The notes below the pieces were generated by a model. That model searched no databases, was not told where the DNA came from, and saw nothing but the letters and a program-made list of their open reading frames with translations. 52,427 nt of DNA from Methanoculleus sp. MH98A (GTDB taxonomy: Archaea > Halobacteriota > Methanomicrobia > Methanomicrobiales > Methanoculleaceae): assembly GCF_000691865.1 (NCBI RefSeq), contig NZ_JMIO01000021.1, positions 1 through 52,427 on the forward strand, in the 5' to 3' direction. The stretch's first letter is position 1. Every line of letters starts with the position of its first letter. Shown here piece after piece: positions 1 to 52,427 of this stretch. The translations under genes were made by a program, and so were the position numbers.

Positions 1-2
1 TC

Positions 3-491
3 TACACGATGGAGGGTGTCGCGGCCGGGATCATCATGCTCCTCACCGCGTACATCGTCATCAGCACGACGAGCGTCTACACCCCCGGAGATACCCACAT
101 CACGGATATGCAGCTCGAGCAGCTCGGGAGCGACGTGCTCGCGATGATGGATACGCCGGACACTAACGGAACAAAGAGTGATCTGGAGACTTTCGTCAAC
201 GATGATAATAGTACCGGTTTTGAGGACATGTTCCTGGACTACTGCAACATGATGGCTGGTGATACTGATGACCTGCACATGAGCGCAAACGTCACCTATC
301 GCTCCGGAGATGATATCAAAGAATATCAGCTCGTTGCAACACCGGATGACGGTTCCTGGACGGGAAGGGAATCCGCCGTGCGGGTGACGCGGTGGGTCCA
401 ACTCTCAGGGAGACCTGCGGTTTTACCAGGGGTAAGCATCGAAGATCGCCCCCAAGCCGTCCTCGTGGAGGTGCTCTTATGGCGTGCATGA
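3..491 (+). CDS. Pilin-like membrane-anchored surface protein (5' partial)
   Basis: The frame is open to the left edge (residues Y-T precede the first ATG at 9), so the true start probably lies a few codons outside the window. The N-terminus has one hydrophobic segment (about residues 5-22, GIIMLLTAYIVI) preceded by a short polar stretch with a Glu, as in archaeal class III pilin-like proteins; the rest is polar, Asp-rich and probably extracellular, with N-x-T sequons at about residues 53 and 95. It is the first of four same-strand genes, overlapping the next by 13 bases. I recognise no catalytic domain. A role in a pilus or surface complex is inferred from the N-terminus and the neighbours. 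Confidence 0.7.
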   Translation, partial: YTMEGVAAGIIMLLTAYIVISTTSVYTPGDTHITDMQLEQLGSDVLAMMDTPDTNGTKSDLETFVNDDNSTGFEDMFLDYCNMMAGDTDDLHMSANVTYRSGDDIKEYQLVATPDDGSWTGRESAVRVTRWVQLSGRPAVLPGVSIEDRPQAVLVEVLLWRA

Positions 492-865
492 ACGAAGACG
501 GCCAGTGGATCGTCCTGATGGGGCTTCTCGTCGCCGTGGGGTTGTTCTTCCTCGCGCTGATCATCAACCAGTCGGCACTCGTCGGGCAGACGACCGCGGA
601 AGGGGTGCTCGAGTTCCCGAAGAACGATATCCGTGACCTGCGATTGGCGATATTCGACTATTATGACAGTTATGAGGAGGGACTCACCCCTCTGGAACAG
701 CAGCATTACGTGGACGATATCGTCAGGATATCCCTTGAGCGGAAGAACGCCGTGGTGCACTTCTGGAACACTACACCAGAGGAGATCTCCGGGCGCACGC
801 TCTGCCCGATACACATCCACTACCACAACGGGGTGACGAAGTACGATGAGACCGTGTATTACTGA
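479..865 (+). CDS. Pilin-like membrane-anchored surface protein
   Basis: About 128 residues starting M-A-C-M-N-E-D-G-Q-W, followed by a single hydrophobic segment (about residues 11-29) and a polar domain. The N-E-D-G-Q-W plus hydrophobic helix layout is typical of the small pilin-like proteins that occur in clusters in Methanomicrobiales and haloarchaea. The start at 479 overlaps the end of the preceding gene; ATG at 488 is an alternative. A longer reading from 392 exists but would overlap the upstream gene by 100 bases and adds an Arg-rich non-hydrophobic leader, so I rejected it. The function is unknown beyond a likely surface or pilus role. Confidence 0.7.
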   Translation: MACMNEDGQWIVLMGLLVAVGLFFLALIINQSALVGQTTAEGVLEFPKNDIRDLRLAIFDYYDSYEEGLTPLEQQHYVDDIVRISLERKNAVVHFWNTTPEEISGRTLCPIHIHYHNGVTKYDETVYY

Positions 866-1301
866 ACCGGTGAACGAAGAGGGCGTCACGAGGCTGATGG
901 AGTACGTCATCGTCAGCGGCATGCTCCTCCTGCTGATGGTCGTCATGATCTTCACCGTCAACGCCGTCTTCATGGAGGGGCCGGCGAACAATCTCCGCTA
1001 CCACGCCTTCATAGACATCGGGAACGGGGTCAGCACCCGGATCGTCGACCTCTACGTGATCGCGCCCGGCAACGGGACGATCGAGACGAAGTTCGACATC
1101 CCCGACGATGTGGCCGGGGCGGACTATTTCGTGGACGTGGGCATGACGGGGCCGAGCCGGGCGAGCCAGGAGATCCAGGTGCAGGGCGGCGGCATCCAGA
1201 GCAAGATCGCCATCGCCGGCATCGGAGCGACGAAGGGCGTGACCGGCAACACCACCGGCGCGGGATGGAACATGATCCAGTATGACTATAGAGGGTTTTA
1301 G
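846..1301 (+). CDS. Pilin-like membrane-anchored protein
   Basis: About 151 residues. A short N-terminus containing N-E-E-G-V-T-R is followed by a strongly hydrophobic helix (about residues 18-41, YVIVSGMLLLLMVVMIFTVN) and an ectodomain rich in beta-type sequence, Gly and Asn. It overlaps the previous gene by 20 bases, which supports co-translation; an internal ATG at 897 immediately before the helix is possible but would remove the polar leader. It lies third in the pilin-like operon. No enzymatic motif is visible. It is probably a minor pilin or a structural surface protein. Confidence 0.7.
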   Translation: MRPCITEPVNEEGVTRLMEYVIVSGMLLLLMVVMIFTVNAVFMEGPANNLRYHAFIDIGNGVSTRIVDLYVIAPGNGTIETKFDIPDDVAGADYFVDVGMTGPSRASQEIQVQGGGIQSKIAIAGIGATKGVTGNTTGAGWNMIQYDYRGF

Positions 1302-1316
1302 GGGAGGCGAATCTTC

Positions 1317-2078
1317 ATGAAGATAAATGAGAAGGCGGTATCGGAGGCGATCGGGTTCGTCCTGATCCTCGGGATCGTTATCAGCGGCATCGGGCTCGTC
1401 ACGCTCTACGGCTACCCGGTGCTCGTCAAGGAGCAGAGCAACACCGACGTAAGAAACATGGAGCGGGCGATGATCGTCATCCAGAACGACATGAAGAGCC
1501 TCTGCTTCAAGAACGTGCCCTACAAGGAGACGGCGCTCCAGGTGAGCGGCGGGACGTTCGAGGTGATCAACGCCAGCGATTACGGCGGCTACATCAACGT
1601 CACGAACGGGACTGCCGATTTCCAGCAGGACTACTACCTGGGCGCCCTGACCTACCGCTCCGACCGGGGCACCGGGGTGATCACCCTCGAGAACGGCGCG
1701 GTGATGATACGCCAGGATTGGGCGGCGGGGTCGGCGATGCTTGCCGAACCGCGATGGTTCTACGACGACTCTACAAAGACGTTCGTCATCTACGTCATGA
1801 ACATCACCACCGACACGTATATGGCGAAGTCCGGGATGACAACGGTGAGGATGAGCCTGGAAGATTCGAGTACGCAGTCGATACCGGTTTGGCCCGGAGA
1901 CAACGTGACGGTAGAGTATACGGGCGGCTCGTCGGGCGACTACTCGACGGCATGGGAGAACTACCTGACCGGCACCTCGGTCGGGATGGATAAGACCGCC
2001 ATTGATGGTAAATACGAACGGACCGACGTCAGTAAACTCGTCATAAAAGAGTACAGGATCAAGATTCGCGACATCTAA
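1317..2078 (+). CDS. Archaeal type IV pilin-like surface protein
   Basis: 253 residues. The N-terminus (M-K-I-N-E-K-A-V-S-E-A-I-G followed by a hydrophobic helix to about residue 31) matches the archaeal type IV pilin pattern, where prepilin peptidase cuts before the conserved V-S-E/V-S-P motif. The remaining 220 residues are a beta-rich ectodomain with several N-x-S/T sequons. A good Shine-Dalgarno (GGGGAGGCG, about 1301-1309) precedes the ATG. It is the last and largest gene of the four-gene cluster and is followed at once by a T-run terminator. The cluster probably encodes a small adhesion or pilus-like assembly; the exact partner ATPase and platform genes would lie outside the window. Confidence 0.8.
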   Translation: MKINEKAVSEAIGFVLILGIVISGIGLVTLYGYPVLVKEQSNTDVRNMERAMIVIQNDMKSLCFKNVPYKETALQVSGGTFEVINASDYGGYINVTNGTADFQQDYYLGALTYRSDRGTGVITLENGAVMIRQDWAAGSAMLAEPRWFYDDSTKTFVIYVMNITTDTYMAKSGMTTVRMSLEDSSTQSIPVWPGDNVTVEYTGGSSGDYSTAWENYLTGTSVGMDKTAIDGKYERTDVSKLVIKEYRIKIRDI

Positions 2079-2080
2079 TC

Positions 2081-2088
2081 TTTTTTTT
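2081..2088 (+). terminator. T-run terminator of the pilin-like operon
   Basis: A run of eight T starts three bases after the stop codon of the pilin-like gene. Oligo-T downstream of genes is the usual archaeal termination signal. The gene that follows is on the opposite strand. Confidence 0.6.
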
Positions 2089-2150
2089 GAACCCGATACA
2101 GCACTTCTGCGGCCGCTGCCCGATTTTCCGGCGGGCAATAGGCTACGGAT

Positions 2151-2156
2151 AAAAAA
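2151..2156 (-). terminator. T-run terminator of aIF1A
   Basis: Six A on the + strand (T-run on the - strand) lie five bases beyond the aIF1A stop codon. With the T-run at 2081-2088 on the other strand this makes a compact convergent terminator region. Confidence 0.5.
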
Positions 2157-2160
2157 GATA

Positions 2161-2532
2161 TCAGAGATACCGGTTCTTCCGGAGCCACTCTACCTGGGGT
2201 TTCGTGTATCGGTAGACGATATCGCACTTCTCGTCCTGGAAACTCCAGGGGACGATCACCAGAACGTCTCCTTCCCGGATCCAGACTTTCTTCTTGATCT
2301 TGCCCTTGATCCGCCCGGTGCGTGTCACCCCGTCAAAGCAGCGGATCTTGATATGGTTTGCCCCGAGCATCAGTTCGGCGCTCCCGAACATCTCCCGATT
2401 CCTCTTGTTCGGCAGGCGCACACGGATAACTTCATCCCCCGCTTCCCCTCCATTGGACCCGGGTTTGCGCTTCGTAGGATCTGTCAGTTCATCAACCCCA
2501 TGTTCCAGAGTATCCGGTCTTTTGTGTGTCAA
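2161..2532 (-). CDS. eif1A: Translation initiation factor aIF1A (eIF-1A family)
   Basis: The protein carries the S1/OB-fold of aIF1A: E-V-I-R-V-R-L-P-N-K-R-N, then G-A-N-H-I-K-I-R-C-F-D-G and R-I-K-G-K-I-K-K-K-V-W-I, and the C-terminal W-L-R-K-N-R-Y-L. In archaea it binds the small ribosomal subunit A site during start-site selection. Length (up to 123 residues) is slightly longer than the usual 100-115. The start is uncertain: the open frame begins with TTG at 2532, only eight bases from a TATA-like GTATAAATT on the same strand (about 2536-2544), and there is no in-frame ATG before the domain. Either a TTG start is used with a TATA box further up (AATATTTGATA, about 2555-2565), or the 5' end is affected by an indel. 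Confidence 0.93.
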   Translation of the reverse strand: MTHKRPDTLEHGVDELTDPTKRKPGSNGGEAGDEVIRVRLPNKRNREMFGSAELMLGANHIKIRCFDGVTRTGRIKGKIKKKVWIREGDVLVIVPWSFQDEKCDIVYRYTKPQVEWLRKNRYL

Positions 2533-2650
2533 ATTTATACAACTGCTAGGTTATCAAATATTCTCCCGCAAGCGCAACGAGCGGCGGTCCCGCTCCGGTT
2601 GACCGCGACGGAGCCTGAGCGCAATCCCCGGAGATTGCCGCCGGGGCGGT

Positions 2651-2661
2651 TATGTATATTT
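2651..2661 (+). promoter_or_regulatory. TATA box, leaderless start of the DUF2238-like gene
   Basis: TATGTATATTT ends 27 bases before the ATG at 2688. This spacing puts the transcription start at or next to the ATG and argues against the in-frame ATG at 2652, which lies inside the TATA box. Confidence 0.5.
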
Positions 2662-2687
2662 GTCTGAAGTATCCACCCAACGTCTCC

Positions 2688-3353
2688 ATGGCATGCCCGA
2701 ACTCCCCGCGCGGGATCTACCTCACCTACATCATCCAGGGTCTCATACTCCTGAGCGCAGCCTCGAGCATCCTGGCAGGCGAGTACTTCCTCGCGATCTC
2801 GGCAACCTTCGCGTTTCTCCTGACGACAACACCGTCCCTCATGACGAGGAATCTGCGCCTCTGCCTTCCCTGGGAGATCAACCTCCTCGTCGCCGTCTCC
2901 TTCTATATCCATGTCATGGGACACGTCGGGGAGTATTACGTCACCCTCGCGCCCTACTACGACAAACTTGCTCACATCGTCGCTTCGGTCACCGTCGGGC
3001 TTATTGCCTTCTTTCTCGCGCTCCTCGCCGAACGCCGGGGGGAGATCCAGCTGACGGGTCCGGCAACCGCCGTCTTCATCCTGACGTCGACGCTGGCGGC
3101 AGGGGCCGTCTGGGAGATCTACGAGTTTGCGGTCGACCAGATCTTCGGCACGACCCTCCAGCTCGGCAACACCGATACCATGTCGGATCTCATCGTCGAT
3201 CTCGCCGGGGGGGCGATCGTCGCCGCCTTCGCCGCAATCGTCGTCGCGAGGGGCGAAGAACATCGATTTGTCCGGTTCTTCGCCGAACCGCCCTCCGGTG
3301 CGGAACCCTCCGAGATCCTGGGCGATCCGATCGATCCGGCTCGCAGCCGCTGA
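2688..3353 (+). CDS. Integral membrane protein, YjdF/DUF2238-like
   Basis: About 221 residues with five or six hydrophobic helices. Conserved polar motifs sit between them: Y-Y-D-K-L-A-H near residue 90, W-E-I-Y-E-F near residue 144 and D-T-M-S-D-L near residue 165, all characteristic of the DUF2238 (YjdF) family of unknown function. The C-terminal tail is soluble and Glu/Arg-rich. The start at 2688 was chosen because the paralogue at 39421-40035 begins at the equivalent position (P-R-G-I-Y-L-T-Y versus P-A-G-L-Y-L-A-Y) and because of the TATA spacing. Substrate and function are unknown; the Asp/His/Glu residues near membrane surfaces could bind metal or a lipid headgroup, which is speculation. 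Confidence 0.8.
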   Translation: MACPNSPRGIYLTYIIQGLILLSAASSILAGEYFLAISATFAFLLTTTPSLMTRNLRLCLPWEINLLVAVSFYIHVMGHVGEYYVTLAPYYDKLAHIVASVTVGLIAFFLALLAERRGEIQLTGPATAVFILTSTLAAGAVWEIYEFAVDQIFGTTLQLGNTDTMSDLIVDLAGGAIVAAFAAIVVARGEEHRFVRFFAEPPSGAEPSEILGDPIDPARSR

Positions 3354-3379
3354 CCCGCCCGGATCCGATCCTGCGGATC

Positions 3380-3391
3380 GTATTTATATTC
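3380..3391 (+). promoter_or_regulatory. TATA box for the metallophosphoesterase gene
   Basis: GTATTTATATTC lies about 25 bases before the GTG at 3412. The spacing predicts a leaderless transcript beginning at that GTG; ATG at 3442 is the alternative start. Confidence 0.5.
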
Positions 3392-3411
3392 GAAAATCAG
3401 AATAAAATGTA

Positions 3412-4325
3412 GTGAATCTGAAGGCACCCGGTGCGCGACATATGGCAGTATTCTTGCTTATCGTGCTTCCTTCCATGACGGGCTACATGGCCTGGGAAGC
3501 ACGTGCCGTCGAGGTGACCGTTCTTGATATCGAGGGGGCGCCCGAAGGCATCGTCTATATCACCGATCCCCACGTCAGGGCGTCCAACATCGACCACGTC
3601 CGGGAGGTGATCCGCGAGGTCAACCGCCTGAACCCCTCGCTCGTCCTGATCGGCGGCGACTTCGTCACCGGCGAAGAGGAAGACTTCGCCTCTCAGGAGG
3701 TATGGAACTCGCTCGACGCCCCGGCCTATGCCGTGCTCGGGAACCACGACTACCGGGTGGGGATCGACGGCCCGACGGGCATCGAGAGGACGCTCGCCAC
3801 CCGGGCGTCGGCCGTGGTCACCGCCGACGCCTACGACGTCTCCGCCTTGAACGACGGTTCCGCCGACACCGCGTTTGCCGACAATCTCACCGCAGCGCTG
3901 GAGGAGAACGGGGTGCGCGTCCTCAGGAACGATTACGTCCGCACAAGTGTCGGAAACGAGGAGATCGTCATCGTCGGCGTCGACGACGGGTGGGCGGGGA
4001 TGGCAGACCCGCCCGACGTCCCGGCAACCGATGCATTCACCGTCTACCTCGTTCACGAACCTCGTGCCGGGCGGACTGGGACGCCGACCTCATCCTCGCC
4101 GGCCACACCCACGGCGGTCAGTTCCTCTTCCCGGTCGTCAAACAGCTCAACGACTTCGGCGTCATCGAACTTGCCGGCCTCTTCGACGGCGACGGGAGGA
4201 CGCCCACCTATATCTCCCGCGGGGTCTGCACCTCGAGTGTTGCGGGAGTGGAACTCCGGTTCAACTGCCAGCCCGAGATCGTCCTCATCAACCCGACCGG
4301 GGAGCAACTCCGGGCGCTCGCCTGA
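3412..4325 (+). pseudogene. Calcineurin-like metallophosphoesterase, frameshifted
   Basis: The N-terminal part has a signal-anchor helix (about residues 11-26) and the metal-site motifs I-T-D-P-H, G-G-D-F and G-N-H-D; frame 1 continues to L-V-H-E-P near 4060. The remaining essential motif G-H-T-H-G-G-Q and the C-terminus continue in another frame from about 4062 to the stop at 4323-4325. Restoring one C in the CC-T at about 4060 joins the two parts as H-E-P-S-C-R-A-D-W-D-A-D-L. The family (YkuE/YaeI-like, membrane-anchored) hydrolyses phosphodiester or phosphomonoester bonds, in some members on lipid substrates; here the substrate is unknown. The gene is probably intact in the organism, since all other frame breaks in the window have the same one-base-deletion character. 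Confidence 0.8.
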
Positions 4326-4327
4326 TC

Positions 4328-5157
4328 TCACGCCTCAAGGATGGCACGCGCCCGCCCGGCGATCAACAGCACCTCCTTGAGAGGGACGCCCGCATCGCGG
4401 GCGATGGCCGCGGCGTCGCCGTAGGCGACCTGTTTTGCCGTGACGAACCCGGCAGCGGCCAGCCTGGCCGAGACCGACCGGCTCACCCCGGTAACGATCG
4501 TGACCGGGTAGGACTGCGTCTTCTCGATCATCGTCCGGAGGTTCTGCTCCTCCGGGTAGTCCCACCCGATATGCCCGATCCCCCGGCAGGTGGCGTAGCG
4601 CTTCGCATGCCCGGAGAGTTTGGTGTTGCAGACGATCAGGCGCCGTCGATCGAGACGGTGCAGCGCCCGGACCGGAACCCCTCCTGGAGATCCTCGATGA
4701 TAGCCCGGGCGATCCGGCCTTCGTCGAGGCCGGTCACCCGGTGGTGGCTTGCGTGGTGCTTCACCTCGACAAAGATGGTGGCGCCGTCTTTCTCTGCGAT
4801 GGCGTCCACTTCATGCTCCCCGCAGAGTCCGGCGAGGATGCACCCGGTCTCCACCCGGTAGCCGTGCTCCCGGAGGAGGACCCGCACGAACTCCTCGAAG
4901 TCCGGTTTGGAGCGCAGAAGGCCAAGCGCTCTGCGGAGGTTCGTCCGGTGCGCGACGGCGGGGCGGACTGCCCGGGCACGGGAGCGGATCATCCGGAGGA
5001 CCGTTCCGGTCTTCACTCCGTCCGGCACCGACTCCTCGATCTCGTGGGCAATCCGTTCTGCATCCTCCGCGCCGACGCCCATGTTCCGGAGCGTCCGCTG
5101 CACCCTCCCCGGGTCGAACGGCTGGCGGCGGCCGTCGACCTTCGTGACATGCTTCAT
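4328..5157 (-). pseudogene. ATP-cone / PD-(D/E)XK nuclease-like / HhH protein, frameshifted
   Basis: Read from ATG 5157, residues 1-85 form an ATP-cone (K-V-D-G-R-R-Q-P-F-D near the start, then two helices), as in ribonucleotide reductases and NrdR. Residues about 105-170 look like an Mrr-type restriction-endonuclease fold: F-E-E-F-V, H-E-V-D-A-I-A and I-F-V-E-V-K, giving the D..ExK catalytic pattern. After D-G-A near 4640 the frame breaks; the next frame gives L-I-V-C-N-T-K-L-S-G and ends in a helix-hairpin-helix-like segment (S-V-S-A-R-L-A-A-A-G-F). Restoring one C (GCC-CTG) joins them. The domain set suggests a nucleotide-sensing DNA-binding nuclease or regulator; the role is not known to me. 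A TTG at 5256 could extend the start, but the ATG at 5157 lies exactly at the domain boundary. Confidence 0.7.
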
Positions 5158-5273
5158 CCGGTAGGGTAACTCGGCACCCGGGACGAAAAGCGTTCGCCAT
5201 CCGGTTTCCTGGGGCTCGGGGCTGTAGCGTACACCGTTATCGTCTTTTAGATCCAACAGCAGCTACGGGAAAA

Positions 5274-6217
5274 ATGGAACCACTAAAACGCCCGACCATC
5301 CTGATCCTCGGCGCGGGGGCGGTCGGCCTCTCGCTCGCCGGAAAACTAGCCGCGGTCGCGACGGTCTACGCTGCCTGCCGCCCGGTGCATGCCGGCGCGA
5401 TCCGGGAGCGGGGGCTCGTGATGGAAGGCGTCTGGGGAGACGGGACCGTCGGGGGGATTGTACCGGTCACGGGGCCGGCCGACGTTCCGCCGGCGGTTGA
5501 CTTCGTCATCGTCACCGCGAAGGGCACCGGCACCCGGGCGATCTGCGAGGAGTACGCCGGGGCGATCCGGGGCAGGCCGACGGCAAGCCTCCAGAACGGG
5601 ATCGGGAACGAAGAGATCATCGCTGAGTACACCGATACCGTCATCGGCGGAACCGTGACGACGAACTTCTCGGTCGCGGGCCCGGGGCACGTCCGGGTCC
5701 TGAGCGAGAGCGCCCCGATGCACCTCGGGGTCTGGTCCGGCGGGGGCGGGGAGGCCCTCGGACGCTGATCGGGATCATCCGCTCCGCCGGGATCCCGGTC
5801 GAGGGCGACAGCGATATCCGCTCCGGCAAATGGACGAAAGCCCTCCTCAACATCGCGGTGAACCCGATCTGCGCTCTCCTCCGCGCCCCGGTCGGGGTCG
5901 CAGCAGAAAAAGACATCCGGGAGATCGTCGACGGCCTCGTTCGCGAGACCTTCGCCGTCGCCGGTGCCGAAGGGGTGCGGCTCCCCTGGGCGACCGCCGA
6001 CGACTACCTCGACTACCTCTTCCGCGTGCAGGTGCCCGACTTCGCCGCGGTCTACCCCTCCATGTACCACGACCTCCGGCTGGGCCGGCGAACGGAGATC
6101 GACCTCCTCAACGGCTACGTGGCACACCTCGGGGAGCGCCACGGCATCGCAACGCCGCAAAACCGGTGCATCGCCGGCCTCGTCCGCTACGCAGAGGCGC
6201 ACCCGGACGCGCGGTGA
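5274..6217 (+). pseudogene. panE: 2-dehydropantoate 2-reductase family (ApbA/PanE), frameshifted
   Basis: The N-terminal Rossmann domain shows I-L-I-L-G-A-G-A-V-G near residue 10 and the family motif S-L-Q-N-G-I-G-N-E near residue 105. After G-G-E-A-L at about 5760 the frame stops; the next frame supplies L-I-G-I-I-R-S-A-G and the catalytic helix K-W-T-K-A-L-L-N-I-A-V-N-P, then the C-terminal helical domain to 6217. One added G (CTC-GGG-ACG) restores a normal protein of about 314 residues. The enzyme reduces ketopantoate to pantoate with NADPH, a step in CoA synthesis; in archaea CoA inhibition of this enzyme controls the pathway. Paralogues with other 2-ketoacid substrates exist, so the substrate is an inference. 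Confidence 0.8.
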
Positions 6218-6221
6218 CGCA

Positions 6222-6401
6222 TCACTCCCCGCCAAGTTTCGCGGCGAGCCGCCGGGCCGCCTCTTTTGCCTTCGCCTCGGTCATCCAGAACCCGGTCTTC
6301 CCGACGGGACTCCCGTCCTGGTCATAGAGTTCTACGTAGTACCCGCCGTCCTGGCGGGAAAACCGGACTTCGCCGACGATGCCGGGGCCGTATTCCTGCA
6401 T
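6222..6401 (-). CDS. Small conserved-type hypothetical protein
   Basis: About 59 residues, starting M-Q-E-Y-G-P-G-I-V-G-E-V and ending A-A-K-L-G-G-E. The beta-strand-like first half (E-V-R-F-S-R-Q-D-G-G-Y-Y-V-E-L-Y) followed by a Lys/Ala-rich helix (E-A-K-A-K-E-A-A-R-R-L) suggests a compact DUF1508-like or double-stranded RNA-binding-like fold, but I cannot assign it. The stop lies four bases from the end of panE (convergent). An upstream in-frame ATG at 6503 would overlap the divergent flavodoxin gene's promoter and start, so ATG 6401 is preferred. Confidence 0.6.
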   Translation of the reverse strand: MQEYGPGIVGEVRFSRQDGGYYVELYDQDGSPVGKTGFWMTEAKAKEAARRLAAKLGGE

Positions 6402-6492
6402 ACCCTGAGAATGTGGGCGCGAAGGATATGATGGTTCCGCGTCCTGCTGCTCTATATGGGATGAGTGCACTACCCCGCCCGGAGGGATGGTG

Positions 6493-6978
6493 ATGATCCT
6501 CATCGTATACTACTCCGGCGAGGGGCATACGGAGAAGGTGGCGACGGCGCTTGCAAAACGCGTAGGGGGCAGGCTTGCGACGATAGAGCCGGCCTCTGAG
6601 GTGGGAACGTTCAGGAAAGCCATGATGGCGATGTTCGGGATGCGGGCGGAGATCCGGCCGATGAAGACGGATCTCTCCGACGTCGACTTTCTGGTCGTCG
6701 CGACCCCTGTCTGGTCGCGGAAGGTTCCGCCCTACGTGAACGAGTACCTCGCCGGGGTCAAGAACGCCGCGGGAAAACCCTTCTCGGTCCTCGCGGAGAT
6801 GGGCGGTTCCGGGGGGGAGAACGCCGTCGAGATCGTGAGAAAAAGCCTTGAGGCAAAGGGGATGCGGTTCGTCTCGTCGGCCGTGACGGTCGAGAGCGAG
6901 GTCGATGCCGGGCGGTTCGGCCCGACGATCGAGGAGTTCGCCCGGACGATCGCGGGGGTTGCCGCCCCGGCTGCGTAG
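6493..6978 (+). CDS. Flavodoxin family protein
   Basis: About 161 residues. The N-terminus I-L-I-V-Y-Y-S-G-E-G-H-T-E-K-V-A is the FMN-phosphate-binding loop of flavodoxins, and V-A-T-P-V-W-S-R-K-V-P-P-Y-V is the second flavin loop. Such proteins act as soluble one- or two-electron carriers or quinone/iron reductases. Of three possible starts (6487, 6490, 6493), ATG 6493 is best: GGAGGG at 6481-6486 sits six bases before it, but touches the ATG at 6487. The partner enzyme is not evident from neighbours. Confidence 0.85.
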   Translation: MILIVYYSGEGHTEKVATALAKRVGGRLATIEPASEVGTFRKAMMAMFGMRAEIRPMKTDLSDVDFLVVATPVWSRKVPPYVNEYLAGVKNAAGKPFSVLAEMGGSGGENAVEIVRKSLEAKGMRFVSSAVTVESEVDAGRFGPTIEEFARTIAGVAAPAA

Positions 6979-6981
6979 TTC

Positions 6982-7266
6982 TCAGAGCGTCAGCGGTATC
7001 CCGAGGAGGTGCAGCACCACCGTGATGATGACACCGAATATCCCGCCGATTGCACAGATCAGGACGGTGATGATGTTGATCGGGATGTCGGGCCGGCCGA
7101 CGAGTTGCATCAGGTCGAGGAGGTTGATCAGCCAGAGCAGGATCACGCCCACGACGGCGTTGATGATGAGGCCGGTCACGCTTTTCACGGCCTTGTAGAG
7201 GACGAACGCAAGGACGATCACCAGGATCAGAGCAAGGAGTCCCGTGAGTAAGCTCATACCGCTCAT
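6982..7266 (-). CDS. BofA-like membrane protein
   Basis: A 94-residue protein with three hydrophobic helices (about 5-25, 31-52 and 65-90) and the internal motif L-I-I-N-A-V-V-G-V-I-L-L-W-L-I-N, typical of the BofA (pro-sigma-K processing inhibitor) family. In Bacillus BofA holds an intramembrane protease complex inactive; archaeal homologues are common but their role is unknown. No sigma-K system exists in archaea, so another membrane-protease partner or a structural role is likely. Start could be 7266 or the second ATG at 7257. It converges with the flavodoxin gene with three bases between stops. Confidence 0.75.
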   Translation of the reverse strand: MSGMSLLTGLLALILVIVLAFVLYKAVKSVTGLIINAVVGVILLWLINLLDLMQLVGRPDIPINIITVLICAIGGIFGVIITVVLHLLGIPLTL

Positions 7267-7312
7267 ATGACGCGCCTGGTATTGAACGTTCCTGCGCGAG
7301 GGGCGAAGATCG

Positions 7313-7861
7313 TCAGAGGTAGCCCAGCGCCTCGAAGAGAGGCTGGAAACAGACCCCTTCCCCGATTTTCACGCACCGGACCACAGGATTTCCTTCATAC
7401 GCGCCCATTGTCCGGCCGTCGCCGAGTTCGACCCAGTCGTGGACGGCAACGCCCTTCCCGAGGATCTCGACGTGGAGGGCGTTTGTCCTGAACGCTTCCG
7501 TATCCCAGACCATGATGCCGTGAACCGGCCGGGCGGGGACGCCGTTCCGGCAGAGAACTTCCGCCCTGAGGAGCGCGAGATCGGTGCAGTCGCCTACCCC
7601 GCAGGCAAGGGTCGCGTTGAGGCCCGCAGGAAACAGGCGGGGGGAACCGTCGACGCAGGCGAACGTCGTTCTGTCCACCCGGTCGATGAGGGTGTCCCGG
7701 GTTTGCTCCGGGAGGGGTTCGGAAAGGAGGACAATCCTGTCTATTTCTGCTTCGCTCACAGTGCCGAACTCACCAACCCCTTCTCCCCCGTCATAGATCA
7801 GGTAACCCTGAGGGATGAGGAGGGAGAGAAGGAAAATCGCGTTAAGAATGCCCCAAACCAC
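7313..7861 (-). CDS. Membrane-anchored transglutaminase-like protein
   Basis: About 182 residues. An N-terminal hydrophobic anchor (about residues 3-20) is followed by a transglutaminase/protease-like core: G-V-G-D-C-T-D-L-A-L-L-R-A-E-V-L holds the presumed nucleophile Cys, N-A-L-H-V-E-I-L the His, and V-H-D-W-V-E the acidic partner. Archaeal members are of unknown substrate and are often surface-exposed. The upstream stretch 7862-8043 is AT-rich with several TATATATGG-type motifs, consistent with promoters here. No operon partner is evident. Confidence 0.75.
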   Translation of the reverse strand: MVWGILNAIFLLSLLIPQGYLIYDGGEGVGEFGTVSEAEIDRIVLLSEPLPEQTRDTLIDRVDRTTFACVDGSPRLFPAGLNATLACGVGDCTDLALLRAEVLCRNGVPARPVHGIMVWDTEAFRTNALHVEILGKGVAVHDWVELGDGRTMGAYEGNPVVRCVKIGEGVCFQPLFEALGYL

Positions 7862-8043
7862 GTTATTTTCCCAATATATTTTAATGATTCCTCAGATATA
7901 TCAGGCATTCTATTTTTCTTGCAGAGATATATATGGCGGATATATGATTTGCCGGATTATGATCGAGGAAAGAGGCCCACACGCGCACCCCGCGAGAGAT
8001 GGATCTTATGATGTACGGTTGAGAGAACCGGGGGTCCCGGAGG

Positions 8044-9306
8044 TCACCGGGAAGCGTAAACGCCGGCGATATGCCCTGCGGCAAGTGCTGCCGTGGAGAA
8101 CGCGGCCTGGAGATTATAGCCGCCGGTGTCGCCGTCGATATCGAGTGTCTCGCCGATGCAGTAGAGGTTTTCGACGATCTTTGACGCCATCGTTTTTTTG
8201 TTGATTCCCTCGAGAGCGACCCCGCCCCGCGTCACCATCGCTTCGTTGAACCCGCCGAGCCTCTCCACCCGGAACGGGTACTCCGCGAGGGATGCGGCGA
8301 GCGCGTTCCGGGAATTTTTCCGGAGCTGGGCGCAGGTCTCTCCCGCCGGAATCCCGGCGAGGTCGAGCAGCCGCCGGACGAACCGTTCGGGGAGGGCGAG
8401 ATCGCAGAGCACGGTCTTTACCTGCCGGGCCCCGCCCGCCGCAATCGCGTCGGCGAGATGCTTTCGCACCTCCTCCGCGCTCGCCCCGGGGAGGAACGTG
8501 ACCCGGAGTTCGTCGCGGGGGCGGATGGAGCGGGAGAGATCGAGGATGCCCGGGCCCGAGAGCCCGGTGTGCGTGAAGAGGAGATCGCCGGCGTGCCGCC
8601 CGACCCGCTTACCGTCGCGGTAGACGGAGAGGGTGAGGTTCTGAAAGGAGATCCCGGCAAGGTCGGCGAACGGGTAGTCCTCGACGTAGACCGGGGCAAG
8701 CGCCGGGGCGACCTCCGTTGTCGGCTGCCCGAGCGCCCGGGCGAAGGCGTAGCCGTCACCGGTCGAGCCGGTGGCAGGGTAGGAGGCCCCGCCGGTGGCG
8801 AGGACGAGGACGCCGGCCCGGACGGCCGCCTTCGCCGTCCGGACGATGAACCCGTCGCCGTCGCGTTCGACGGCAAGGACAGGGTCGTTGCACCGTATCT
8901 CCACCCCGCGAGCGGCGCACTCCGTGAGGAGGACGGCGAGGACGTCGGCGGACGTCCGGGTCTCCGGGAAGACCTTACCCCGGGGCTCGGTTTCCATCCG
9001 AAGGCCGCGGTCGGCAAAAAACGCGATGAGATCCCGGTTCGTGAAGTTCATGAGCGCGGGCCGGAGGAACGCCCCGTGGTCACCGTAATGAGAGAGGAAA
9101 TCGCCGATCTCACCGTCGTGGGTGAGATTGCACTGCCCCGACCCGGCAATGAGGAGCTTTTTGCCCGGCGCGGGCTTTTTCTCGAAGAGGACGACGTCCC
9201 CCCCGGCTCCTGCCGCCTGCAGGGCGCAGAAGAGCCCGGCGGGACCTCCCCCGATGATCGCGATGGTCTCGTTCACGGCATTAACCGGTGTACCGTGCTC
9301 TTCCAC
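8044..9306 (-). CDS. FAD-dependent oxidoreductase, HI0933/BaiN-like (COG2081)
   Basis: About 420 residues. The N-terminal I-A-I-I-G-G-G-P-A-G-L is the dinucleotide-binding loop, followed by K-K-L-L-I-A-G-S-G-Q-C-N-L-T, a hallmark of the HI0933-like flavoproteins, and a C-terminal N-L-Y-C-I-G-E-T-L-D-I-D-G-D-T-G-G-Y-N second FAD motif. Members include BaiN and putative tRNA or flavin-linked reductases; the substrate in methanogens is unknown. GTG 9306 is taken as start; GTG 9276, just before the FAD loop, is an alternative. The gene is divergent from the DUF2341 gene and shares its promoter region. Confidence 0.85.
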   Translation of the reverse strand: MEEHGTPVNAVNETIAIIGGGPAGLFCALQAAGAGGDVVLFEKKPAPGKKLLIAGSGQCNLTHDGEIGDFLSHYGDHGAFLRPALMNFTNRDLIAFFADRGLRMETEPRGKVFPETRTSADVLAVLLTECAARGVEIRCNDPVLAVERDGDGFIVRTAKAAVRAGVLVLATGGASYPATGSTGDGYAFARALGQPTTEVAPALAPVYVEDYPFADLAGISFQNLTLSVYRDGKRVGRHAGDLLFTHTGLSGPGILDLSRSIRPRDELRVTFLPGASAEEVRKHLADAIAAGGARQVKTVLCDLALPERFVRRLLDLAGIPAGETCAQLRKNSRNALAASLAEYPFRVERLGGFNEAMVTRGGVALEGINKKTMASKIVENLYCIGETLDIDGDTGGYNLQAAFSTAALAAGHIAGVYASR

Positions 9307-9340
9307 GAAGCATCAGCGTTGGGGTGCGGCAGCCGCTAGT

Positions 9341-9351
9341 TGGATATAGGA
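9341..9351. promoter_or_regulatory. Shared TATA element between two divergent genes
   Basis: TGGATATAGGA reads as a TATA-like element on both strands (CCTATATCC on the - strand). It lies about 28 bases before the ATG at 9379 and about 35 before the GTG at 9306, so it may serve both genes. Confidence 0.35.
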
Positions 9352-9378
9352 GCGGGTTCCCACGGGGGGCGGATTACC

Positions 9379-10446
9379 ATGGATGCCATCTGGATCGTTC
9401 TTATCGGAGGGGGCGCCGTGCTGCTCCTCGCGGCCGGTTCCGGGGCGGCTGCGGAGATCCCGCACGCCGCCGGCACCGTTACTGATACACTCGCGGACGT
9501 GATCCCGCACTACTGGTTGGGCGGCGATACCGCCGGGGTCTTCGCCCACCACCGGACGGTGTCGGTCGACAACCCCTCCGACGTCGATTATCTTGCGGTC
9601 CCCTTCAACGCAACCTACCTCCCCGGAATGCGGCCGGATTTCGCCGACATTCGCTTTACGGAGAGAGACGGGACGCCTATCCCCTACTGGATCGAGAACG
9701 CGACCGCCGGCTCCCATGCCCGCGTCTGGCTCGCCCTCCCGGCGAACGCGACGGCGATCACGATGCTTTATAGCAACCCGGAGGCCCGGGACGCCGGCGA
9801 TCCCGACGCGGTCTTCCTCTTCTTCGAGGACTACGAGCGCGGCAACCTCTCGCGGTGGTCATCCTGCGGTTCGAGCGCCGAGGTTCAGTCCGGCATCGTC
9901 CGCGACGGTGCATACGCCGGGGATATCAACGTCTCCAAACCGGATCTCCCGGAGTTCAACGACAGAAGGGTCTGTACCGTGAATATCTCCGCGGGCCCGA
10001 TCGTCATCGAGGGGGACTTCCGGGTCAGTGAGTTCGGGCGGTGGTGCGGTTCGGGCTACATCCAGGCCTGGAACGGGACCAACCGGCTCTACGCCCTTCA
10101 CCTCAGGAACGGGTCCGTGCAGCACTATGACGGTGTCCACCGGAACTTCTCCGCCGACGCTCCTGCCGGAACAGATACCTGGTACCGCATCAGGGTCGTT
10201 CTGGACACGCCGAACGCCACCGAACATGCCTGGATGGACGGCGAGTACCTGGGTAGCGCACCCATGCGGTTTTCCGACGGATCACCGGTCGAAAACGATA
10301 CGGTCTTTGATTCTTTTGCCCTGATCGGGTCTTCGGCGTGGTACTCCGGCGATCCGCACCACTTCTACGCCGACAACGTCGTCGTCAGGAGGTACGTCCC
10401 CGTCGAACCGGTGCTCTCCTACGCGGGCGGCCCGGTCAGCCCGTAA
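9379..10446 (+). CDS. Exported DUF2341 domain protein
   Basis: About 355 residues. A signal peptide or anchor (about residues 5-25) is followed by a region with P-H-Y-W-L-G-G-D and F-A-D-I-R-F-T-E-R-D-G-T-P-I-P-Y-W-I-E, the conserved core of DUF2341, then a jelly-roll-like concanavalin-type domain beginning at F-F-E-D-Y-E-R-G-N-L-S-R-W. There are many N-x-S/T sequons, as expected for a glycosylated archaeal surface protein. DUF2341 occurs in large surface or S-layer-associated proteins and probably binds carbohydrate. A TTG at 9340 lengthens the frame but overlaps the TATA element, so ATG 9379 is preferred. Its end overlaps the UbiA gene on the other strand by 11 bases. Confidence 0.8.
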   Translation: MDAIWIVLIGGGAVLLLAAGSGAAAEIPHAAGTVTDTLADVIPHYWLGGDTAGVFAHHRTVSVDNPSDVDYLAVPFNATYLPGMRPDFADIRFTERDGTPIPYWIENATAGSHARVWLALPANATAITMLYSNPEARDAGDPDAVFLFFEDYERGNLSRWSSCGSSAEVQSGIVRDGAYAGDINVSKPDLPEFNDRRVCTVNISAGPIVIEGDFRVSEFGRWCGSGYIQAWNGTNRLYALHLRNGSVQHYDGVHRNFSADAPAGTDTWYRIRVVLDTPNATEHAWMDGEYLGSAPMRFSDGSPVENDTVFDSFALIGSSAWYSGDPHHFYADNVVVRRYVPVEPVLSYAGGPVSP

Positions 10447-11359
10447 CGGCCACGAGGGCGAAGTAGACGACGACAAGCCCCTGGAAGAGGAAGTAACCCA
10501 CGATATTCGCGACTGCGAAGGGAAGGGCACACGCCCGTTCCGCACACCGGTTCAAGAACCCCAAAAGAGCAATCCCAAGCGGGATGAAGGATATGAGTGC
10601 CACCGGCCAAAAGTCCACGGGCGCGAAGAAATCGGTGAGGGCGAAGGCGGTGAGCGCCGCGGTCGCGAGGGATGCCGCGAGTGCGATGAGCGCAAAGCCG
10701 AAGACGCGGCCCCTCCTCACGACGAGCGTCCGCTTGCCCCCGGCGATGTCGCCTTCCCGATCCGGGATCTCGACGCTCGTGATGAAGACGAGCCCGTAAA
10801 GGCAGAGCGGAACGGCGAAGGCGAAGAAGGCGGCATCAAGCGTTCCCATCGCGACGAAATATCCCGCCCCCGGCATCAGGAGGCCAAAGGTGATCATGTT
10901 CGTGATCTCGCCGAGTTTGTGGTAGGCAAACGCAAGCGGCGGCGCCGTGTAGAACCAGCCCAGCAGGTTCCCTGCTATACCGAAGACGAGGAAGACGACC
11001 GGGTAGCCATAGACGGTCACGAAGAAGTATCCGATCAGGATCGAGACCGCCATCAGGGCGACGGCCGAGAAGAGCGCGGCGGGTTTCAGGCCGGGGTTGG
11101 CGGCGAGGACGCCGCTCCCCCCGGATATCGGCGTCGTCTCGACGAACCGGTCGGCGTCGGCGTCGAAGTAGTCGTTGCTGTAGTGAACGGAGAGGTGCGC
11201 CGCCGCCATCGCCGCGTAACCGATGAGGAACTGGGCCGGGGTGAACCGCGCCCCGAGGAGAAACGCGAGGAGCCCCCCGGCGGTGAACGGGACAAAGCCC
11301 GAGAGGAGGAAGGGGAACCGGCCGAGCCGGATGAAATCTCGGAGGGCACGGGTATCCAT
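10436..11359 (-). CDS. UbiA family prenyltransferase
   Basis: About 307 residues with eight or nine hydrophobic helices. The two Asp-rich metal-pyrophosphate motifs are visible: N-D-Y-F-D-A-D-A-D near residue 63 and E-I-P-D-R-E-G-D near residue 189. The family attaches polyprenyl chains to aromatic or glycerol acceptors in the membrane. The first motif is MenA-like, but methanogens of this group have no menaquinone, so the acceptor could be a lipid or a cofactor precursor. ATG 11359 has GGGAGAC eight bases before it and a TATA box (GGCTATATACC) at about 11394-11404. A longer reading to 11593 would remove that promoter. Confidence 0.85.
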   Translation of the reverse strand: MDTRALRDFIRLGRFPFLLSGFVPFTAGGLLAFLLGARFTPAQFLIGYAAMAAAHLSVHYSNDYFDADADRFVETTPISGGSGVLAANPGLKPAALFSAVALMAVSILIGYFFVTVYGYPVVFLVFGIAGNLLGWFYTAPPLAFAYHKLGEITNMITFGLLMPGAGYFVAMGTLDAAFFAFAVPLCLYGLVFITSVEIPDREGDIAGGKRTLVVRRGRVFGFALIALAASLATAALTAFALTDFFAPVDFWPVALISFIPLGIALLGFLNRCAERACALPFAVANIVGYFLFQGLVVVYFALVAVTG

Positions 11360-11415
11360 GAAAGAGTCTCCCGTTGCGGCATGGGAGGAGCGGGTATATA
11401 GCCTTTTTCCGGTCC

Positions 11416-12075
11416 CTACCCATTCCGGCCGTGCGCGAGGAGCGGCACCACGGCCCGCAACGCATCGACGCCCCCTTCGACGTAGATGAGGCCGAGAACC
11501 GCCCGGGCAAGGGTCTCCTTCTCCTGCTCGAGGGTCTCGCCGTCCGGAGAGCGGCGGAACCCGGAACCGATCCGGCTCTCGTGGAGGCTCCACCGGTCGC
11601 AGAGAGCGGCAAGGCCTGCCGCCCCGACGTCTTCGCCGGGGAGGACCTTCAGCCGCAGGGTGACGTCGCCGATGAGAGCAAGGGCGTGGGAATCGTCGGC
11701 GAAACTCCCGAACATTGCCAGGTCGTTTGCACGGATCGGGAGCGCGTCTTCAGGGAACCCGGAGAGGATATCCGAAAAGAGCCGTTTTGTAGAAGGGGCC
11801 ATCAGAACCCGGGCAAGCCCGTCCGGGCCGCGGAAGGCATGCCCGATCTCCCGCTCGATACGGGGAAGGGTGCGCTCTGCCACACAGGCGGCCTGCTCCA
11901 CCAGGCGGCCAATCTCCCTGCACCACCCCCGTATCCGCCGGAGCCGCCGCGATCGGCGGGCCGAACGCCGGTGAGCGGGGAGGTACTCCAGACGGTACTC
12001 GCGCATGAGCCCTTCCTGCAGCGCCGCGAGGGTCTCCCCGAGCGGGCGGGAGAGCGGCCCGTACTCATACGTCAT
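11416..12075 (-). CDS. Divergent ribonuclease III-like protein
   Basis: 219 residues. The first 70 are Arg-rich and basic. The C-terminal 140 resemble an RNase III catalytic domain: S-H-A-L-A-L-I-G-D-V-T-L aligns with the N-E-R-L-E-F-L-G-D signature, and E-K-E-T-L-A-R-A-V-L-G-L-I-Y-V-E-G-G with the second acidic helix (D-x-x-E-A-x-x-G-A-I-Y-L-D-G-G). The family's first Glu of the signature is not obvious and the order of helices seems partly altered, so cleavage activity is uncertain. There is no double-stranded RNA-binding domain. It may be an archaeal RNase III-like rRNA or tRNA processing factor; this is inference from motif likeness only. Confidence 0.55.
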   Translation of the reverse strand: MTYEYGPLSRPLGETLAALQEGLMREYRLEYLPAHRRSARRSRRLRRIRGWCREIGRLVEQAACVAERTLPRIEREIGHAFRGPDGLARVLMAPSTKRLFSDILSGFPEDALPIRANDLAMFGSFADDSHALALIGDVTLRLKVLPGEDVGAAGLAALCDRWSLHESRIGSGFRRSPDGETLEQEKETLARAVLGLIYVEGGVDALRAVVPLLAHGRNG

Positions 12076-12144
12076 ACGATATGGTGAGATAACTGAGTGA
12101 TTATACCTTTGCCCTCATGTAAATCCTTAGTCGTTGATTTAGGG

Positions 12145-12417
12145 TCACACAAGACCCGTAACAAGCGCGGCGGCAAGCACGAGGTGCAGGCAGAGGAAAA
12201 CAGGGACGAGCTTGAACGCTGTCTTCTGGGTCTTGTGCCGGAAGGCACGCATCGCGGCATAGGCGCCGAACGGCCCGACAAGGGCGATAGCAAGGAGCGT
12301 CTTCTCCGGGGTTCTCCACGCCGATCGTTTCGCCGATCGTTTGTCGCGGTAATATGCAAGGAACGAGACGGCGTTTGCAAGGAGGCAGACCGCGATCGCG
12401 GCGAGAACGGGGGTCAT
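12145..12417 (-). CDS. DUF1294 membrane protein
   Basis: 90 residues with two or three hydrophobic helices. The signature Y-Y-R-D-K-R-S-A-K-R-S-A-W-R-T-P-E-K-T-L and G-P-F-G-A-Y-A-A-M-R-A-F-R-H-K-T-Q-K are characteristic of the DUF1294 family. The function is unknown; in bacteria it is often fused to a cold-shock domain. It overlaps the end of the DtxR-type gene by four bases (ATGA), so the two are translated together and share a promoter. Confidence 0.85.
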   Translation of the reverse strand: MTPVLAAIAVCLLANAVSFLAYYRDKRSAKRSAWRTPEKTLLAIALVGPFGAYAAMRAFRHKTQKTAFKLVPVFLCLHLVLAAALVTGLV

Positions 12418-12884
12418 GCAGACTGTTTCTCCCGCGCGGGCGTTTTCCGCCGGATACGTTCGCAGATCCCGGAATCTGATTGAAGTGCCTCCACCAGCAG
12501 CCGGATCTGCTGTATCGTCTCCGGGTGGAGTTCGTGCTCCATGTAACAGGCATCGGAATTGGCAACCTTCTCCGGGACGTTGATGGCCATCAGGAATTCC
12601 TTTAAAGTATCGTGACGGAATTTGATGACTTCGGCAACCTCGCGCCCTGCAGGCTTCAGAACCACTCCTTCATAGCGCCGGTACTCGACAAGACCCATAC
12701 CGTCGAGTTTCTGGAACATCTCCACAACCGTCGACGGGCCGATATCCAGTTCGCACGCCACGTCCTTGGTGCGGGCATACCCTTTCTCAAGCGTGACGTT
12801 GAGGATGGCCTCCAGGTAGTCCTCGACCCTCCTGCTGAGGTTTCCCACACATCCCCGGTGTCTCATACGGCACATATGTTTCAT
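12414..12884 (-). CDS. DtxR/MntR-type metal-dependent transcriptional regulator
   Basis: Up to 156 residues. The winged helix starts at L-S-R-R-V-E-D-Y-L-E-A-I-L, with recognition-helix region D-I-G-P-S-T-V-V-E-M-F-Q-K-L, followed by the dimerisation and metal-binding domain (F-R-H-D-T-L-K-E-F-L and A-C-Y-M-E-H-E-L-H-P-E-T). The residues C-Y-M-E-H-E-L-H are the usual Fe2+ or Mn2+ ligands. There is no SH3 domain. It probably represses iron or manganese uptake genes when the metal is plentiful, the obvious targets being the adjacent feo operon and itself. Starts at 12884, 12875 and 12866 are possible; the TATA box CATATATCG at about 12893-12901 favours the shorter ones. Confidence 0.88.
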   Translation of the reverse strand: MKHMCRMRHRGCVGNLSRRVEDYLEAILNVTLEKGYARTKDVACELDIGPSTVVEMFQKLDGMGLVEYRRYEGVVLKPAGREVAEVIKFRHDTLKEFLMAINVPEKVANSDACYMEHELHPETIQQIRLLVEALQSDSGICERIRRKTPAREKQSA

Positions 12885-12977
12885 ACGGCAAACGATATAT
12901 GATCTTTTGGGACGAACCCATATATCAGCGTTCCATCAGTTTGACGAAACGTAATCTGGTTTCAGTGCATTTCGTCA
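12863..12977. promoter_or_regulatory. Repeat-rich promoter of the DtxR-type gene
   Basis: Three repeat structures lie here. The 10-base direct repeat TCATACGGCA occurs at 12863-12872 and 12881-12890. GATATATG (12894-12901) and CATATATC (12919-12926) form an 8-base inverted repeat that covers two TATA-like elements. TGACGAAA (12942-12949) and TTTCGTCA (12970-12977) form a second 8-base inverted repeat. The arrangement around the TATA boxes suggests autoregulation by the DtxR-type protein. Which repeat is the operator is not known. Confidence 0.45.
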
Positions 12978-13104
12978 GGACACAGGCCGAGATTCCTCTG
13001 CCGGGTCATCTCCACCCGGCTTTCGATCCGGTCCCTTTCGGAATTGTTGCGTTAAAAAGAGGCGGCGATCCTGTGGACCGTCTCATCCAGGGTATCCATG
13101 CACA

Positions 13105-13899
13105 CTACCTGCGCTTCTTCCCCATCAGCACGATACCTGCACCCGTTATGCAGAGCAGGGCCAGAAATACCCCGCCGCCCAGGACATCCGGTTCCTCCTC
13201 TTCAGGCGGCTCGATCTCGTTGAACAACTCGTAGTCCGGTTTCTGCAGGAGATCGGCCCTGAGAAAAGACCACTTCTCCAGGAATTCGGCACTCTGGGCC
13301 TCAGTCGCAGTCTTATCAACGTTCACCGCCCTGCGCAGCTCGAAGAAGCCTTCCGGAAAGAGGTCCTCGCAGAGCGTGAGCGTCGCGGACTCACCCGTGG
13401 AAAGCCGGGTTACTTCAAACCGGTAGTCGCCAAGGCACCGATTCTTTGCAATCCCCATCCTCGCCTGTGTTGAATAGTCGGTCAGTGCAGACCCGTTGGG
13501 GGCAACCAGCGTCAACCGACCGGCGGAACCGGCGTCCATCCCGGGGCCGATGCCGGTCACGTACCAGGCGGTATGGAGAGCTCCGTCCGAAACCAGGCGG
13601 CTCTGCACTCCTATATCGGACCGTTCGGGGATTTCATCGCCCCAAACCTCGCTAATACCGGCCAGCAGGACCCTGTACATGCAGACGCAGCAGATGCAGG
13701 CATCGGGCTCTTTTCCTTCCAGCCCACCATGATATGCCGCAATATCGTCGATGCCGATCTCCACCGGGACACCGTTATCCAGAACAACAATCGGACCGAG
13801 ATCCGCCTCGGGCGCCGGATCGGCGCCGGGCATGTGGGCAAGAGCGCCCTGGCAGAGCATCAGGGCGGCAATCAACACAATGAATCCTTCTCTCCTCAT
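13105..13899 (-). CDS. Exported membrane-anchored protein with CxCCxC cluster (feo operon)
   Basis: 264 residues. It has a signal peptide (about 1-21), a C-terminal membrane helix (about 243-259) and a K-K-R-R cytoplasmic tail. Residues 66-80 carry C68, C70, C71 and C73 (D-A-C-I-C-C-V-C-M-Y-R-V-L-L-A), preceded by a Y-H-G-G. The surrounding sequence (Y-R-V-L-L-A-G then E-V-W-G-D-E-I-P) resembles an FmdE-type domain, where a His and Cys bind metal or heme, but the similarity is weak. It is the last gene of the feo operon, overlapping the previous gene by four bases, so an extracellular metal-capture or ferric-reduction role in iron uptake is plausible. I know of no named family for it. Confidence 0.75.
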   Translation of the reverse strand: MRREGFIVLIAALMLCQGALAHMPGADPAPEADLGPIVVLDNGVPVEIGIDDIAAYHGGLEGKEPDACICCVCMYRVLLAGISEVWGDEIPERSDIGVQSRLVSDGALHTAWYVTGIGPGMDAGSAGRLTLVAPNGSALTDYSTQARMGIAKNRCLGDYRFEVTRLSTGESATLTLCEDLFPEGFFELRRAVNVDKTATEAQSAEFLEKWSFLRADLLQKPDYELFNEIEPPEEEEPDVLGGGVFLALLCITGAGIVLMGKKRR

Positions 13900-14360
13900 A
13901 TCTCATCGAACCTCCCGTTGAAGAGGAAGTAGACGATCCCCAGCGTAAACGGCAGGAGGAGGATCGCCGGCGAGTAGGGTGGGGCAAACCCGCCGACGAA
14001 CCCGGCAACCGAGTTGAAGAACTCCGGCGCCTCCTCGCCGGCGGGAATGCTCTCGCAGAGCCGGGCGAAGATATCGGTGCCGGCAATGATCCAGATCATG
14101 GCCGCACCGAGCACTATCTTCCCGAACTGTTCCATGGTTCCACGGCCCCTCAGGCTGCCGAGCATGAACAGGCCGCCGAAGACCAGAATGGCGCCTCCCC
14201 ATGCCCAGCGGAAGAAGTCGCCGCCGGCGATCTCAAGAATGCCGATTGAAAAGCCGGGACTCGCCCCGGCCCAGACGAGGATGTCGGCGAGGCCGAACGC
14301 AAGCGTAACGAGGCCGAGCAGCCCGGTGTAGAGTGTAAACATACTGGAATTCCGGTTCAT
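13896..14360 (-). CDS. Four-helix membrane protein in the feo operon
   Basis: 154 residues with four hydrophobic helices (about 7-32, 53-69, 82-98 and 128-147). Conserved-looking polar residues include R52 and D93 (A-G-T-D-I-F-A-R). It starts one base from the FeoB permease stop (TAA-ATG) and overlaps the secreted Cys-cluster gene by ATGA. No family name is recognised. It most likely works with FeoB or with the secreted partner, because the operon is tightly translationally coupled. Confidence 0.75.
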   Translation of the reverse strand: MNRNSSMFTLYTGLLGLVTLAFGLADILVWAGASPGFSIGILEIAGGDFFRWAWGGAILVFGGLFMLGSLRGRGTMEQFGKIVLGAAMIWIIAGTDIFARLCESIPAGEEAPEFFNSVAGFVGGFAPPYSPAILLLPFTLGIVYFLFNGRFDEI

Positions 14361-15575
14361 TTATGCAACCCCCATGAGGATGCCGACGGCATGGATCAGT
14401 CCGCCGTAGATGAAGACCGTCGCCACGAGCACTGCAACCGCCGCGGCAAGTTCCTTCCACCCCTCCCGCAGCATCACCACGAAGGTGGCCACGCAGGGGA
14501 AGTAGATGGAGACGAGCACCACGGCGGTGATCATCTGGTACGGCGTCATGGCAATGGCGGAGAGCTGGGCGACCGCGAGGTCTTTCCGGAGGAAGGCCGC
14601 AACGAGCGGCCCCACCGTCTCCTTCGGCACCCCGAACCAGGTGACGAAGAGCGGTTCGAAGAGATCGGCAAGTGCACCGATGATCCCGGCCAGATAGAGA
14701 ACGTTGACGACCAGTACCCCGAAGAGGACGAACGGAACCGCATCTTTGAGGAAACTCTTCGTCCGGTTCATGAGTTTTTTCGTGACGTTCTCCCACAGCG
14801 GCCAGTGGTAGGGCGGGACGTCGATGAGGATCTCGGGGTTGCTGCCGGGGATGATCCGGTCGAGGATAAACCCGAAGATCCCGAACCCGATAAGCAGGAA
14901 GAGCATGACCCACCCTACCGCATCGGGGATGACCTCGAGCATCACGCCGAGCTGGGCGCCGCAGGGGATGAATATGGCAAGCAGGGTCATCATGATGAAC
15001 CGCTGTTTTCTCGTCTCCAGAACGCGGGTCGCCGTCACCGCCGGGGTGTTGCACCCGAGCCCGAGGATCACCGGGACGATGGCGTAGCCATGCAGCCCGA
15101 TCCGGTGGAAGACGGTATCCATCAGGACGGCGAGGCGCGGGAGGTAGCCGGAGTCCTCAAGGACCGTCATCATCAGGTAGAAGATGATGATAGCCGGCAG
15201 AACCACCCCGATCGCGACGAAGAGACCCGACGTGAGCATCCCGAACGCTTCGAAACAATTTTCAGCCAGCGGGTCGCCGACGAAGAGGAAGTAGTGGATG
15301 CTCGCCGGGTCGGACCAGGCCCCCTGGAGCCACGGGAGCCAGTGGCTGTCGAAGACCTTGACCATGAACCCATCCGTGACGAGGGCGCCCGCAAACGAGG
15401 AGAAGATGCTCCAGAACGCGTAGAGCACGGCGAACGCGACGGGTATGCCGGTGAGCGGCCTGACGGTGAGGTCGCCGAGAACGTCGCCGAGGTTCTGCCG
15501 GTATGCTCCGGCGGCCACTGTTTTACGGGCAATTATATCGACAAGGTCCCACCGTTCCTGCACGGGAAGCGCCAT
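14361..15575 (-). CDS. feoB: Ferrous iron transporter FeoB, permease part (separate gene)
   Basis: About 404 residues with the two Gate domains of FeoB. G-L-G-C-N-T-P-A-V-T-A-T-R and the later F-L-R-K-D-L-A-V-A-Q-L fit the conserved Cys and helix motifs of the FeoB pore, and E-D-S-G-Y-L-P-R-L-A is present. It has no GTPase domain; that is the preceding gene, whose TAG is one base away from this ATG (15575). The reading upstream to 15803 has no homology. Fe2+ uptake across the cell membrane is powered or gated by the GTPase. The split is unlikely to be a sequencing deletion, because the frame relation is opposite to that of the other breaks and a start codon lies exactly at the domain start. 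Confidence 0.9.
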   Translation of the reverse strand: MALPVQERWDLVDIIARKTVAAGAYRQNLGDVLGDLTVRPLTGIPVAFAVLYAFWSIFSSFAGALVTDGFMVKVFDSHWLPWLQGAWSDPASIHYFLFVGDPLAENCFEAFGMLTSGLFVAIGVVLPAIIIFYLMMTVLEDSGYLPRLAVLMDTVFHRIGLHGYAIVPVILGLGCNTPAVTATRVLETRKQRFIMMTLLAIFIPCGAQLGVMLEVIPDAVGWVMLFLLIGFGIFGFILDRIIPGSNPEILIDVPPYHWPLWENVTKKLMNRTKSFLKDAVPFVLFGVLVVNVLYLAGIIGALADLFEPLFVTWFGVPKETVGPLVAAFLRKDLAVAQLSAIAMTPYQMITAVVLVSIYFPCVATFVVMLREGWKELAAAVAVLVATVFIYGGLIHAVGILMGVA

Positions 15576-15576
15576 C

Positions 15577-16170
15577 CTAGCACCCCCCGCACCCGGTACA
15601 TCCGCCGGACTGTTCCGGCGTATCGAACTGTCCGTCTGCCCGGGCCCGCACGGTCTCAATATCAACCTTCTGCGCCTTGCGCAGCATCCCCGCAAGATCC
15701 CGGGCGCCTTCGCCGCTGACGGCCGATGTTGGTACCACCGGCACGCCGAGGATCCTCTGGAGCACGCGGGTGTCGACCGTGATCTGCCGTTCGCGTGCGG
15801 CATCGATCATGTTCAGCGCGATGATCACCGGACATCCCCGTTCGATCACTTCCAGAGCCAGATAGAGGCCCCGCTCGACCCGGGTCGCATCGAGGACGAC
15901 CAGAACCGTTGCACCCGGGTTCTCCGAGATCAGCCGGACGGCCACGTCTTCGGCGGCATCCCGTGCCTCAAGGGAGTATGTTCCCGGCGCATCGATGACC
16001 TCGTATTCCTGCCCGTTCTCGATGAGAACGCCTTTCGTGTAGTCGACCGTCGTTCCCGGGTAGTTGGAGACGACCGCATCCCCCCCGGTGAGCCTGTTGA
16101 AGAGAGCGCTCTTCCCGACGTTCGGGTTGCCCATCATCAGCACGGTCCTGGACGTATCCGCCATGCTCAA
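15577..16170 (-). CDS. feoB: FeoB GTPase part (separate gene) with Cys-rich tail
   Basis: 197 residues. All G motifs are present: G-N-P-N-V-G-K-S (P-loop, residues 14-21), Y-P-G-T-T (G2), D-A-P-G (G3) and N-M-I-D (G4). It lacks the membrane part and ends with a Cys-rich tail, G-G-C-T-G-C-G-G-C, which could bind iron or an iron-sulfur cluster. It overlaps the second FeoA gene by four bases and is followed one base after its stop by the permease gene. In the family GTP binding gates Fe2+ transport; here the two parts must assemble as separate chains. Confidence 0.9.
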   Translation of the reverse strand: MSMADTSRTVLMMGNPNVGKSALFNRLTGGDAVVSNYPGTTVDYTKGVLIENGQEYEVIDAPGTYSLEARDAAEDVAVRLISENPGATVLVVLDATRVERGLYLALEVIERGCPVIIALNMIDAARERQITVDTRVLQRILGVPVVPTSAVSGEGARDLAGMLRKAQKVDIETVRARADGQFDTPEQSGGCTGCGGC

Positions 16171-16400
16171 GACCCCTCGTGTTCCCCGGTCTCGATGACA
16201 ACCCCTTCGGCGGTATCCAGACCCATGGCCACTTCCATATCGTCGACGACGACGACAACGGGCCCTTTGATGGGCTGGCGGGTGATCATCTTCACCTGTT
16301 TTTTCATCCTGATCCCAAGGCAGTTGAGTTCGTGCTGCGAGGCACGGATCTCCCGGACAACGCCGGATTCGCCATATTCCAGTTCGGACAATCTTTTCAC
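16167..16400 (-). CDS. feoA: FeoA domain protein (second copy)
   Basis: About 77 residues with the SH3-like FeoA fold: V-K-R-L-S-E-L-E-Y-G-E-S-G-V-V-R-E-I, then L-N-C-L-G-I-R and P-V-V-V-V-V-D-D-M-E-V-A-M-G. The GTG at 16400 was chosen because it starts exactly at the domain and has GAAGGTG about seven bases before it; the open frame further upstream overlaps the other feoA gene. FeoA is a small cytoplasmic partner of FeoB. The C-terminus is extended by an acidic tail (E-T-G-E-H-E-G-S). Confidence 0.82.
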   Translation of the reverse strand: MKRLSELEYGESGVVREIRASQHELNCLGIRMKKQVKMITRQPIKGPVVVVVDDMEVAMGLDTAEGVVIETGEHEGS

Positions 16401-16404
16401 GAAA

Positions 16405-16623
16405 TTACACCTTCTGTACCTGAATTTTCTGTGCCATTCCCCGGCCGAGAACAAGTGTCTCGCCGCCGATCCTGACGACAACCGGGCCAAATCGGCCGGA
16501 GAGTGCTGTGAGGATGCACCCCCCGGCAAGCCCGCGCAGCGCGAGATGCTGGCAGAGACACTGTCCGCCTTCGATCGCAACAACCCGGGCGCGTTCGTTC
16601 GGAAACAAATCGGTCAGTTGCAT
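16405..16623 (-). CDS. feoA: FeoA domain protein (first copy)
   Basis: About 72 residues: M-Q-L-T-D-L-F-P-N-E-R-A-R-V-V-A-I, then L-R-G-L-A-G-G-C-I-L-T-A-L and P-V-V-V-R-I-G-G-E-T-L-V-L-G-R-G-M-A, the standard FeoA SH3-like pattern ending in the G-R-G-M-A-x-K-I motif. A Cys pair, C-L-C, near residue 22 is unusual. It is the promoter-proximal gene of the feo operon, four bases before the second feoA. ATG 16623 agrees with family length. Two different FeoA subunits may form a heteromeric partner for the split FeoB. Confidence 0.85.
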   Translation of the reverse strand: MQLTDLFPNERARVVAIEGGQCLCQHLALRGLAGGCILTALSGRFGPVVVRIGGETLVLGRGMAQKIQVQKV

Positions 16624-16686
16624 TCTCTCACAAAACGGGTATCCAATTCGGCCGTAATCAACCAGAGCCGAACACTTTTCGGAAAA

Positions 16687-16701
16687 CCGGGGATTCCCCG
16701 G
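16687..16701. promoter_or_regulatory. Candidate operator of the feo operon
   Basis: CCGGGGATTCCCCGG is a perfect 7+1+7 inverted repeat, 64-78 bases before the first feoA ATG. A TATA-like element (GGTTTATTCA on the - strand, about 16719-16728) lies just upstream, so the dyad would sit at the transcription start, a typical repressor position. Binding by the DtxR-type protein encoded next to the operon is inference. Confidence 0.45.
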
Positions 16702-16793
16702 AGAGATTTCGGAAGAGATGAATAAACCGAAAAGCAACCGGGTCCCGGACGAGCAGCGGCCTTCACCAATTATGACATCCGAGATCGGTCGAT

Positions 16794-16838
16794 GCGGCTT
16801 CACGTGAAGCCGCGAAGAACGCGAAGTGCGATGGCCCG
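16794..16838. repeat. 20-base palindrome and dispersed 37-base repeat, copy 1
   Basis: GCGGCTTCACGTGAAGCCGC (16794-16813) is a perfect palindrome. Bases 16802-16838 match, as reverse complement, bases 33879-33915 with 34 of 37 identical; all three differences are C/T. Both copies are in gene-free DNA beside repeats rich in GCGAAG. Confidence 0.7.
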
Positions 16839-17826
16839 AAGGGCCAGAACATGAGAAACCATCAGGCTTCGAAAGGAAGTCGATAGTTTGGACCTCTTGA
16901 GGACCGTCTCAAACATTTTAACGAATTACCGGGATTCTGTCTGCCGCACAAAACGTGGGGCTGGACCCCACAGGGGTTTTGCGATAAGAAAAAGAAAGGG
17001 ATATGCTTATCCGACGTTGTTGATCCGGTACGTGTACGGAGTGAGGCTCTACCATGATTATTCCATCCTCCCCCCAACCCGAGTGAGAACCCGGGAGAAT
17101 GCTAAACTTCAGCGAACGGCTACACCGGACCACCTCCGGGATTTCGGGCGGCACGGTGCGATGCCGGACCGGCTCCCTCCTCCCGGGAGACGATCCGGAG
17201 GATCTTCGGGCCAGAGGCTGCCTGACAACCACCATCCATGTCGATGCGCGCGATCACGGCGAACACCTGCCCGGGTTCTCCCCCCCTCTGCGGGGCTGAT
17301 TCCTGTGGCTTCATCTTTTTGTCTCCTGTCGGATTCTGCCGCCACTTATCCTGTGTGTCGTTCGGGAAGCATGTACCCTCCCCGCATTCTGTTCGGTTTT
17401 GCCCTGAAAACGAGAGAGGTGTTCGGTTCATAGCAAAAACCAAAACCCTCCGGGAGTACGGGCCCGGCCCGGGCTACCCGGACCGCCGCCGGTCTTCCTG
17501 CCGCTCCGGAACCGGGCCGGAGATGCGACGGATGAACTCCTGGATCGCCTCCGGGTCCCGGACACCGCGGATCGAAGCGCCGCTGCTCATCTCAAAACTC
17601 CCCTGAGCGGGAATTCCGACTCCGTATCCGGGGAGAACTCTTCTTTGTCATCTCATGTCCTGTGTTTTTCATCTTCATGGTCTCCTGTTCCCTGTATATT
17701 CGATAAGGTGTTCGGGAGTGATGGGTCCCACCCGAAATGAGTTCGGATTCGTACAAATACCCGGAAAAAGAGGTGGACAGGAGAGCCCGCCCGGCAGGAG
17801 AGTGGCGGGCAGCAGCACGGGACGGT
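16839..17826. other. Gene-poor stretch with hairpins
   Basis: About 1 kb without a convincing gene. It holds a hairpin GTGGGG/CCCCAC (16955-16960 and 16966-16971) followed by a T-rich tail, and two short minus-strand frames preceded by a near-identical leader (CAGGAGAC and then ATGAAG): one at 17120-17314 and one starting at about 17680 that stops after 28 codons. A further 38-codon frame (17474-17590) contains R-D-P-E-A-I-Q-E-F-I-R-R. Codon use is not clearly gene-like and no family is recognised. Most of it may be decayed coding sequence. Confidence 0.4.
17120..17314 (-). CDS. Possible small protein (weak)
   Basis: 64 codons starting M-K-P-Q-E-S-A-P-Q-R-G-G-E-P. The support is a good Shine-Dalgarno (AGGAGA, with six bases before the ATG) and nothing else. 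The middle (V-F-A-V-I-A-R-I-D-M-D-G) looks protein-like but the C-terminus (A-S-H-R-A-A-R-N-P-G-G-G-P-V) looks like translated non-coding GC-rich DNA. It could be a truncated gene. Confidence 0.2.
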   Translation of the reverse strand: MKPQESAPQRGGEPGQVFAVIARIDMDGGCQAASGPKILRIVSREEGAGPASHRAARNPGGGPV

Positions 17827-18006
17827 TCAGAGCCCGAGCCGTGCGAGAGGGGAGGCGAAGACGGAAAACCTGCTCTTCTCGGCAAGGCAGACCGGGCAGC
17901 GCCAGTCTTCGGGGAGGCCTTCAAACGCGGTTCCCGCCGGGGCGTCCTGATCGCCGGCCTTTTCGTCGTAGATATGCCCGCATATCGAGCAGCGGTAGGT
18001 CTTCAT
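17827..18006 (-). CDS. Rubredoxin
   Basis: About 59 residues. The two iron-binding pairs are C-S-I-C-G-H-I-Y-D and C-P-V-C-L-A-E-K, with the conserved aromatic and acidic linker (E-G-L-P-E-D-W-R). The single Fe(Cys)4 centre carries one electron; in methanogens rubredoxins serve oxygen and superoxide reduction. The tail (R-F-S-V-F-A-S-P-L-A-R-L-G-L) is longer than in minimal rubredoxins. ATG 18006 starts right at the fold. It is divergent from the UbiA gene at 18089. Confidence 0.93.
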   Translation of the reverse strand: MKTYRCSICGHIYDEKAGDQDAPAGTAFEGLPEDWRCPVCLAEKSRFSVFASPLARLGL

Positions 18007-18088
18007 GATCGTGGAATGCACCGGCTGCAGACTTAACCCTGCTGCAACATTTTTTGAGCGCTGGCGTAGAACCCATGATCCTGCCATC

Positions 18089-19030
18089 ATGAGAGAGACC
18101 CTCGCGGCGCTCGCCGACCTGACCCGGGCTCATTTCTTCTTCGTCTGGCCCCTGCTCTTCTGCTCGGGGCTGGCGCTCGCGTTCGCCAACTACGGCGGGT
18201 TCTCGTGGGAACTCGTCGGCCGGGCAGCGCTGATCGGCCTCCTCGGGTTCGAAGCCGGGCTCGTCCTGAACGATTACGTCGACCGGGAGTACGACAGGAG
18301 GGACGTCAACGGTTCGCTCACTCGCTACTGGCGGCCGTTCGGCGAGCGACCGATACCGGCGGGAAAACTCTCCCCCCGGGCGGCCAACGCCCTCTTCCTC
18401 CTCCTCGCCGGCCTCGCGGCCGCCCTCGCCGCGACCCTCCCCGCTCCCCACAACCTCTACGTCCTCGGGATCATGGGCTACTCGTACCTGGCCGAGTACT
18501 TCTACCAGGCCAAGAAGCGGGATCAGAAGATCCCCATCGCCCAGATCGTCGGGCGGACGGATTTCGCCCTCTTCCCCGTCGCCGGCTACCTGGTGTACGG
18601 GAATCCGGACACGACCGCTCTCCTCTTCTTCCTCTTCTTCTACCCCTGGACGCTCGCGCACCTCGGGGCAAACGACATCGCCGATATCGAAAACGACCGC
18701 GCCCGGGGGATGGCGACGATCCCGAGTCTGACCTTCGGTCTGACCGGGTCGGCTCCGGAGGACCCGACTCCGGTTCTCTACGGCATGAGAAGTGCAGGCG
18801 CCTGGGTTCTCGGCTTCTCGGCCATTCACGCGGGTATGGCGCTCGTCTTCGGCCTCGCGCTCGGGCCGATCGCCATTGCCGGGTTCGCGATGGGGCTCAT
18901 CCTCCTCGGGGCCGCAAACTACCTCATCCTCAGTGGGAAGAGCGCGGACGCGGCGATGCGGGCGCTCCCGCTCATGCACGCATCGCTGCTCGTTTATGCC
19001 GCGGCGATCATCGCGGGTGCCCTCCTCTAG
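18089..19030 (+). CDS. UbiA family prenyltransferase (second)
   Basis: About 313 residues, eight or nine membrane helices. The first Asp motif is N-D-Y-V-D-R-E-Y-D near residue 62 and the second D-I-A-D-I-E-N-D-R-A-R-G near residue 198. It is only distantly like the UbiA protein at 10436-11359 and carries an extra T-R-Y-W-R-P-F-G-E-R-P-I-P-A-G after the first motif, a pattern seen in archaeal UbiA proteins of unassigned acceptor. The start was placed at ATG 18089, which begins a normal N-terminus; the frame open from 18005 overlaps rubredoxin. No Shine-Dalgarno is visible, so the transcript may be leaderless. Confidence 0.83.
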   Translation: MRETLAALADLTRAHFFFVWPLLFCSGLALAFANYGGFSWELVGRAALIGLLGFEAGLVLNDYVDREYDRRDVNGSLTRYWRPFGERPIPAGKLSPRAANALFLLLAGLAAALAATLPAPHNLYVLGIMGYSYLAEYFYQAKKRDQKIPIAQIVGRTDFALFPVAGYLVYGNPDTTALLFFLFFYPWTLAHLGANDIADIENDRARGMATIPSLTFGLTGSAPEDPTPVLYGMRSAGAWVLGFSAIHAGMALVFGLALGPIAIAGFAMGLILLGAANYLILSGKSADAAMRALPLMHASLLVYAAAIIAGALL

Positions 19031-19137
19031 AGGTCCTTCTGCATCCAGACGACGTTGAAGAGGGACCCCGCGCCCGGCTCCGACGTTCTGGAACCGGGTG
19101 CGAACGCCGCGAACCCGAAGGTTGCCGGCGGGGCCCC

Positions 19138-19502
19138 CTACGCCACGATGAACGCCCCGTGCATCGCGGGGTGGACGTCGCACCGGAAGAAGTAGTTTCC
19201 CGGGGTCTCGGGCGCCGTGAAGGTGTAAGTGGTCCGAACCGGGCCCGTGACAATCTCGCCGACAAAGATCGCTTCAGCCGCGGAAGAATCCGTGTAGACC
19301 GCGACGTTGTGCGGAACCCCGTCATCCCGGTTGTCGAACTCGATCGTCACCTCCGCGCCTGCAGGGACCGTTATTATCTCCGTGCTGAAGCCGAAGTTCT
19401 CGGCCGCGATTGCGACGGTCACCCTCGCGACGGCGCGGGCCGCTTCCGGGGTCACGCCAGCACCCCCGCGACGGGTGCCGTGCCTGTGGTTGTTCGTGCC
19501 AT
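19138..19502 (-). pseudogene. Single-domain cupredoxin, probable frameshift near its 5' end
   Basis: The cupredoxin fold is complete in the frame 19138-19455: I-T-V-P-A-G-A-E-V-T-I-E-F-D-N, P-H-N-V-A-V-Y and F-F-R-C-D-V-H-P-A-M-H-G, giving the type-1 copper ligands His, Cys, His and Met. A strong Shine-Dalgarno (GGAGGGGG) precedes ATG 19502, but that frame stops after 16 codons; one added G (CTG-GGC) joins it to the cupredoxin. The GTG at 19455 is an alternative start and would give an unbroken 105-residue protein. Either way there is no obvious signal peptide, unlike the paralogous domain in the next gene. It probably carries electrons or binds copper. Confidence 0.7.
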
Positions 19503-19593
19503 GAGTCCCCCTCCAGGAGACCGGGAGGCATAAAGGTTGTCCCGGCCGGCGCCAGAGCGATCTCCCGGTGCACTCTAAAAAGGGAGGGGGCCT

Positions 19594-21645
19594 CTACTCA
19601 ACAACGAACTCCCCGTCCATCGAGGGGTGGACGTCGCACCGGAAGTAATAGGTTCCGGGCTCCTCCGGCGCCGTGAAGGTGTAAGTCACCTGGTCCGGGC
19701 CGTCGATGATCTCGCCGACGAAGATTGCATCGGCCGCGGAAGAATCGGTGTAGAACGCGACGTTGTGCGGGATACCCGTATCCTGGTTATCGAAGACCAT
19801 CGTCACGTTCGCTCCCGCCGGGACGGTGATGGTGGACGTGTTGAAGGCAAGGGCTTCGGCAGCAACCCCCACGGTAACGTTCCCGGCCGCGGCCGGCGTA
19901 GCGTTTCCAGTCGGGGTTGCGGTCACGTTCGTGGTCACGGCAGGTGTCGTGGTCACGTTCGCAGTCGGAACCGCCGTAACGTTTTCAGTCGGCGTTACGG
20001 TCACATTCCCGGTCGCGGTCGGGGTTGTGGTCACACCCGCACCCGGAACCACCGTCACGTTTGCTGTCGGAGTCGGCGTCTCCGTCACGTTCGCCGGGAC
20101 GATCTTCCAGACCGTCCCGGTCGCGTTGGCGGCATCCGGGCCCGCGTCTTCGGACGTGAGCGCGTAGAGTTCCGACTCTCCACCCTCACCGAACCCCAGG
20201 AGGTAGGCGTCCAGGGTTCCCGCGGGCGTCCCGGTCACGTTGAGCCTCTGCAGGCTCCACATCGCAACGTCTTCGGGCGTGAGGTTCTCTGCAGAGTCCG
20301 GGAAGGCCGTTGCGTTCCACTCCGCCGGGGGCGTCGCGACGAGCAGGGTGGCGTTCGCGACGTCGAAGCCGGTGCTCCAGTAGCCGAAGACGTAGCGTCC
20401 CGCAAGGTCCGGGAGCGCCGTCCCGTTGTAGACCCGGCCACCGACGAAGACAACACCCAGGTCATGGCCGCCCTCGATGACGGGGCCGATCAGGGGTTCG
20501 CCGGAGGAGCCGTTTGCCGGGCAGGTCGCCGGGGGTGTTTCGGGGTTCTCCGGATCGAAGCAGAGGGTTCCCTCCCGGAGGCGCCACCCGTAGTTGCCGC
20601 CGTTCACCACAAGCGAGACTTCCTCAAAGAGGTTCTGGCCGGCATCCGCCACAAAGAGGTTGCCTTCGGCGTCGAACGTGATGTACGCCGGGTTCCGGAG
20701 ACCGTAGGCGTAGATCTCGGGCGGGATGCTTTCGTTCGCGACGAACGGGTTGTCCGCCGGGATCCCGTAGAGCGATCCCGCCGCCGTCGTCCAGGTGGCG
20801 TTCTCCGGCGGCTCCGTCACGTTCTCCGCGGTGACGTTGTCCACGTCGATCCGGAGCACGCTGCCGTAGATGTTTGTCAGATCCTGGGCGTTCCCGATCT
20901 CCGGGGTGTGGCCGGTACCGTTGTCGTTCGCCGCGCCGCCGTCCCCGAGCGGCACGTAGAGGTAGCCGTCACGGGGACCAAACGCGATGCTCCCGCCGTT
21001 GTGGTTGGACTGCGGCTTGTCGATCTCGATCAGGATCTCCTCGGAGGTCGTGTTGACCCGGTCGGGGTTCGTGGGGTCGACCTCGAACGCGGAGAGGCGG
21101 TTCGTGCTGTCCCAGTCATCAGGCGCCTCCTCGCGGAGGGGCGCGGTGTAGAACGCAAAGACCCGCCCGTTCTCCCCAAACTCGGGGTGGAAGGCAATCG
21201 AAAGGAGCCCGCGCTCGTCGTAGGACGGGGTGAGGTTGACCATGCGGTCGCGGACGTCCAGGAACGGCTCCTCAACGAGGGTGCCGTTTGCATCGATGAT
21301 CGAGACCGTGCCGACCTGGTCGACGACAAAGAGCCTGCCCGTGCCGTCGCCGGCGTCCGTCAGCATCAGCGGCGCGACGAAACCTTCGGCCACGGGCTCG
21401 AGACTCACGTTAACCGTCTCGTTCTCCCCGGCAAGCCGGGTGATCGAGGTGTTGTTCAGGTACCCCGCCGCGTAGGGCGACCCGGCGTTCGTCAGGTTCC
21501 CGGCGGTGGCCGTTACATTCCCCGCTTCTGGAGCGGGAGTCTGCGTGAGATCGGTTCCGCCGTTCGGGTACACCGCAGCCCCGGCAACGCCTGCCAGGGC
21601 GAGGACCACGAGGACGGATATCATGACTACGGCTGCTCGTGTCAT
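19594..21645 (-). CDS. Exported PQQ-type sugar dehydrogenase-like protein fused to a cupredoxin
   Basis: 683 residues. Signal peptide about 1-23; glucose/sorbosone dehydrogenase-type beta-propeller about 80-510 (G-R-L-F-V-V-D-Q-V-G, Y-D-E-R-G-L-L-S-I-A-F-H-P, N-H-N-G-G-S-I-A-F-G, A-Y-G-L-R-N-P); a Thr/Pro/Val linker about 525-600 built of repeated N-V-T-x-T-P-T units with dense N-glycosylation sequons; and a C-terminal cupredoxin (P-H-N-V-A-F-Y, F-R-C-D-V-H-P-S-M). The propeller family oxidises sugars with PQQ and Ca2+, and the cupredoxin would accept the electrons. A methanogen is not expected to make PQQ, so the propeller may bind sugar without oxidising it. The upstream lone cupredoxin shares most of the domain sequence, so they arose by duplication. 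Confidence 0.85.
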   Translation of the reverse strand: MTRAAVVMISVLVVLALAGVAGAAVYPNGGTDLTQTPAPEAGNVTATAGNLTNAGSPYAAGYLNNTSITRLAGENETVNVSLEPVAEGFVAPLMLTDAGDGTGRLFVVDQVGTVSIIDANGTLVEEPFLDVRDRMVNLTPSYDERGLLSIAFHPEFGENGRVFAFYTAPLREEAPDDWDSTNRLSAFEVDPTNPDRVNTTSEEILIEIDKPQSNHNGGSIAFGPRDGYLYVPLGDGGAANDNGTGHTPEIGNAQDLTNIYGSVLRIDVDNVTAENVTEPPENATWTTAAGSLYGIPADNPFVANESIPPEIYAYGLRNPAYITFDAEGNLFVADAGQNLFEEVSLVVNGGNYGWRLREGTLCFDPENPETPPATCPANGSSGEPLIGPVIEGGHDLGVVFVGGRVYNGTALPDLAGRYVFGYWSTGFDVANATLLVATPPAEWNATAFPDSAENLTPEDVAMWSLQRLNVTGTPAGTLDAYLLGFGEGGESELYALTSEDAGPDAANATGTVWKIVPANVTETPTPTANVTVVPGAGVTTTPTATGNVTVTPTENVTAVPTANVTTTPAVTTNVTATPTGNATPAAAGNVTVGVAAEALAFNTSTITVPAGANVTMVFDNQDTGIPHNVAFYTDSSAADAIFVGEIIDGPDQVTYTFTAPEEPGTYYFRCDVHPSMDGEFVVE

Positions 21646-21678
21646 GCGCCCTTCCTGTCGGGGTCGACCATATAAACG

Positions 21679-23691
21679 TTACCCTGCCCGTTCGTAGATC
21701 CTGACACCCCCCTCGTCGTAGATGAGGCGGAGCCCCCGGTCCGGCAGCCGGACGTCGTAACGCTCGTGCTCGGGCTCGCCGACGTAGAGGAGGGTCGCGT
21801 TGTACTTCTCCATGAGCGCAAGAGTCCGTTCGGGATCCTCGTAGATCGCCCGGATCTCCGCCGGGCGCTCCGTGTACCAGGGACCGTTTCCCCGCCATGT
21901 CAGTTCATGCCCGATCTGCCCGAGGATCGTCGGGATACCGGAAAACGACGAGACCCTCGAGTAGTAGCCGTAATCTCCGTTTTCCGCCTCGACGATCCGG
22001 TGATCGCCGTCGAGCGTCCGGAGGAAGTCGATCGCCGCGGCCTCCCCCGGCCGCGTGGCTTCGAGGTAGGCGAGCCCGTCCAGGGTGTGGTAGCCCGCCG
22101 GAGGATAGTCGATCCCGAGGAGTCCCCGGCCGATATCGACGTCGAGGGCGACCGGGGCGGCGACGAGAGCGATGGCTGCGGCGACGGCAGCGCCCTTCCG
22201 TGCCGCCGCCGGGACCGGCCGCCGGCCTGCAAGCCACTTTCCGGCGAGGAGGAGGGAGCCTGTCCCGAGCAGGATCCAGGCGTCGAAGTAGAACTTGAAG
22301 ATGGTGTTGAACCGGCTGTAGTCGCCCCCGAGCATCTCCTGGAAATAAAAGATCTCGCAGAAGGCGAGGACCGCAAGCCCAGCAATGCAGAGGAGGGACG
22401 GGAACGAGCGCTCCCGGCGGAGAAGGAGGTAGGCGAGCGGGACCAGGAGGATGGCGAGTACGGCGTAGCCGGCGGCAAGTGCCGGGACGGCGACGGCGAG
22501 CGCCACCGGGACCCGCCGGATATCGGGGGCGACGGCGGCATAGATGATCGCGAGGAAAAAACCCCAGATCGCGAGGAAGGCAAGCGGGTCGGTGGGAGGG
22601 AGACCCCATCCGATCCCGCCGATACCCGCGGGCTCGAGGTCGAGGTAGTAGGGGAGGTAGACGAGAAAGGCGACCGCGGGGACCGCAACGGCGGCGGCGA
22701 GGGTGGAGCGGTCACGCTCGCGGGCCAGGACGGCGAGGAGGAAGGCGGCAACGGCGGGAGCGTAGACGAGAGCGTCCCAGGAGCAGAGGAGCGGCATCGA
22801 GCCGACGGAGAGGCCGAGAAGGAGGATGAGGCTCCAGCGGCCCCGGATGCCGAGCCCGCCCCACCGGCACCACATGAACCCGAGGAGGAAGATGAGGAAG
22901 ACCTGGTTGAACACGGCCATCTCGAAGGCGTGGACGTTCCCGAGGAAGAGAGAGAAGACCGGAAACTCGACCCGGCCGCCGGGGATGATCCAGTTGGTAT
23001 CCTGGAAGGCGTAATAGAGATCGCTCCCTCTGGCGACGAACCAGACGACCGACGGCGGGACGAGGAGGAGGACCGCGAGGGGAAGCCACCGCCAGCGTCC
23101 GGTGATGAGGTGCCCGAGAGCGTAGAGCGCGACAAATGCCGTCCCATAGACCGTCCCCGGAATCAGGTTGAAGGCCACCTCCGACGGTGTGCCGGTGACG
23201 ATGGCGATGGAGCCCATCAGCCAGTGGCCGAGGTAGTAGTAGACGGTGAGGTGGCCGCCCGCAAACCAGGGGTCGAGCGGGGGCACGACGGGCTCACGGA
23301 TGACGCTCGCGAGGAAGGCGTGGTTCATGTACTGCTCGCTGAAGTAGCCGACGGGCGGGTTTACGAACCGGACGGAAAGGGCGAAGAGGAACCCGACGGC
23401 AAAGACCGCGTCCCAGAAGAGGAAACTCCGGATCTCACCTGACCGGTAATCGCCCCGCCGGATGCCGTATACGGCGAGACCGACGAAGAGGAAGAGGGCA
23501 AGAGCGACCGGGACGCGGAGGAGGCCGCAGTACCAGGTCGCGAGGGCGAAAAGGAGGAGGGAGGCAGGGTAGGCCGCCGGGTAGGCAAAGTCCCCGAGTG
23601 CCGGGCGGAGCCGGGGCCAGAGGGCCATCTGCAGCCCTTTGAGGAGCCCCACCCAGAGGAGCACGTCCCACGCCTGGAGGAGGAGGTTCAC
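21679..23691 (-). CDS. DUF2298 multi-spanning membrane protein
   Basis: About 670 residues with around 14-16 hydrophobic helices. The DUF2298 marks are visible: P-P-L-D-P-W-F-A-G-G-H-L-T-V-Y-Y-Y-L-G-H near residue 140 and F-Y-F-Q-E-M-L-G-G-D-Y-S-R-F-N-T-I-F-K-F near residue 455. The soluble C-terminal part has G-D-Y-G-Y-Y-S-R-V-S-S-F-S-G and W-R-G-N-G-P-W. The family is glycosyltransferase-like (a GT-C type layout) and of unknown substrate; involvement in surface glycan assembly is a reasonable inference given the glycosylated neighbour. It ends 33 bases before the sugar dehydrogenase-like gene and may be cotranscribed with it. Confidence 0.85.
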   Translation of the reverse strand: MNLLLQAWDVLLWVGLLKGLQMALWPRLRPALGDFAYPAAYPASLLLFALATWYCGLLRVPVALALFLFVGLAVYGIRRGDYRSGEIRSFLFWDAVFAVGFLFALSVRFVNPPVGYFSEQYMNHAFLASVIREPVVPPLDPWFAGGHLTVYYYLGHWLMGSIAIVTGTPSEVAFNLIPGTVYGTAFVALYALGHLITGRWRWLPLAVLLLVPPSVVWFVARGSDLYYAFQDTNWIIPGGRVEFPVFSLFLGNVHAFEMAVFNQVFLIFLLGFMWCRWGGLGIRGRWSLILLLGLSVGSMPLLCSWDALVYAPAVAAFLLAVLARERDRSTLAAAVAVPAVAFLVYLPYYLDLEPAGIGGIGWGLPPTDPLAFLAIWGFFLAIIYAAVAPDIRRVPVALAVAVPALAAGYAVLAILLVPLAYLLLRRERSFPSLLCIAGLAVLAFCEIFYFQEMLGGDYSRFNTIFKFYFDAWILLGTGSLLLAGKWLAGRRPVPAAARKGAAVAAAIALVAAPVALDVDIGRGLLGIDYPPAGYHTLDGLAYLEATRPGEAAAIDFLRTLDGDHRIVEAENGDYGYYSRVSSFSGIPTILGQIGHELTWRGNGPWYTERPAEIRAIYEDPERTLALMEKYNATLLYVGEPEHERYDVRLPDRGLRLIYDEGGVRIYERAG

Positions 23692-23786
23692 GCCCCGCTA
23701 TCGTGGTCCCGGGTATATGCGGTTTGCGCTCGCCTTCCCACAGGATGATTTAACCTGAGATCCCGCCATACCACTACAACCGGGAT

Positions 23787-24635
23787 ATGGCCGACGCAAA
23801 GAAGAACAATCCGGGGGTCATCCGCCTCCGGGAGAAAGGAAAGGTCGCCGTCCGGGGAAAGATCCTCGCCGGCGTGATGACCGCGCCGCAGATGGCGGCG
23901 GTATCCCGGATCGCAGAGGAGTTCGGGGACGGTACGGTCGGGCTGACGGCCCGGCTCAACGTGGAACTCCCCGGCATCGACCGGCGGGATACAGGAGAGG
24001 TTGCAGAACGGCTTCGGGAGGCAGGGATAGAGCCCGGGAGTACCGGAGCCACTCTGCGGTCGGTCGTCGCCTGCAAGGGTACGATCTGCAGGCATGGGTG
24101 CTGCGACACCCAGGGGCTCGCCCGGGCGATCGAGGAGCGGTACGGGGGGTGCGATCTCCCCCGGAAACTGAAGATCTCGATCGCGGGGTGCCCGAACAAC
24201 TGCGCAAAGGTCCAGCTCAACGATATCGGGATCATGGGGGGGCGGTTTCCCCTGTTTGCCGACGAATGCGAAGGGTGCGGGGCGTGCGAGAAGGTCTGCC
24301 GGGAAGGAGCCGTCCTGGTCGCCGACGGCGGGGCCCTCTTCTCAGAGGAGGACTGCATCGGGTGCGGCGACTGCATATCCGTCTGTCCCACAGGGGCGAT
24401 CGGCGTCGCTTCGGAGGGACTGCGCTTCTTCCTCGGCGGAAAGTCGGGCAGGGTGCTCCGGGTCGGCACCGGGGCCGACGGACTGGTCGCCGAAGAAGAG
24501 GCGGTCGCGATCGTCGGACGGCTGATTGACTGGTTCCGGGAGAACGCACTGCCGGGCGAGCGGTTCGGGGAGATGATGATGCGCGTGGGGAGAGAGACCG
24601 TCTTTGCAGCCGCCGGGATGAGGCCGCAGGAATGA
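23787..24635 (+). CDS. Small sulfite/nitrite reductase-like protein with two [4Fe-4S] ferredoxin motifs
   Basis: About 282 residues. The N-terminal ferredoxin-like half domain (about 15-85) leads to a siroheme-[4Fe-4S] region: C-K-G-T-I-C-R-H-G-C near residue 93 and C-P-N-N-C near residue 136. This is followed by a two-cluster ferredoxin (C-E-G-C-G-A-C-E-K-V-C and C-I-G-C-G-D-C-I-S-V-C-P). It belongs to the short Dsr-like proteins common in methanogens, including the sulfite-reductase half of Fsr. The first siroheme Cys pair has spacing C-x4-C rather than the classic C-x5-C. Substrate (sulfite, nitrite or another) is unproven. The gene stands alone. Confidence 0.85.
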   Translation: MADAKKNNPGVIRLREKGKVAVRGKILAGVMTAPQMAAVSRIAEEFGDGTVGLTARLNVELPGIDRRDTGEVAERLREAGIEPGSTGATLRSVVACKGTICRHGCCDTQGLARAIEERYGGCDLPRKLKISIAGCPNNCAKVQLNDIGIMGGRFPLFADECEGCGACEKVCREGAVLVADGGALFSEEDCIGCGDCISVCPTGAIGVASEGLRFFLGGKSGRVLRVGTGADGLVAEEEAVAIVGRLIDWFRENALPGERFGEMMMRVGRETVFAAAGMRPQE

Positions 24636-24647
24636 GCGGCCTTCCGC

Positions 24648-24905
24648 TCACTGCGGCGCCTTTGTGCTCTGCACGCCATACGACTCTCGCCCGTCGCCGC
24701 CCCAGTCGCCGCATTCGGCGATGACCTTCCACGTCTCCCGGATCCCCTCTTCCAGCCGTGCGATCCGGGCGGTCCCGCCGAGGCTCTCCTCGACCTCGAA
24801 GAACTCCCGCGCCTTCTGCGCGTTGAACGGGCCGTAGCGTTCGATGCCGCCGCGGTCGCCGAGAACTTCGACCCTGTACCTCAGCCGCGAACCATTCATC
24901 ATCAT
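24648..24905 (-). CDS. Small hypothetical protein
   Basis: About 85 residues starting M-M-M-N-G-S-R-L-R-Y-R-V-E-V and containing Y-G-P-F-N-A-Q-K-A-R-E-F-F-E. It is mixed alpha/beta and soluble, with no recognised family. An upstream GTG at 24983 would add 26 residues but reaches the promoter region of the divergent MNT gene, so the shorter start is preferred. It converges with the sulfite-reductase-like gene, with 12 bases between the stops. Confidence 0.6.
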   Translation of the reverse strand: MMMNGSRLRYRVEVLGDRGGIERYGPFNAQKAREFFEVEESLGGTARIARLEEGIRETWKVIAECGDWGGDGRESYGVQSTKAPQ

Positions 24906-25011
24906 GCACCGGGCGAGATAGTCGCCTGCAGCTGCATAAACCTTGGGGGCACCGGCCGGAGAAACGTTAAACAGTCTCTTCACCTATAACCTCTCAAGGA
25001 AGCCCGGAGAA

Positions 25012-25338
25012 ATGCCACAGAGACCGGAGGATATCCCCCCGCACTGGACCGTGCGGTCGATCATCGATGCGCTCAAAAAAGCGAAGCCGTACCTTCGAGA
25101 ACGGTATCGCGTCCGCGAGATCGGGATCTTCGGCTCGTATGTTCGGAACGAACAGGGCACGGAAAGCGACCTCGACATCCTGGTCGAGCTCGACGAGCCG
25201 CTCGGCTGGGATGTCGTGGACCTCAAGGAGGATCTGGAGAGGATCCTCGGTCTCCCCGTAGATCTCGCGCTGAAGGGTGGGATCGCCCGGCGGCCGCGAC
25301 TCATGCAGGCTGTCGACGCGGAGGCAGTGTATGTCTAG
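25012..25338 (+). CDS. MNT-domain nucleotidyltransferase antitoxin (MntA-like)
   Basis: About 108 residues. The nucleotidyltransferase motif G-S-Y-V-R-N-E-Q-G-T-E-S-D-L-D-I-L-V-E (residues about 41-59) carries the GSx...DxD catalytic pattern, and P-V-D-L-A-L-K holds the third acidic residue. In MntA/HepT (type VII toxin-antitoxin) systems the MNT protein silences the HEPN RNase by adding AMP to it. It overlaps the HEPN gene by eight bases. The frame is open further up to 24943, but ATG 25012 matches family length and follows a GGAG. Confidence 0.9.
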   Translation: MPQRPEDIPPHWTVRSIIDALKKAKPYLRERYRVREIGIFGSYVRNEQGTESDLDILVELDEPLGWDVVDLKEDLERILGLPVDLALKGGIARRPRLMQAVDAEAVYV

Positions 25339-25684
25339 GCGCGACGGGGCTCTGCTGATTGCGGATATCCTGGAGGCTATCGGGCGTATCGAGGAGTATA
25401 CCACAGGATACTCAAAGGAAGATTTCTTCCGGGACCAAAAGACCATCGATGCGGTGATCCGTAACCTCGAGATCATTGGAGAGGCATGCGGACAGGTTCC
25501 CGAACCGGTTCGGGCAGAATATCCCCAGATCCCATGGAAGAGGATCGTAGGGGTCAGAAATATCGTTATCCACCATTATTTCGGCGTCGACCTTGAGACC
25601 GTCTGGTTTATCATTAAGCGGCAAATTCCCGAACTCCGATCTCTTCTTGCGGCAACGGCTGACGAGATATACTCCGGAGACTAA
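25331..25684 (+). CDS. HEPN-domain toxin (HepT-like)
   Basis: About 117 residues, all helical. The RNase motif R-N-I-V-I-H-H-Y is the R-x4-H-x-Y HepT signature, the AMP acceptor Tyr being included. It is the toxin partner of the MNT protein immediately upstream, with the genes overlapping by eight bases. HepT cleaves tRNA or mRNA when freed. Helices at about 5-22 (I-A-D-I-L-E-A-I-G-R-I) and 35-55 match HEPN. The pair could act in phage defence or plasmid stability; it is not next to any mobile element here. Confidence 0.9.
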   Translation: MSRRDGALLIADILEAIGRIEEYTTGYSKEDFFRDQKTIDAVIRNLEIIGEACGQVPEPVRAEYPQIPWKRIVGVRNIVIHHYFGVDLETVWFIIKRQIPELRSLLAATADEIYSGD

Positions 25685-25860
25685 CCACGCATACCCGTTC
25701 CGGCACTCACACAGGCAGGGACATCCCGTATGAGGGGGAAACTATCCGGCAACACCATGCTGCTGCACCTTCTCCGGGCCCGGATTGCATCTCATGCGGG
25801 CAGGCCGGCAGATCGCCGGGGTAAGATCTCGATCACCCCCCCAGAGGCCGATGAGCTACA

Positions 25861-25868
25861 CTATATAC
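25861..25868 (+). promoter_or_regulatory. TATA box of the small zinc-ribbon gene
   Basis: CTATATAC lies about 40 bases before the ATG at 25906. The stretch 25685-25860 holds no gene that I can support. Confidence 0.4.
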
Positions 25869-25905
25869 TATCCAATCATAACTCTACAGGCAGTGTTCTA
25901 TCTGC

Positions 25906-26100
25906 ATGAGCAATCCAATGGATTATAACAGAGGAAACAGAAATTTCGGCGGTCCCAGGAACTTCGGCGGCCCCCGTGAAATGACAAAGACCATCTGCTC
26001 GGACTGCGGTAAGGAGTGCGAAGTCCCCTTCAAGCCGACCGAAGGCAGACCTGTGTATTGCCAGGACTGCCTCCCGAAGCACAGAAAACCCCGGTTCTAA
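25906..26100 (+). CDS. Small zinc-ribbon protein
   Basis: 64 residues. The N-terminus is Gly/Asn/Arg-rich (N-R-G-N-R-N-F-G-G-P-R-N-F-G-G), resembling an RNA-binding low-complexity tail. The C-terminal half has one zinc ribbon: C-S-D-C-G-K-E-C-E-V-P-F-K-P and, 15 residues further, C-Q-D-C-L-P-K-H. Such proteins are abundant in methanogens but unnamed. A Shine-Dalgarno is not clear. It is followed by a T-run. Confidence 0.8.
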   Translation: MSNPMDYNRGNRNFGGPRNFGGPREMTKTICSDCGKECEVPFKPTEGRPVYCQDCLPKHRKPRF

Positions 26101-26112
26101 ACCAATAATCTC

Positions 26113-26118
26113 TTTTTT
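26113..26118 (+). terminator. T-run terminator of the zinc-ribbon gene
   Basis: TTTTTT 13 bases after the stop codon; the next gene is on the opposite strand. Confidence 0.45.
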
Positions 26119-26212
26119 CGGACGTTGATCCCGGAAAACACCGGAACGACGCCATAGATCGAACAGCGCCGCTCTCGAGTGGAACGGCCTGTAGAAAAAA
26201 TGAGGAGGGGGC

Positions 26213-27082
26213 TTATATAAGCCCGAGTTCGGCAAAGAGGGTATCCCGGAGCGCCCGGAGGGCATCCGTCGCCGGCGAGTCGCTCCGGGTCACGGGGCGG
26301 CCGTTCCGGACGGCGTCGACCACCGCCGAATCGAACGGGATCTTGCCGGCCACCACGATGCCTTCCTTCTCGCAGTAGTCCTCGATCCTCTTGCAGATAT
26401 CCTCCGCCAGATCGAACCGGTTGATCGCGACGAAGATCTGGACGTCGAACCGACGGCAGACCGTCACCAGCCGCTCAAGATCGTGGAGCGCCGAGACCCC
26501 CGGCTCCGTGACGATGAGGACTGCGTCCACACCGCTGATCGTCGCGATCAGCGGGCAACCTATCCCCGGCGGGCCGTCGGCGAGCAGCAGATCGGCGCCG
26601 TCCGCAAGGCTCGTCGCCCGCTTCCTCACCTCGGTGACGAGCAGTCCCGAGTTCCCCGAGCCCGGGAAGAGCCGGGCATGGGCGAGGTTGCCCCGGTCGG
26701 TCACCGAGGTGTAGATCTCGCCGCAGACGCGCTGTTCCATCGAGATCGCTCCCATAGGGCAGACATACGTGCAGACAGCGCAGCCTTCGCAGTGCAGGGG
26801 GTCAACTTCCCAGACGTCGTCCCGGCACACGATTGCCCCGAACCGGCAGTGATCCGCGCAGATTCCGCAGCCACGGCACTGCTCCGGGTCGATCCGGGCC
26901 ACCTCGAGCCCCCGGAACTCTTCCGTCGTGAGCCGCCGGGGCTCGAAGAGGAGTTCCAGGTTCGCGGCGTCCACGTCGCAGTCGGCGAGGACCTGCGGCA
27001 CTCCGCTGATATCCGCAAGCGCCGCCGCCACCATCGTCTTCCCGGTGCCGCCCTTGCCGCTCACGATCGCAAGCCGGATCAT
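26213..27082 (-). CDS. MinD/Mrp-type ATPase with inserted ferredoxin domain
   Basis: About 289 residues. The deviant Walker A is G-K-G-G-T-G-K-T (residues 9-16). Between the P-loop and the rest lies a two-cluster ferredoxin insert (C-R-G-C-G-I-C-A-D-H-C, C-E-G-C-A-V-C-T-Y-V-C-P; about residues 69-112). D-G-P-P-G-I-G-C-P is the switch II motif. This COG1149-like family is thought to help assemble or carry Fe-S or metal cofactors. It overlaps the paralogous ATPase by four bases and probably forms a heterodimer with it. Confidence 0.88.
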   Translation of the reverse strand: MIRLAIVSGKGGTGKTMVAAALADISGVPQVLADCDVDAANLELLFEPRRLTTEEFRGLEVARIDPEQCRGCGICADHCRFGAIVCRDDVWEVDPLHCEGCAVCTYVCPMGAISMEQRVCGEIYTSVTDRGNLAHARLFPGSGNSGLLVTEVRKRATSLADGADLLLADGPPGIGCPLIATISGVDAVLIVTEPGVSALHDLERLVTVCRRFDVQIFVAINRFDLAEDICKRIEDYCEKEGIVVAGKIPFDSAVVDAVRNGRPVTRSDSPATDALRALRDTLFAELGLI

Positions 27083-27930
27083 GGGTTCACCCCCGCAATC
27101 TTCACGACCGCTTCAAAGAGATCGGCGAACCGCTCCTCCCACCCGGGAAGATCGCGGCAGATAAGCCCGCCCCTGTTCTGGATGGCGGCGATCTCCCGCG
27201 AGAACGGGATGGTCATAAGGATGGGAAGCCCACGCTCCCGGCAGAAGTCGAGGGTCTCCTCGTCCCGGCCGTCGCTGCGGTTGATCACGACGCCGGCCGG
27301 GATGCCGGTACTCTCCACAACCTCGGCCGCGAGGCGGAGATCGTGCAGCCCGAACGGGGTCGACTCCGTCACCAGGATGCAGGCATCGACCCCCTCCAGC
27401 GTCTCGATCACCGGGCAGGCGATCCCCGGGGAGGCATCGTAGAGGATGAGCGGGTGTCCTTCCGCGAGCATCTTCGCCGCCCGTATGACCGTCGGAGCCA
27501 TCACCTCCCCCTCGTTCAAGACGCCGCTCACCAGAGTAAGGCGGGAGAGCGGGCAGGAGCACGCTACCCGGCCGATGGTGCGCGGAACCTCCCTGATCGC
27601 CCCCTGCGGGCAGACCAGGGAACAGCCCCCGCAGGAGTGGCAGAGCTCCGGGAAGAGGAGGACACGGTCTTTCAAGACCGAGAGCGCCCCAAACCGGCAG
27701 AACTTCCCGCACTCTCCGCAAAGGGTGCAGAGAGCCGGATCGATCTCCGGAACCAAAGTCGTCACCGGCACGTCTTCGGCGGAGTCCGGGAAGAAAAGGT
27801 GGAGGTTCGGCTCCTCGACATCGCAGTCGACGAGCGCCACCTCGCGGGAGAGGGCGAGCGTGCAGGCGAGGTTCGCCGCCACCGTGCTCTTCCCGGTACC
27901 GCCCTTCCCGCTTGCAATCGCAATTTTCAT
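27079..27930 (-). CDS. MinD/Mrp-type ATPase with inserted ferredoxin domain (paralogue)
   Basis: About 283 residues. Walker A G-K-G-G-T-G-K-S (residues 9-16), ferredoxin insert (C-T-L-C-G-E-C-G-K-F-C and C-H-S-C-G-G-C-S-L-V-C-P) and switch motif D-A-S-P-G-I-A-C-P. ATG 27930 begins directly at the P-loop domain; the longer open frame overlaps the NifX-like gene. The two ATPases are about 35-40 percent alike by eye. Together with the NifX-like proteins they suggest an iron-sulfur or metal-cofactor maturation pathway. Confidence 0.88.
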   Translation of the reverse strand: MKIAIASGKGGTGKSTVAANLACTLALSREVALVDCDVEEPNLHLFFPDSAEDVPVTTLVPEIDPALCTLCGECGKFCRFGALSVLKDRVLLFPELCHSCGGCSLVCPQGAIREVPRTIGRVACSCPLSRLTLVSGVLNEGEVMAPTVIRAAKMLAEGHPLILYDASPGIACPVIETLEGVDACILVTESTPFGLHDLRLAAEVVESTGIPAGVVINRSDGRDEETLDFCRERGLPILMTIPFSREIAAIQNRGGLICRDLPGWEERFADLFEAVVKIAGVNP

Positions 27931-27943
27931 GCTGGGTTCCACT

Positions 27944-28282
27944 TCAAAGGGGGAGCAGCTGCAGGTTCCCGGCGGTATACTCCGCGAGGGCATCGGCCAC
28001 GCTGCCGCTTCCGCGGTAGGCGTAGGCCTTGATTCCACCCATTCCAAGGGCCCGGGCGGCATTCCCACCGACCTGGCCGGTGATGACCACCGTCGCACCG
28101 TGCTCCGAAAACATCTGGACCGCCCGGGGTCCGACCCCGCCGGCAGCGTCGACGAGGGGATTTTCGATCGATTCCGCTTTCCCCGTCTCCGTGTCGACGA
28201 AGACGAAGTAAGGTGCCCGGCCGAACCGCTGCTCGACCGGGGCGTCCGTGCCTGCTGCACGTGCCGTGATACCGACTATCAT
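27944..28282 (-). CDS. NifX/NafY-like (dinitrogenase FeMo-cofactor type) protein
   Basis: About 112 residues. The fold is that of the NifX/NafY/NifB C-terminal family: V-E-Q-R-F-G-R-A-P-Y-F-V-F-V-D, G-P-R-A-V-Q-M-F and G-A-T-V-V-I-T-G-Q-V-G-G-N-A. Such proteins bind a metal cluster or cofactor in nitrogenase and in nitrogenase-free methanogens alike. ATG 28282 has GAGGAG nine bases upstream. It is the second gene in the operon, 13 bases before the MinD-type ATPase. Confidence 0.87.
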   Translation of the reverse strand: MIVGITARAAGTDAPVEQRFGRAPYFVFVDTETGKAESIENPLVDAAGGVGPRAVQMFSEHGATVVITGQVGGNAARALGMGGIKAYAYRGSGSVADALAEYTAGNLQLLPL

Positions 28283-28346
28283 GCTAATACACTCCTCTGG
28301 TGATTTTTGCTCATATGAGCATAATACTATGGTTGGTGCACCCGCC

Positions 28347-28706
28347 TCAGTGGTGCCCGTCGCACTCGCCGCCGTCTTCGTGGTGGCAGGAGCTCTTCCC
28401 CGGAGAAAGGCGGCCAGCAATATAATCCTGTGCCACGTAATCAACGTTTCCACTGACGCCGAGGAGAACCTGAATGCCGTTTTCGTTGAAGAGTTCGACG
28501 GCTCGCGGCCCCATCCCGCCGGCGATGATCAGGTTGACCCCGTGCTCCGCGAGAAAGACCGGGAGCCGGCCGGGTTCGTGGCCGGGACTCGGGAGATCGT
28601 CCCTCCTGTAGATGATCGAATCTTCGACGTCGAATATGGCGTATCCCTGGCAGTGCCCGAAGTGTTCGGACACCTGGTTTTCGTCCTGTGCAATTGCTAT
28701 CCTCAT
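28347..28706 (-). CDS. NifX-like protein with His/Cys-rich tail
   Basis: About 119 residues. Core motifs: V-S-E-H-F-G-H-C-Q-G-Y-A-I-F-D-V-E and L-I-I-A-G-G-M-G-P-R-A. The C-terminus S-S-C-H-H-E-D-G-G-E-C-D-G-H-H is a metal-binding tail not found in its neighbour. ATG 28706 follows GGTGA by six bases. It starts the four-gene operon with the other NifX-like protein and the two ATPases. Confidence 0.87.
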   Translation of the reverse strand: MRIAIAQDENQVSEHFGHCQGYAIFDVEDSIIYRRDDLPSPGHEPGRLPVFLAEHGVNLIIAGGMGPRAVELFNENGIQVLLGVSGNVDYVAQDYIAGRLSPGKSSCHHEDGGECDGHH

Positions 28707-28881
28707 GCTATCACCGGATTTACGCGGCCCCGTGTACGGCATCGGCCGCATACAAACGTACTACACATACGCGCGAAAGAAAGTAAAACCACCTATTGAT
28801 ACCATCCGGTGCCGGGCCGGGGAACCTTTTTTAAGACGAGCGACATCCAGCGGTGTAAGTTGCAGAAACCTGGTGAGATTG

Positions 28882-31278
28882 ATGATTCAGCCCTTGGATA
28901 TCGGAGAGTACCGGAACGTCTACGAACCGGGAAAGGTGGAATGCGCCAGCACCGAGGAGATGCGGCCGCTTGAGGAGATTATCGGCCAGGAACGGGCGCT
29001 CCGGGCGCTGCAGTTCGGCCTTGAGATCCGGGAGGCCGGGTTCAACGTCTACGCCGCGGGCGCTCAGGGAACCGGCAGGATGAGGGCCGTTCGGAGTTTC
29101 CTCGACGAACTTGCGAAGGCCAAGCCCCGGGCGCGTGACTGGGTCTACGTTCATAACTTCGAGAACCAGTACGAGCCCAACGCCGTCGCTCTCCCTGCCG
29201 GGAGAGGAACGGAGTTCCGGGAGGAGATGAAACGATTCATCGAGGAGGCGCGGCAGGCGCTTCCCCGGGCGTTCCAGAGCGAAGAGTACGCCAAACGGCG
29301 GGACGAAACGCTTCAGGCGCTCCAGGGGAACAGGACGGATCTCATCGCCCGGATCAACCAGAAAGCCCAGGAGGCGGGGTTCGTCATCCAGATGAGCCCC
29401 ATCGGCCTCCTGACCATCCCGGTCATCGACGGGAGGCCGGTCCCCGAGGAGGAGTTCATCACCCTTCCCGACGAGGTGCGGGCGGAGGTCCAGCGGCGGC
29501 GTGACGCGTTGAACGCCGACCTCCGGAGCACGCTCCGGCAGGTACAGGATATCGAGCGGCAGGGCGCCGAGGCGGTCAAGGACTTAAACCACGACATCGC
29601 CCTCTACGCGATAGGCAACCTCGTCGCCGAACTCAAGGAGAAGTATGCCGACGTCCCGGAAGTCCCCGGGTACATCGACGCCGTCCAGAACGACATCCTC
29701 GAGAACACCCAGCTGTTCCTCGGTCTCCCCGAGCAGCAGGGCGTCCCGCCCCAGTTCCAGGCCCTCATGCGTGAGATTCCATTTCGGAAGTACGAGGTGA
29801 ACGTCGTCGTCGACAACGCCGCTATAGAAGGCGCGCCGGTGATCTTCGAGCAGAATCCCACCTACCAGAACCTTCTTGGAAAGATCGAGAAAGAGGTGCA
29901 GTTCGGGATCTTCACGACCGACTTCACGATGATCCGGCCGGGCTCGCTGCACCGGGCCAACGGCGGCTACCTCGTTCTCGACGTCGAAGACCTCCTGCGC
30001 GCCCCGCTCTCCTGGGACGGGCTCAAGACGGCGCTGAAGACAGGGGAGGCCGTCATAGAGGAGCCAGGGGAGCGGATGGGGTTCATCACGGCAAAGACGA
30101 TCAAGCCCGAACCCATCCCTCTCGATATCAAGGTGGCCCTCATCGGGACGCCGATGATCTACCAGCTCCTCTACCGGCTGGACACCGACTTCAAGGAGCT
30201 CTTCAAGGTCAAGGCCGACTTCGACATCGTGATGGAGCGAAACGACGAGAACGCCAATAAATACGCCGACTTCATCTGCAACCTCGTCCGGGAGGAGGAA
30301 CTCCGGCACCTCGAGCGGGAGGCGATCGCCCGGGTGATCGAGTACGGGTCGAGAATCGCTGCTGACAGGGAGAAACTCTCGACCCGGTTCTCGGCGGTCG
30401 CCGACCTCATCCGCGAGGCGAACTTCTACGCCGCAGAAGACGGGAGCGAGCAGATCGAGAAAAAACACGTCACGAAGGCGATTGAGGAGAAAGTCTACCG
30501 TTCAAACCTGATCCAGAAAAAGATCGAGGAGGCGATCCGGCGGGGGATCTTCCTCATCGATACCGAAGGCGAGAAGGTCGGGCAGGTGAACGGCCTCTCG
30601 GTCATCGGGCTCGGGGACTTCGCGTTCGGCCGGCCATCGAAGGTGACCGCGAGTATCGGGGTCGGCCGCGAGGGTATCATGGACATCGAGCGGGAGGCTG
30701 CGCTCGGCGGGCCGATCCACACCAAAGGCGTCCTGATCATCAACGGTTACCTCAACAACAACTATGCACACGATAAGCCGCTTTCCCTCTCCGCCCGGCT
30801 CGTCTTCGAGCAGAGTTACGAGGGGATCGAGGGGGACTCCGCGTCGAGCACGGAGCTCTACGCCCTCCTCTCGGCGCTCTCGGGGCTTCCGCTGAAGCAG
30901 TACCTCGCCGTCACGGGCTCGGTGAACCAGAAGGGCGAGGTGCAGGCGATCGGGGGCGTGAACGAGAAACTGGAGGGGTTCTTTGAGGTCTGCAAGGCCA
31001 AAGGGCTCGACGGGAACCAGGGGGCGCTGATCCCGGCAAGCAACGTCCAGAACCTGATGCTAAAAGAAGAGGTCGTCGAGGCCGCGAAGGCCGGGAAGTT
31101 CCGGATCTACCCGGTGCGGACGATCGACGAGGGGATCGAGGTTCTCACGGGCGTCCCGGCGGGTGTGCGCCAAAAAGACGGCACCTACGAGGAGGGGACG
31201 GTGAACTACCTGGTGGACCGGCGCCTGAGGGAGATGGCCGAGACGATGCGCGGGTTCCAGCCGACGATGGCGAAGTGA
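28882..31278 (+). CDS. Lon-like ATP-dependent protease (LonC-type)
   Basis: 798 residues. An N-terminal AAA+ region starts with L-E-E-I-I-G-Q-E-R-A-L-R-A-L and its P-loop-like segment A-A-G-A-Q-G-T-G-R. The region I-R-P-G-S-L-H-R-A-N-G-G-Y-L-V-L is the family's Walker-B-like part. The C-terminal Lon protease domain has the presumed catalytic Ser653 (E-G-D-S-A-S-S-T-E-L) and Lys696 (G-G-V-N-E-K-L-E-G-F-F). ATG 28882 has GGTGAG just upstream. Protease of this family (COG1067) is cytosolic and distinct from membrane-bound archaeal LonB. It may degrade misfolded proteins. It runs into the cysteine desulfurase gene. Confidence 0.9.
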   Translation: MIQPLDIGEYRNVYEPGKVECASTEEMRPLEEIIGQERALRALQFGLEIREAGFNVYAAGAQGTGRMRAVRSFLDELAKAKPRARDWVYVHNFENQYEPNAVALPAGRGTEFREEMKRFIEEARQALPRAFQSEEYAKRRDETLQALQGNRTDLIARINQKAQEAGFVIQMSPIGLLTIPVIDGRPVPEEEFITLPDEVRAEVQRRRDALNADLRSTLRQVQDIERQGAEAVKDLNHDIALYAIGNLVAELKEKYADVPEVPGYIDAVQNDILENTQLFLGLPEQQGVPPQFQALMREIPFRKYEVNVVVDNAAIEGAPVIFEQNPTYQNLLGKIEKEVQFGIFTTDFTMIRPGSLHRANGGYLVLDVEDLLRAPLSWDGLKTALKTGEAVIEEPGERMGFITAKTIKPEPIPLDIKVALIGTPMIYQLLYRLDTDFKELFKVKADFDIVMERNDENANKYADFICNLVREEELRHLEREAIARVIEYGSRIAADREKLSTRFSAVADLIREANFYAAEDGSEQIEKKHVTKAIEEKVYRSNLIQKKIEEAIRRGIFLIDTEGEKVGQVNGLSVIGLGDFAFGRPSKVTASIGVGREGIMDIEREAALGGPIHTKGVLIINGYLNNNYAHDKPLSLSARLVFEQSYEGIEGDSASSTELYALLSALSGLPLKQYLAVTGSVNQKGEVQAIGGVNEKLEGFFEVCKAKGLDGNQGALIPASNVQNLMLKEEVVEAAKAGKFRIYPVRTIDEGIEVLTGVPAGVRQKDGTYEEGTVNYLVDRRLREMAETMRGFQPTMAK

Positions 31279-31283
31279 CCGGA

Positions 31284-32455
31284 ATGGAGCGGAAACGGTC
31301 GGTCTACATGGACCATGCGGCGACGACGCCGGTGCGGCCGGAGGTCCTCGAGGCGATGCTCCCCTACTTCTCGGAGCGGTTCGGGAACCCCTCCTCGCTC
31401 TACTCCCTCGCCCGCGAGGCGGAGGAGGCTGTGGAGGAGGCGCGGGAAAAGGCGGCGGCAGCGATCGGCGCGACCCCCGAAGAGGTCTTCTTCACGTCGG
31501 GCGGGACGGAGGCCGACAACTGGGCGATCAAGGGGGCGGCGGCGGCGAGCCGAAAGAAGGGCGACCATATCGTCACCTCCTCGATCGAGCACCACGCCGT
31601 CCTCCATACCTGCCGGAGCCTCGAGAAGCAGGGCTACCGGGTCACCTACCTCCCGGTCGACGAGTTCGGCCGGGTGGAGCCGGAAAGAGTCGAGGAGGCG
31701 ATCACCGATGCGACCATCCTCGTCTCGGTGATGGCCGCGAACAACGAGATCGGGACGATTCAGCCTATCAGGGCGATCGCGGAAGTCGCACACGACCATA
31801 CAATCCCGTTCCATACCGATGCCGTCCAGGCGATCGGGGCTTTCCCGGTGGACGTGGACGAGATGGGAGCCGACCTCCTCGCCCTCTCCGCCCACAAGTT
31901 CGGCGGCCCGAAGGGGACGGGGACGCTCTACGTCAGGCGGGGAACCCGGATCGGGACGTTCATGGACGGCGGGGCGCAGGAGCAGGGCCGGCGAGCCGGA
32001 ACCGAGAACGTTCCCGGGATCGTGGGGCTCGGGCGGGCGATCGAACTCGCGGTCGCCGGGATGCCCCGGAACGCCCCCAGGCTTGCCGCGATGCGGGACC
32101 GGTTGATCCGGGGGATCCTGGATGCGATCCCGGACACCCGCTTAAACGGCCACCCGACCGAACGGCTGGCAAACAACGTGAACGTCGCGTTCCGCTACGT
32201 CGAGGGGGAGTCAATCCTCCTCATGCTCGACGCCCTCGGGGTTGCCGCCTCGACGGGGAGCGCCTGCACCTCGGCGTCGCTTGAGCCTCGCACGTCCTGA
32301 CCTCGTGCGGTCTGGCGCCGGAGCGCGCCCACGGCTCGCTCCGCCTCACCCTCGGGCACGCGAACACCGAGGAAGACGTCGACTACGTCCTTGAAGTGCT
32401 CCCCGGGATCATCGATCGGCTGCGGGCGATCTCGCCGCTCCGGGGGGAGGCGTGA
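31284..32455 (+). pseudogene. nifS: Cysteine desulfurase (NifS/IscS type), frameshifted near the C-terminus
   Basis: About 390 residues when repaired. Features: Y-M-D-H-A-A-T-T-P at the N-terminus, S-S-I-E-H-H-A-V, the PLP lysine K205 in S-A-H-K-F-G-G-P-K-G and the catalytic Cys328 in G-S-A-C-T-S. After S-L-E-P (near 32287) the frame ends; the next frame supplies [13 protein letters not shown] to the stop at 32453-32455. One added C (GAG-CCC-TCG) restores it. The enzyme removes sulfur from cysteine for iron-sulfur clusters and thiolated cofactors. GTG 31275 overlapping the Lon stop is an alternative start. It ends directly against the next ATG. Confidence 0.85.
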
Positions 32456-33790
32456 ATGACCGGGATCTTTCGGGCCTACGACATCCGGGGGCGCTACCCG
32501 GACGAGCTCGATGAGACGACGGCGAAGAAGATCGGGAACGCATTTGTAGCCCTTCTTGCGGCGGAGCGGATCGTCGTCGGGCGGGACATGCGCCCATCCT
32601 CGGAGCCGCTTTCGCGGGCGTTCATCCGGGGTGCGGTCGAAGCCGGGGCGGAGGTCGCCGATATCGGGATGGCGAGCACGCCCCTTCTCAACTACGCCGT
32701 CATCGCCGGGAAGTTCGACGGCGGGGCGATGGTGACGGCCTCCCACCTTCCCGGGGAGATGAACGGGTTCAAACTCGCCCGCGAAAACGCCATCCCCCTC
32801 TCCGGCGACCGCGACCTGCCGCTCCTGGAGACCCGGGTCGGGGAGGAGGAGGTCGCCCGCGCCGGGGGATCGTCCCGCGAGACCGGGATGCTGGACGCCT
32901 ACATCGGGGCGGTGGCCGGGTTCGTCCGGGCGCCGAAGCCGCTCACGGTCGTCGTGGACGCGGGGAACGGGATGGCCGGGCCGGAGATCCCCCGGCTCTT
33001 CGACCGGATCCCTGCGTGGCGGCTTGTGCCGATGTACCTCGAGCCCGACGGCCGGTTCCCTCACCACCACGCAAACCCGCTCGACCCGGAGACCACCCGG
33101 GAACTGCAGGAACGGGTCGTGGCCGAGGGCGCGGATATGGGGGTGGCGTTCGACGGCGACGGCGACCGGTGCGGGCTCATTGACGAGCGGGGCGAGCGCG
33201 TCCGGGAAGACCTGGTGACCGGCCTCGTCGCGGAGTTCCTGCTCGAAGAGAATCCGGGAACGGCGATACTCTACGATCTCCGGTCGAGTCGGGCGGTCCG
33301 GGAAGCGATCGAGCGGGCCGGGGGCCGGGGCGTCCGCTCGAGGGTCGGCCACGCCTTCATCAAGGCCGCGATGCGCGAGGAGGACGCCCTCTTCGCCGGG
33401 GAACTCTCCGGGCACTACTACTACCGGGATGTGGGGTTTACCGACAACGGGCTTCTCACGCTGGTCATGGTTGCAAACATCCTCGCCGCGAGCGGCAGAA
33501 CGCTCTCCGAACTTGTTGAGCCCCTCGACCGCTACCCCTCGACCGGGGAGATCAACCTGACGGTGAGCGAACCGGCGGCGGTGCTCGCGGTGCTTGCGGC
33601 GCGCTACCGGGATGCGGAGCTTGACCGGCTCGACGGGCTGACGGCGACCTATCCTGACTGGTGGTTCAATATCCGCCGCTCCCACACCGAGCCGGTAGTG
33701 CGGCTGAACATCGAGGCGGATACGAGGAGCCTCCTTGATGAGAAGAAGCGGGAGGTGCTCGCGGCCATCCGGGACACCGAAGGTGCGTAA
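32456..33790 (+). CDS. Phosphomannomutase/phosphoglucomutase family
   Basis: 444 residues with the alpha-D-phosphohexomutase motifs in order: F-R-A-Y-D-I-R-G-R at the N-terminus, the phosphoserine loop T-A-S-H-L-P (Ser96), the Mg2+ loop F-D-G-D-G-D-R-C-G near residue 230, and the sugar-binding G-E-L-S-G-H-Y near residue 315, ending R-R-S-H-T-E-P-V-V-R. It interconverts 1- and 6-phosphates of mannose or glucose (or glucosamine) for surface glycans and coenzymes. The ATG at 32456 is the base after the desulfurase TGA. The loop usually reads T-A-S-H-N-P; Leu replaces Asn here. Confidence 0.9.
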   Translation: MTGIFRAYDIRGRYPDELDETTAKKIGNAFVALLAAERIVVGRDMRPSSEPLSRAFIRGAVEAGAEVADIGMASTPLLNYAVIAGKFDGGAMVTASHLPGEMNGFKLARENAIPLSGDRDLPLLETRVGEEEVARAGGSSRETGMLDAYIGAVAGFVRAPKPLTVVVDAGNGMAGPEIPRLFDRIPAWRLVPMYLEPDGRFPHHHANPLDPETTRELQERVVAEGADMGVAFDGDGDRCGLIDERGERVREDLVTGLVAEFLLEENPGTAILYDLRSSRAVREAIERAGGRGVRSRVGHAFIKAAMREEDALFAGELSGHYYYRDVGFTDNGLLTLVMVANILAASGRTLSELVEPLDRYPSTGEINLTVSEPAAVLAVLAARYRDAELDRLDGLTATYPDWWFNIRRSHTEPVVRLNIEADTRSLLDEKKREVLAAIRDTEGA

Positions 33791-33837
33791 GGACCGGCCC
33801 GGCACGGAACGAGGGGCGGCGCGAACTGCCTACTCAC

Positions 33838-33915
33838 GCGAAGGCGCGAAGGCGCGAACCCCCCGGGTTTCTTGAGCCCGGGCCGTCGCGCTTCGCGTTC
33901 TTCGCGGCTTCGCGT
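33838..33915. repeat. Tandem GCGAAGGC units, hairpin and 37-base dispersed repeat, copy 2
   Basis: The 8-base unit GCGAAGGC occurs twice and partly a third time (33838-33858). CCCGGG at 33862-33867 and again at 33877-33882 can form a hairpin. Bases 33879-33915 are the reverse complement match (34 of 37) of 16802-16838. A weaker relative (CTTCGCGCCTTGCGCGAG) lies near 51685. Confidence 0.65.
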
Positions 33916-33938
33916 GTGGCCGAAGAAATGTAAAGCAG

Positions 33939-33969
33939 GAAGCCCCCCTTCAGGGCGGGGTGGTTCACC
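33939..33969. mobile_element. IS200/IS605-type right-end-like remnant
   Basis: The segment AGCCCCCCTTCAGGGCGGGG followed by TGGTTCAC strongly resembles the hairpin right end of IS200/IS605-family elements in methanogens (usual pattern AGCCCC..CCTTCAGG..GGGGTGGTTCAC). No TnpA or TnpB gene is nearby, so this would be a scar or a decayed non-autonomous copy. The tail could equally be an old reRNA end. Confidence 0.45.
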
Positions 33970-34301
33970 AGCGCTGTCATTCCCGGATTCTGTGGATCGG
34001 GACGTTTGTCCCCGGGCGGTCGCGGATCGGGATCGCAGCGTCGCCGGCATACCCCACGAAAAAGAGCCGTTCGATTCTTCACCGCCCAAGAAGGCGCCGT
34101 TAATCCATTGCTTCGACGGGAAGAAGACGATGGCCGGCGGCCGCAACTTATAAGTATCCGATATCCCACTGTTGGCCGGCAGGCTGCAGCTTGCAACCGA
34201 ATCGGGGCCGGGTGAAGCCCCCGGAAACCGTAATCCGGGATACAACGGGCACCCGGGCCTCGAGCGGGAAGAGAGAACCGATAATTGATGTGGTGATGAG
34301 A

Positions 34302-34589
34302 ATGGCAGGACAGCAGATGGAGTCCCGGCCCTGGCAGCAGACCATGGTCCGGAAGACCAACAACCAGGAGGAGCAGTTCAACCCTGACAAGATCAGGAGG
34401 TCGGTGCAGAACGCCGGAGCAAACCAGCAACTGGCGGACGAGATCACCCAGCAGATCCAGGGGAGCACGCACAGCGGGATGACGACCACCGAGATCGACA
34501 ACAGTGTCCAGGACATCCTCAAGCAGAAGGATATGGACGCCTACAACAACTGGATGCGGTGGAAAGAGCAGCACCAGAAGATGCAGTAA
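34302..34589 (+). CDS. ATP-cone domain protein
   Basis: About 95 residues, essentially a lone ATP-cone: M-V-R-K-T-N-N-Q-E-E-Q-F-N-P-D-K-I-R-R-S-V-Q-N-A-G, with a second helix pair ending V-Q-D-I-L. ATP-cones bind ATP/dATP allosterically in ribonucleotide reductases and NrdR; a lone domain may regulate such enzymes or be degenerate. Gln- and Asn-rich composition is unusual for a GC-rich genome. ATG 34302 was preferred over 34296 because GGTGAT (34292-34297) is five bases before it. Confidence 0.7.
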   Translation: MAGQQMESRPWQQTMVRKTNNQEEQFNPDKIRRSVQNAGANQQLADEITQQIQGSTHSGMTTTEIDNSVQDILKQKDMDAYNNWMRWKEQHQKMQ

Positions 34590-34832
34590 GGAGTTTCCCG
34601 GAGCATTCTGCAGGCAGTCTCCCATACTCCGGGTGCCGGAGATCCATCAGCAGGTTTGGACGGCGGATTTCTGGACGTTGCGCCTGTCGGGTATGCGGGC
34701 GCCCTGCAGAACGCGCACAATGTTTTTATGATCAAAAAACAATATTTATATGCAGTGAGATTCCGGGAATGCCCCGGAGATCTGAACTGAATGCGCCGTT
34801 TCCGAATTCAGGTCGGCTGCACCGCAATTCTC

Positions 34833-34907
34833 GGGCCCGTAGCTTAGTCCGGTCAGAGCGCCCGGCTCATAACCGGGCGGTCGTGGGTTCGAATCCCTCC
34901 GGGCCCA
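34833..34907 (+). tRNA. tRNA with CAU anticodon (Met or Ile2)
   Basis: 75 bases with a 7-base acceptor stem (GGGCCCG/CGGGCCC), a D arm with GCTTAG, an anticodon stem CCCGG/CCGGG around loop CTCATAA (anticodon CAU), a T loop TTCGAAT and the discriminator base A. There is one T-T mismatch in the T stem. CCA is not encoded. CAU is read as elongator Met or, when modified, as Ile AUA; sequence alone does not decide. The region before it (34590-34832) shows only a TATA-like ATATTTATATG near 34743. Confidence 0.9.
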
Positions 34908-35062
34908 TGTTTTACGAGTAGCCGTGAGAAGATCCGGCAGGTGAAGGGCCGGCTCCGCAAAGTGGTTCCGTAAAACGGTTCCGCGAACCGGGGTTCGCCC
35001 GGTGCATTGCAGGGAACCGTTAGAAAGGCCTATCTACCGGGACGTGAGAGTTTCCTGGGACT

Positions 35063-35626
35063 ATGATCGAATGGGCCGTAATCCTGTTGCTGTTTCTTGC
35101 TGTCTTAGTCCTATTCTACAGGTACTCCAGGATTCAGGGTCGGGTCGAGCAGAACGCACGAGAGATATTTGAATCCTGGCGCCAGAGGGAGCGAGAGGAT
35201 ATCGAGACCTGGAAAGAGCAGGAACTCAGGCGCCTTTCGGACGAAAAAGCAAAGATTCTGTTTGAAGCGTGGAGACAGGACGAAGAGGGGAATATCCGCA
35301 CCGACGCGGTCAGGCGCAGCCAGTCGGTGACCCGGGGGAAGATCACGGAGTGCCTCATCCCGTATTTCCCGGATTTCCCCTACAATCCGAAGGATGCACG
35401 GTTTTTGGGGACGCCGGTCGATCTCATCGTCTTTGACGGACTATCCGACGCCGATGAAGTGCAGAACGTGGTGTTCGTCGAGATCAAAACGGGTAAAGCC
35501 GCCAACCTGAGTAAACGGGAACGTGCCGTCAGAGAGTGCGTCAAAGCCGGGCGGGTGCAATATTTTATTATCCACCAGTCGTTTGATGAAACCGCCAATC
35601 AACTGCGCGATATGGGAATGAACTAG
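35063..35626 (+). CDS. Membrane-anchored Holliday-junction-resolvase-related protein (Endonuc_Holl family)
   Basis: 187 residues. A hydrophobic helix (about 3-19) is followed by a coiled coil of Arg/Glu/Gln/Lys (about 25-75) and a compact domain with P-V-D-L-I-V-F-D-G-L and V-V-F-V-E-I-K-T-G-K-A-A-N-L-S, a D..ExK-type nuclease pattern. This matches the Endonuc_Holl family, whose nuclease role is predicted only. The membrane anchor suggests it works at the cell envelope or on incoming DNA. ATG 35063 fits; no Shine-Dalgarno is evident. Confidence 0.75.
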   Translation: MIEWAVILLLFLAVLVLFYRYSRIQGRVEQNAREIFESWRQREREDIETWKEQELRRLSDEKAKILFEAWRQDEEGNIRTDAVRRSQSVTRGKITECLIPYFPDFPYNPKDARFLGTPVDLIVFDGLSDADEVQNVVFVEIKTGKAANLSKRERAVRECVKAGRVQYFIIHQSFDETANQLRDMGMN

Positions 35627-35690
35627 TCATACGCGACCATATCGGGTTTAAACCGTTTAAAAAATACAGAGCGTATGCCCTCATCTCCGG

Positions 35691-36064
35691 TCAGGGCGAC
35701 GGCTCAAAGGAGGCATCCTCGTCTTCCGGGCACCCCTCCTCCCGCTCGCGGCCGCACCCGACGATCCGGATCGTCTTCCCGTGCACCAGGCGTCGGCGAC
35801 CTTCGCCCGCGCCCCGTGGAGGTCGCGCCAGAGGGTCTTTCGGGAGACACCGAGGGCGACGGCGGCCTCCTCCTGTGCGAGCCCCTGGAGGTCGACGAGC
35901 CGCAGGGCCTCCACCTCCTCGGGGAGGACGACGACGAACTCGCCGGGTTCCCCACAGAGCGGGCCGAAACACCGGAACGCCCCCTGATCCCCGATCATCC
36001 GGCGAACACGGGGCCGGCCCCGCTGGCGGCGGCCACGCCCCTCGCCGGGTTCTCTCTCGTTCAT
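35691..36064 (-). pseudogene. DUF134 HTH protein, frameshifted near the C-terminus
   Basis: From ATG 36064 the protein reads M-N-E-R-E-P-G-E-G-R-G-R, then R-C-F-G-P-L-C-G-E-P, and the sigma-70 region 4-like HTH E-E-V-E-A-L-R-L-V-D-L and E-E-A-A-V-A-L-G-V-S-R-K-T-L-W-R, hallmarks of DUF134. After K-V-A-D-A (near 35790) the frame runs out; the next frame supplies the family C-terminus V-H-G-K-T-I-R-I-V. Restoring one C (GCC-CTG) gives about 125 residues. GGAG is eight bases before the ATG. The family is predicted to be DNA-binding. It sits behind a DUF5320 gene, as is common. Confidence 0.75.
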
Positions 36065-36133
36065 GCTACCGATCTCCTGAGTAGAGATCGGTCTCCCGTG
36101 CAGATAGTGCCTTCGCTCCGGCACCGGCCGCTA

Positions 36134-36319
36134 TCACCGGCCGCCGCGACGAAAACCGCGGCCGCACCCCCACGGGATGCCGCCCCGGCCGATACCGCGA
36201 AGCACCGGCGTGGAAGATTCGCCTTCCGCCACAGACGTCCCGGGCAGGACGCACCGCCCCCGCCGGCCACCCGTCATCGGGCCACGGCCGGCCGGGCCGG
36301 TTCCATCAAATCCTGGCAT
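36134..36319 (-). CDS. DUF5320 Gly-rich small protein
   Basis: 61 residues beginning M-P-G-F-D-G-T-G-P-A-G-R-G-P-M-T-G-G, the DUF5320 signature, and then Gly/Arg-rich to the end. The usual middle and C-terminal part of the family (Glu-rich coiled coil) is absent, so it is a short member or truncated. GAGGTGA precedes the ATG. It is paired with the DUF134 regulator and shares its promoter. Genes of this pair are often found with ferredoxin/MinD-type and NifX-like proteins, such as those at 26213-28706. Confidence 0.75.
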   Translation of the reverse strand: MPGFDGTGPAGRGPMTGGRRGRCVLPGTSVAEGESSTPVLRGIGRGGIPWGCGRGFRRGGR

Positions 36320-36337
36320 GGTGTATCACCTCGATTA

Positions 36338-36353
36338 TTACACATATGTGTAA
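36338..36353. promoter_or_regulatory. 16-base palindrome, candidate operator of the DUF5320-DUF134 operon
   Basis: TTACACATATGTGTAA is a perfect palindrome. It lies 19 bases before the DUF5320 ATG (36319) and directly after a TATA-rich run on the - strand (about 36352-36366), so it covers the expected transcription start. Autoregulation by the DUF134 HTH protein is inferred. Confidence 0.5.
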
Positions 36354-36410
36354 AAATATATTAAAATATTCAATGCGGCAGATCCGGTGTTCCGGGATGT
36401 GGCGGTCGAG

Positions 36411-36470
36411 TCGTGGTCTAGCTGATTGTGACGCCGCCTGATCAGGGCGACGCCTTAACCGCCTGGACCA
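36411..36470. repeat. tRNA-like inverted repeat, copy 1
   Basis: TCGTGGTCTAGCT... and ...CTGGACCA are imperfect complements around a TGATCA centre; mismatches are mainly transitions compatible with G-U pairs. Both arms resemble the D arm and 5' anticodon stem of an archaeal Val-type tRNA. The acceptor and T arms are missing. Confidence 0.5.
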
Positions 36471-36546
36471 GTGTGCCTACCCGCCCTGAACGCCGCATAT
36501 ACAGCCCGATCGCCGTTCCACACCGATCTACTACGCCCCTCGAGCC

Positions 36547-36604
36547 TCGTGATCTAGCTAAAACCCTCGCCCTTCCACGGCGACGTCGTAACCACCTGGA
36601 CCAC
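36547..36604. repeat. tRNA-like inverted repeat, copy 2
   Basis: A second copy of the 36411-36470 element, with the same ends (TCGTGATCTAGCT and CCTGGACCA) and the shared block GGCGACG, but with a diverged middle and loop. The stretch between the copies (36471-36546) holds no gene. The TATA box of sulP (CCTATATC, 36620-36627) lies 15 bases further on. Confidence 0.5.
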
Positions 36605-36652
36605 AGTATCCCGGGGCAACCTATATCCCGCACCCCGCACCCACAACCGGGC

Positions 36653-38302
36653 ATGCCCGCCGGTGAGACGAACTGGAGGAGGAGCCTCCCGGCCGACCTC
36701 GCCGCCGGGGCTACCACCGCCCTCGTCGGCATCCCGCAGGGGATGGGGTTCGCCCTCGTCGCCGGGGTCAACCCCGTCTACGGCCTCTACACCGCCGCGT
36801 TCTCGACGGCGATCGGGGCGTTCCTCACCGGCTCCACCTACCTCAAGGTGATGCTCTCAAACGTCCTCGCGGTCTCGATCTACTCGGTCCTCGCTCCCGT
36901 CCCGGAGACCGACGTCCCGGCCACCCTCTTCGTCCTCACCCTCCTCGTCGGGCTCTTCCAGCTCGGGTTCGGGCTTGTCCGGGCAGGCAGCCTGACCCGG
37001 TTCGTCTCGAACGCCGTCCTCACCGGGTTCGTCACCGGCGCGGCGCTCCTCATCGTCCTCGGCCAGCTCGGAAACCTCACCGGCCACCAACTCCCGCGGG
37101 AAGAAATCCAGATCCTCGCCATCCCCGACCTGCTCCTCCACGCGGGAGAGATCCAGCCGCAGGCGCTCTTCGTCGGCCTCCTCACCATCGCTCTCGCCCT
37201 CGCTCTCCAGCGGGTGCCGCGCCTCAACTCCGTCTCGCTCCTCCTCCCGGTCATCATCGCGGCCTTCCTCGTCAGGATCGCGTTCCCGGAAGTCGCGATC
37301 GTCGGCGACATCGCCGCCATCCCCGCCGGCCTCCCGGTACCCGTCATCCCCGACATCGCCCTCGTGCCCGGGCTCCTCGTCCCGGCGCTCGCCCTCGCCA
37401 TCATCGGGCTCGTGATGGCCGTCGGGGTCACCGAGACGACCCCGGAGCCGGACGGCACCATCGCCGACGTGAACCGGGACTTCTCCGGACAGGGAATCAC
37501 CAACATTCTCACGAGTTTCCTCCAGTGCGCCCCGTCGGCGGGCTCCCTCTCCGCGACGGCGCTCAACGTCGCCGCGGGGGCAGAGACCCGGGCGGCAAAC
37601 CTCATCTCAGGCGCCCTCGTCGGAGCGGTCATCGTCGTCGCGGGACCGCTCGCGGAACAGATCCCCCTCCCGGCCCTCGCCGGGATCCTGATCCTCATCG
37701 GGGCCGAACTCATCTACCAGCCCCGCGAGATCGCCTGCATCTGGAGGTACTCCCGCCCCGGGCGCTGGGCGATGCTCGCCACCTTCATCTCAACCCAGGT
37801 TCTCCCGCTCCAGTACAGCATCTACATCGGCGTCATCCTCTCGCTTGCCATCTACCTGGTCACCTCCACCCGGGAGGCGACCGTGGTCCGCCTCGTTCCG
37901 GTCGAGGAGGGGATGTTCCGGGAAGAACCGGCGCCCGGACGGCTGCCGGACGACAGCATCACCGTCCTCTTGGTCTCCGGGAGCGTCTACTTCGCCACCA
38001 TCCGTGCCATCGAGCGGTCGCTCCCGTCCCCGGAAGGGGCAGAGGGCGCCGTCGTCATCCTCGCCCTCTCCCGAAGGGTCGAGGCCGGAACCGGGCTTTT
38101 CAGGATGCTGGCGCGCTACGCCCGGAAGGTCACGGCCGGGGGGAACCGGCTCATCCTCGCCGAGGTCGACCCCCGCCTCCTTGCAGGACTTGAAGAGGGA
38201 GGCGTAACCGGGGCCATCGGCCCCGGGAACATCTTCCCTGCGACACCGGTCATCGGCGAGTCGCTCCGGGTGGCTATCCGGGCGGCGGAGGCCGGAGCGT
38301 GA
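36653..38302 (+). CDS. SulP family anion permease
   Basis: About 549 residues. Ten or more helices: D-L-A-A-G-A-T-T-A-L-V-G-I-P-Q-G-M-G-F-A is the SulP N-terminal motif, T-G-F-V-T-G-A-A-L is found near residue 120, and N-I-L-T-S-F-L-Q-C-A-P-S-A-G-S-L-S near residue 285. The C-terminal STAS-like domain (about 430-549) contains I-T-V-L-L-V-S-G-S-V-Y-F. Bacterial SulP proteins import sulfate, bicarbonate or dicarboxylates. Start at ATG 36653 follows the TATA box by about 30 bases, so the message is leaderless or nearly so; the open frame from 36428 overlaps the tRNA-like repeats. Confidence 0.87.
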   Translation: MPAGETNWRRSLPADLAAGATTALVGIPQGMGFALVAGVNPVYGLYTAAFSTAIGAFLTGSTYLKVMLSNVLAVSIYSVLAPVPETDVPATLFVLTLLVGLFQLGFGLVRAGSLTRFVSNAVLTGFVTGAALLIVLGQLGNLTGHQLPREEIQILAIPDLLLHAGEIQPQALFVGLLTIALALALQRVPRLNSVSLLLPVIIAAFLVRIAFPEVAIVGDIAAIPAGLPVPVIPDIALVPGLLVPALALAIIGLVMAVGVTETTPEPDGTIADVNRDFSGQGITNILTSFLQCAPSAGSLSATALNVAAGAETRAANLISGALVGAVIVVAGPLAEQIPLPALAGILILIGAELIYQPREIACIWRYSRPGRWAMLATFISTQVLPLQYSIYIGVILSLAIYLVTSTREATVVRLVPVEEGMFREEPAPGRLPDDSITVLLVSGSVYFATIRAIERSLPSPEGAEGAVVILALSRRVEAGTGLFRMLARYARKVTAGGNRLILAEVDPRLLAGLEEGGVTGAIGPGNIFPATPVIGESLRVAIRAAEAGA

Positions 38303-38350
38303 GAGCCCTGCCGGAAAACTCTTTCCCTGTGGAGCACCCATACCGTTCCT

Positions 38351-39376
38351 GTGAACATCGCCGGGAACCTCCCTCCCCCTGCCCGCATCGCGATCGTCGG
38401 GGCGGCGGTCATCATCGTGCTCGCGGGGATACGGGTGGCCACACCGATCCTCGGCCCGCTCCTCGTCGCCGTCTTCTTCGCAATGATCACCGCCCCCGCC
38501 ATGAGATGGCTGACCCGGCGGGGAGTTCCCCCGCTCCTCGGTGCCGCAACGGTAGTCGCGGGGCTCATCGGGATCTTCGCCGGAATGATCATCTTCCTCG
38601 GTGCGGCCTTTACCGGGTTCATCCGAACCCTTCCGCAGTACCAGGCGAGCCTCGAAGCCCAGGCGGCCGTCCTCACCGACTATGGCATCGATATCGGCAG
38701 ATTCACGATATGGGATTACATCGACCAGGGGCTCGTCTTCCAGCAGGCGACCGAACTTGCCCGGCAGATCGGGAGCATCGCCGTCGACGTCTTCCTCGTC
38801 TTCGTCGGGATCGGGTTCCTTCTCCTGGAAGGACCCCGTCTTGCGGCGGTTCTCGCGCGCTACCTGGGAGCGGAGAGCACCCCCTACCGGCACCTATCGC
38901 AGTCAGGTGCAATCCTCATCGACTACGTGGTGGTCAGGACGAAGGTGAACCTGATCACCGGCGTCGGGACCTGGCTCTTTCTCACCCTCCTCGGGGTCGA
39001 CTTCGCGGTGCTCTGGGGGTTCATCGCCTTCGTCCTGAGTTACGTCCCCTACATAGGCCTGGTCGTGGCCGCGATCCCCCCCACCCTCCTCGCGCTCATC
39101 GAGTTCGGGCCGGCCGGGGCGGTTGCCGTCATCGCTGCCGTCGCCCTCATCGACGCCGCTGCAGAAAACCTCTTCCTCCCCCGGATAGCCGGGCGGGAAC
39201 TCAACCTCTCCCCGTTCGTCGTCCTCTTCTCCGTCATCTTCTGGGGATTCATCCTCGGTGCGGTCGGTATCTTTCTCGCCATACCGCTGACGATCGCGGT
39301 GAAACTCTTCCTCGAGAGCTGGGAAGAGACCCGGTGGATCGGGGAGATGATGGGCAACGGTGACCCGGGGAGGTAG
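38351..39376 (+). CDS. AI-2E family transporter (PF01594)
   Basis: About 341 residues. Two N-terminal helices (A-R-I-A-I-V-G-A-A-V-I-I-V) and a third, a periplasmic-type alpha region, then four or five helices in the C-terminal half with the family signature P-P-T-L-L-A-L-I-E-F-G and N-L-F-L-P-R-I-A-G-R-E-L-N-L-S-P. GTG 38351 is the start; it falls 48 bases after sulP. The family exports signals or acts as a Na+/H+ antiporter in different organisms. It probably lies in the same transcript as sulP. Confidence 0.85.
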   Translation: MNIAGNLPPPARIAIVGAAVIIVLAGIRVATPILGPLLVAVFFAMITAPAMRWLTRRGVPPLLGAATVVAGLIGIFAGMIIFLGAAFTGFIRTLPQYQASLEAQAAVLTDYGIDIGRFTIWDYIDQGLVFQQATELARQIGSIAVDVFLVFVGIGFLLLEGPRLAAVLARYLGAESTPYRHLSQSGAILIDYVVVRTKVNLITGVGTWLFLTLLGVDFAVLWGFIAFVLSYVPYIGLVVAAIPPTLLALIEFGPAGAVAVIAAVALIDAAAENLFLPRIAGRELNLSPFVVLFSVIFWGFILGAVGIFLAIPLTIAVKLFLESWEETRWIGEMMGNGDPGR

Positions 39377-39420
39377 CGGCGGCACAAGATGTTTACAGGA
39401 CGCCGCCCAACCCGTGATCC

Positions 39421-40035
39421 ATGAAGAGACCTGCCGGCCTCTACCTCGCCTACCTCTTCCAGTTCCTCATCGCCGCAAACATCCTCCTCGCGCTCTCGCT
39501 CGGCGAATACTCGCAGGTCTTTACCGGCGTCATCGCGCTCGGCCTGACCCTGGTTCCCGCCGTCGTTACCCGCCGGTGGAGCATCACGCTCCCCTGGCAG
39601 GTCAACCTCCTCATAGTCCTCTCGCTCTACCTCCACATCGCCGGCGAGAGCCGGGGGTTCTACATGCTCTACTACCCCTACTACGACAAGATCGCCCACC
39701 TCATCTCCGGTATAACCGTCTCGGTGCTCGCCTTCGTCATCGTCCTGCTGCTCGACCGGTTCAGCAGGTTGAACCTCTCCCGGTGGATGATCGTCGGGTT
39801 CGTCGTCATCGCCGCGATGGCGATGGAAGGGTTCTGGGAGATTTACGAGTGGCTCTTCGACACCTTCCTCGGGACGAACCTCCAGCACGGGCTCGATGAC
39901 ACCATGCTCGATATGATCTTCGTCCTCATCGGGTCGGTCATCGTCGCACTCGCCGGGAACCGTTACCTCTCACGGTTCTCAAAGGAGGAGATCACCGGCA
40001 GGCTGGTGGTCCCGGAAGAGGGGCCGGTCGAATGA
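39421..40035 (+). CDS. Integral membrane protein, YjdF/DUF2238-like (paralogue of 2688-3353)
   Basis: 204 residues with five or six helices. The motifs Y-Y-D-K-I-A-H-L-I-S-G, F-W-E-I-Y-E-W and D-D-T-M-L-D-M-I match the paralogue in order and spacing. The tail (E-E-G-P-V-E) is shorter. ATG 39421 starts at M-K-R-P-A-G-L-Y-L-A-Y. It may be cotranscribed with the AI-2E gene (44 bases apart). The paralogue and this gene lie in different surroundings, so their shared role is not revealed by the neighbours. Confidence 0.8.
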   Translation: MKRPAGLYLAYLFQFLIAANILLALSLGEYSQVFTGVIALGLTLVPAVVTRRWSITLPWQVNLLIVLSLYLHIAGESRGFYMLYYPYYDKIAHLISGITVSVLAFVIVLLLDRFSRLNLSRWMIVGFVVIAAMAMEGFWEIYEWLFDTFLGTNLQHGLDDTMLDMIFVLIGSVIVALAGNRYLSRFSKEEITGRLVVPEEGPVE

Positions 40036-40077
40036 CGGCCGGAACCTTTTTTTAATCCGCCCCGGAGAGGGGGCGCC

Positions 40078-40470
40078 ATGCTCGAAGGGATCGCAACAGG
40101 TGCGGAAAACGTCGTCGGGTTCCGGTTCGACGGCGAGATGACGGCAGGAGATTACGACGGGACGCTGATCCCGGCGCTCGAGGACGCAAAGAGAAGCCAG
40201 CCGGTGCTCCGGATACTCTTTCACATCGTGAACTTTCACGGCTGGAAGTCGCACGGCTACTGGGAGAGGCTCAAGGACTGGCCGGGGATGGAGAAGGTCG
40301 ATCGGATCGCGATCGTCGGCGGGGAGAAGTGGGAAGAGTGGATGAACCACCTGCCGGGACTCTTCGTGGGATTTACGGGTATCGACGTCCGCTATTTCAC
40401 CGAAGGCCACCTGGACGGCGCCATCGGCTGGCTGCGGGAGCCGATACCCGCTGAACCGGAGATGAGATAG
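40078..40470 (+). CDS. SpoIIAA-like STAS-related protein (PF11964)
   Basis: 130 residues. The family pattern is complete: V-V-G-F-R-F-D-G-E-M-T near residue 12, Y-W-E-R-L-K-D-W-P-G-M-E-K-V-D-R-I-A-I-V-G-G-E-K-W and W-M-N-H-L-P-G-L-F. SpoIIAA-like folds bind phospho-serine/threonine or lipids; here the role is unknown. A paralogue sits at 42983-43378. The gene starts 42 bases after the membrane protein gene. Confidence 0.8.
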   Translation: MLEGIATGAENVVGFRFDGEMTAGDYDGTLIPALEDAKRSQPVLRILFHIVNFHGWKSHGYWERLKDWPGMEKVDRIAIVGGEKWEEWMNHLPGLFVGFTGIDVRYFTEGHLDGAIGWLREPIPAEPEMR

Positions 40471-40550
40471 GTGCCGGCCCGGCCCGTTCCCGGAGAACAG
40501 GCAACCCTTTTTCATCCCGGGCGACCTATCGGTGATCAGACAGACACCCC

Positions 40551-41417
40551 ATGCAGTATTATAAAGATATCGTATTCCAGAAACCCCTGCCCGAAGAGAT
40601 CCGGCGCCTCGGGCTGTTCCCGGCGGACCTTCACTTTCATACCCGGCACTCCGACTCCGCCACCCGTGTGCGTGATGCGCTGAAACTCGCGGCACGGCAG
40701 GGAATCGGGCTTGCGATTACCGACCATAACCAGGTCGGCGGCGTCTCCGAGGCACAGCGGCAGGGTATCCGGGTTCCCCTCGTCCCCGGGATCGAGGTCA
40801 GCGCCAACGACGGCCCGCACATCCTGCTCTACTTTTACTCGGCGTCCGACCTGCGGGACTTCTACCGGCGCCACGTCGAGAGAAATCGGAGGAACGGCCC
40901 GTTCACTGCGATACGCCTCGATACCGCCGAGATCCTCGACCGTCGGGAAGGCTACGCCTGTATCGCCGCCGAGGCGCACCCCTGCGGCTACGCCTTCCTG
41001 AACCGGGGAGTCGAGCGGTGCGTCGCCGGTGAGTGCATCGGCGAAGAGGTCTTCTCGCGCCTCGACGCCCTCGAGGTGATCTGCGGCGGGATGGCCCGGA
41101 GCCACAACCTGAAGGCGGCCGGGCTCGCCGTCGCCCACGGTCTCGGGCGGACCGGCGGAACCGACGGCCACCTCCTCTTCGAACTCGGGGGGGTCGTCAC
41201 CTGCGCCGAGGCCGATACCGTCGAAGAGCTCCTGGACGCCATCCGGGCAAAAAAGACCGTCATCATCGGGCGCGAGCGGCCGCTCTTCGAGAAGGCGGTG
41301 ATGGGGACCGCGGTCCTCCCGCACCATCTCCCCTACACCGTCCCCATCCTCCAGGCCCGCTGGGAGCAGGGCCTCCCCCGGATCAGGAAGTTCGTCGAAG
41401 GGCGGCTGAACCGGTGA
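40551..41417 (+). CDS. PHP-domain phosphoesterase-like protein
   Basis: 288 residues. Metal-binding motifs D-L-H-F-H-T-R-H-S-D (residues about 26-35), I-T-D-H-N-Q and G-I-E-V-S-A are the standard PHP set, with E-A-H-P-C-G-Y-A and G-G-T-D-G-H-L-L as later ligands. The family includes DNA polymerase proofreading domains, histidinol phosphatase and nucleoside monophosphate phosphatases. No DNA-polymerase part is present, so it is a free-standing phosphoesterase of unknown substrate. ATG 40551 lies 80 bases after the SpoIIAA-like gene. Confidence 0.85.
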   Translation: MQYYKDIVFQKPLPEEIRRLGLFPADLHFHTRHSDSATRVRDALKLAARQGIGLAITDHNQVGGVSEAQRQGIRVPLVPGIEVSANDGPHILLYFYSASDLRDFYRRHVERNRRNGPFTAIRLDTAEILDRREGYACIAAEAHPCGYAFLNRGVERCVAGECIGEEVFSRLDALEVICGGMARSHNLKAAGLAVAHGLGRTGGTDGHLLFELGGVVTCAEADTVEELLDAIRAKKTVIIGRERPLFEKAVMGTAVLPHHLPYTVPILQARWEQGLPRIRKFVEGRLNR

Positions 41418-41423
41418 AGGGTC

Positions 41424-42857
41424 TCACCCGAGCGGCGAGAAGAGGCGGGAGACCGACTCCTTCACCCGGACGCCGAGAGGGCGCGCCAGGTAGGTCTCCG
41501 GCGTGATCTCGGTGCAGATGGCAAGATCCTCCTCGAACGCCCGCACGAGATCCGCCCCGACGGCCGCGTCGTAGAAGAACGCGTTTGCCTCGAAGTTCAG
41601 CCGGAAACTCCGGACGTCCCAGTTCGCGCTCCCGACCGAACACGCTTTTTTGTCGACGACGATCGTCTTCGCGTGGAGAAACCCCCCGTCGTAGGTGTAG
41701 GCCCGCACCCCGGCATCCAGCAGGTCGCCGATGAACGAGAGGGTCGCCCAGTAGACGAACGGGTGATCGGGCTTGCAGGGGATCATGATCCGGACATCGA
41801 CCCCGGAGAGCGCCGCGAGCCGCAGGGCGTCGGCGACGCTCTCGTCCGGTATGAAGTAAGGCGTCTGGATGCAGATCGATTCCCGGGCGGAGTTGATCAG
41901 TTTGAGGTAGCCCTCCTTTATCGGGTTCCACCGGGTATCCGGGCCGCCGGAGACGATCTGGATGGGCGTCGTGCCGGGAGTGCTCTCCCGGGGAAAGTAG
42001 CAGGTCTCGAGGCCCGGATACTCGCCGGTCACGTAGTGCCAGTCGAGGAAGAACCGGAGCTGGAGCATCCGGACGGCTTCTCCCGTGATCCGGACGGCGG
42101 TATCGCGCCAGCGGCCGAGCGGCCCCTTCCCGAGATAATCGTCACCGATGTTGAACCCGCCGATGAACCCTATCTCCCCGTCGATGACGGCGATCTTTCG
42201 GTGATTGCGGTAGTTTATCCGGTAAACCGAGGGAAAGAAGACGCCGATCTTCCCCCCCGCGTCCGCCAGTTCAAAGAACGCCTTCCGCGACCCGCCCCCG
42301 GCCCGGGAGCCCATCGCATCGAAGAGGAGACGGACCTCGACGCCCGCCCGCGCCTTCTCTGCAAGGGCACGGACGACCGCCCGCCCGAGTTCGTCGTCGT
42401 TGATGACGAAGTATTCCAGGTGGATGCTATGGCGTGCTCCCCGGATCGCGGCAAAGAGCGCGTCGAACTTATCCTCGCCCCGGGTGTAGACGTCGACCCG
42501 GTTCCCCTCGGTCAGGTAGGCCCGGTTGTTCCGGAGGAGGAGGAAGATTGCGTCGCGGAACTCCTCCGCCGCCGGGGTGGTGAACCGGTGATGATTGCCG
42601 GCGAGCGCCCGGTGCTGTTCCTCGAAGGTTTCCTGGAGAAAACAGCGGTCCTCATGCTGTTTGACGACGAACATCCTCTGCCGGGTGTAGTTCTGCCCGA
42701 AGAAGAGGTAGAGAGCGAACCCGACAGGGGGCAGCAGGAAGAGAACGACCAGCCAGGCCGTCGTCGCTGTCGGGTTTCTCCGCTCGAAGAAGACAATCGT
42801 GACGGCAAACACGATGTTGAGCGCCAGGATGAACCCTATCGAGACCAGCAGTTCCAC
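41424..42857 (-). CDS. cls: Cardiolipin synthase, bacterial Cls type
   Basis: About 477 residues. Two N-terminal helices (L-V-S-I-G-F-I-L-A-L-N and T-T-A-W-L-V-V-L-F-L-L-P-P) are followed by two phospholipase-D HKD motifs, H-R-K-I-A-V-I-D-G-E-I-G-F and H-A-K-T-I-V-V-D-K-K-A-C-S-V-G-S-A-N. It joins two phospholipids, and in archaea makes glycerol-linked archaetidyl dimers. GTG 42857 was chosen because CAGGGGG is eight bases upstream; an ATG at 42917 falls inside the TATA box (TATGTATATA). It converges with the PHP gene, with six bases between the stops. Confidence 0.88.
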   Translation of the reverse strand: MELLVSIGFILALNIVFAVTIVFFERRNPTATTAWLVVLFLLPPVGFALYLFFGQNYTRQRMFVVKQHEDRCFLQETFEEQHRALAGNHHRFTTPAAEEFRDAIFLLLRNNRAYLTEGNRVDVYTRGEDKFDALFAAIRGARHSIHLEYFVINDDELGRAVVRALAEKARAGVEVRLLFDAMGSRAGGGSRKAFFELADAGGKIGVFFPSVYRINYRNHRKIAVIDGEIGFIGGFNIGDDYLGKGPLGRWRDTAVRITGEAVRMLQLRFFLDWHYVTGEYPGLETCYFPRESTPGTTPIQIVSGGPDTRWNPIKEGYLKLINSARESICIQTPYFIPDESVADALRLAALSGVDVRIMIPCKPDHPFVYWATLSFIGDLLDAGVRAYTYDGGFLHAKTIVVDKKACSVGSANWDVRSFRLNFEANAFFYDAAVGADLVRAFEEDLAICTEITPETYLARPLGVRVKESVSRLFSPLG

Positions 42858-42982
42858 TCGAGAGACCCCCTGTCGGAACAGGACGTTCCCGTCTATCTCC
42901 CCGCAGGGTATATACATACCCGGCGGGATATCACCGGCGGTCAGCCATACCTTTTTTTCTTCAGAGGGCTATAGGGGCACCC

Positions 42983-43378
42983 ATGCTTGACCGGATGAAG
43001 GAAAGTTCGGGAAGTGTTCTCGGGTTCCGGTTCGACGGAAAGTTGAGCGAGAGTGATTACGCCACCGTCCTGATCCCGGAACTGGAACGCGCGATGCAAG
43101 AAAATCGGAACGTCCGGATCCTCTTAAAGATCGAGGGGTTCCGCAGCTGGAGGCCGGGGGAGGGCTGGGAAGCCTTCAAGCAGTGGCCCGGGATGGAGAG
43201 GGTCGACCGGATTGCCGTCGTCGGCGGAGAGCGGTGGCGGGAATGGATGAACCACCTGCCGGGGCTCTTTGTCGGTTTTAACGGGGTCGACGTGCGCTAC
43301 TTCCCGGAGACCCGCCTCCGGGACGCCTGGGGCTGGCTTCGCGAAGGGCTCGTAGTCACGGCGCCGCGGGCGGCGTGA
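42983..43378 (+). CDS. SpoIIAA-like STAS-related protein (paralogue)
   Basis: 131 residues, clearly similar to 40078-40470: G-F-R-F-D-G-K-L-S, Q-W-P-G-M-E-R-V-D-R-I-A-V-V-G-G-E-R-W and W-M-N-H-L-P-G-L-F-V-G-F. It ends with Ala-rich residues. It is divergent from cls, whose promoter is 42905-42960, so the two could be co-regulated. Function is unknown. Confidence 0.8.
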   Translation: MLDRMKESSGSVLGFRFDGKLSESDYATVLIPELERAMQENRNVRILLKIEGFRSWRPGEGWEAFKQWPGMERVDRIAVVGGERWREWMNHLPGLFVGFNGVDVRYFPETRLRDAWGWLREGLVVTAPRAA

Positions 43379-43414
43379 AACGCCTATATACCGCGGGCTC
43401 CAACACAATCGTGT

Positions 43415-44440
43415 ATGCATTGTCCGATCTGCGGGCACGACTGCGTCACTGACGCCCGCACACTCTTCGCGGAACTTCCGGGCCGTTTCGCCCCGTGCCC
43501 CGACTGCATGGGACTCGTCTACGACAAGAGGAGCCCGCCCCCCGACCTCTCTCCCGCCGAACCCTGCCCCTCCTGCGCCAGGCGGTTCATCGACGAGGTT
43601 TTCGCCCATATCTACCGGGTGATGGCCGCCGAAGGGGATCTTGCCGGGACCGAACCCCTCGCCGCGGCCGGAACCCCGCTCGTTCATCCCGGGTTCGCCA
43701 TGCGCTCCGCCCCCTACCTCCCACCCGATTCGCTCGTCCTCCTCTCCCGGTCGGCCGGGAAGCATGCCGCCGCCCGTCTGGTCGCCGAGGTTCCGGAGGT
43801 CCGGGGCGTCGTCAGGACGGGTGCCGGAGCACCGGGGATCAGCGATACCGATGCCGAACCTGCCGGGCACACCCTGCTTGCCGGATGCGACGTCCGGGCC
43901 GACGTCTTCCCGACCCGCGCGGGACCCGTCGCCGTCTACAAGCAGCAGTCTGCCCTGCACGTCGAGTTCCCCCGGGACCGGGACGAAAAGATCTTCTCGC
44001 TCGAGCGCGAGATTGACCGGCACCGCCCCCGGACGTTCGTCGACGCCTGCTCCGGCGCCGGCACCCTCGGCCTCGCCGCCGCCCGGGCGGGAGTACCCCA
44101 TGTGATTGCGAACGACGCCTGGTACGCGGCTGCCTACTGGACCGCCTGCAACTTCCGGGTGAACCGGGAGTTCCTCGGTATCGGGGAGGTGGCGATGCAC
44201 CGGTCATACGACGACCTCCGCCGCCGGCCGGTCGCGCGGGACCCCATCAGGGTCGCCACCGCCGCCGGGGCGCAGGAGATCGAGGTCTACCATGGGGATC
44301 TGCAACTGCTTTCGACCGTCCTCCCGCCCCAAATCGACCTTACCGCCCTCGACCCCTTCGAGAAAGCGGACGCCGGGAAGGTCGAAGAGATCACCGGGGT
44401 CTGGCGGGCTCAGGTGGGCGGAGCTATTTTTATCCCATAG
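43415..44440 (+). CDS. Zinc-ribbon and SAM-methyltransferase-like protein
   Basis: About 341 residues. The N-terminus has two or three CxxC pairs (C-P-I-C-G-H-D-C, C-P-D-C, C-P-S-C-A-R-R) and a linker; residues about 155-310 resemble a class I methyltransferase: F-V-D-A-C-S-G-A-G-T-L-G-L-A-A-A-R-A-G is motif I, and V-I-A-N-D-A-W-Y-A-A-A-Y-W contains the acidic loop. The substrate is unknown and the D-P-F-E motif replaces the usual catalytic motif IV. It is probably limited to methanogens. It ends 12 bases before the SRP RNA. Confidence 0.7.
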   Translation: MHCPICGHDCVTDARTLFAELPGRFAPCPDCMGLVYDKRSPPPDLSPAEPCPSCARRFIDEVFAHIYRVMAAEGDLAGTEPLAAAGTPLVHPGFAMRSAPYLPPDSLVLLSRSAGKHAAARLVAEVPEVRGVVRTGAGAPGISDTDAEPAGHTLLAGCDVRADVFPTRAGPVAVYKQQSALHVEFPRDRDEKIFSLEREIDRHRPRTFVDACSGAGTLGLAAARAGVPHVIANDAWYAAAYWTACNFRVNREFLGIGEVAMHRSYDDLRRRPVARDPIRVATAAGAQEIEVYHGDLQLLSTVLPPQIDLTALDPFEKADAGKVEEITGVWRAQVGGAIFIP

Positions 44441-44452
44441 ACTCCAGTATAT

Positions 44453-44762
44453 ACGGGGACTAGCCCGGGTGGCTCGGCGTCACCTGTTACCCGAAACCGT
44501 CGTCGGCGGGGGGCGAAGTCTGAGGAAGGCCGCAGCGGCCTGCAGGATCCTCTGCGTCCCGACTGAGAAGCCTCGTCCCATGAGGTCGGCGGAAAGGGAT
44601 CAATGCCCCGGAGGGGGCGGCGACCTTTTGCCGCGGGTACCGGTTCAGGCCCGGAAGGGAGCAGACTTACCGTGGACGTTCGGCGCCCATGGGGTTGCGG
44701 GGTGGAGGAGGGATGCTGCGGTGAATGCTTGTGCGCACGGTCGACCAAGGACGTGTCCCCAA
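44453..44762 (+). ncRNA. ffs: Archaeal signal recognition particle RNA (7S RNA)
   Basis: The 5' CGGGGAC pairs with GTCCCC near 44755-44760 to close the long helix. The conserved helix 8 core (GGTTCAGGCCCGGAAGGGAG, then CAGACTTACC) is at about 44641-44672 and is diagnostic for SRP RNA. A TATA box (CTATTTTTATC, 44424-44434) lies about 24 bases before the 5' end. The RNA binds SRP19 and SRP54 for cotranslational membrane targeting. Ends are approximate to about 5 bases. The mdh ATG lies only some 12 bases beyond. Confidence 0.92.
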
Positions 44763-44773
44763 CGGCGATTTCC

Positions 44774-45727
44774 ATGGCAAAAGTAACGATTCTCGGGGCT
44801 ACAGGGAACGTCGGCGTATTTGCGGCCCACACCATATCCGAGATCCCGTACGTCAGCGATATGCTGCTCGTCGGGAGGCCCGGACGCGAAGATTTTCTCG
44901 CGGGCTGCTGCCGTGACTTATCCGACTCGTTCGCTGCACGAGGCACTGACGTCCGCCTCTCGTACGGTACGAGCGTTCTCGACGCAAAAGACTCGGATGT
45001 CATCATCTGCACGGCAGGCGTACCCCGCCGGCCCGGCCAGGACAGGAACGACCTGGCCTTTGAGAACGCAAAGATCATTGCCGAGACCGCCGAGACGATC
45101 GGCCGGTCATCGCCCGACGCCATTCTCTTTCTCGTGACAAATCCCGTCGACGTCATGACAGCCGTCGCCCTGAAATACTCGGGGCTTCAGCCGAGACAGA
45201 TCTTCGGCCTCGGAACGCATCTCGATTCGATGCGCTTGAAATCCCTTATCGCGCACTACTTCCGGGTCCACGTCAGCGAGGTGCATACCCGTATCATCGG
45301 CGAGCACGGCGACAGCATGGTTCCGCTCTGGTCGGCGACGACGATCGGCGGCATCCGGATAAGCAACCTGCCCACCTTCTCGGGACTGCCCGTGCAGGAG
45401 ATGATCGAGGCCGTCAGAACGAGCGGCGAGGCGATCATCAGGGATAAGGGGTCTACCGTCCACGGGCCGGGAGAAGCGATTGCAACCCTGGTAAAGACGA
45501 TCCTCGGGGACGAGAACCGTATCCTCACCGTCTCAAGCTACATCAAAAGTGAGATCCACGGGATCGGCGACGTCTGCATCGGCGTACCCGCCCGCATCAA
45601 CCGGGACGGCGTCTTTCCGGTTCCGCTCAGCCTCGAAGAGAACGAAGTCGTCGGGTTCCGCGAGTCGGTCAAGAAGATCCGCAAGGTCACTGCCGACGTG
45701 ATGGAACGGCTCGAAGAAGTTCGTTAG
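44774..45727 (+). CDS. mdh: Malate dehydrogenase (LDH/MDH family)
   Basis: 317 residues. The N-terminal V-T-I-L-G-A-T-G-N-V-G is the nucleotide loop; R-R-P-G-Q-D-R-N-D-L is the substrate-side loop, V-T-N-P-V-D-V-M-T is family-typical, and I-I-G-E-H-G-D-S-M-V-P-L-W carries the catalytic His. The Arg in P-R-R-P-G-Q-D-R-N-D favours malate over lactate. It oxidises malate to oxaloacetate with NAD(P). ATG 44774 is 12 bases after the SRP RNA end, so it may be transcribed as a readthrough or need its own promoter inside the RNA gene. Confidence 0.9.
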   Translation: MAKVTILGATGNVGVFAAHTISEIPYVSDMLLVGRPGREDFLAGCCRDLSDSFAARGTDVRLSYGTSVLDAKDSDVIICTAGVPRRPGQDRNDLAFENAKIIAETAETIGRSSPDAILFLVTNPVDVMTAVALKYSGLQPRQIFGLGTHLDSMRLKSLIAHYFRVHVSEVHTRIIGEHGDSMVPLWSATTIGGIRISNLPTFSGLPVQEMIEAVRTSGEAIIRDKGSTVHGPGEAIATLVKTILGDENRILTVSSYIKSEIHGIGDVCIGVPARINRDGVFPVPLSLEENEVVGFRESVKKIRKVTADVMERLEEVR

Positions 45728-45751
45728 AAAAGTGGGTATCGAAAGTCCCAC

Positions 45752-46006
45752 TTACACAAGAGTGGATTCAACGATCTCGGCGCTTGCGACGCCTTCTATC
45801 TTCTGGAGCGCCGCTTCGACCTCATCGGGAGCCCCGGCTTTGTCGGGGACGACTACGGCGGCTTTCAATGCCACGAGACCGAAGCCGATCGGCTCTTCCC
45901 GGATATCGTCGACCGGGACGGCCGCCTTGACCGCCGCTTTGAGCGCTTCACGGTCGACTTCCGGGGATTCCGGCATTATCTTCACGATTATGGCTACGTT
46001 TCCCAT
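45752..46006 (-). CDS. ef1B: Translation elongation factor aEF-1 beta
   Basis: 84 residues beginning M-G-N-V-A-I-I-V-K-I-M-P-E-S-P-E-V-D, with G-F-G-L-V-A-L-K-A-A-V-V-V-P-D. This is the small archaeal nucleotide-exchange factor for aEF1A. The start lies two bases after the TAA of the zinc-finger gene; ATG 46006 is clear. The order with the zinc-finger and MfnE genes forms an operon. Confidence 0.93.
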   Translation of the reverse strand: MGNVAIIVKIMPESPEVDREALKAAVKAAVPVDDIREEPIGFGLVALKAAVVVPDKAGAPDEVEAALQKIEGVASAEIVESTLV

Positions 46007-46008
46007 GG

Positions 46009-46173
46009 TTATGGCCCCTGGAACCCGCACTTCGGGCATGTATACCCTATGCTCTGTTCCCTGCACCGGTAGCATCGGCTGATCTCGTGCGCGCACACCG
46101 GGCACGGGAACCAGGTGGAACCGCCCTCGGCCAGTGTGGCGTTGCAGGAGGTACATCGGTCTCTCGTTGTCAT
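46009..46173 (-). CDS. Small zinc-finger protein (HVO_2753-like)
   Basis: About 54 residues with four CxxC pairs: C-T-S-C-N-A-T, C-P-V-C-A-H-E, C-Y-R-C-R-E and C-P-K-C-G-F-Q-G-P. Such double zinc ribbons are conserved next to aEF-1 beta in euryarchaea and likely bind nucleic acid or ribosome. ATG 46173 is preferred over the earlier in-frame ATG 46218, which lies nearly at the MfnE stop. Confidence 0.88.
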   Translation of the reverse strand: MTTRDRCTSCNATLAEGGSTWFPCPVCAHEISRCYRCREQSIGYTCPKCGFQGP

Positions 46174-46218
46174 CGTTGCTTCCTCGAATGTTAACTTATC
46201 ATATCGCCGCCGCAGCAA

Positions 46219-46821
46219 TTAAAATCTCGGATCGACGAGAGTCCCGACGACCGGCTCGTCACGGAGCGCACCGCGGACGCGATCGCCGTGCCTGCCGTTG
46301 ACCACCCGGGCCCGGAGGTCGTGATCGAAGACAAACCGGATGAACGCGGGATCGACATCGTCGGAGACGAGCGAGGGATCCTCGACGCGTGCGAGGAGCC
46401 TCCGGCGGTGGTGGATGCCGTCGACCGATTTCAGGAGAAGCAGGTCGGCCGAGAGTTCGCGGGCGACCCAGGCGGCGATGGTGTCGGAGGTGACGTTCCA
46501 GGTGTGGGGGAGGGGATCGATCTCGCGGAGAGCGCAGTAGGGGAGGAGGACCGTCGCCTCCGCGGGAGGCGCGAGGGCGGAGGTTGCCGGGATGCCGTGC
46601 GAGGCGATGTACCACGCAAACTGCTCCATGCCGGCGATCGCCATCCAGTGGGCGGCGTCCTCGGAGACGTCGAGCCGTCGGACGAGGTCGGCGAACTTCC
46701 CGCCGCCGGGCACGATCAGCACCGGGCGTCCGGCCTCCCTGAAGATGTCGAGCAGGGGGACGACCCGGTTGAAGAGGCTTCCGCCCACCTTGACGACCAG
46801 CGGGGATGCGGGCAAAGTCAT
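46219..46821 (-). CDS. mfnE: Amino-acid-kinase family enzyme, MfnE-like
   Basis: 200 residues. The amino acid kinase core is present: V-V-K-V-G-G-S-L-F, P-V-L-I-V-P-G-G-G-K-F and T-W-N-V-T-S-D-T-I-A-A-W, then L-L-L-L-K-S-V-D-G. It is the short type of MfnE, which phosphorylates aminomethyl-furan-methyl phosphate in methanofuran synthesis. An equally short homologue in other archaea is a uridylate-like kinase, so the assignment rests on length and group. It leads the operon with the zinc-finger and aEF-1 beta genes. Confidence 0.8.
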   Translation of the reverse strand: MTLPASPLVVKVGGSLFNRVVPLLDIFREAGRPVLIVPGGGKFADLVRRLDVSEDAAHWMAIAGMEQFAWYIASHGIPATSALAPPAEATVLLPYCALREIDPLPHTWNVTSDTIAAWVARELSADLLLLKSVDGIHHRRRLLARVEDPSLVSDDVDPAFIRFVFDHDLRARVVNGRHGDRVRGALRDEPVVGTLVDPRF

Positions 46822-46861
46822 ATCGCTCTGCTATTAAACCGGAGAAGACATAACCCTGCGT

Positions 46862-48536
46862 ATGCGCCGGATCGCCGCCGCCGTCCTGCTCCTCTGCCTC
46901 CTTGCCGGCACGGCCGGGGGTATCCAGATCGTCGAGTTCTGCCCGGACCCCTACCTCTCCGGCGACCCCGACGAGTACCTGGTGCTCGAGGAACGGGGAT
47001 CCTCGACGGCTACGTCCTCTCGGACGGTGAGGGCGGCTACCGGTTCCCGCCCGGAACGCGGATCGGCGGACGGCTGACGGTCGCGAGGAGCGGGCCCGCG
47101 TTCGAGCAATCGCACGGCCACCTCCCCGACTTCGAGATCGAGGCGCGGACGCCGGCCGTGCCGGACGTGATCCCGAACGGGAACCTCCTGATGGCAAACC
47201 GGGCGGACGAACTCCTCCTCTACCGGGGAACCACCCTCGTCCAGCAGATCGCCTGGCCCGGCGACGTCCGTCCCCGGGAAGGCAGATTCACTACTTCGAG
47301 GACGGCGTCTGGGACCCGCGCCCGCTCTCTATCGGTCAGTCCCGCCTCAAGCCCCAAACGTTCGAGGGCGTCGCGGTGACCGCGTTCGTCGCCCCGGACT
47401 GCTCCTACGAGGTCTTCGCGGCGGCCGTCACGGAGGCGGAGTGCGAGATCCTGGTGAATGTCTACGAGTTCACCGACGAAAAGATGGCAAACGACCTCAT
47501 CTGCGCCCTTGATAGAGGCGTAGCCGTGACCGTCCTCCTCGAGGGCGGTCCGGTGGGCGGCGTCTCGCCGGAGGGGCGCGCCGTCGCGGGCGCCCTCAAC
47601 CGGAGCGGCATCCCGGTTCTCTCGATGACGACGACCGATGCCGCCCACGCAAAATACCGCTACGACCACGCCAAGTATCTCGTCATCGACGGAAGCACCG
47701 TCCTCGTCGGGAGCGAGAACTTCAAGCCCGGCGGCTACCCGGCGGCGGGGCTGCAGGGCAACCGCGGGTGGGGGGTCCTCCTGAAAGACCCCGAACTCAC
47801 GGCCTACTTCCGCGAGGTCTTCCTCTTCGATGCGGCGGGCGGCGACATCGTCCCGCTCGAGGGCACGGCGGCCGAACTCTACACGCCCTGGGCACCCGAC
47901 TATGAGATCGAGTTCGCTCCCTGCCGCGCGGAGGGGGCGCGGGTGACGCCGGTCGTATCCCCGGATACGAGCGTCCTCATCCTCGAACTGATCGAGGGGG
48001 CAGAGGAGAGCATCGCGATCGAGCAGGCCTACATCACGAACGAGACCGCCTGTGACTTCAACCCCTATCTCGCGGCCGCGATCGACGCCTCCCGGCGGGG
48101 CGTTGCGGTGCGGGTGCTCCTCGACGCCGCCTGGTTCAACACGGAGGGCGACGCCGACAACGACGAGATGGTCGAACTCATCAACCGGCTTGCCGCGGCC
48201 GAAGGGCTGCCGCTCGAGGCCCGGCTCGCCGACCTCGAAGCGAACAACCTGGCGAAGATCCACAACAAGGGCGTCATCGTCGACGGCCGGGCGGTGCTCG
48301 TCAGCAGCATCAACTGGAACGCCAACTCACCGGCGTTCAACCGCGAAGCGGGCGTGATCGTCGAGCATCCGGAGATCGCCGCGTATTACCTGGCTGTCTT
48401 CAATGACGACTGGGACGCTTCGAACAGGAGTAAAGCGAGCGGCGCTCCGGGAACCGACCGGCTCAAAATAGCGGCGGCGGCATGTATACTCGCCGCGCTG
48501 ACGGGGCTCTACCTCTACCGGCGGAAGCGCACCTGA
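46862..48536 (+). pseudogene. Exported phospholipase-D-like protein with two frameshifts
   Basis: About 559 residues when repaired. Signal peptide about 1-19; then a lamin-tail-like beta domain (I-V-E-F-C-P-D-P-Y-L-S-G-D-P-D-E-Y-L); then two HKD motifs, H-A-K-Y-L-V-I-D-G and H-N-K-G-V-I-V-D-G, the second followed by S-S-I-N-W-N; and a C-terminal helix with Y-R-R-K-R-T. The breaks lie near 46991 (G restored: GAG-GGA) and near 47283 (C restored: GGC-CAG). The last 387 residues are intact in one frame (47376-48536). It probably hydrolyses phosphodiester bonds, in lipids or DNA, outside the cell. Confidence 0.82.
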
Positions 48537-48540
48537 TACC

Positions 48541-48858
48541 TCACCGTTCGTTGGAAAGATCGGCGGAGCGGCAGACGTCGCAGATGGTTATCGTCCCTTC
48601 GCCCGAGGCGACGGCAGAAACCCATCTCTCAATGACCGATTCCAGGTTTTCGGGAAGGTCTTCCCGGTTAAATCCGCGCTTCCGGCTCATGTACTGGGAT
48701 ATCGCTGCCCTGCTGATTCCGAGGCGCTTTGAGGCCTCACTCTGGCTGATCCCGCGCTCGTTCACCAGGCGGTAGACCATCTCGGCGCGCATCTGAGGGA
48801 GCAGCCTTCGCGCGAGGGTGTCGCACCGCATAATGTCGCAGGAGAAAGGCTCGGTCAT
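48541..48858 (-). CDS. Helix-turn-helix transcriptional regulator
   Basis: 105 residues. The HTH is G-I-S-Q-S-E-A-S-K-R-L-G-I-S-R-A-A-I-S-Q-Y (about residues 36-56), of XRE-like type, with an N-terminal C-D-T-L-A and a C-terminal C-D-V-C-R that may bind metal. This layout is the COG2522-type archaeal regulator. It overlaps the preceding gene by four bases. Confidence 0.85.
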   Translation of the reverse strand: MTEPFSCDIMRCDTLARRLLPQMRAEMVYRLVNERGISQSEASKRLGISRAAISQYMSRKRGFNREDLPENLESVIERWVSAVASGEGTITICDVCRSADLSNER

Positions 48859-49088
48859 TGCGCAGACACCATCTGGGAGTCTTTGTACTCGTAGAGGATC
48901 TGCCGGGCATCCCTGAAGTTAAACTTCTCCACGATCATGTCGTTATCCTTGAGTCGCTTTAACGCATAGCGGACGGTGCGAGGGGCAAGACTGCTGAGGC
49001 GGACGAGCTCCTTGTGGGTCAGGGCACCCCCGTCCTCGAGCAGGAGGAGGATCTTTCTCGAGGAGGGGGGAAGGTTCACATCATCCAT
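48855..49088 (-). CDS. Winged-helix regulator (MarR/ArsR-like)
   Basis: 77 residues with one wHTH: L-T-H-K-E-L-V-R-L-S-S-L-A-P-R-T-V-R-Y-A-L-K-R-L, followed by the wing I-V-E-K-F-N-F. No effector domain. First gene of a two-regulator operon with 48541-48858. The ATG follows an inverted repeat by seven bases. Confidence 0.85.
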   Translation of the reverse strand: MDDVNLPPSSRKILLLLEDGGALTHKELVRLSSLAPRTVRYALKRLKDNDMIVEKFNFRDARQILYEYKDSQMVSAQ

Positions 49089-49095
49089 ACAGGGT

Positions 49096-49110
49096 AGTTA
49101 ACACTGTTAA
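49096..49110. promoter_or_regulatory. Inverted repeat, candidate operator of the HTH operon
   Basis: GTTAACACTGTTAAC is a 7+1+7 inverted repeat (complete match of arms). It is seven bases from the ATG at 49088, between that ATG and a TATA-like TTGATATG on the - strand at about 49112-49119. This placement suits a repressor acting on its own promoter. Confidence 0.55.
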
Positions 49111-49159
49111 CATATCAAACTGACGGAAGTTATTAGCCCGGGAGTCGATAGGATTTACC

Positions 49160-49525
49160 ATGCTGGAACGGCAGGAGAAAACGGCACTTGCCGCCCTCGT
49201 ATGCGTCGTCGGGATCGTGCTTGCGGCACACGTCCTCTTCGACGCCGTCGGACGATCGCTGGTGGCGGAGCCGTATTCACAGGAGGTCCCGGACGGGGCG
49301 CTGGTTCTCCTCGAGGGAAGCATCGAAGAGATCAGGACGACTTCGACCGGCGGACACCTGATCCTCACCGTCAACGGCACCGCGGTCTTCCTGCCGGAGA
49401 ACGTGGTCGCCGGGCTCGAACTGCACGAAAACGAGAACGTAACGCTGTACGGGGTCGTTCAGACCTATCGCGGGAAACGGGAGGTGGTGGTGGCCTCCTC
49501 CGGGGACATCCGGGTGCTGAAATGA
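49160..49525 (+). CDS. Membrane-anchored OB-fold protein
   Basis: 121 residues. A helix (about 8-26) anchors the N-terminus; the rest has the OB-fold pattern G-S-I-E-E-I-R-T-T-S-T-G-G-H-L-I-L-T-V-N-G-T and E-N-V-T-L-Y-G-V-V-Q-T-Y-R-G-K-R-E-V-V-V, similar to bacterial YhcR/Nlp OB domains. It is divergent from the HTH operon. The ligand is unknown. Confidence 0.72.
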   Translation: MLERQEKTALAALVCVVGIVLAAHVLFDAVGRSLVAEPYSQEVPDGALVLLEGSIEEIRTTSTGGHLILTVNGTAVFLPENVVAGLELHENENVTLYGVVQTYRGKREVVVASSGDIRVLK

Positions 49526-49526
49526 A

Positions 49527-49742
49527 CTACTTCGTCTTCGTGTAGAAGATATCGGCGTCGTCGCCATCTCCGAAGAGGGGCTGTCCCCGCCGGGGCTTCC
49601 CGCGGCTTTCTTCCTTCTTCGCAGACTCCCGTTCGGGCTCCCGGCGATCAGGGGTCGGGGTCTCGTCGGGCTTCTTCTTCCGCCCCCCCTCCACGCCGGA
49701 ACCGGAAGGGAGGTCTCCGTCATTGATCCGCACGCTCGGCAT
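49527..49742 (-). CDS. Small hydrophilic protein
   Basis: 71 residues, very rich in Glu, Arg, Lys, Asp and Pro (probably disordered), with an apparently conserved C-terminus G-Q-P-L-F-G-D-G-D-D-A-D-I-F-Y-T-K-T-K. No family is recognised. It starts at M-P-S-V-R-I-N-D-G-D. It converges with the OB-fold gene; only one base separates the stops. Ending in an unusually acidic motif, it might be a protein-binding peptide. Confidence 0.6.
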   Translation of the reverse strand: MPSVRINDGDLPSGSGVEGGRKKKPDETPTPDRREPERESAKKEESRGKPRRGQPLFGDGDDADIFYTKTK

Positions 49743-50008
49743 ACAGGATAATCACCCTGTCCGATATATGACACCTCTGGATCGCCCGGCGGTCACGTGA
49801 GGTTTTTTCCGGTATAGCGCGGTTCATCTCCTCCTTCGGCCGGGTGAGGGGGCCGGGGGGAGGGGGAAGAATGCATCTGATCGGATTTCACCGCACGGCG
49901 CGCCGCCGCGCGGGGTTTGCACGGCAGAAAATCCAAAAAGCATCATCTCTCCGCAGCGGGACATGCGGCCATCACGAGATGGGCGGTAATTCGGACCGGG
50001 AGCGGCGG

Positions 50009-50063
50009 CGCGGGTATCGGGGTCGCGCTCCGGCCCCGGTCATCCGGGAGCGCGGTACCCGCG
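50009..50063. other. Long imperfect hairpin in a gene-free stretch
   Basis: CGCGGGTA (50009-50016) and TACCCGCG (50056-50063) close a hairpin whose inner arms GCGCTCCGG and CCGGGAGCGC also pair. It lies just beyond the 3' end of the ferredoxin-thioredoxin-reductase gene (- strand). The stretch 49743-50085 holds nothing else that I can support. Confidence 0.4.
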
Positions 50064-50085
50064 TTCTACGCCTGCCCTGCCCGGC

Positions 50086-50586
50086 TCACATGAACCGCTC
50101 GAACCGGTCGCGGGAGACCCGGCAGATGGGGCAGGTCTCGGGCGGCTCGTTCCGGGCGCAGAGGTAGCCGCAGACCCGGCACCGCCAGACCGGATACTTC
50201 AGGGTTCCCGGTGCGCGGCCCGCCGCAACGCGCTCCTCTTTCTGCCGATCGCGCTCCGCAGGCCCCGGCCGGCGTTCCGGGACGGGGGCAGCGGCACGCT
50301 TCCCGCTCTCCACATCGGCGGTGACGTAGAGCGCGCAGTAGCAGGCCCCGTAATCGGCGAGATCGGGGTCCCGGTAGTCGCAGGGACAGATGATGTCGAG
50401 GTCGTCGTCCCGGTCTCCCGAAGCAAGCCTGCAGGGGCAGGAGATGTAGCCGTAACGCTCCCGGTTCGCAAGCAGACCCCTGACGAGATCGCGGGTGAAC
50501 CCCCGGTCGGGATTGAGGTGGTATCCGCCGGCCTCCGCCTCGGCTTCGAGGTCGCGCATGAGCCGGTCCACCTCGCCGTCACTCAC
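50086..50586 (-). CDS. Ferredoxin-thioredoxin reductase catalytic-like domain fused to a rubredoxin-like domain
   Basis: About 166 residues. The FTR beta signature is present: C-P-C-R (near residue 50), C-P-C-D-Y-R and Y-G-A-C-Y-C, the ligands of the [4Fe-4S] cluster and active disulfide. A basic linker follows and then a rubredoxin-like tail C-R-V-C-G-Y-L-C and C-P-I-C-R-V-S-R-D. Such enzymes reduce thioredoxin- or glutaredoxin-type disulfides using ferredoxin. GTG 50586 (M-S-D-G-E-V-D-R-L) overlaps the glutaredoxin gene by eight bases; GTG 50598 is possible. Confidence 0.85.
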
Positions 50587-50866
50587 TATGCCGGGCACCG
50601 ACCGCCTCCCGGATCTCCTCTTCCCTGAACCCCACGATCACCTTCGCCTCGTCGATGACGACCGTCGGAAACGAGACCCGGGGGTTCCAGCGTTCGACCT
50701 CCCGGACCACGCGATCGCGCTCCTCGCCTGCAAGCAGATCCACATAGACGTACGAGAACCCGACGCCGAGGTCGGTGAGAAGTTCCTTTGTCCGGGCACA
50801 CCACCCGCAGGTGCTCAGGGCGTAAAGCACCACTCTGCCGCGGTCGACTCCAGGCACGCGCTGCAT
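50579..50866 (-). CDS. Glutaredoxin-like protein
   Basis: About 95 residues. The active site is C-G-W-C-A-R-T-K (residues about 21-28), the cis-Pro is in V-S-F-P-T-V-V-I-D and the C-terminal V-G-F-R-E-E-E-I matches the family. It overlaps the FTR-type gene by eight bases, so this is very likely its substrate or electron acceptor. The ATG at 50866 is preferred over TTG 50875. Confidence 0.87.
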
Positions 50867-51086
50867 CTCTACCAAACAACTTCCTCCGTCTCACCCCGCT
50901 ACGGGGGCCGAAGGTAAGTAGCTTGCCCCGGCGCAGGGTGGTCAGGAAGCGGGCTTGAGGAGAAGGAACAGGCCGGCGCCGCAGGGGAGAGAGAACAGAC
51001 GGGGTATTCCCGTAAAGAGGAATGCCCGGCCGGACGGCCGGGCCCGGGTAACTTCTTATCCTGCCGTGCAGGAAGAAGGGAGTGAG

Positions 51087-51641
51087 GTGAAAGGAGGCAT
51101 GAGTCTCAGAAGATTTGCCGGAATCGCGGCCGCGCTCGTGCTCGCGGCATGCATCTGCGGTACGGCCGCCGCACAGCAGACGGGCATCGGCGAGATCGGG
51201 ACCGTCGCCGCCAACGAGACGGTCACCATCGGCGGGACGACGAACCTCGCCCCCGGCAACCGCCTGCTCGTTACGGTGACGCCGATCGGGTTCGGCCCGG
51301 GGAACGCCTCGGTGCAGGGAGGGACGTCGGGGACGGCCGTCGTAGAGGAGGGGGACGACACCGCGAACTCCTGGTCGTTTGACGTGGACACGACCGGGTT
51401 CGAGCCCGGGGAGTACAGCGTGACCGTGGAGTGGGTCGAGGGCGACGCCACCGCAAGCACCACCTTCACCGTCGTCGAGGCGGCGGCGGTGACCCCGACA
51501 CCGACGGTGACCCCGGCCGCCACCACGCCGTCGACGACGACGGTGACGACGACCCCCACGCCGACCGCGGCAGGACCCGCTCTCCCGGCGGCGGCTGCCC
51601 TCGCGGCAGGGCTGGCGGGCTACCTGGTGCGGCGGCGGTAG
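51087..51641 (+). CDS. Secreted protein with Thr/Pro-rich stalk and C-terminal membrane helix
   Basis: About 184 residues. A signal peptide (R-R-F-A-G-I-A-A-A-L-V-L-A-A-C-I-C-G-T-A-A-A) leads to one beta-sandwich domain (about 30-130), then a linker of T-P-T-x-T-P/V repeats (about 130-160) and a final helix (L-P-A-A-A-A-L-A-A-G-L-A-G-Y-L-V-R-R-R), the PGF-CTERM-like arrangement without a clear P-G-F. GTG 51087 was chosen because GGGAGTGAG precedes it; ATG 51099 has a Shine-Dalgarno too near. It is probably a glycosylated cell-wall protein. Confidence 0.75.
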   Translation: MKGGMSLRRFAGIAAALVLAACICGTAAAQQTGIGEIGTVAANETVTIGGTTNLAPGNRLLVTVTPIGFGPGNASVQGGTSGTAVVEEGDDTANSWSFDVDTTGFEPGEYSVTVEWVEGDATASTTFTVVEAAAVTPTPTVTPAATTPSTTTVTTTPTPTAAGPALPAAAALAAGLAGYLVRRR

Positions 51642-51773
51642 GGGAACGCAGCCATTTTTACCGTTACGCCTAACGACTTCCTTCTCTTCGCGCCTTGCGC
51701 GAGCCCGGGTCACCATGACTGTCGCGGGTTAGAGCCCTGGCGTGTCTTTGCACCCAAAACCGCAGGCCTATGG

Positions 51774-52427
51774 TTAGCGGTAGGAGAGGTGCTTTGTATA
51801 GAAGCTTCCTCTTTTCCTCATGCTTCTTAATCTGCTCAACGCAGATCCCGGCTGAAGCAACTCGATATTATACCTCTGTTTAAGAGTATCTCTAACTTCT
51901 CTGCGCAGTTTGTCATCTTTGGTGACAAAACACTCTGCCCGGACAAGGATGGCAGTTGTTAACAGAATTGCATCCTGGGTTTCAATCCCCTTACTGCTGA
52001 AGATCAGCCACGCGAATATCTCGGAGAAGTTATCTCCGTTCTCTCCAGGCTCATCTGAAAGTGGCACGATTGCGCCATTTTCAAACAATACATCGAACGT
52101 ACTCTGGATCTTTGCATAGATAGCTTCCGTACATTCATCAGGAATCTCAGGGAAATTTCTCCCGTCACGCCAGCGGGAGATGGGCAGGCCGTTTTTGAAA
52201 AGGATTATCGTCCGTAGTTCATCTCTTATGGCAGAAAAAAGCTCGTTTAGGGCGAGATACGATATATAAAAGTCACAAAGAGGTTTTTTATGCTGTTGTG
52301 AGATGACCTCATCGATAAACGATATCGACTGCGAATATCTGGCCAGATAGACCTCTTTGAACTCTTCAGATAACCCGTATCGATCGCAAAAAAGAGTTAA
52401 AACACCACTGTTGTGCATTACCCAGGG
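51774..52427 (-). CDS. PIN-domain-like protein, lower GC (5' partial)
   Basis: At least 214 residues, with the frame open to the right edge (P-W-V precedes the Met at 52418). Segments A-L-N-E-L-F-S-A-I-R-D-E and F-V-T-K-D-D-K-L-R-R-E-V resemble the second and third acidic motifs of PIN RNases; the N-terminal Asp (usually in a V-D-T-N-type motif) would lie outside the window. GC is well below that of its neighbours, with A-ending codons common. This suggests recent transfer. It may be a VapC-type toxin or an effector of a mobile region that continues to the right. Confidence 0.6.
   Translation of the reverse strand, partial: PWVMHNSGVLTLFCDRYGLSEEFKEVYLARYSQSISFIDEVISQQHKKPLCDFYISYLALNELFSAIRDELRTIILFKNGLPISRWRDGRNFPEIPDECTEAIYAKIQSTFDVLFENGAIVPLSDEPGENGDNFSEIFAWLIFSSKGIETQDAILLTTAILVRAECFVTKDDKLRREVRDTLKQRYNIELLQPGSALSRLRSMRKRGSFYTKHLSYR

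Follow-up and report, generated by a model that had tools for sequence, protein, structure and literature searches.

The window, a 52,427-nucleotide stretch of the genome of Methanoculleus sp. MH98A, carries a gene that joins a quinoprotein-family propeller to a type-1 cupredoxin, with a free cupredoxin gene beside it. Our preferred reading, which is tentative (probability about 0.4), is that the fused protein serves, without canonical PQQ, as a surface ligand-binding or redox head joined to a one-electron copper module, and that the free cupredoxin is a separate protein. Surface electron or copper exchange of hydrogenotrophic methanogens is barely known. Here, one polypeptide unites a quinoprotein-family head and a copper domain. 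For Methanothrix, these two kinds of surface protein have each been put forward as agents of electron uptake, and within the order their combination is found repeatedly. Their small size allows the proteins to be produced and assayed, so the question is testable.

Both open reading frames were found on the minus strand (Table 1). Pfam assigned residues 94-357 of the fused protein to GSDH (PF07995, E 8.8e-31; 107.8 bits vs a curated cut-off of 25) and residues 582-682 to Cupredoxin_1 (PF13473, E 1.2e-9) and Copper-bind (PF00127, E 4.5e-9). The adjacent protein consists of a cupredoxin alone (PF13473, E 1.7e-11; PF00127, E 4.5e-7). The 69-aa linker contains 24 Thr, 12 Val, 11 Ala, 9 Pro and 6 Asn; with six N-x-S/T sequons in the linker and 31 across the entire fused protein, the tether is probably glycosylated. 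The signal peptide was judged by hydropathy and the structure model rather than by a dedicated predictor. In these respects the first-pass annotation was borne out: the propeller-linker-cupredoxin architecture, the adjacent single-domain protein, and the predicted secretion and probable glycosylation of the fused protein all stand. So does the methanogenic nature of the host, whose genome has two McrA copies (E about 2.5e-67). The structure model of the fused protein had a pLDDT of 59.6 with a shallower alignment and 79 with a deeper one, and the latter model was used for Foldseek. The same gene arrangement was present in G007/L086, a genome closed as a single contig, and in the isolates L006 and L016, which indicates that it is not an assembly artefact. 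The closest loci belong to Methanoculleus species, including M. sediminis S3Fa and strain FWC-SCC3.

Table 1. Features of the two cupredoxin genes and their neighbours in the window
Feature	Position	Strand	Remarks
Fusion protein, 683 aa: signal peptide, GSDH (HHIP-type) propeller, Thr/Pro/Asn linker, cupredoxin	19594..21645	-	
Signal peptide, residues 1-23 (MTRAAVVMISVLVVLALAGVAGA)	21577..21645	-	modelled helix 2-20; hydropathy 3.4
Propeller, residues 78-519	20089..21414	-	His215, Asp235, Arg317, Asn318 kept; C-terminal R-x-R and Lys PQQ anchors probably lost
Flexible linker, residues 520-588, Thr/Val/Ala/Pro/Asn-rich, 6 sequons	19882..20088	-	disordered in model
Cupredoxin domain, residues 589-683	19597..19881	-	ligands His627, Cys670, His673, Met676; C-x2-H-x2-M loop
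Upstream neighbour: DUF2298 / Chlor_Arch_YYY membrane protein	21679..23691	-	synteny conserved
Downstream neighbour: UbiA-type prenyltransferase (PRK12871)	18005..19030	+	synteny conserved
Free cupredoxin, 105 aa, GTG start, ligands His49, Cys92, His95, Met98	19138..19455	-	without signal peptide, without sequon
16-codon leader ORF MARTTTGTAPVAGVLA*, apparent GSDH-type signal-peptide start remnant	19452..19502	-	GTGA overlap with cupredoxin start
Conserved TATA-like box AACCTTTATG	19529..19538	-	~30 nt upstream of leader ATG, as before the fusion gene; putative promoter element
GGGGGTG, Shine-Dalgarno-like, precedes GTG start	19461..19467	-	

In the sequence search, the best solved relative of the propeller was human HHIP (E 7e-35), and the PQQ sugar dehydrogenases ranked behind it (1e-12 to 1e-6). 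Foldseek also placed HHIP first (3.4e-30, about 26% identity), ahead of Acinetobacter sGDH (3.2e-18) and the Asd 3a9g (4e-18). The motif DERGLL is common to the propeller and HHIP, and the fused protein scored 67 with NCBIfam TIGR03606, for which the cut-off is 435. Judged by sequence and modelled fold, the propeller is HHIP-like and not an ordinary PQQ sugar dehydrogenase. HHIP, which is not a PQQ enzyme, differs from the protein described here in being an animal protein with EGF repeats and a Hedgehog-binding loop, and in having lost the Arg-Asn pair.

The catalytic His-Asp and Arg-Asn of the propeller were aligned to E. coli YliI, and His215, Asp235, Arg317 and Asn318 were invariant in 40/40 aligned family propellers. 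We take them to correspond to His144, Asp163 and Arg228-Asn229 of sGDH, with the Asp163 equivalence and the numbering assumed. The propeller shares these residues, the fold, the Pfam family and the GGNYGW motif with PQQ Asds and sGDH (YliI 2g8s, 3a9g and Acinetobacter 1cru), whose solved structures have no cupredoxin domain. In sGDH, the PQQ carboxylates are held by Lys377 and C-terminal arginines (PMC6881789), and the positions tested for were Lys377 and Arg406/Arg408. Unlike these enzymes, the propeller has AYLLGF where the alignments of four solved Asds read R-[IL]-R-[DE]-V, and GYWST in place of the Lys loop; the Lys and Arg anchors were missing across 40 relatives. Within residues 362-513, just one column (417) was at least 80% basic among the 40 aligned propellers, so there is no obvious replacement for the anchors. 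The Ca2+ loop EQGP/EHGP reads DAGQ, and the ligands there are main-chain carbonyls, which are not readable from sequence. The profile alignment ends at GGNYGW, which calls for caution on blades 5-6, where the match to known enzymes is poor. The alignment and the absence of conserved basic residues suggest that the PQQ anchors have probably been lost. With the anchors lost and the catalytic core kept, automatically assigned names such as "PQQ-dependent sugar dehydrogenase" are probably misleading for these archaea. The original description as a PQQ-type propeller agrees with the GSDH family membership; its fallback, a PQQ-less propeller acting as a binding scaffold, has gained ground from the loss of the anchors, the HHIP match and the CBM6 domain on relatives.

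The supply of PQQ was assessed by a profile search for PqqC, as the earlier annotation had suggested. No match was found in 35 genomes of the genus or in any of 231 genomes of the order. Sinorhizobium pSymB, added as a positive control since the initial control genomes gave no match, was detected with an E of 5e-129. PqqE profile matches adjoin the fusion in several relatives. We rejected these radical SAM genes as PQQ maturases, since NCBIfam ranks them as AhbC/AhbD/NirJ haem enzymes. An AhbA decarboxylase neighbours them in relatives, and none exceeded the PqqE cut-off. Being haem-type and below the cut-off, they do not support PQQ synthesis; uptake of PQQ from outside is possible.

Both window cupredoxins retain the full His, Cys, His, Met type-1 set. 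Across related loci, the ligands were kept in 73/76 cupredoxin domains; in L118, L120 and L121, where two cupredoxins stand in tandem, the first one accounts for the three exceptions. In these proteins (L118:4681-6975, L120:1712-3898, L121:3370-5556), a GSDH carries a first cupredoxin that has lost the Cys-His-Met part of the copper site and a second one that has kept it. The first-pass annotation had looked to relatives for loss of the cofactor residues together with loss of the copper ligands. Only half of this was seen: the cofactor anchors are lost, but the copper ligands are not. The search for copper transport genes that it had called for returned two CopA-type copper-ATPase matches above the cut-off in the window genome, which also encodes a third cupredoxin carrying a lipobox (L114 3445-4047). 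The C-x2-H-x2-M loop of both window proteins resembles that of amicyanin, which is the acceptor of a quinoprotein in bacteria. However, the two window cupredoxins scored 24.5 and 32.2 bits with the NCBIfam amicyanin model TIGR02657, below its cut-off of 110.2. NosZ likewise has a propeller followed by a cupredoxin on one chain and gave a weak whole-length Foldseek match (E 5e-8), but the TM-score was 0.28 and the domain here has one Cys with type-1 ligands, not the two Cys of CuA.

The combination of propeller and copper domain was found in several arrangements. In locus A, the window type, the order is DUF2298, GSDH(-cupredoxin), an optional second GSDH, free cupredoxin and UbiA. Among 15 Methanoculleus genomes with this locus, the GSDH was fused in eight, a free cupredoxin was present in 13, and two had no cupredoxin. 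L006 and L014 carry a fused GSDH, an unfused GSDH and a free cupredoxin consecutively, which suggests that the window probably lost the middle gene. Locus B contains CO dehydrogenase, a DUF4399-cupredoxin and lipobox cupredoxins together with GSDH-cupredoxin, GSDH-fasciclin or a methanol/ethanol-dehydrogenase-like propeller-cupredoxin, and Big_2 surface proteins adjoin it. Other families of the order have a GSDH with two cupredoxins, CBM6-GSDH-cupredoxin (L116/L117), N-terminal cupredoxin-GSDH with PGF-CTERM (the N-terminal fusion was seen in L128), or a lipobox GSDH adjoining a lipobox cupredoxin; in L122 and L126, GSDH and cupredoxin are adjacent separate genes. Some Methanoculleus loci have a fasciclin domain as the C-terminal module, or no such module, and an adhesion or display role fits this equally well. 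The related loci share ancestry, and these counts are not independent events. No cupredoxin was found near the intracellular-type (signal-less) GSDH paralogues in 10 loci with flanks of about 5.8 kb, one side being cut in one of them. The paralogue of this type in the window genome (L001:644-1878, G000 contig 25) is split over two overlapping frames, through either a genuine frameshift or an assembly error, and is intact in relatives. Two other window genes deserve mention. The 282-aa ORF at 23787-24635, which adjoins the DUF2298 gene and is conserved in locus A, reads by eye as sulfite/nitrite reductase half-like with two ferredoxin-type Cys clusters. The 480-aa ORF at 14361-15803 matches Gate and FeoB_C but no GTPase domain and looks like an unusual fragment of a FeoB-like transporter.

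Cupredoxins of the clade that is fused to GSDH also occur fused to a methanol-dehydrogenase-like propeller (TIGR03075, E 1.4e-53). Compared with 1kv9, this propeller is missing the vicinal Cys pair and the Ca2+-ligand Glu and has kept the Asn and Asp, with these residue identities in 1kv9 assumed. Such proteins at L018:26-2371, L019:3567-5969 and L020:6397-8703 have the same linker type and the same cupredoxin, and further propeller-linker-cupredoxin fusions of this kind lie at L072:2450, L080:11124, L082:6351 and L084:7432. The propeller of the L018-type fusions also matches the NCBIfam "empty quinoprotein" family below the cut-off. The window genome had no PF01011 match, and this propeller is missing from it. 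At least five switches between the fused and the unfused form are needed to explain the GSDH tree. In the cupredoxin tree, which has few columns and many weak forks, the GSDH-fused and methanol-dehydrogenase-like-fused domains interleave, suggesting that the copper module moved between the two propeller types. A wider reading, which we regard as improbable, is that Methanomicrobiales possess a redox system at the cell surface built on two unrelated PQQ-type propellers, each with an incomplete PQQ site, which would employ a non-PQQ cofactor or a bound substrate at the retained catalytic half-site and deliver or withdraw electrons by way of one exchangeable type-1 copper module.

The free cupredoxin has amicyanin as its best PDB match (9e-6) and is 68% identical to the fused window domain over 91-97 aa. 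In the cupredoxin tree, it clusters with other free cupredoxins (SH-aLRT 98), and the fused domain clusters with domains fused to other heads (SH-aLRT 98). We therefore rejected a recent origin of the free protein by copying of the fused domain; of the "close copy" described earlier, the kinship holds, but the fused domain is nearer to the cupredoxins of other heads. Neither a signal peptide nor a lipobox was found on the free cupredoxin in 11 related loci. Sequons occurred in 0/11 free domains vs 31/52 other domains (Fisher P 3.5e-4, relatedness ignored). The dN/dS of the free and fused cupredoxins was 0.10-0.39 in the six closest loci, which, together with the intact ligands, rules out a dying pseudogene. 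The joint extracellular relay of the two proteins, as first suggested, is unsupported: the free cupredoxin has neither signal peptide nor sequons, falls in another clade and is under purifying selection. From its sequence, the free cupredoxin is probably cytoplasmic and functional, and it would be unusual if it is indeed a copper protein of the cytoplasm.

The leader ORF comprises 16-17 codons (MARITVVMASVAGVRA and variants), resembles a GSDH signal-peptide start, and at its end overlaps the cupredoxin start as GTGA/ATGA in ten related loci. Given this remnant and the overlap, the free cupredoxin gene appears to derive from a GSDH-cupredoxin copy that was rearranged, with truncation of its signal peptide. 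The overlap may permit translational coupling. In L014, the leader is fused in frame to the cupredoxin, still without a signal peptide. Substitutions in the leader numbered 6, 9 and 5 by codon position, with no third-position excess, and we dropped protein-level selection on the leader. For the free cupredoxin, we also considered that the leader is joined by -1 slippage at the G5 run to yield a secreted product. GGGGG is present in 9/10 leaders found, and joining in L012 gives a product with a segment that is mildly hydrophobic, but the run equally suits a Shine-Dalgarno site and is absent in L088, and the hydropathy of the joined products (about 1.9-2.1 over 10 residues) compares poorly with the 3.3-3.6 of real signal peptides here. 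Together with the substitution pattern and the L014 fusion, these points make slippage highly improbable.

In the mechanism that we propose, the fused protein would be exported by its signal peptide and shown on the cell exterior. The HHIP-type propeller would act as the head that binds a ligand or substrate, its canonical PQQ anchoring lost and its His-Asp-Arg-Asn core kept; the bound ligand, perhaps a glycan, would sit at the pocket with the retained core. The amicyanin-like type-1 site, presumably copper-loaded, would be carried on a flexible and probably glycosylated tether. The copper domain would most likely pass single electrons between the head or its ligand and other surface cupredoxins, of which the lipobox cupredoxin elsewhere in the window genome is an example. 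The free cupredoxin would be a separate, probably intracellular offshoot of a rearranged GSDH-cupredoxin gene, kept by selection for a copper or redox job.

Several alternatives were weighed against this mechanism. The fused protein may be a non-redox scaffold whose HHIP-like propeller binds glycans of the surface or protein partners and whose cupredoxin buffers or captures copper or is simply a structural display domain. HHIP, the top match by sequence and fold, binds heparin/glycosaminoglycans and the Hedgehog protein (PMC8660895), and the CBM6 and fasciclin domains on relatives, the lost PQQ anchors and the Big_2 neighbours of locus B are all in keeping with such a role. We nevertheless find it somewhat unlikely: all 40 propellers keep the His-Asp-Arg-Asn core, though HHIP lost the Arg-Asn pair; the full type-1 ligand set is typical of electron transfer; and this cupredoxin also occurs joined to another propeller of quinoprotein type.

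A PQQ-dependent sugar dehydrogenase that scavenges PQQ from neighbours and passes electrons to its own cupredoxin would account for the family membership, the catalytic residues and the CBM6 on relatives, and E. coli depends on external PQQ (PMC6881789). The altered R-[IL]-R-[DE]-V and Lys-loop sequences, the single basic column, the low TIGR03606 score and the lack of PqqC matches in the order make it improbable. The fungal AA12 enzyme CcPDH (PMC6881789) is comparable in that a sugar-dehydrogenase propeller is fused to an electron-transfer domain, and carbohydrate-binding modules occur on relatives of both proteins; unlike in the protein here, its electron-transfer domain is a cytochrome b, and its PQQ ligands, Arg621 among them, have been identified. 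More improbable still is an electron-uptake chain from other cells or minerals. A precedent is offered by Methanothrix, in which a PQQ-type protein and several copper-domain proteins are expressed at the surface and have been proposed, speculatively, to serve electron uptake (PMC10470525). SqpA and the copper-domain proteins of Methanothrix are encoded by separate genes, whereas both modules are on one chain here, and the likeness is drawn at the level of description. Haem-synthesis enzymes and cytochrome bd subunit I-like proteins in an island of some relatives would also suit electron uptake. However, over about 5 months Methanoculleus marisnigri neither paired with Geobacter metallireducens nor took up electrons from it (PMC6962339), and a haem or membrane redox partner is absent beside the window locus.

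A literature search with limited subscription coverage returned no paper on a GSDH-cupredoxin fusion or a Methanoculleus cupredoxin. On the sequence comparison, the domain architecture is new, all its parts belong to known families, and its function is predicted. Two further loci extend the range of neighbours and architectures. The island at L054:3667-16912 holds AhbA/AhbC/AhbD-like haem synthesis genes, two cytochrome bd subunit I-like proteins, a cupredoxin, a GSDH-fasciclin protein, a universal-stress-like protein and an ABC transporter. At L115:6546-10001, a surface protein of more than 1150 aa contains a methanol-dehydrogenase-like propeller, a fasciclin domain, a DUF4399-like stretch, another fasciclin domain and a cupredoxin.
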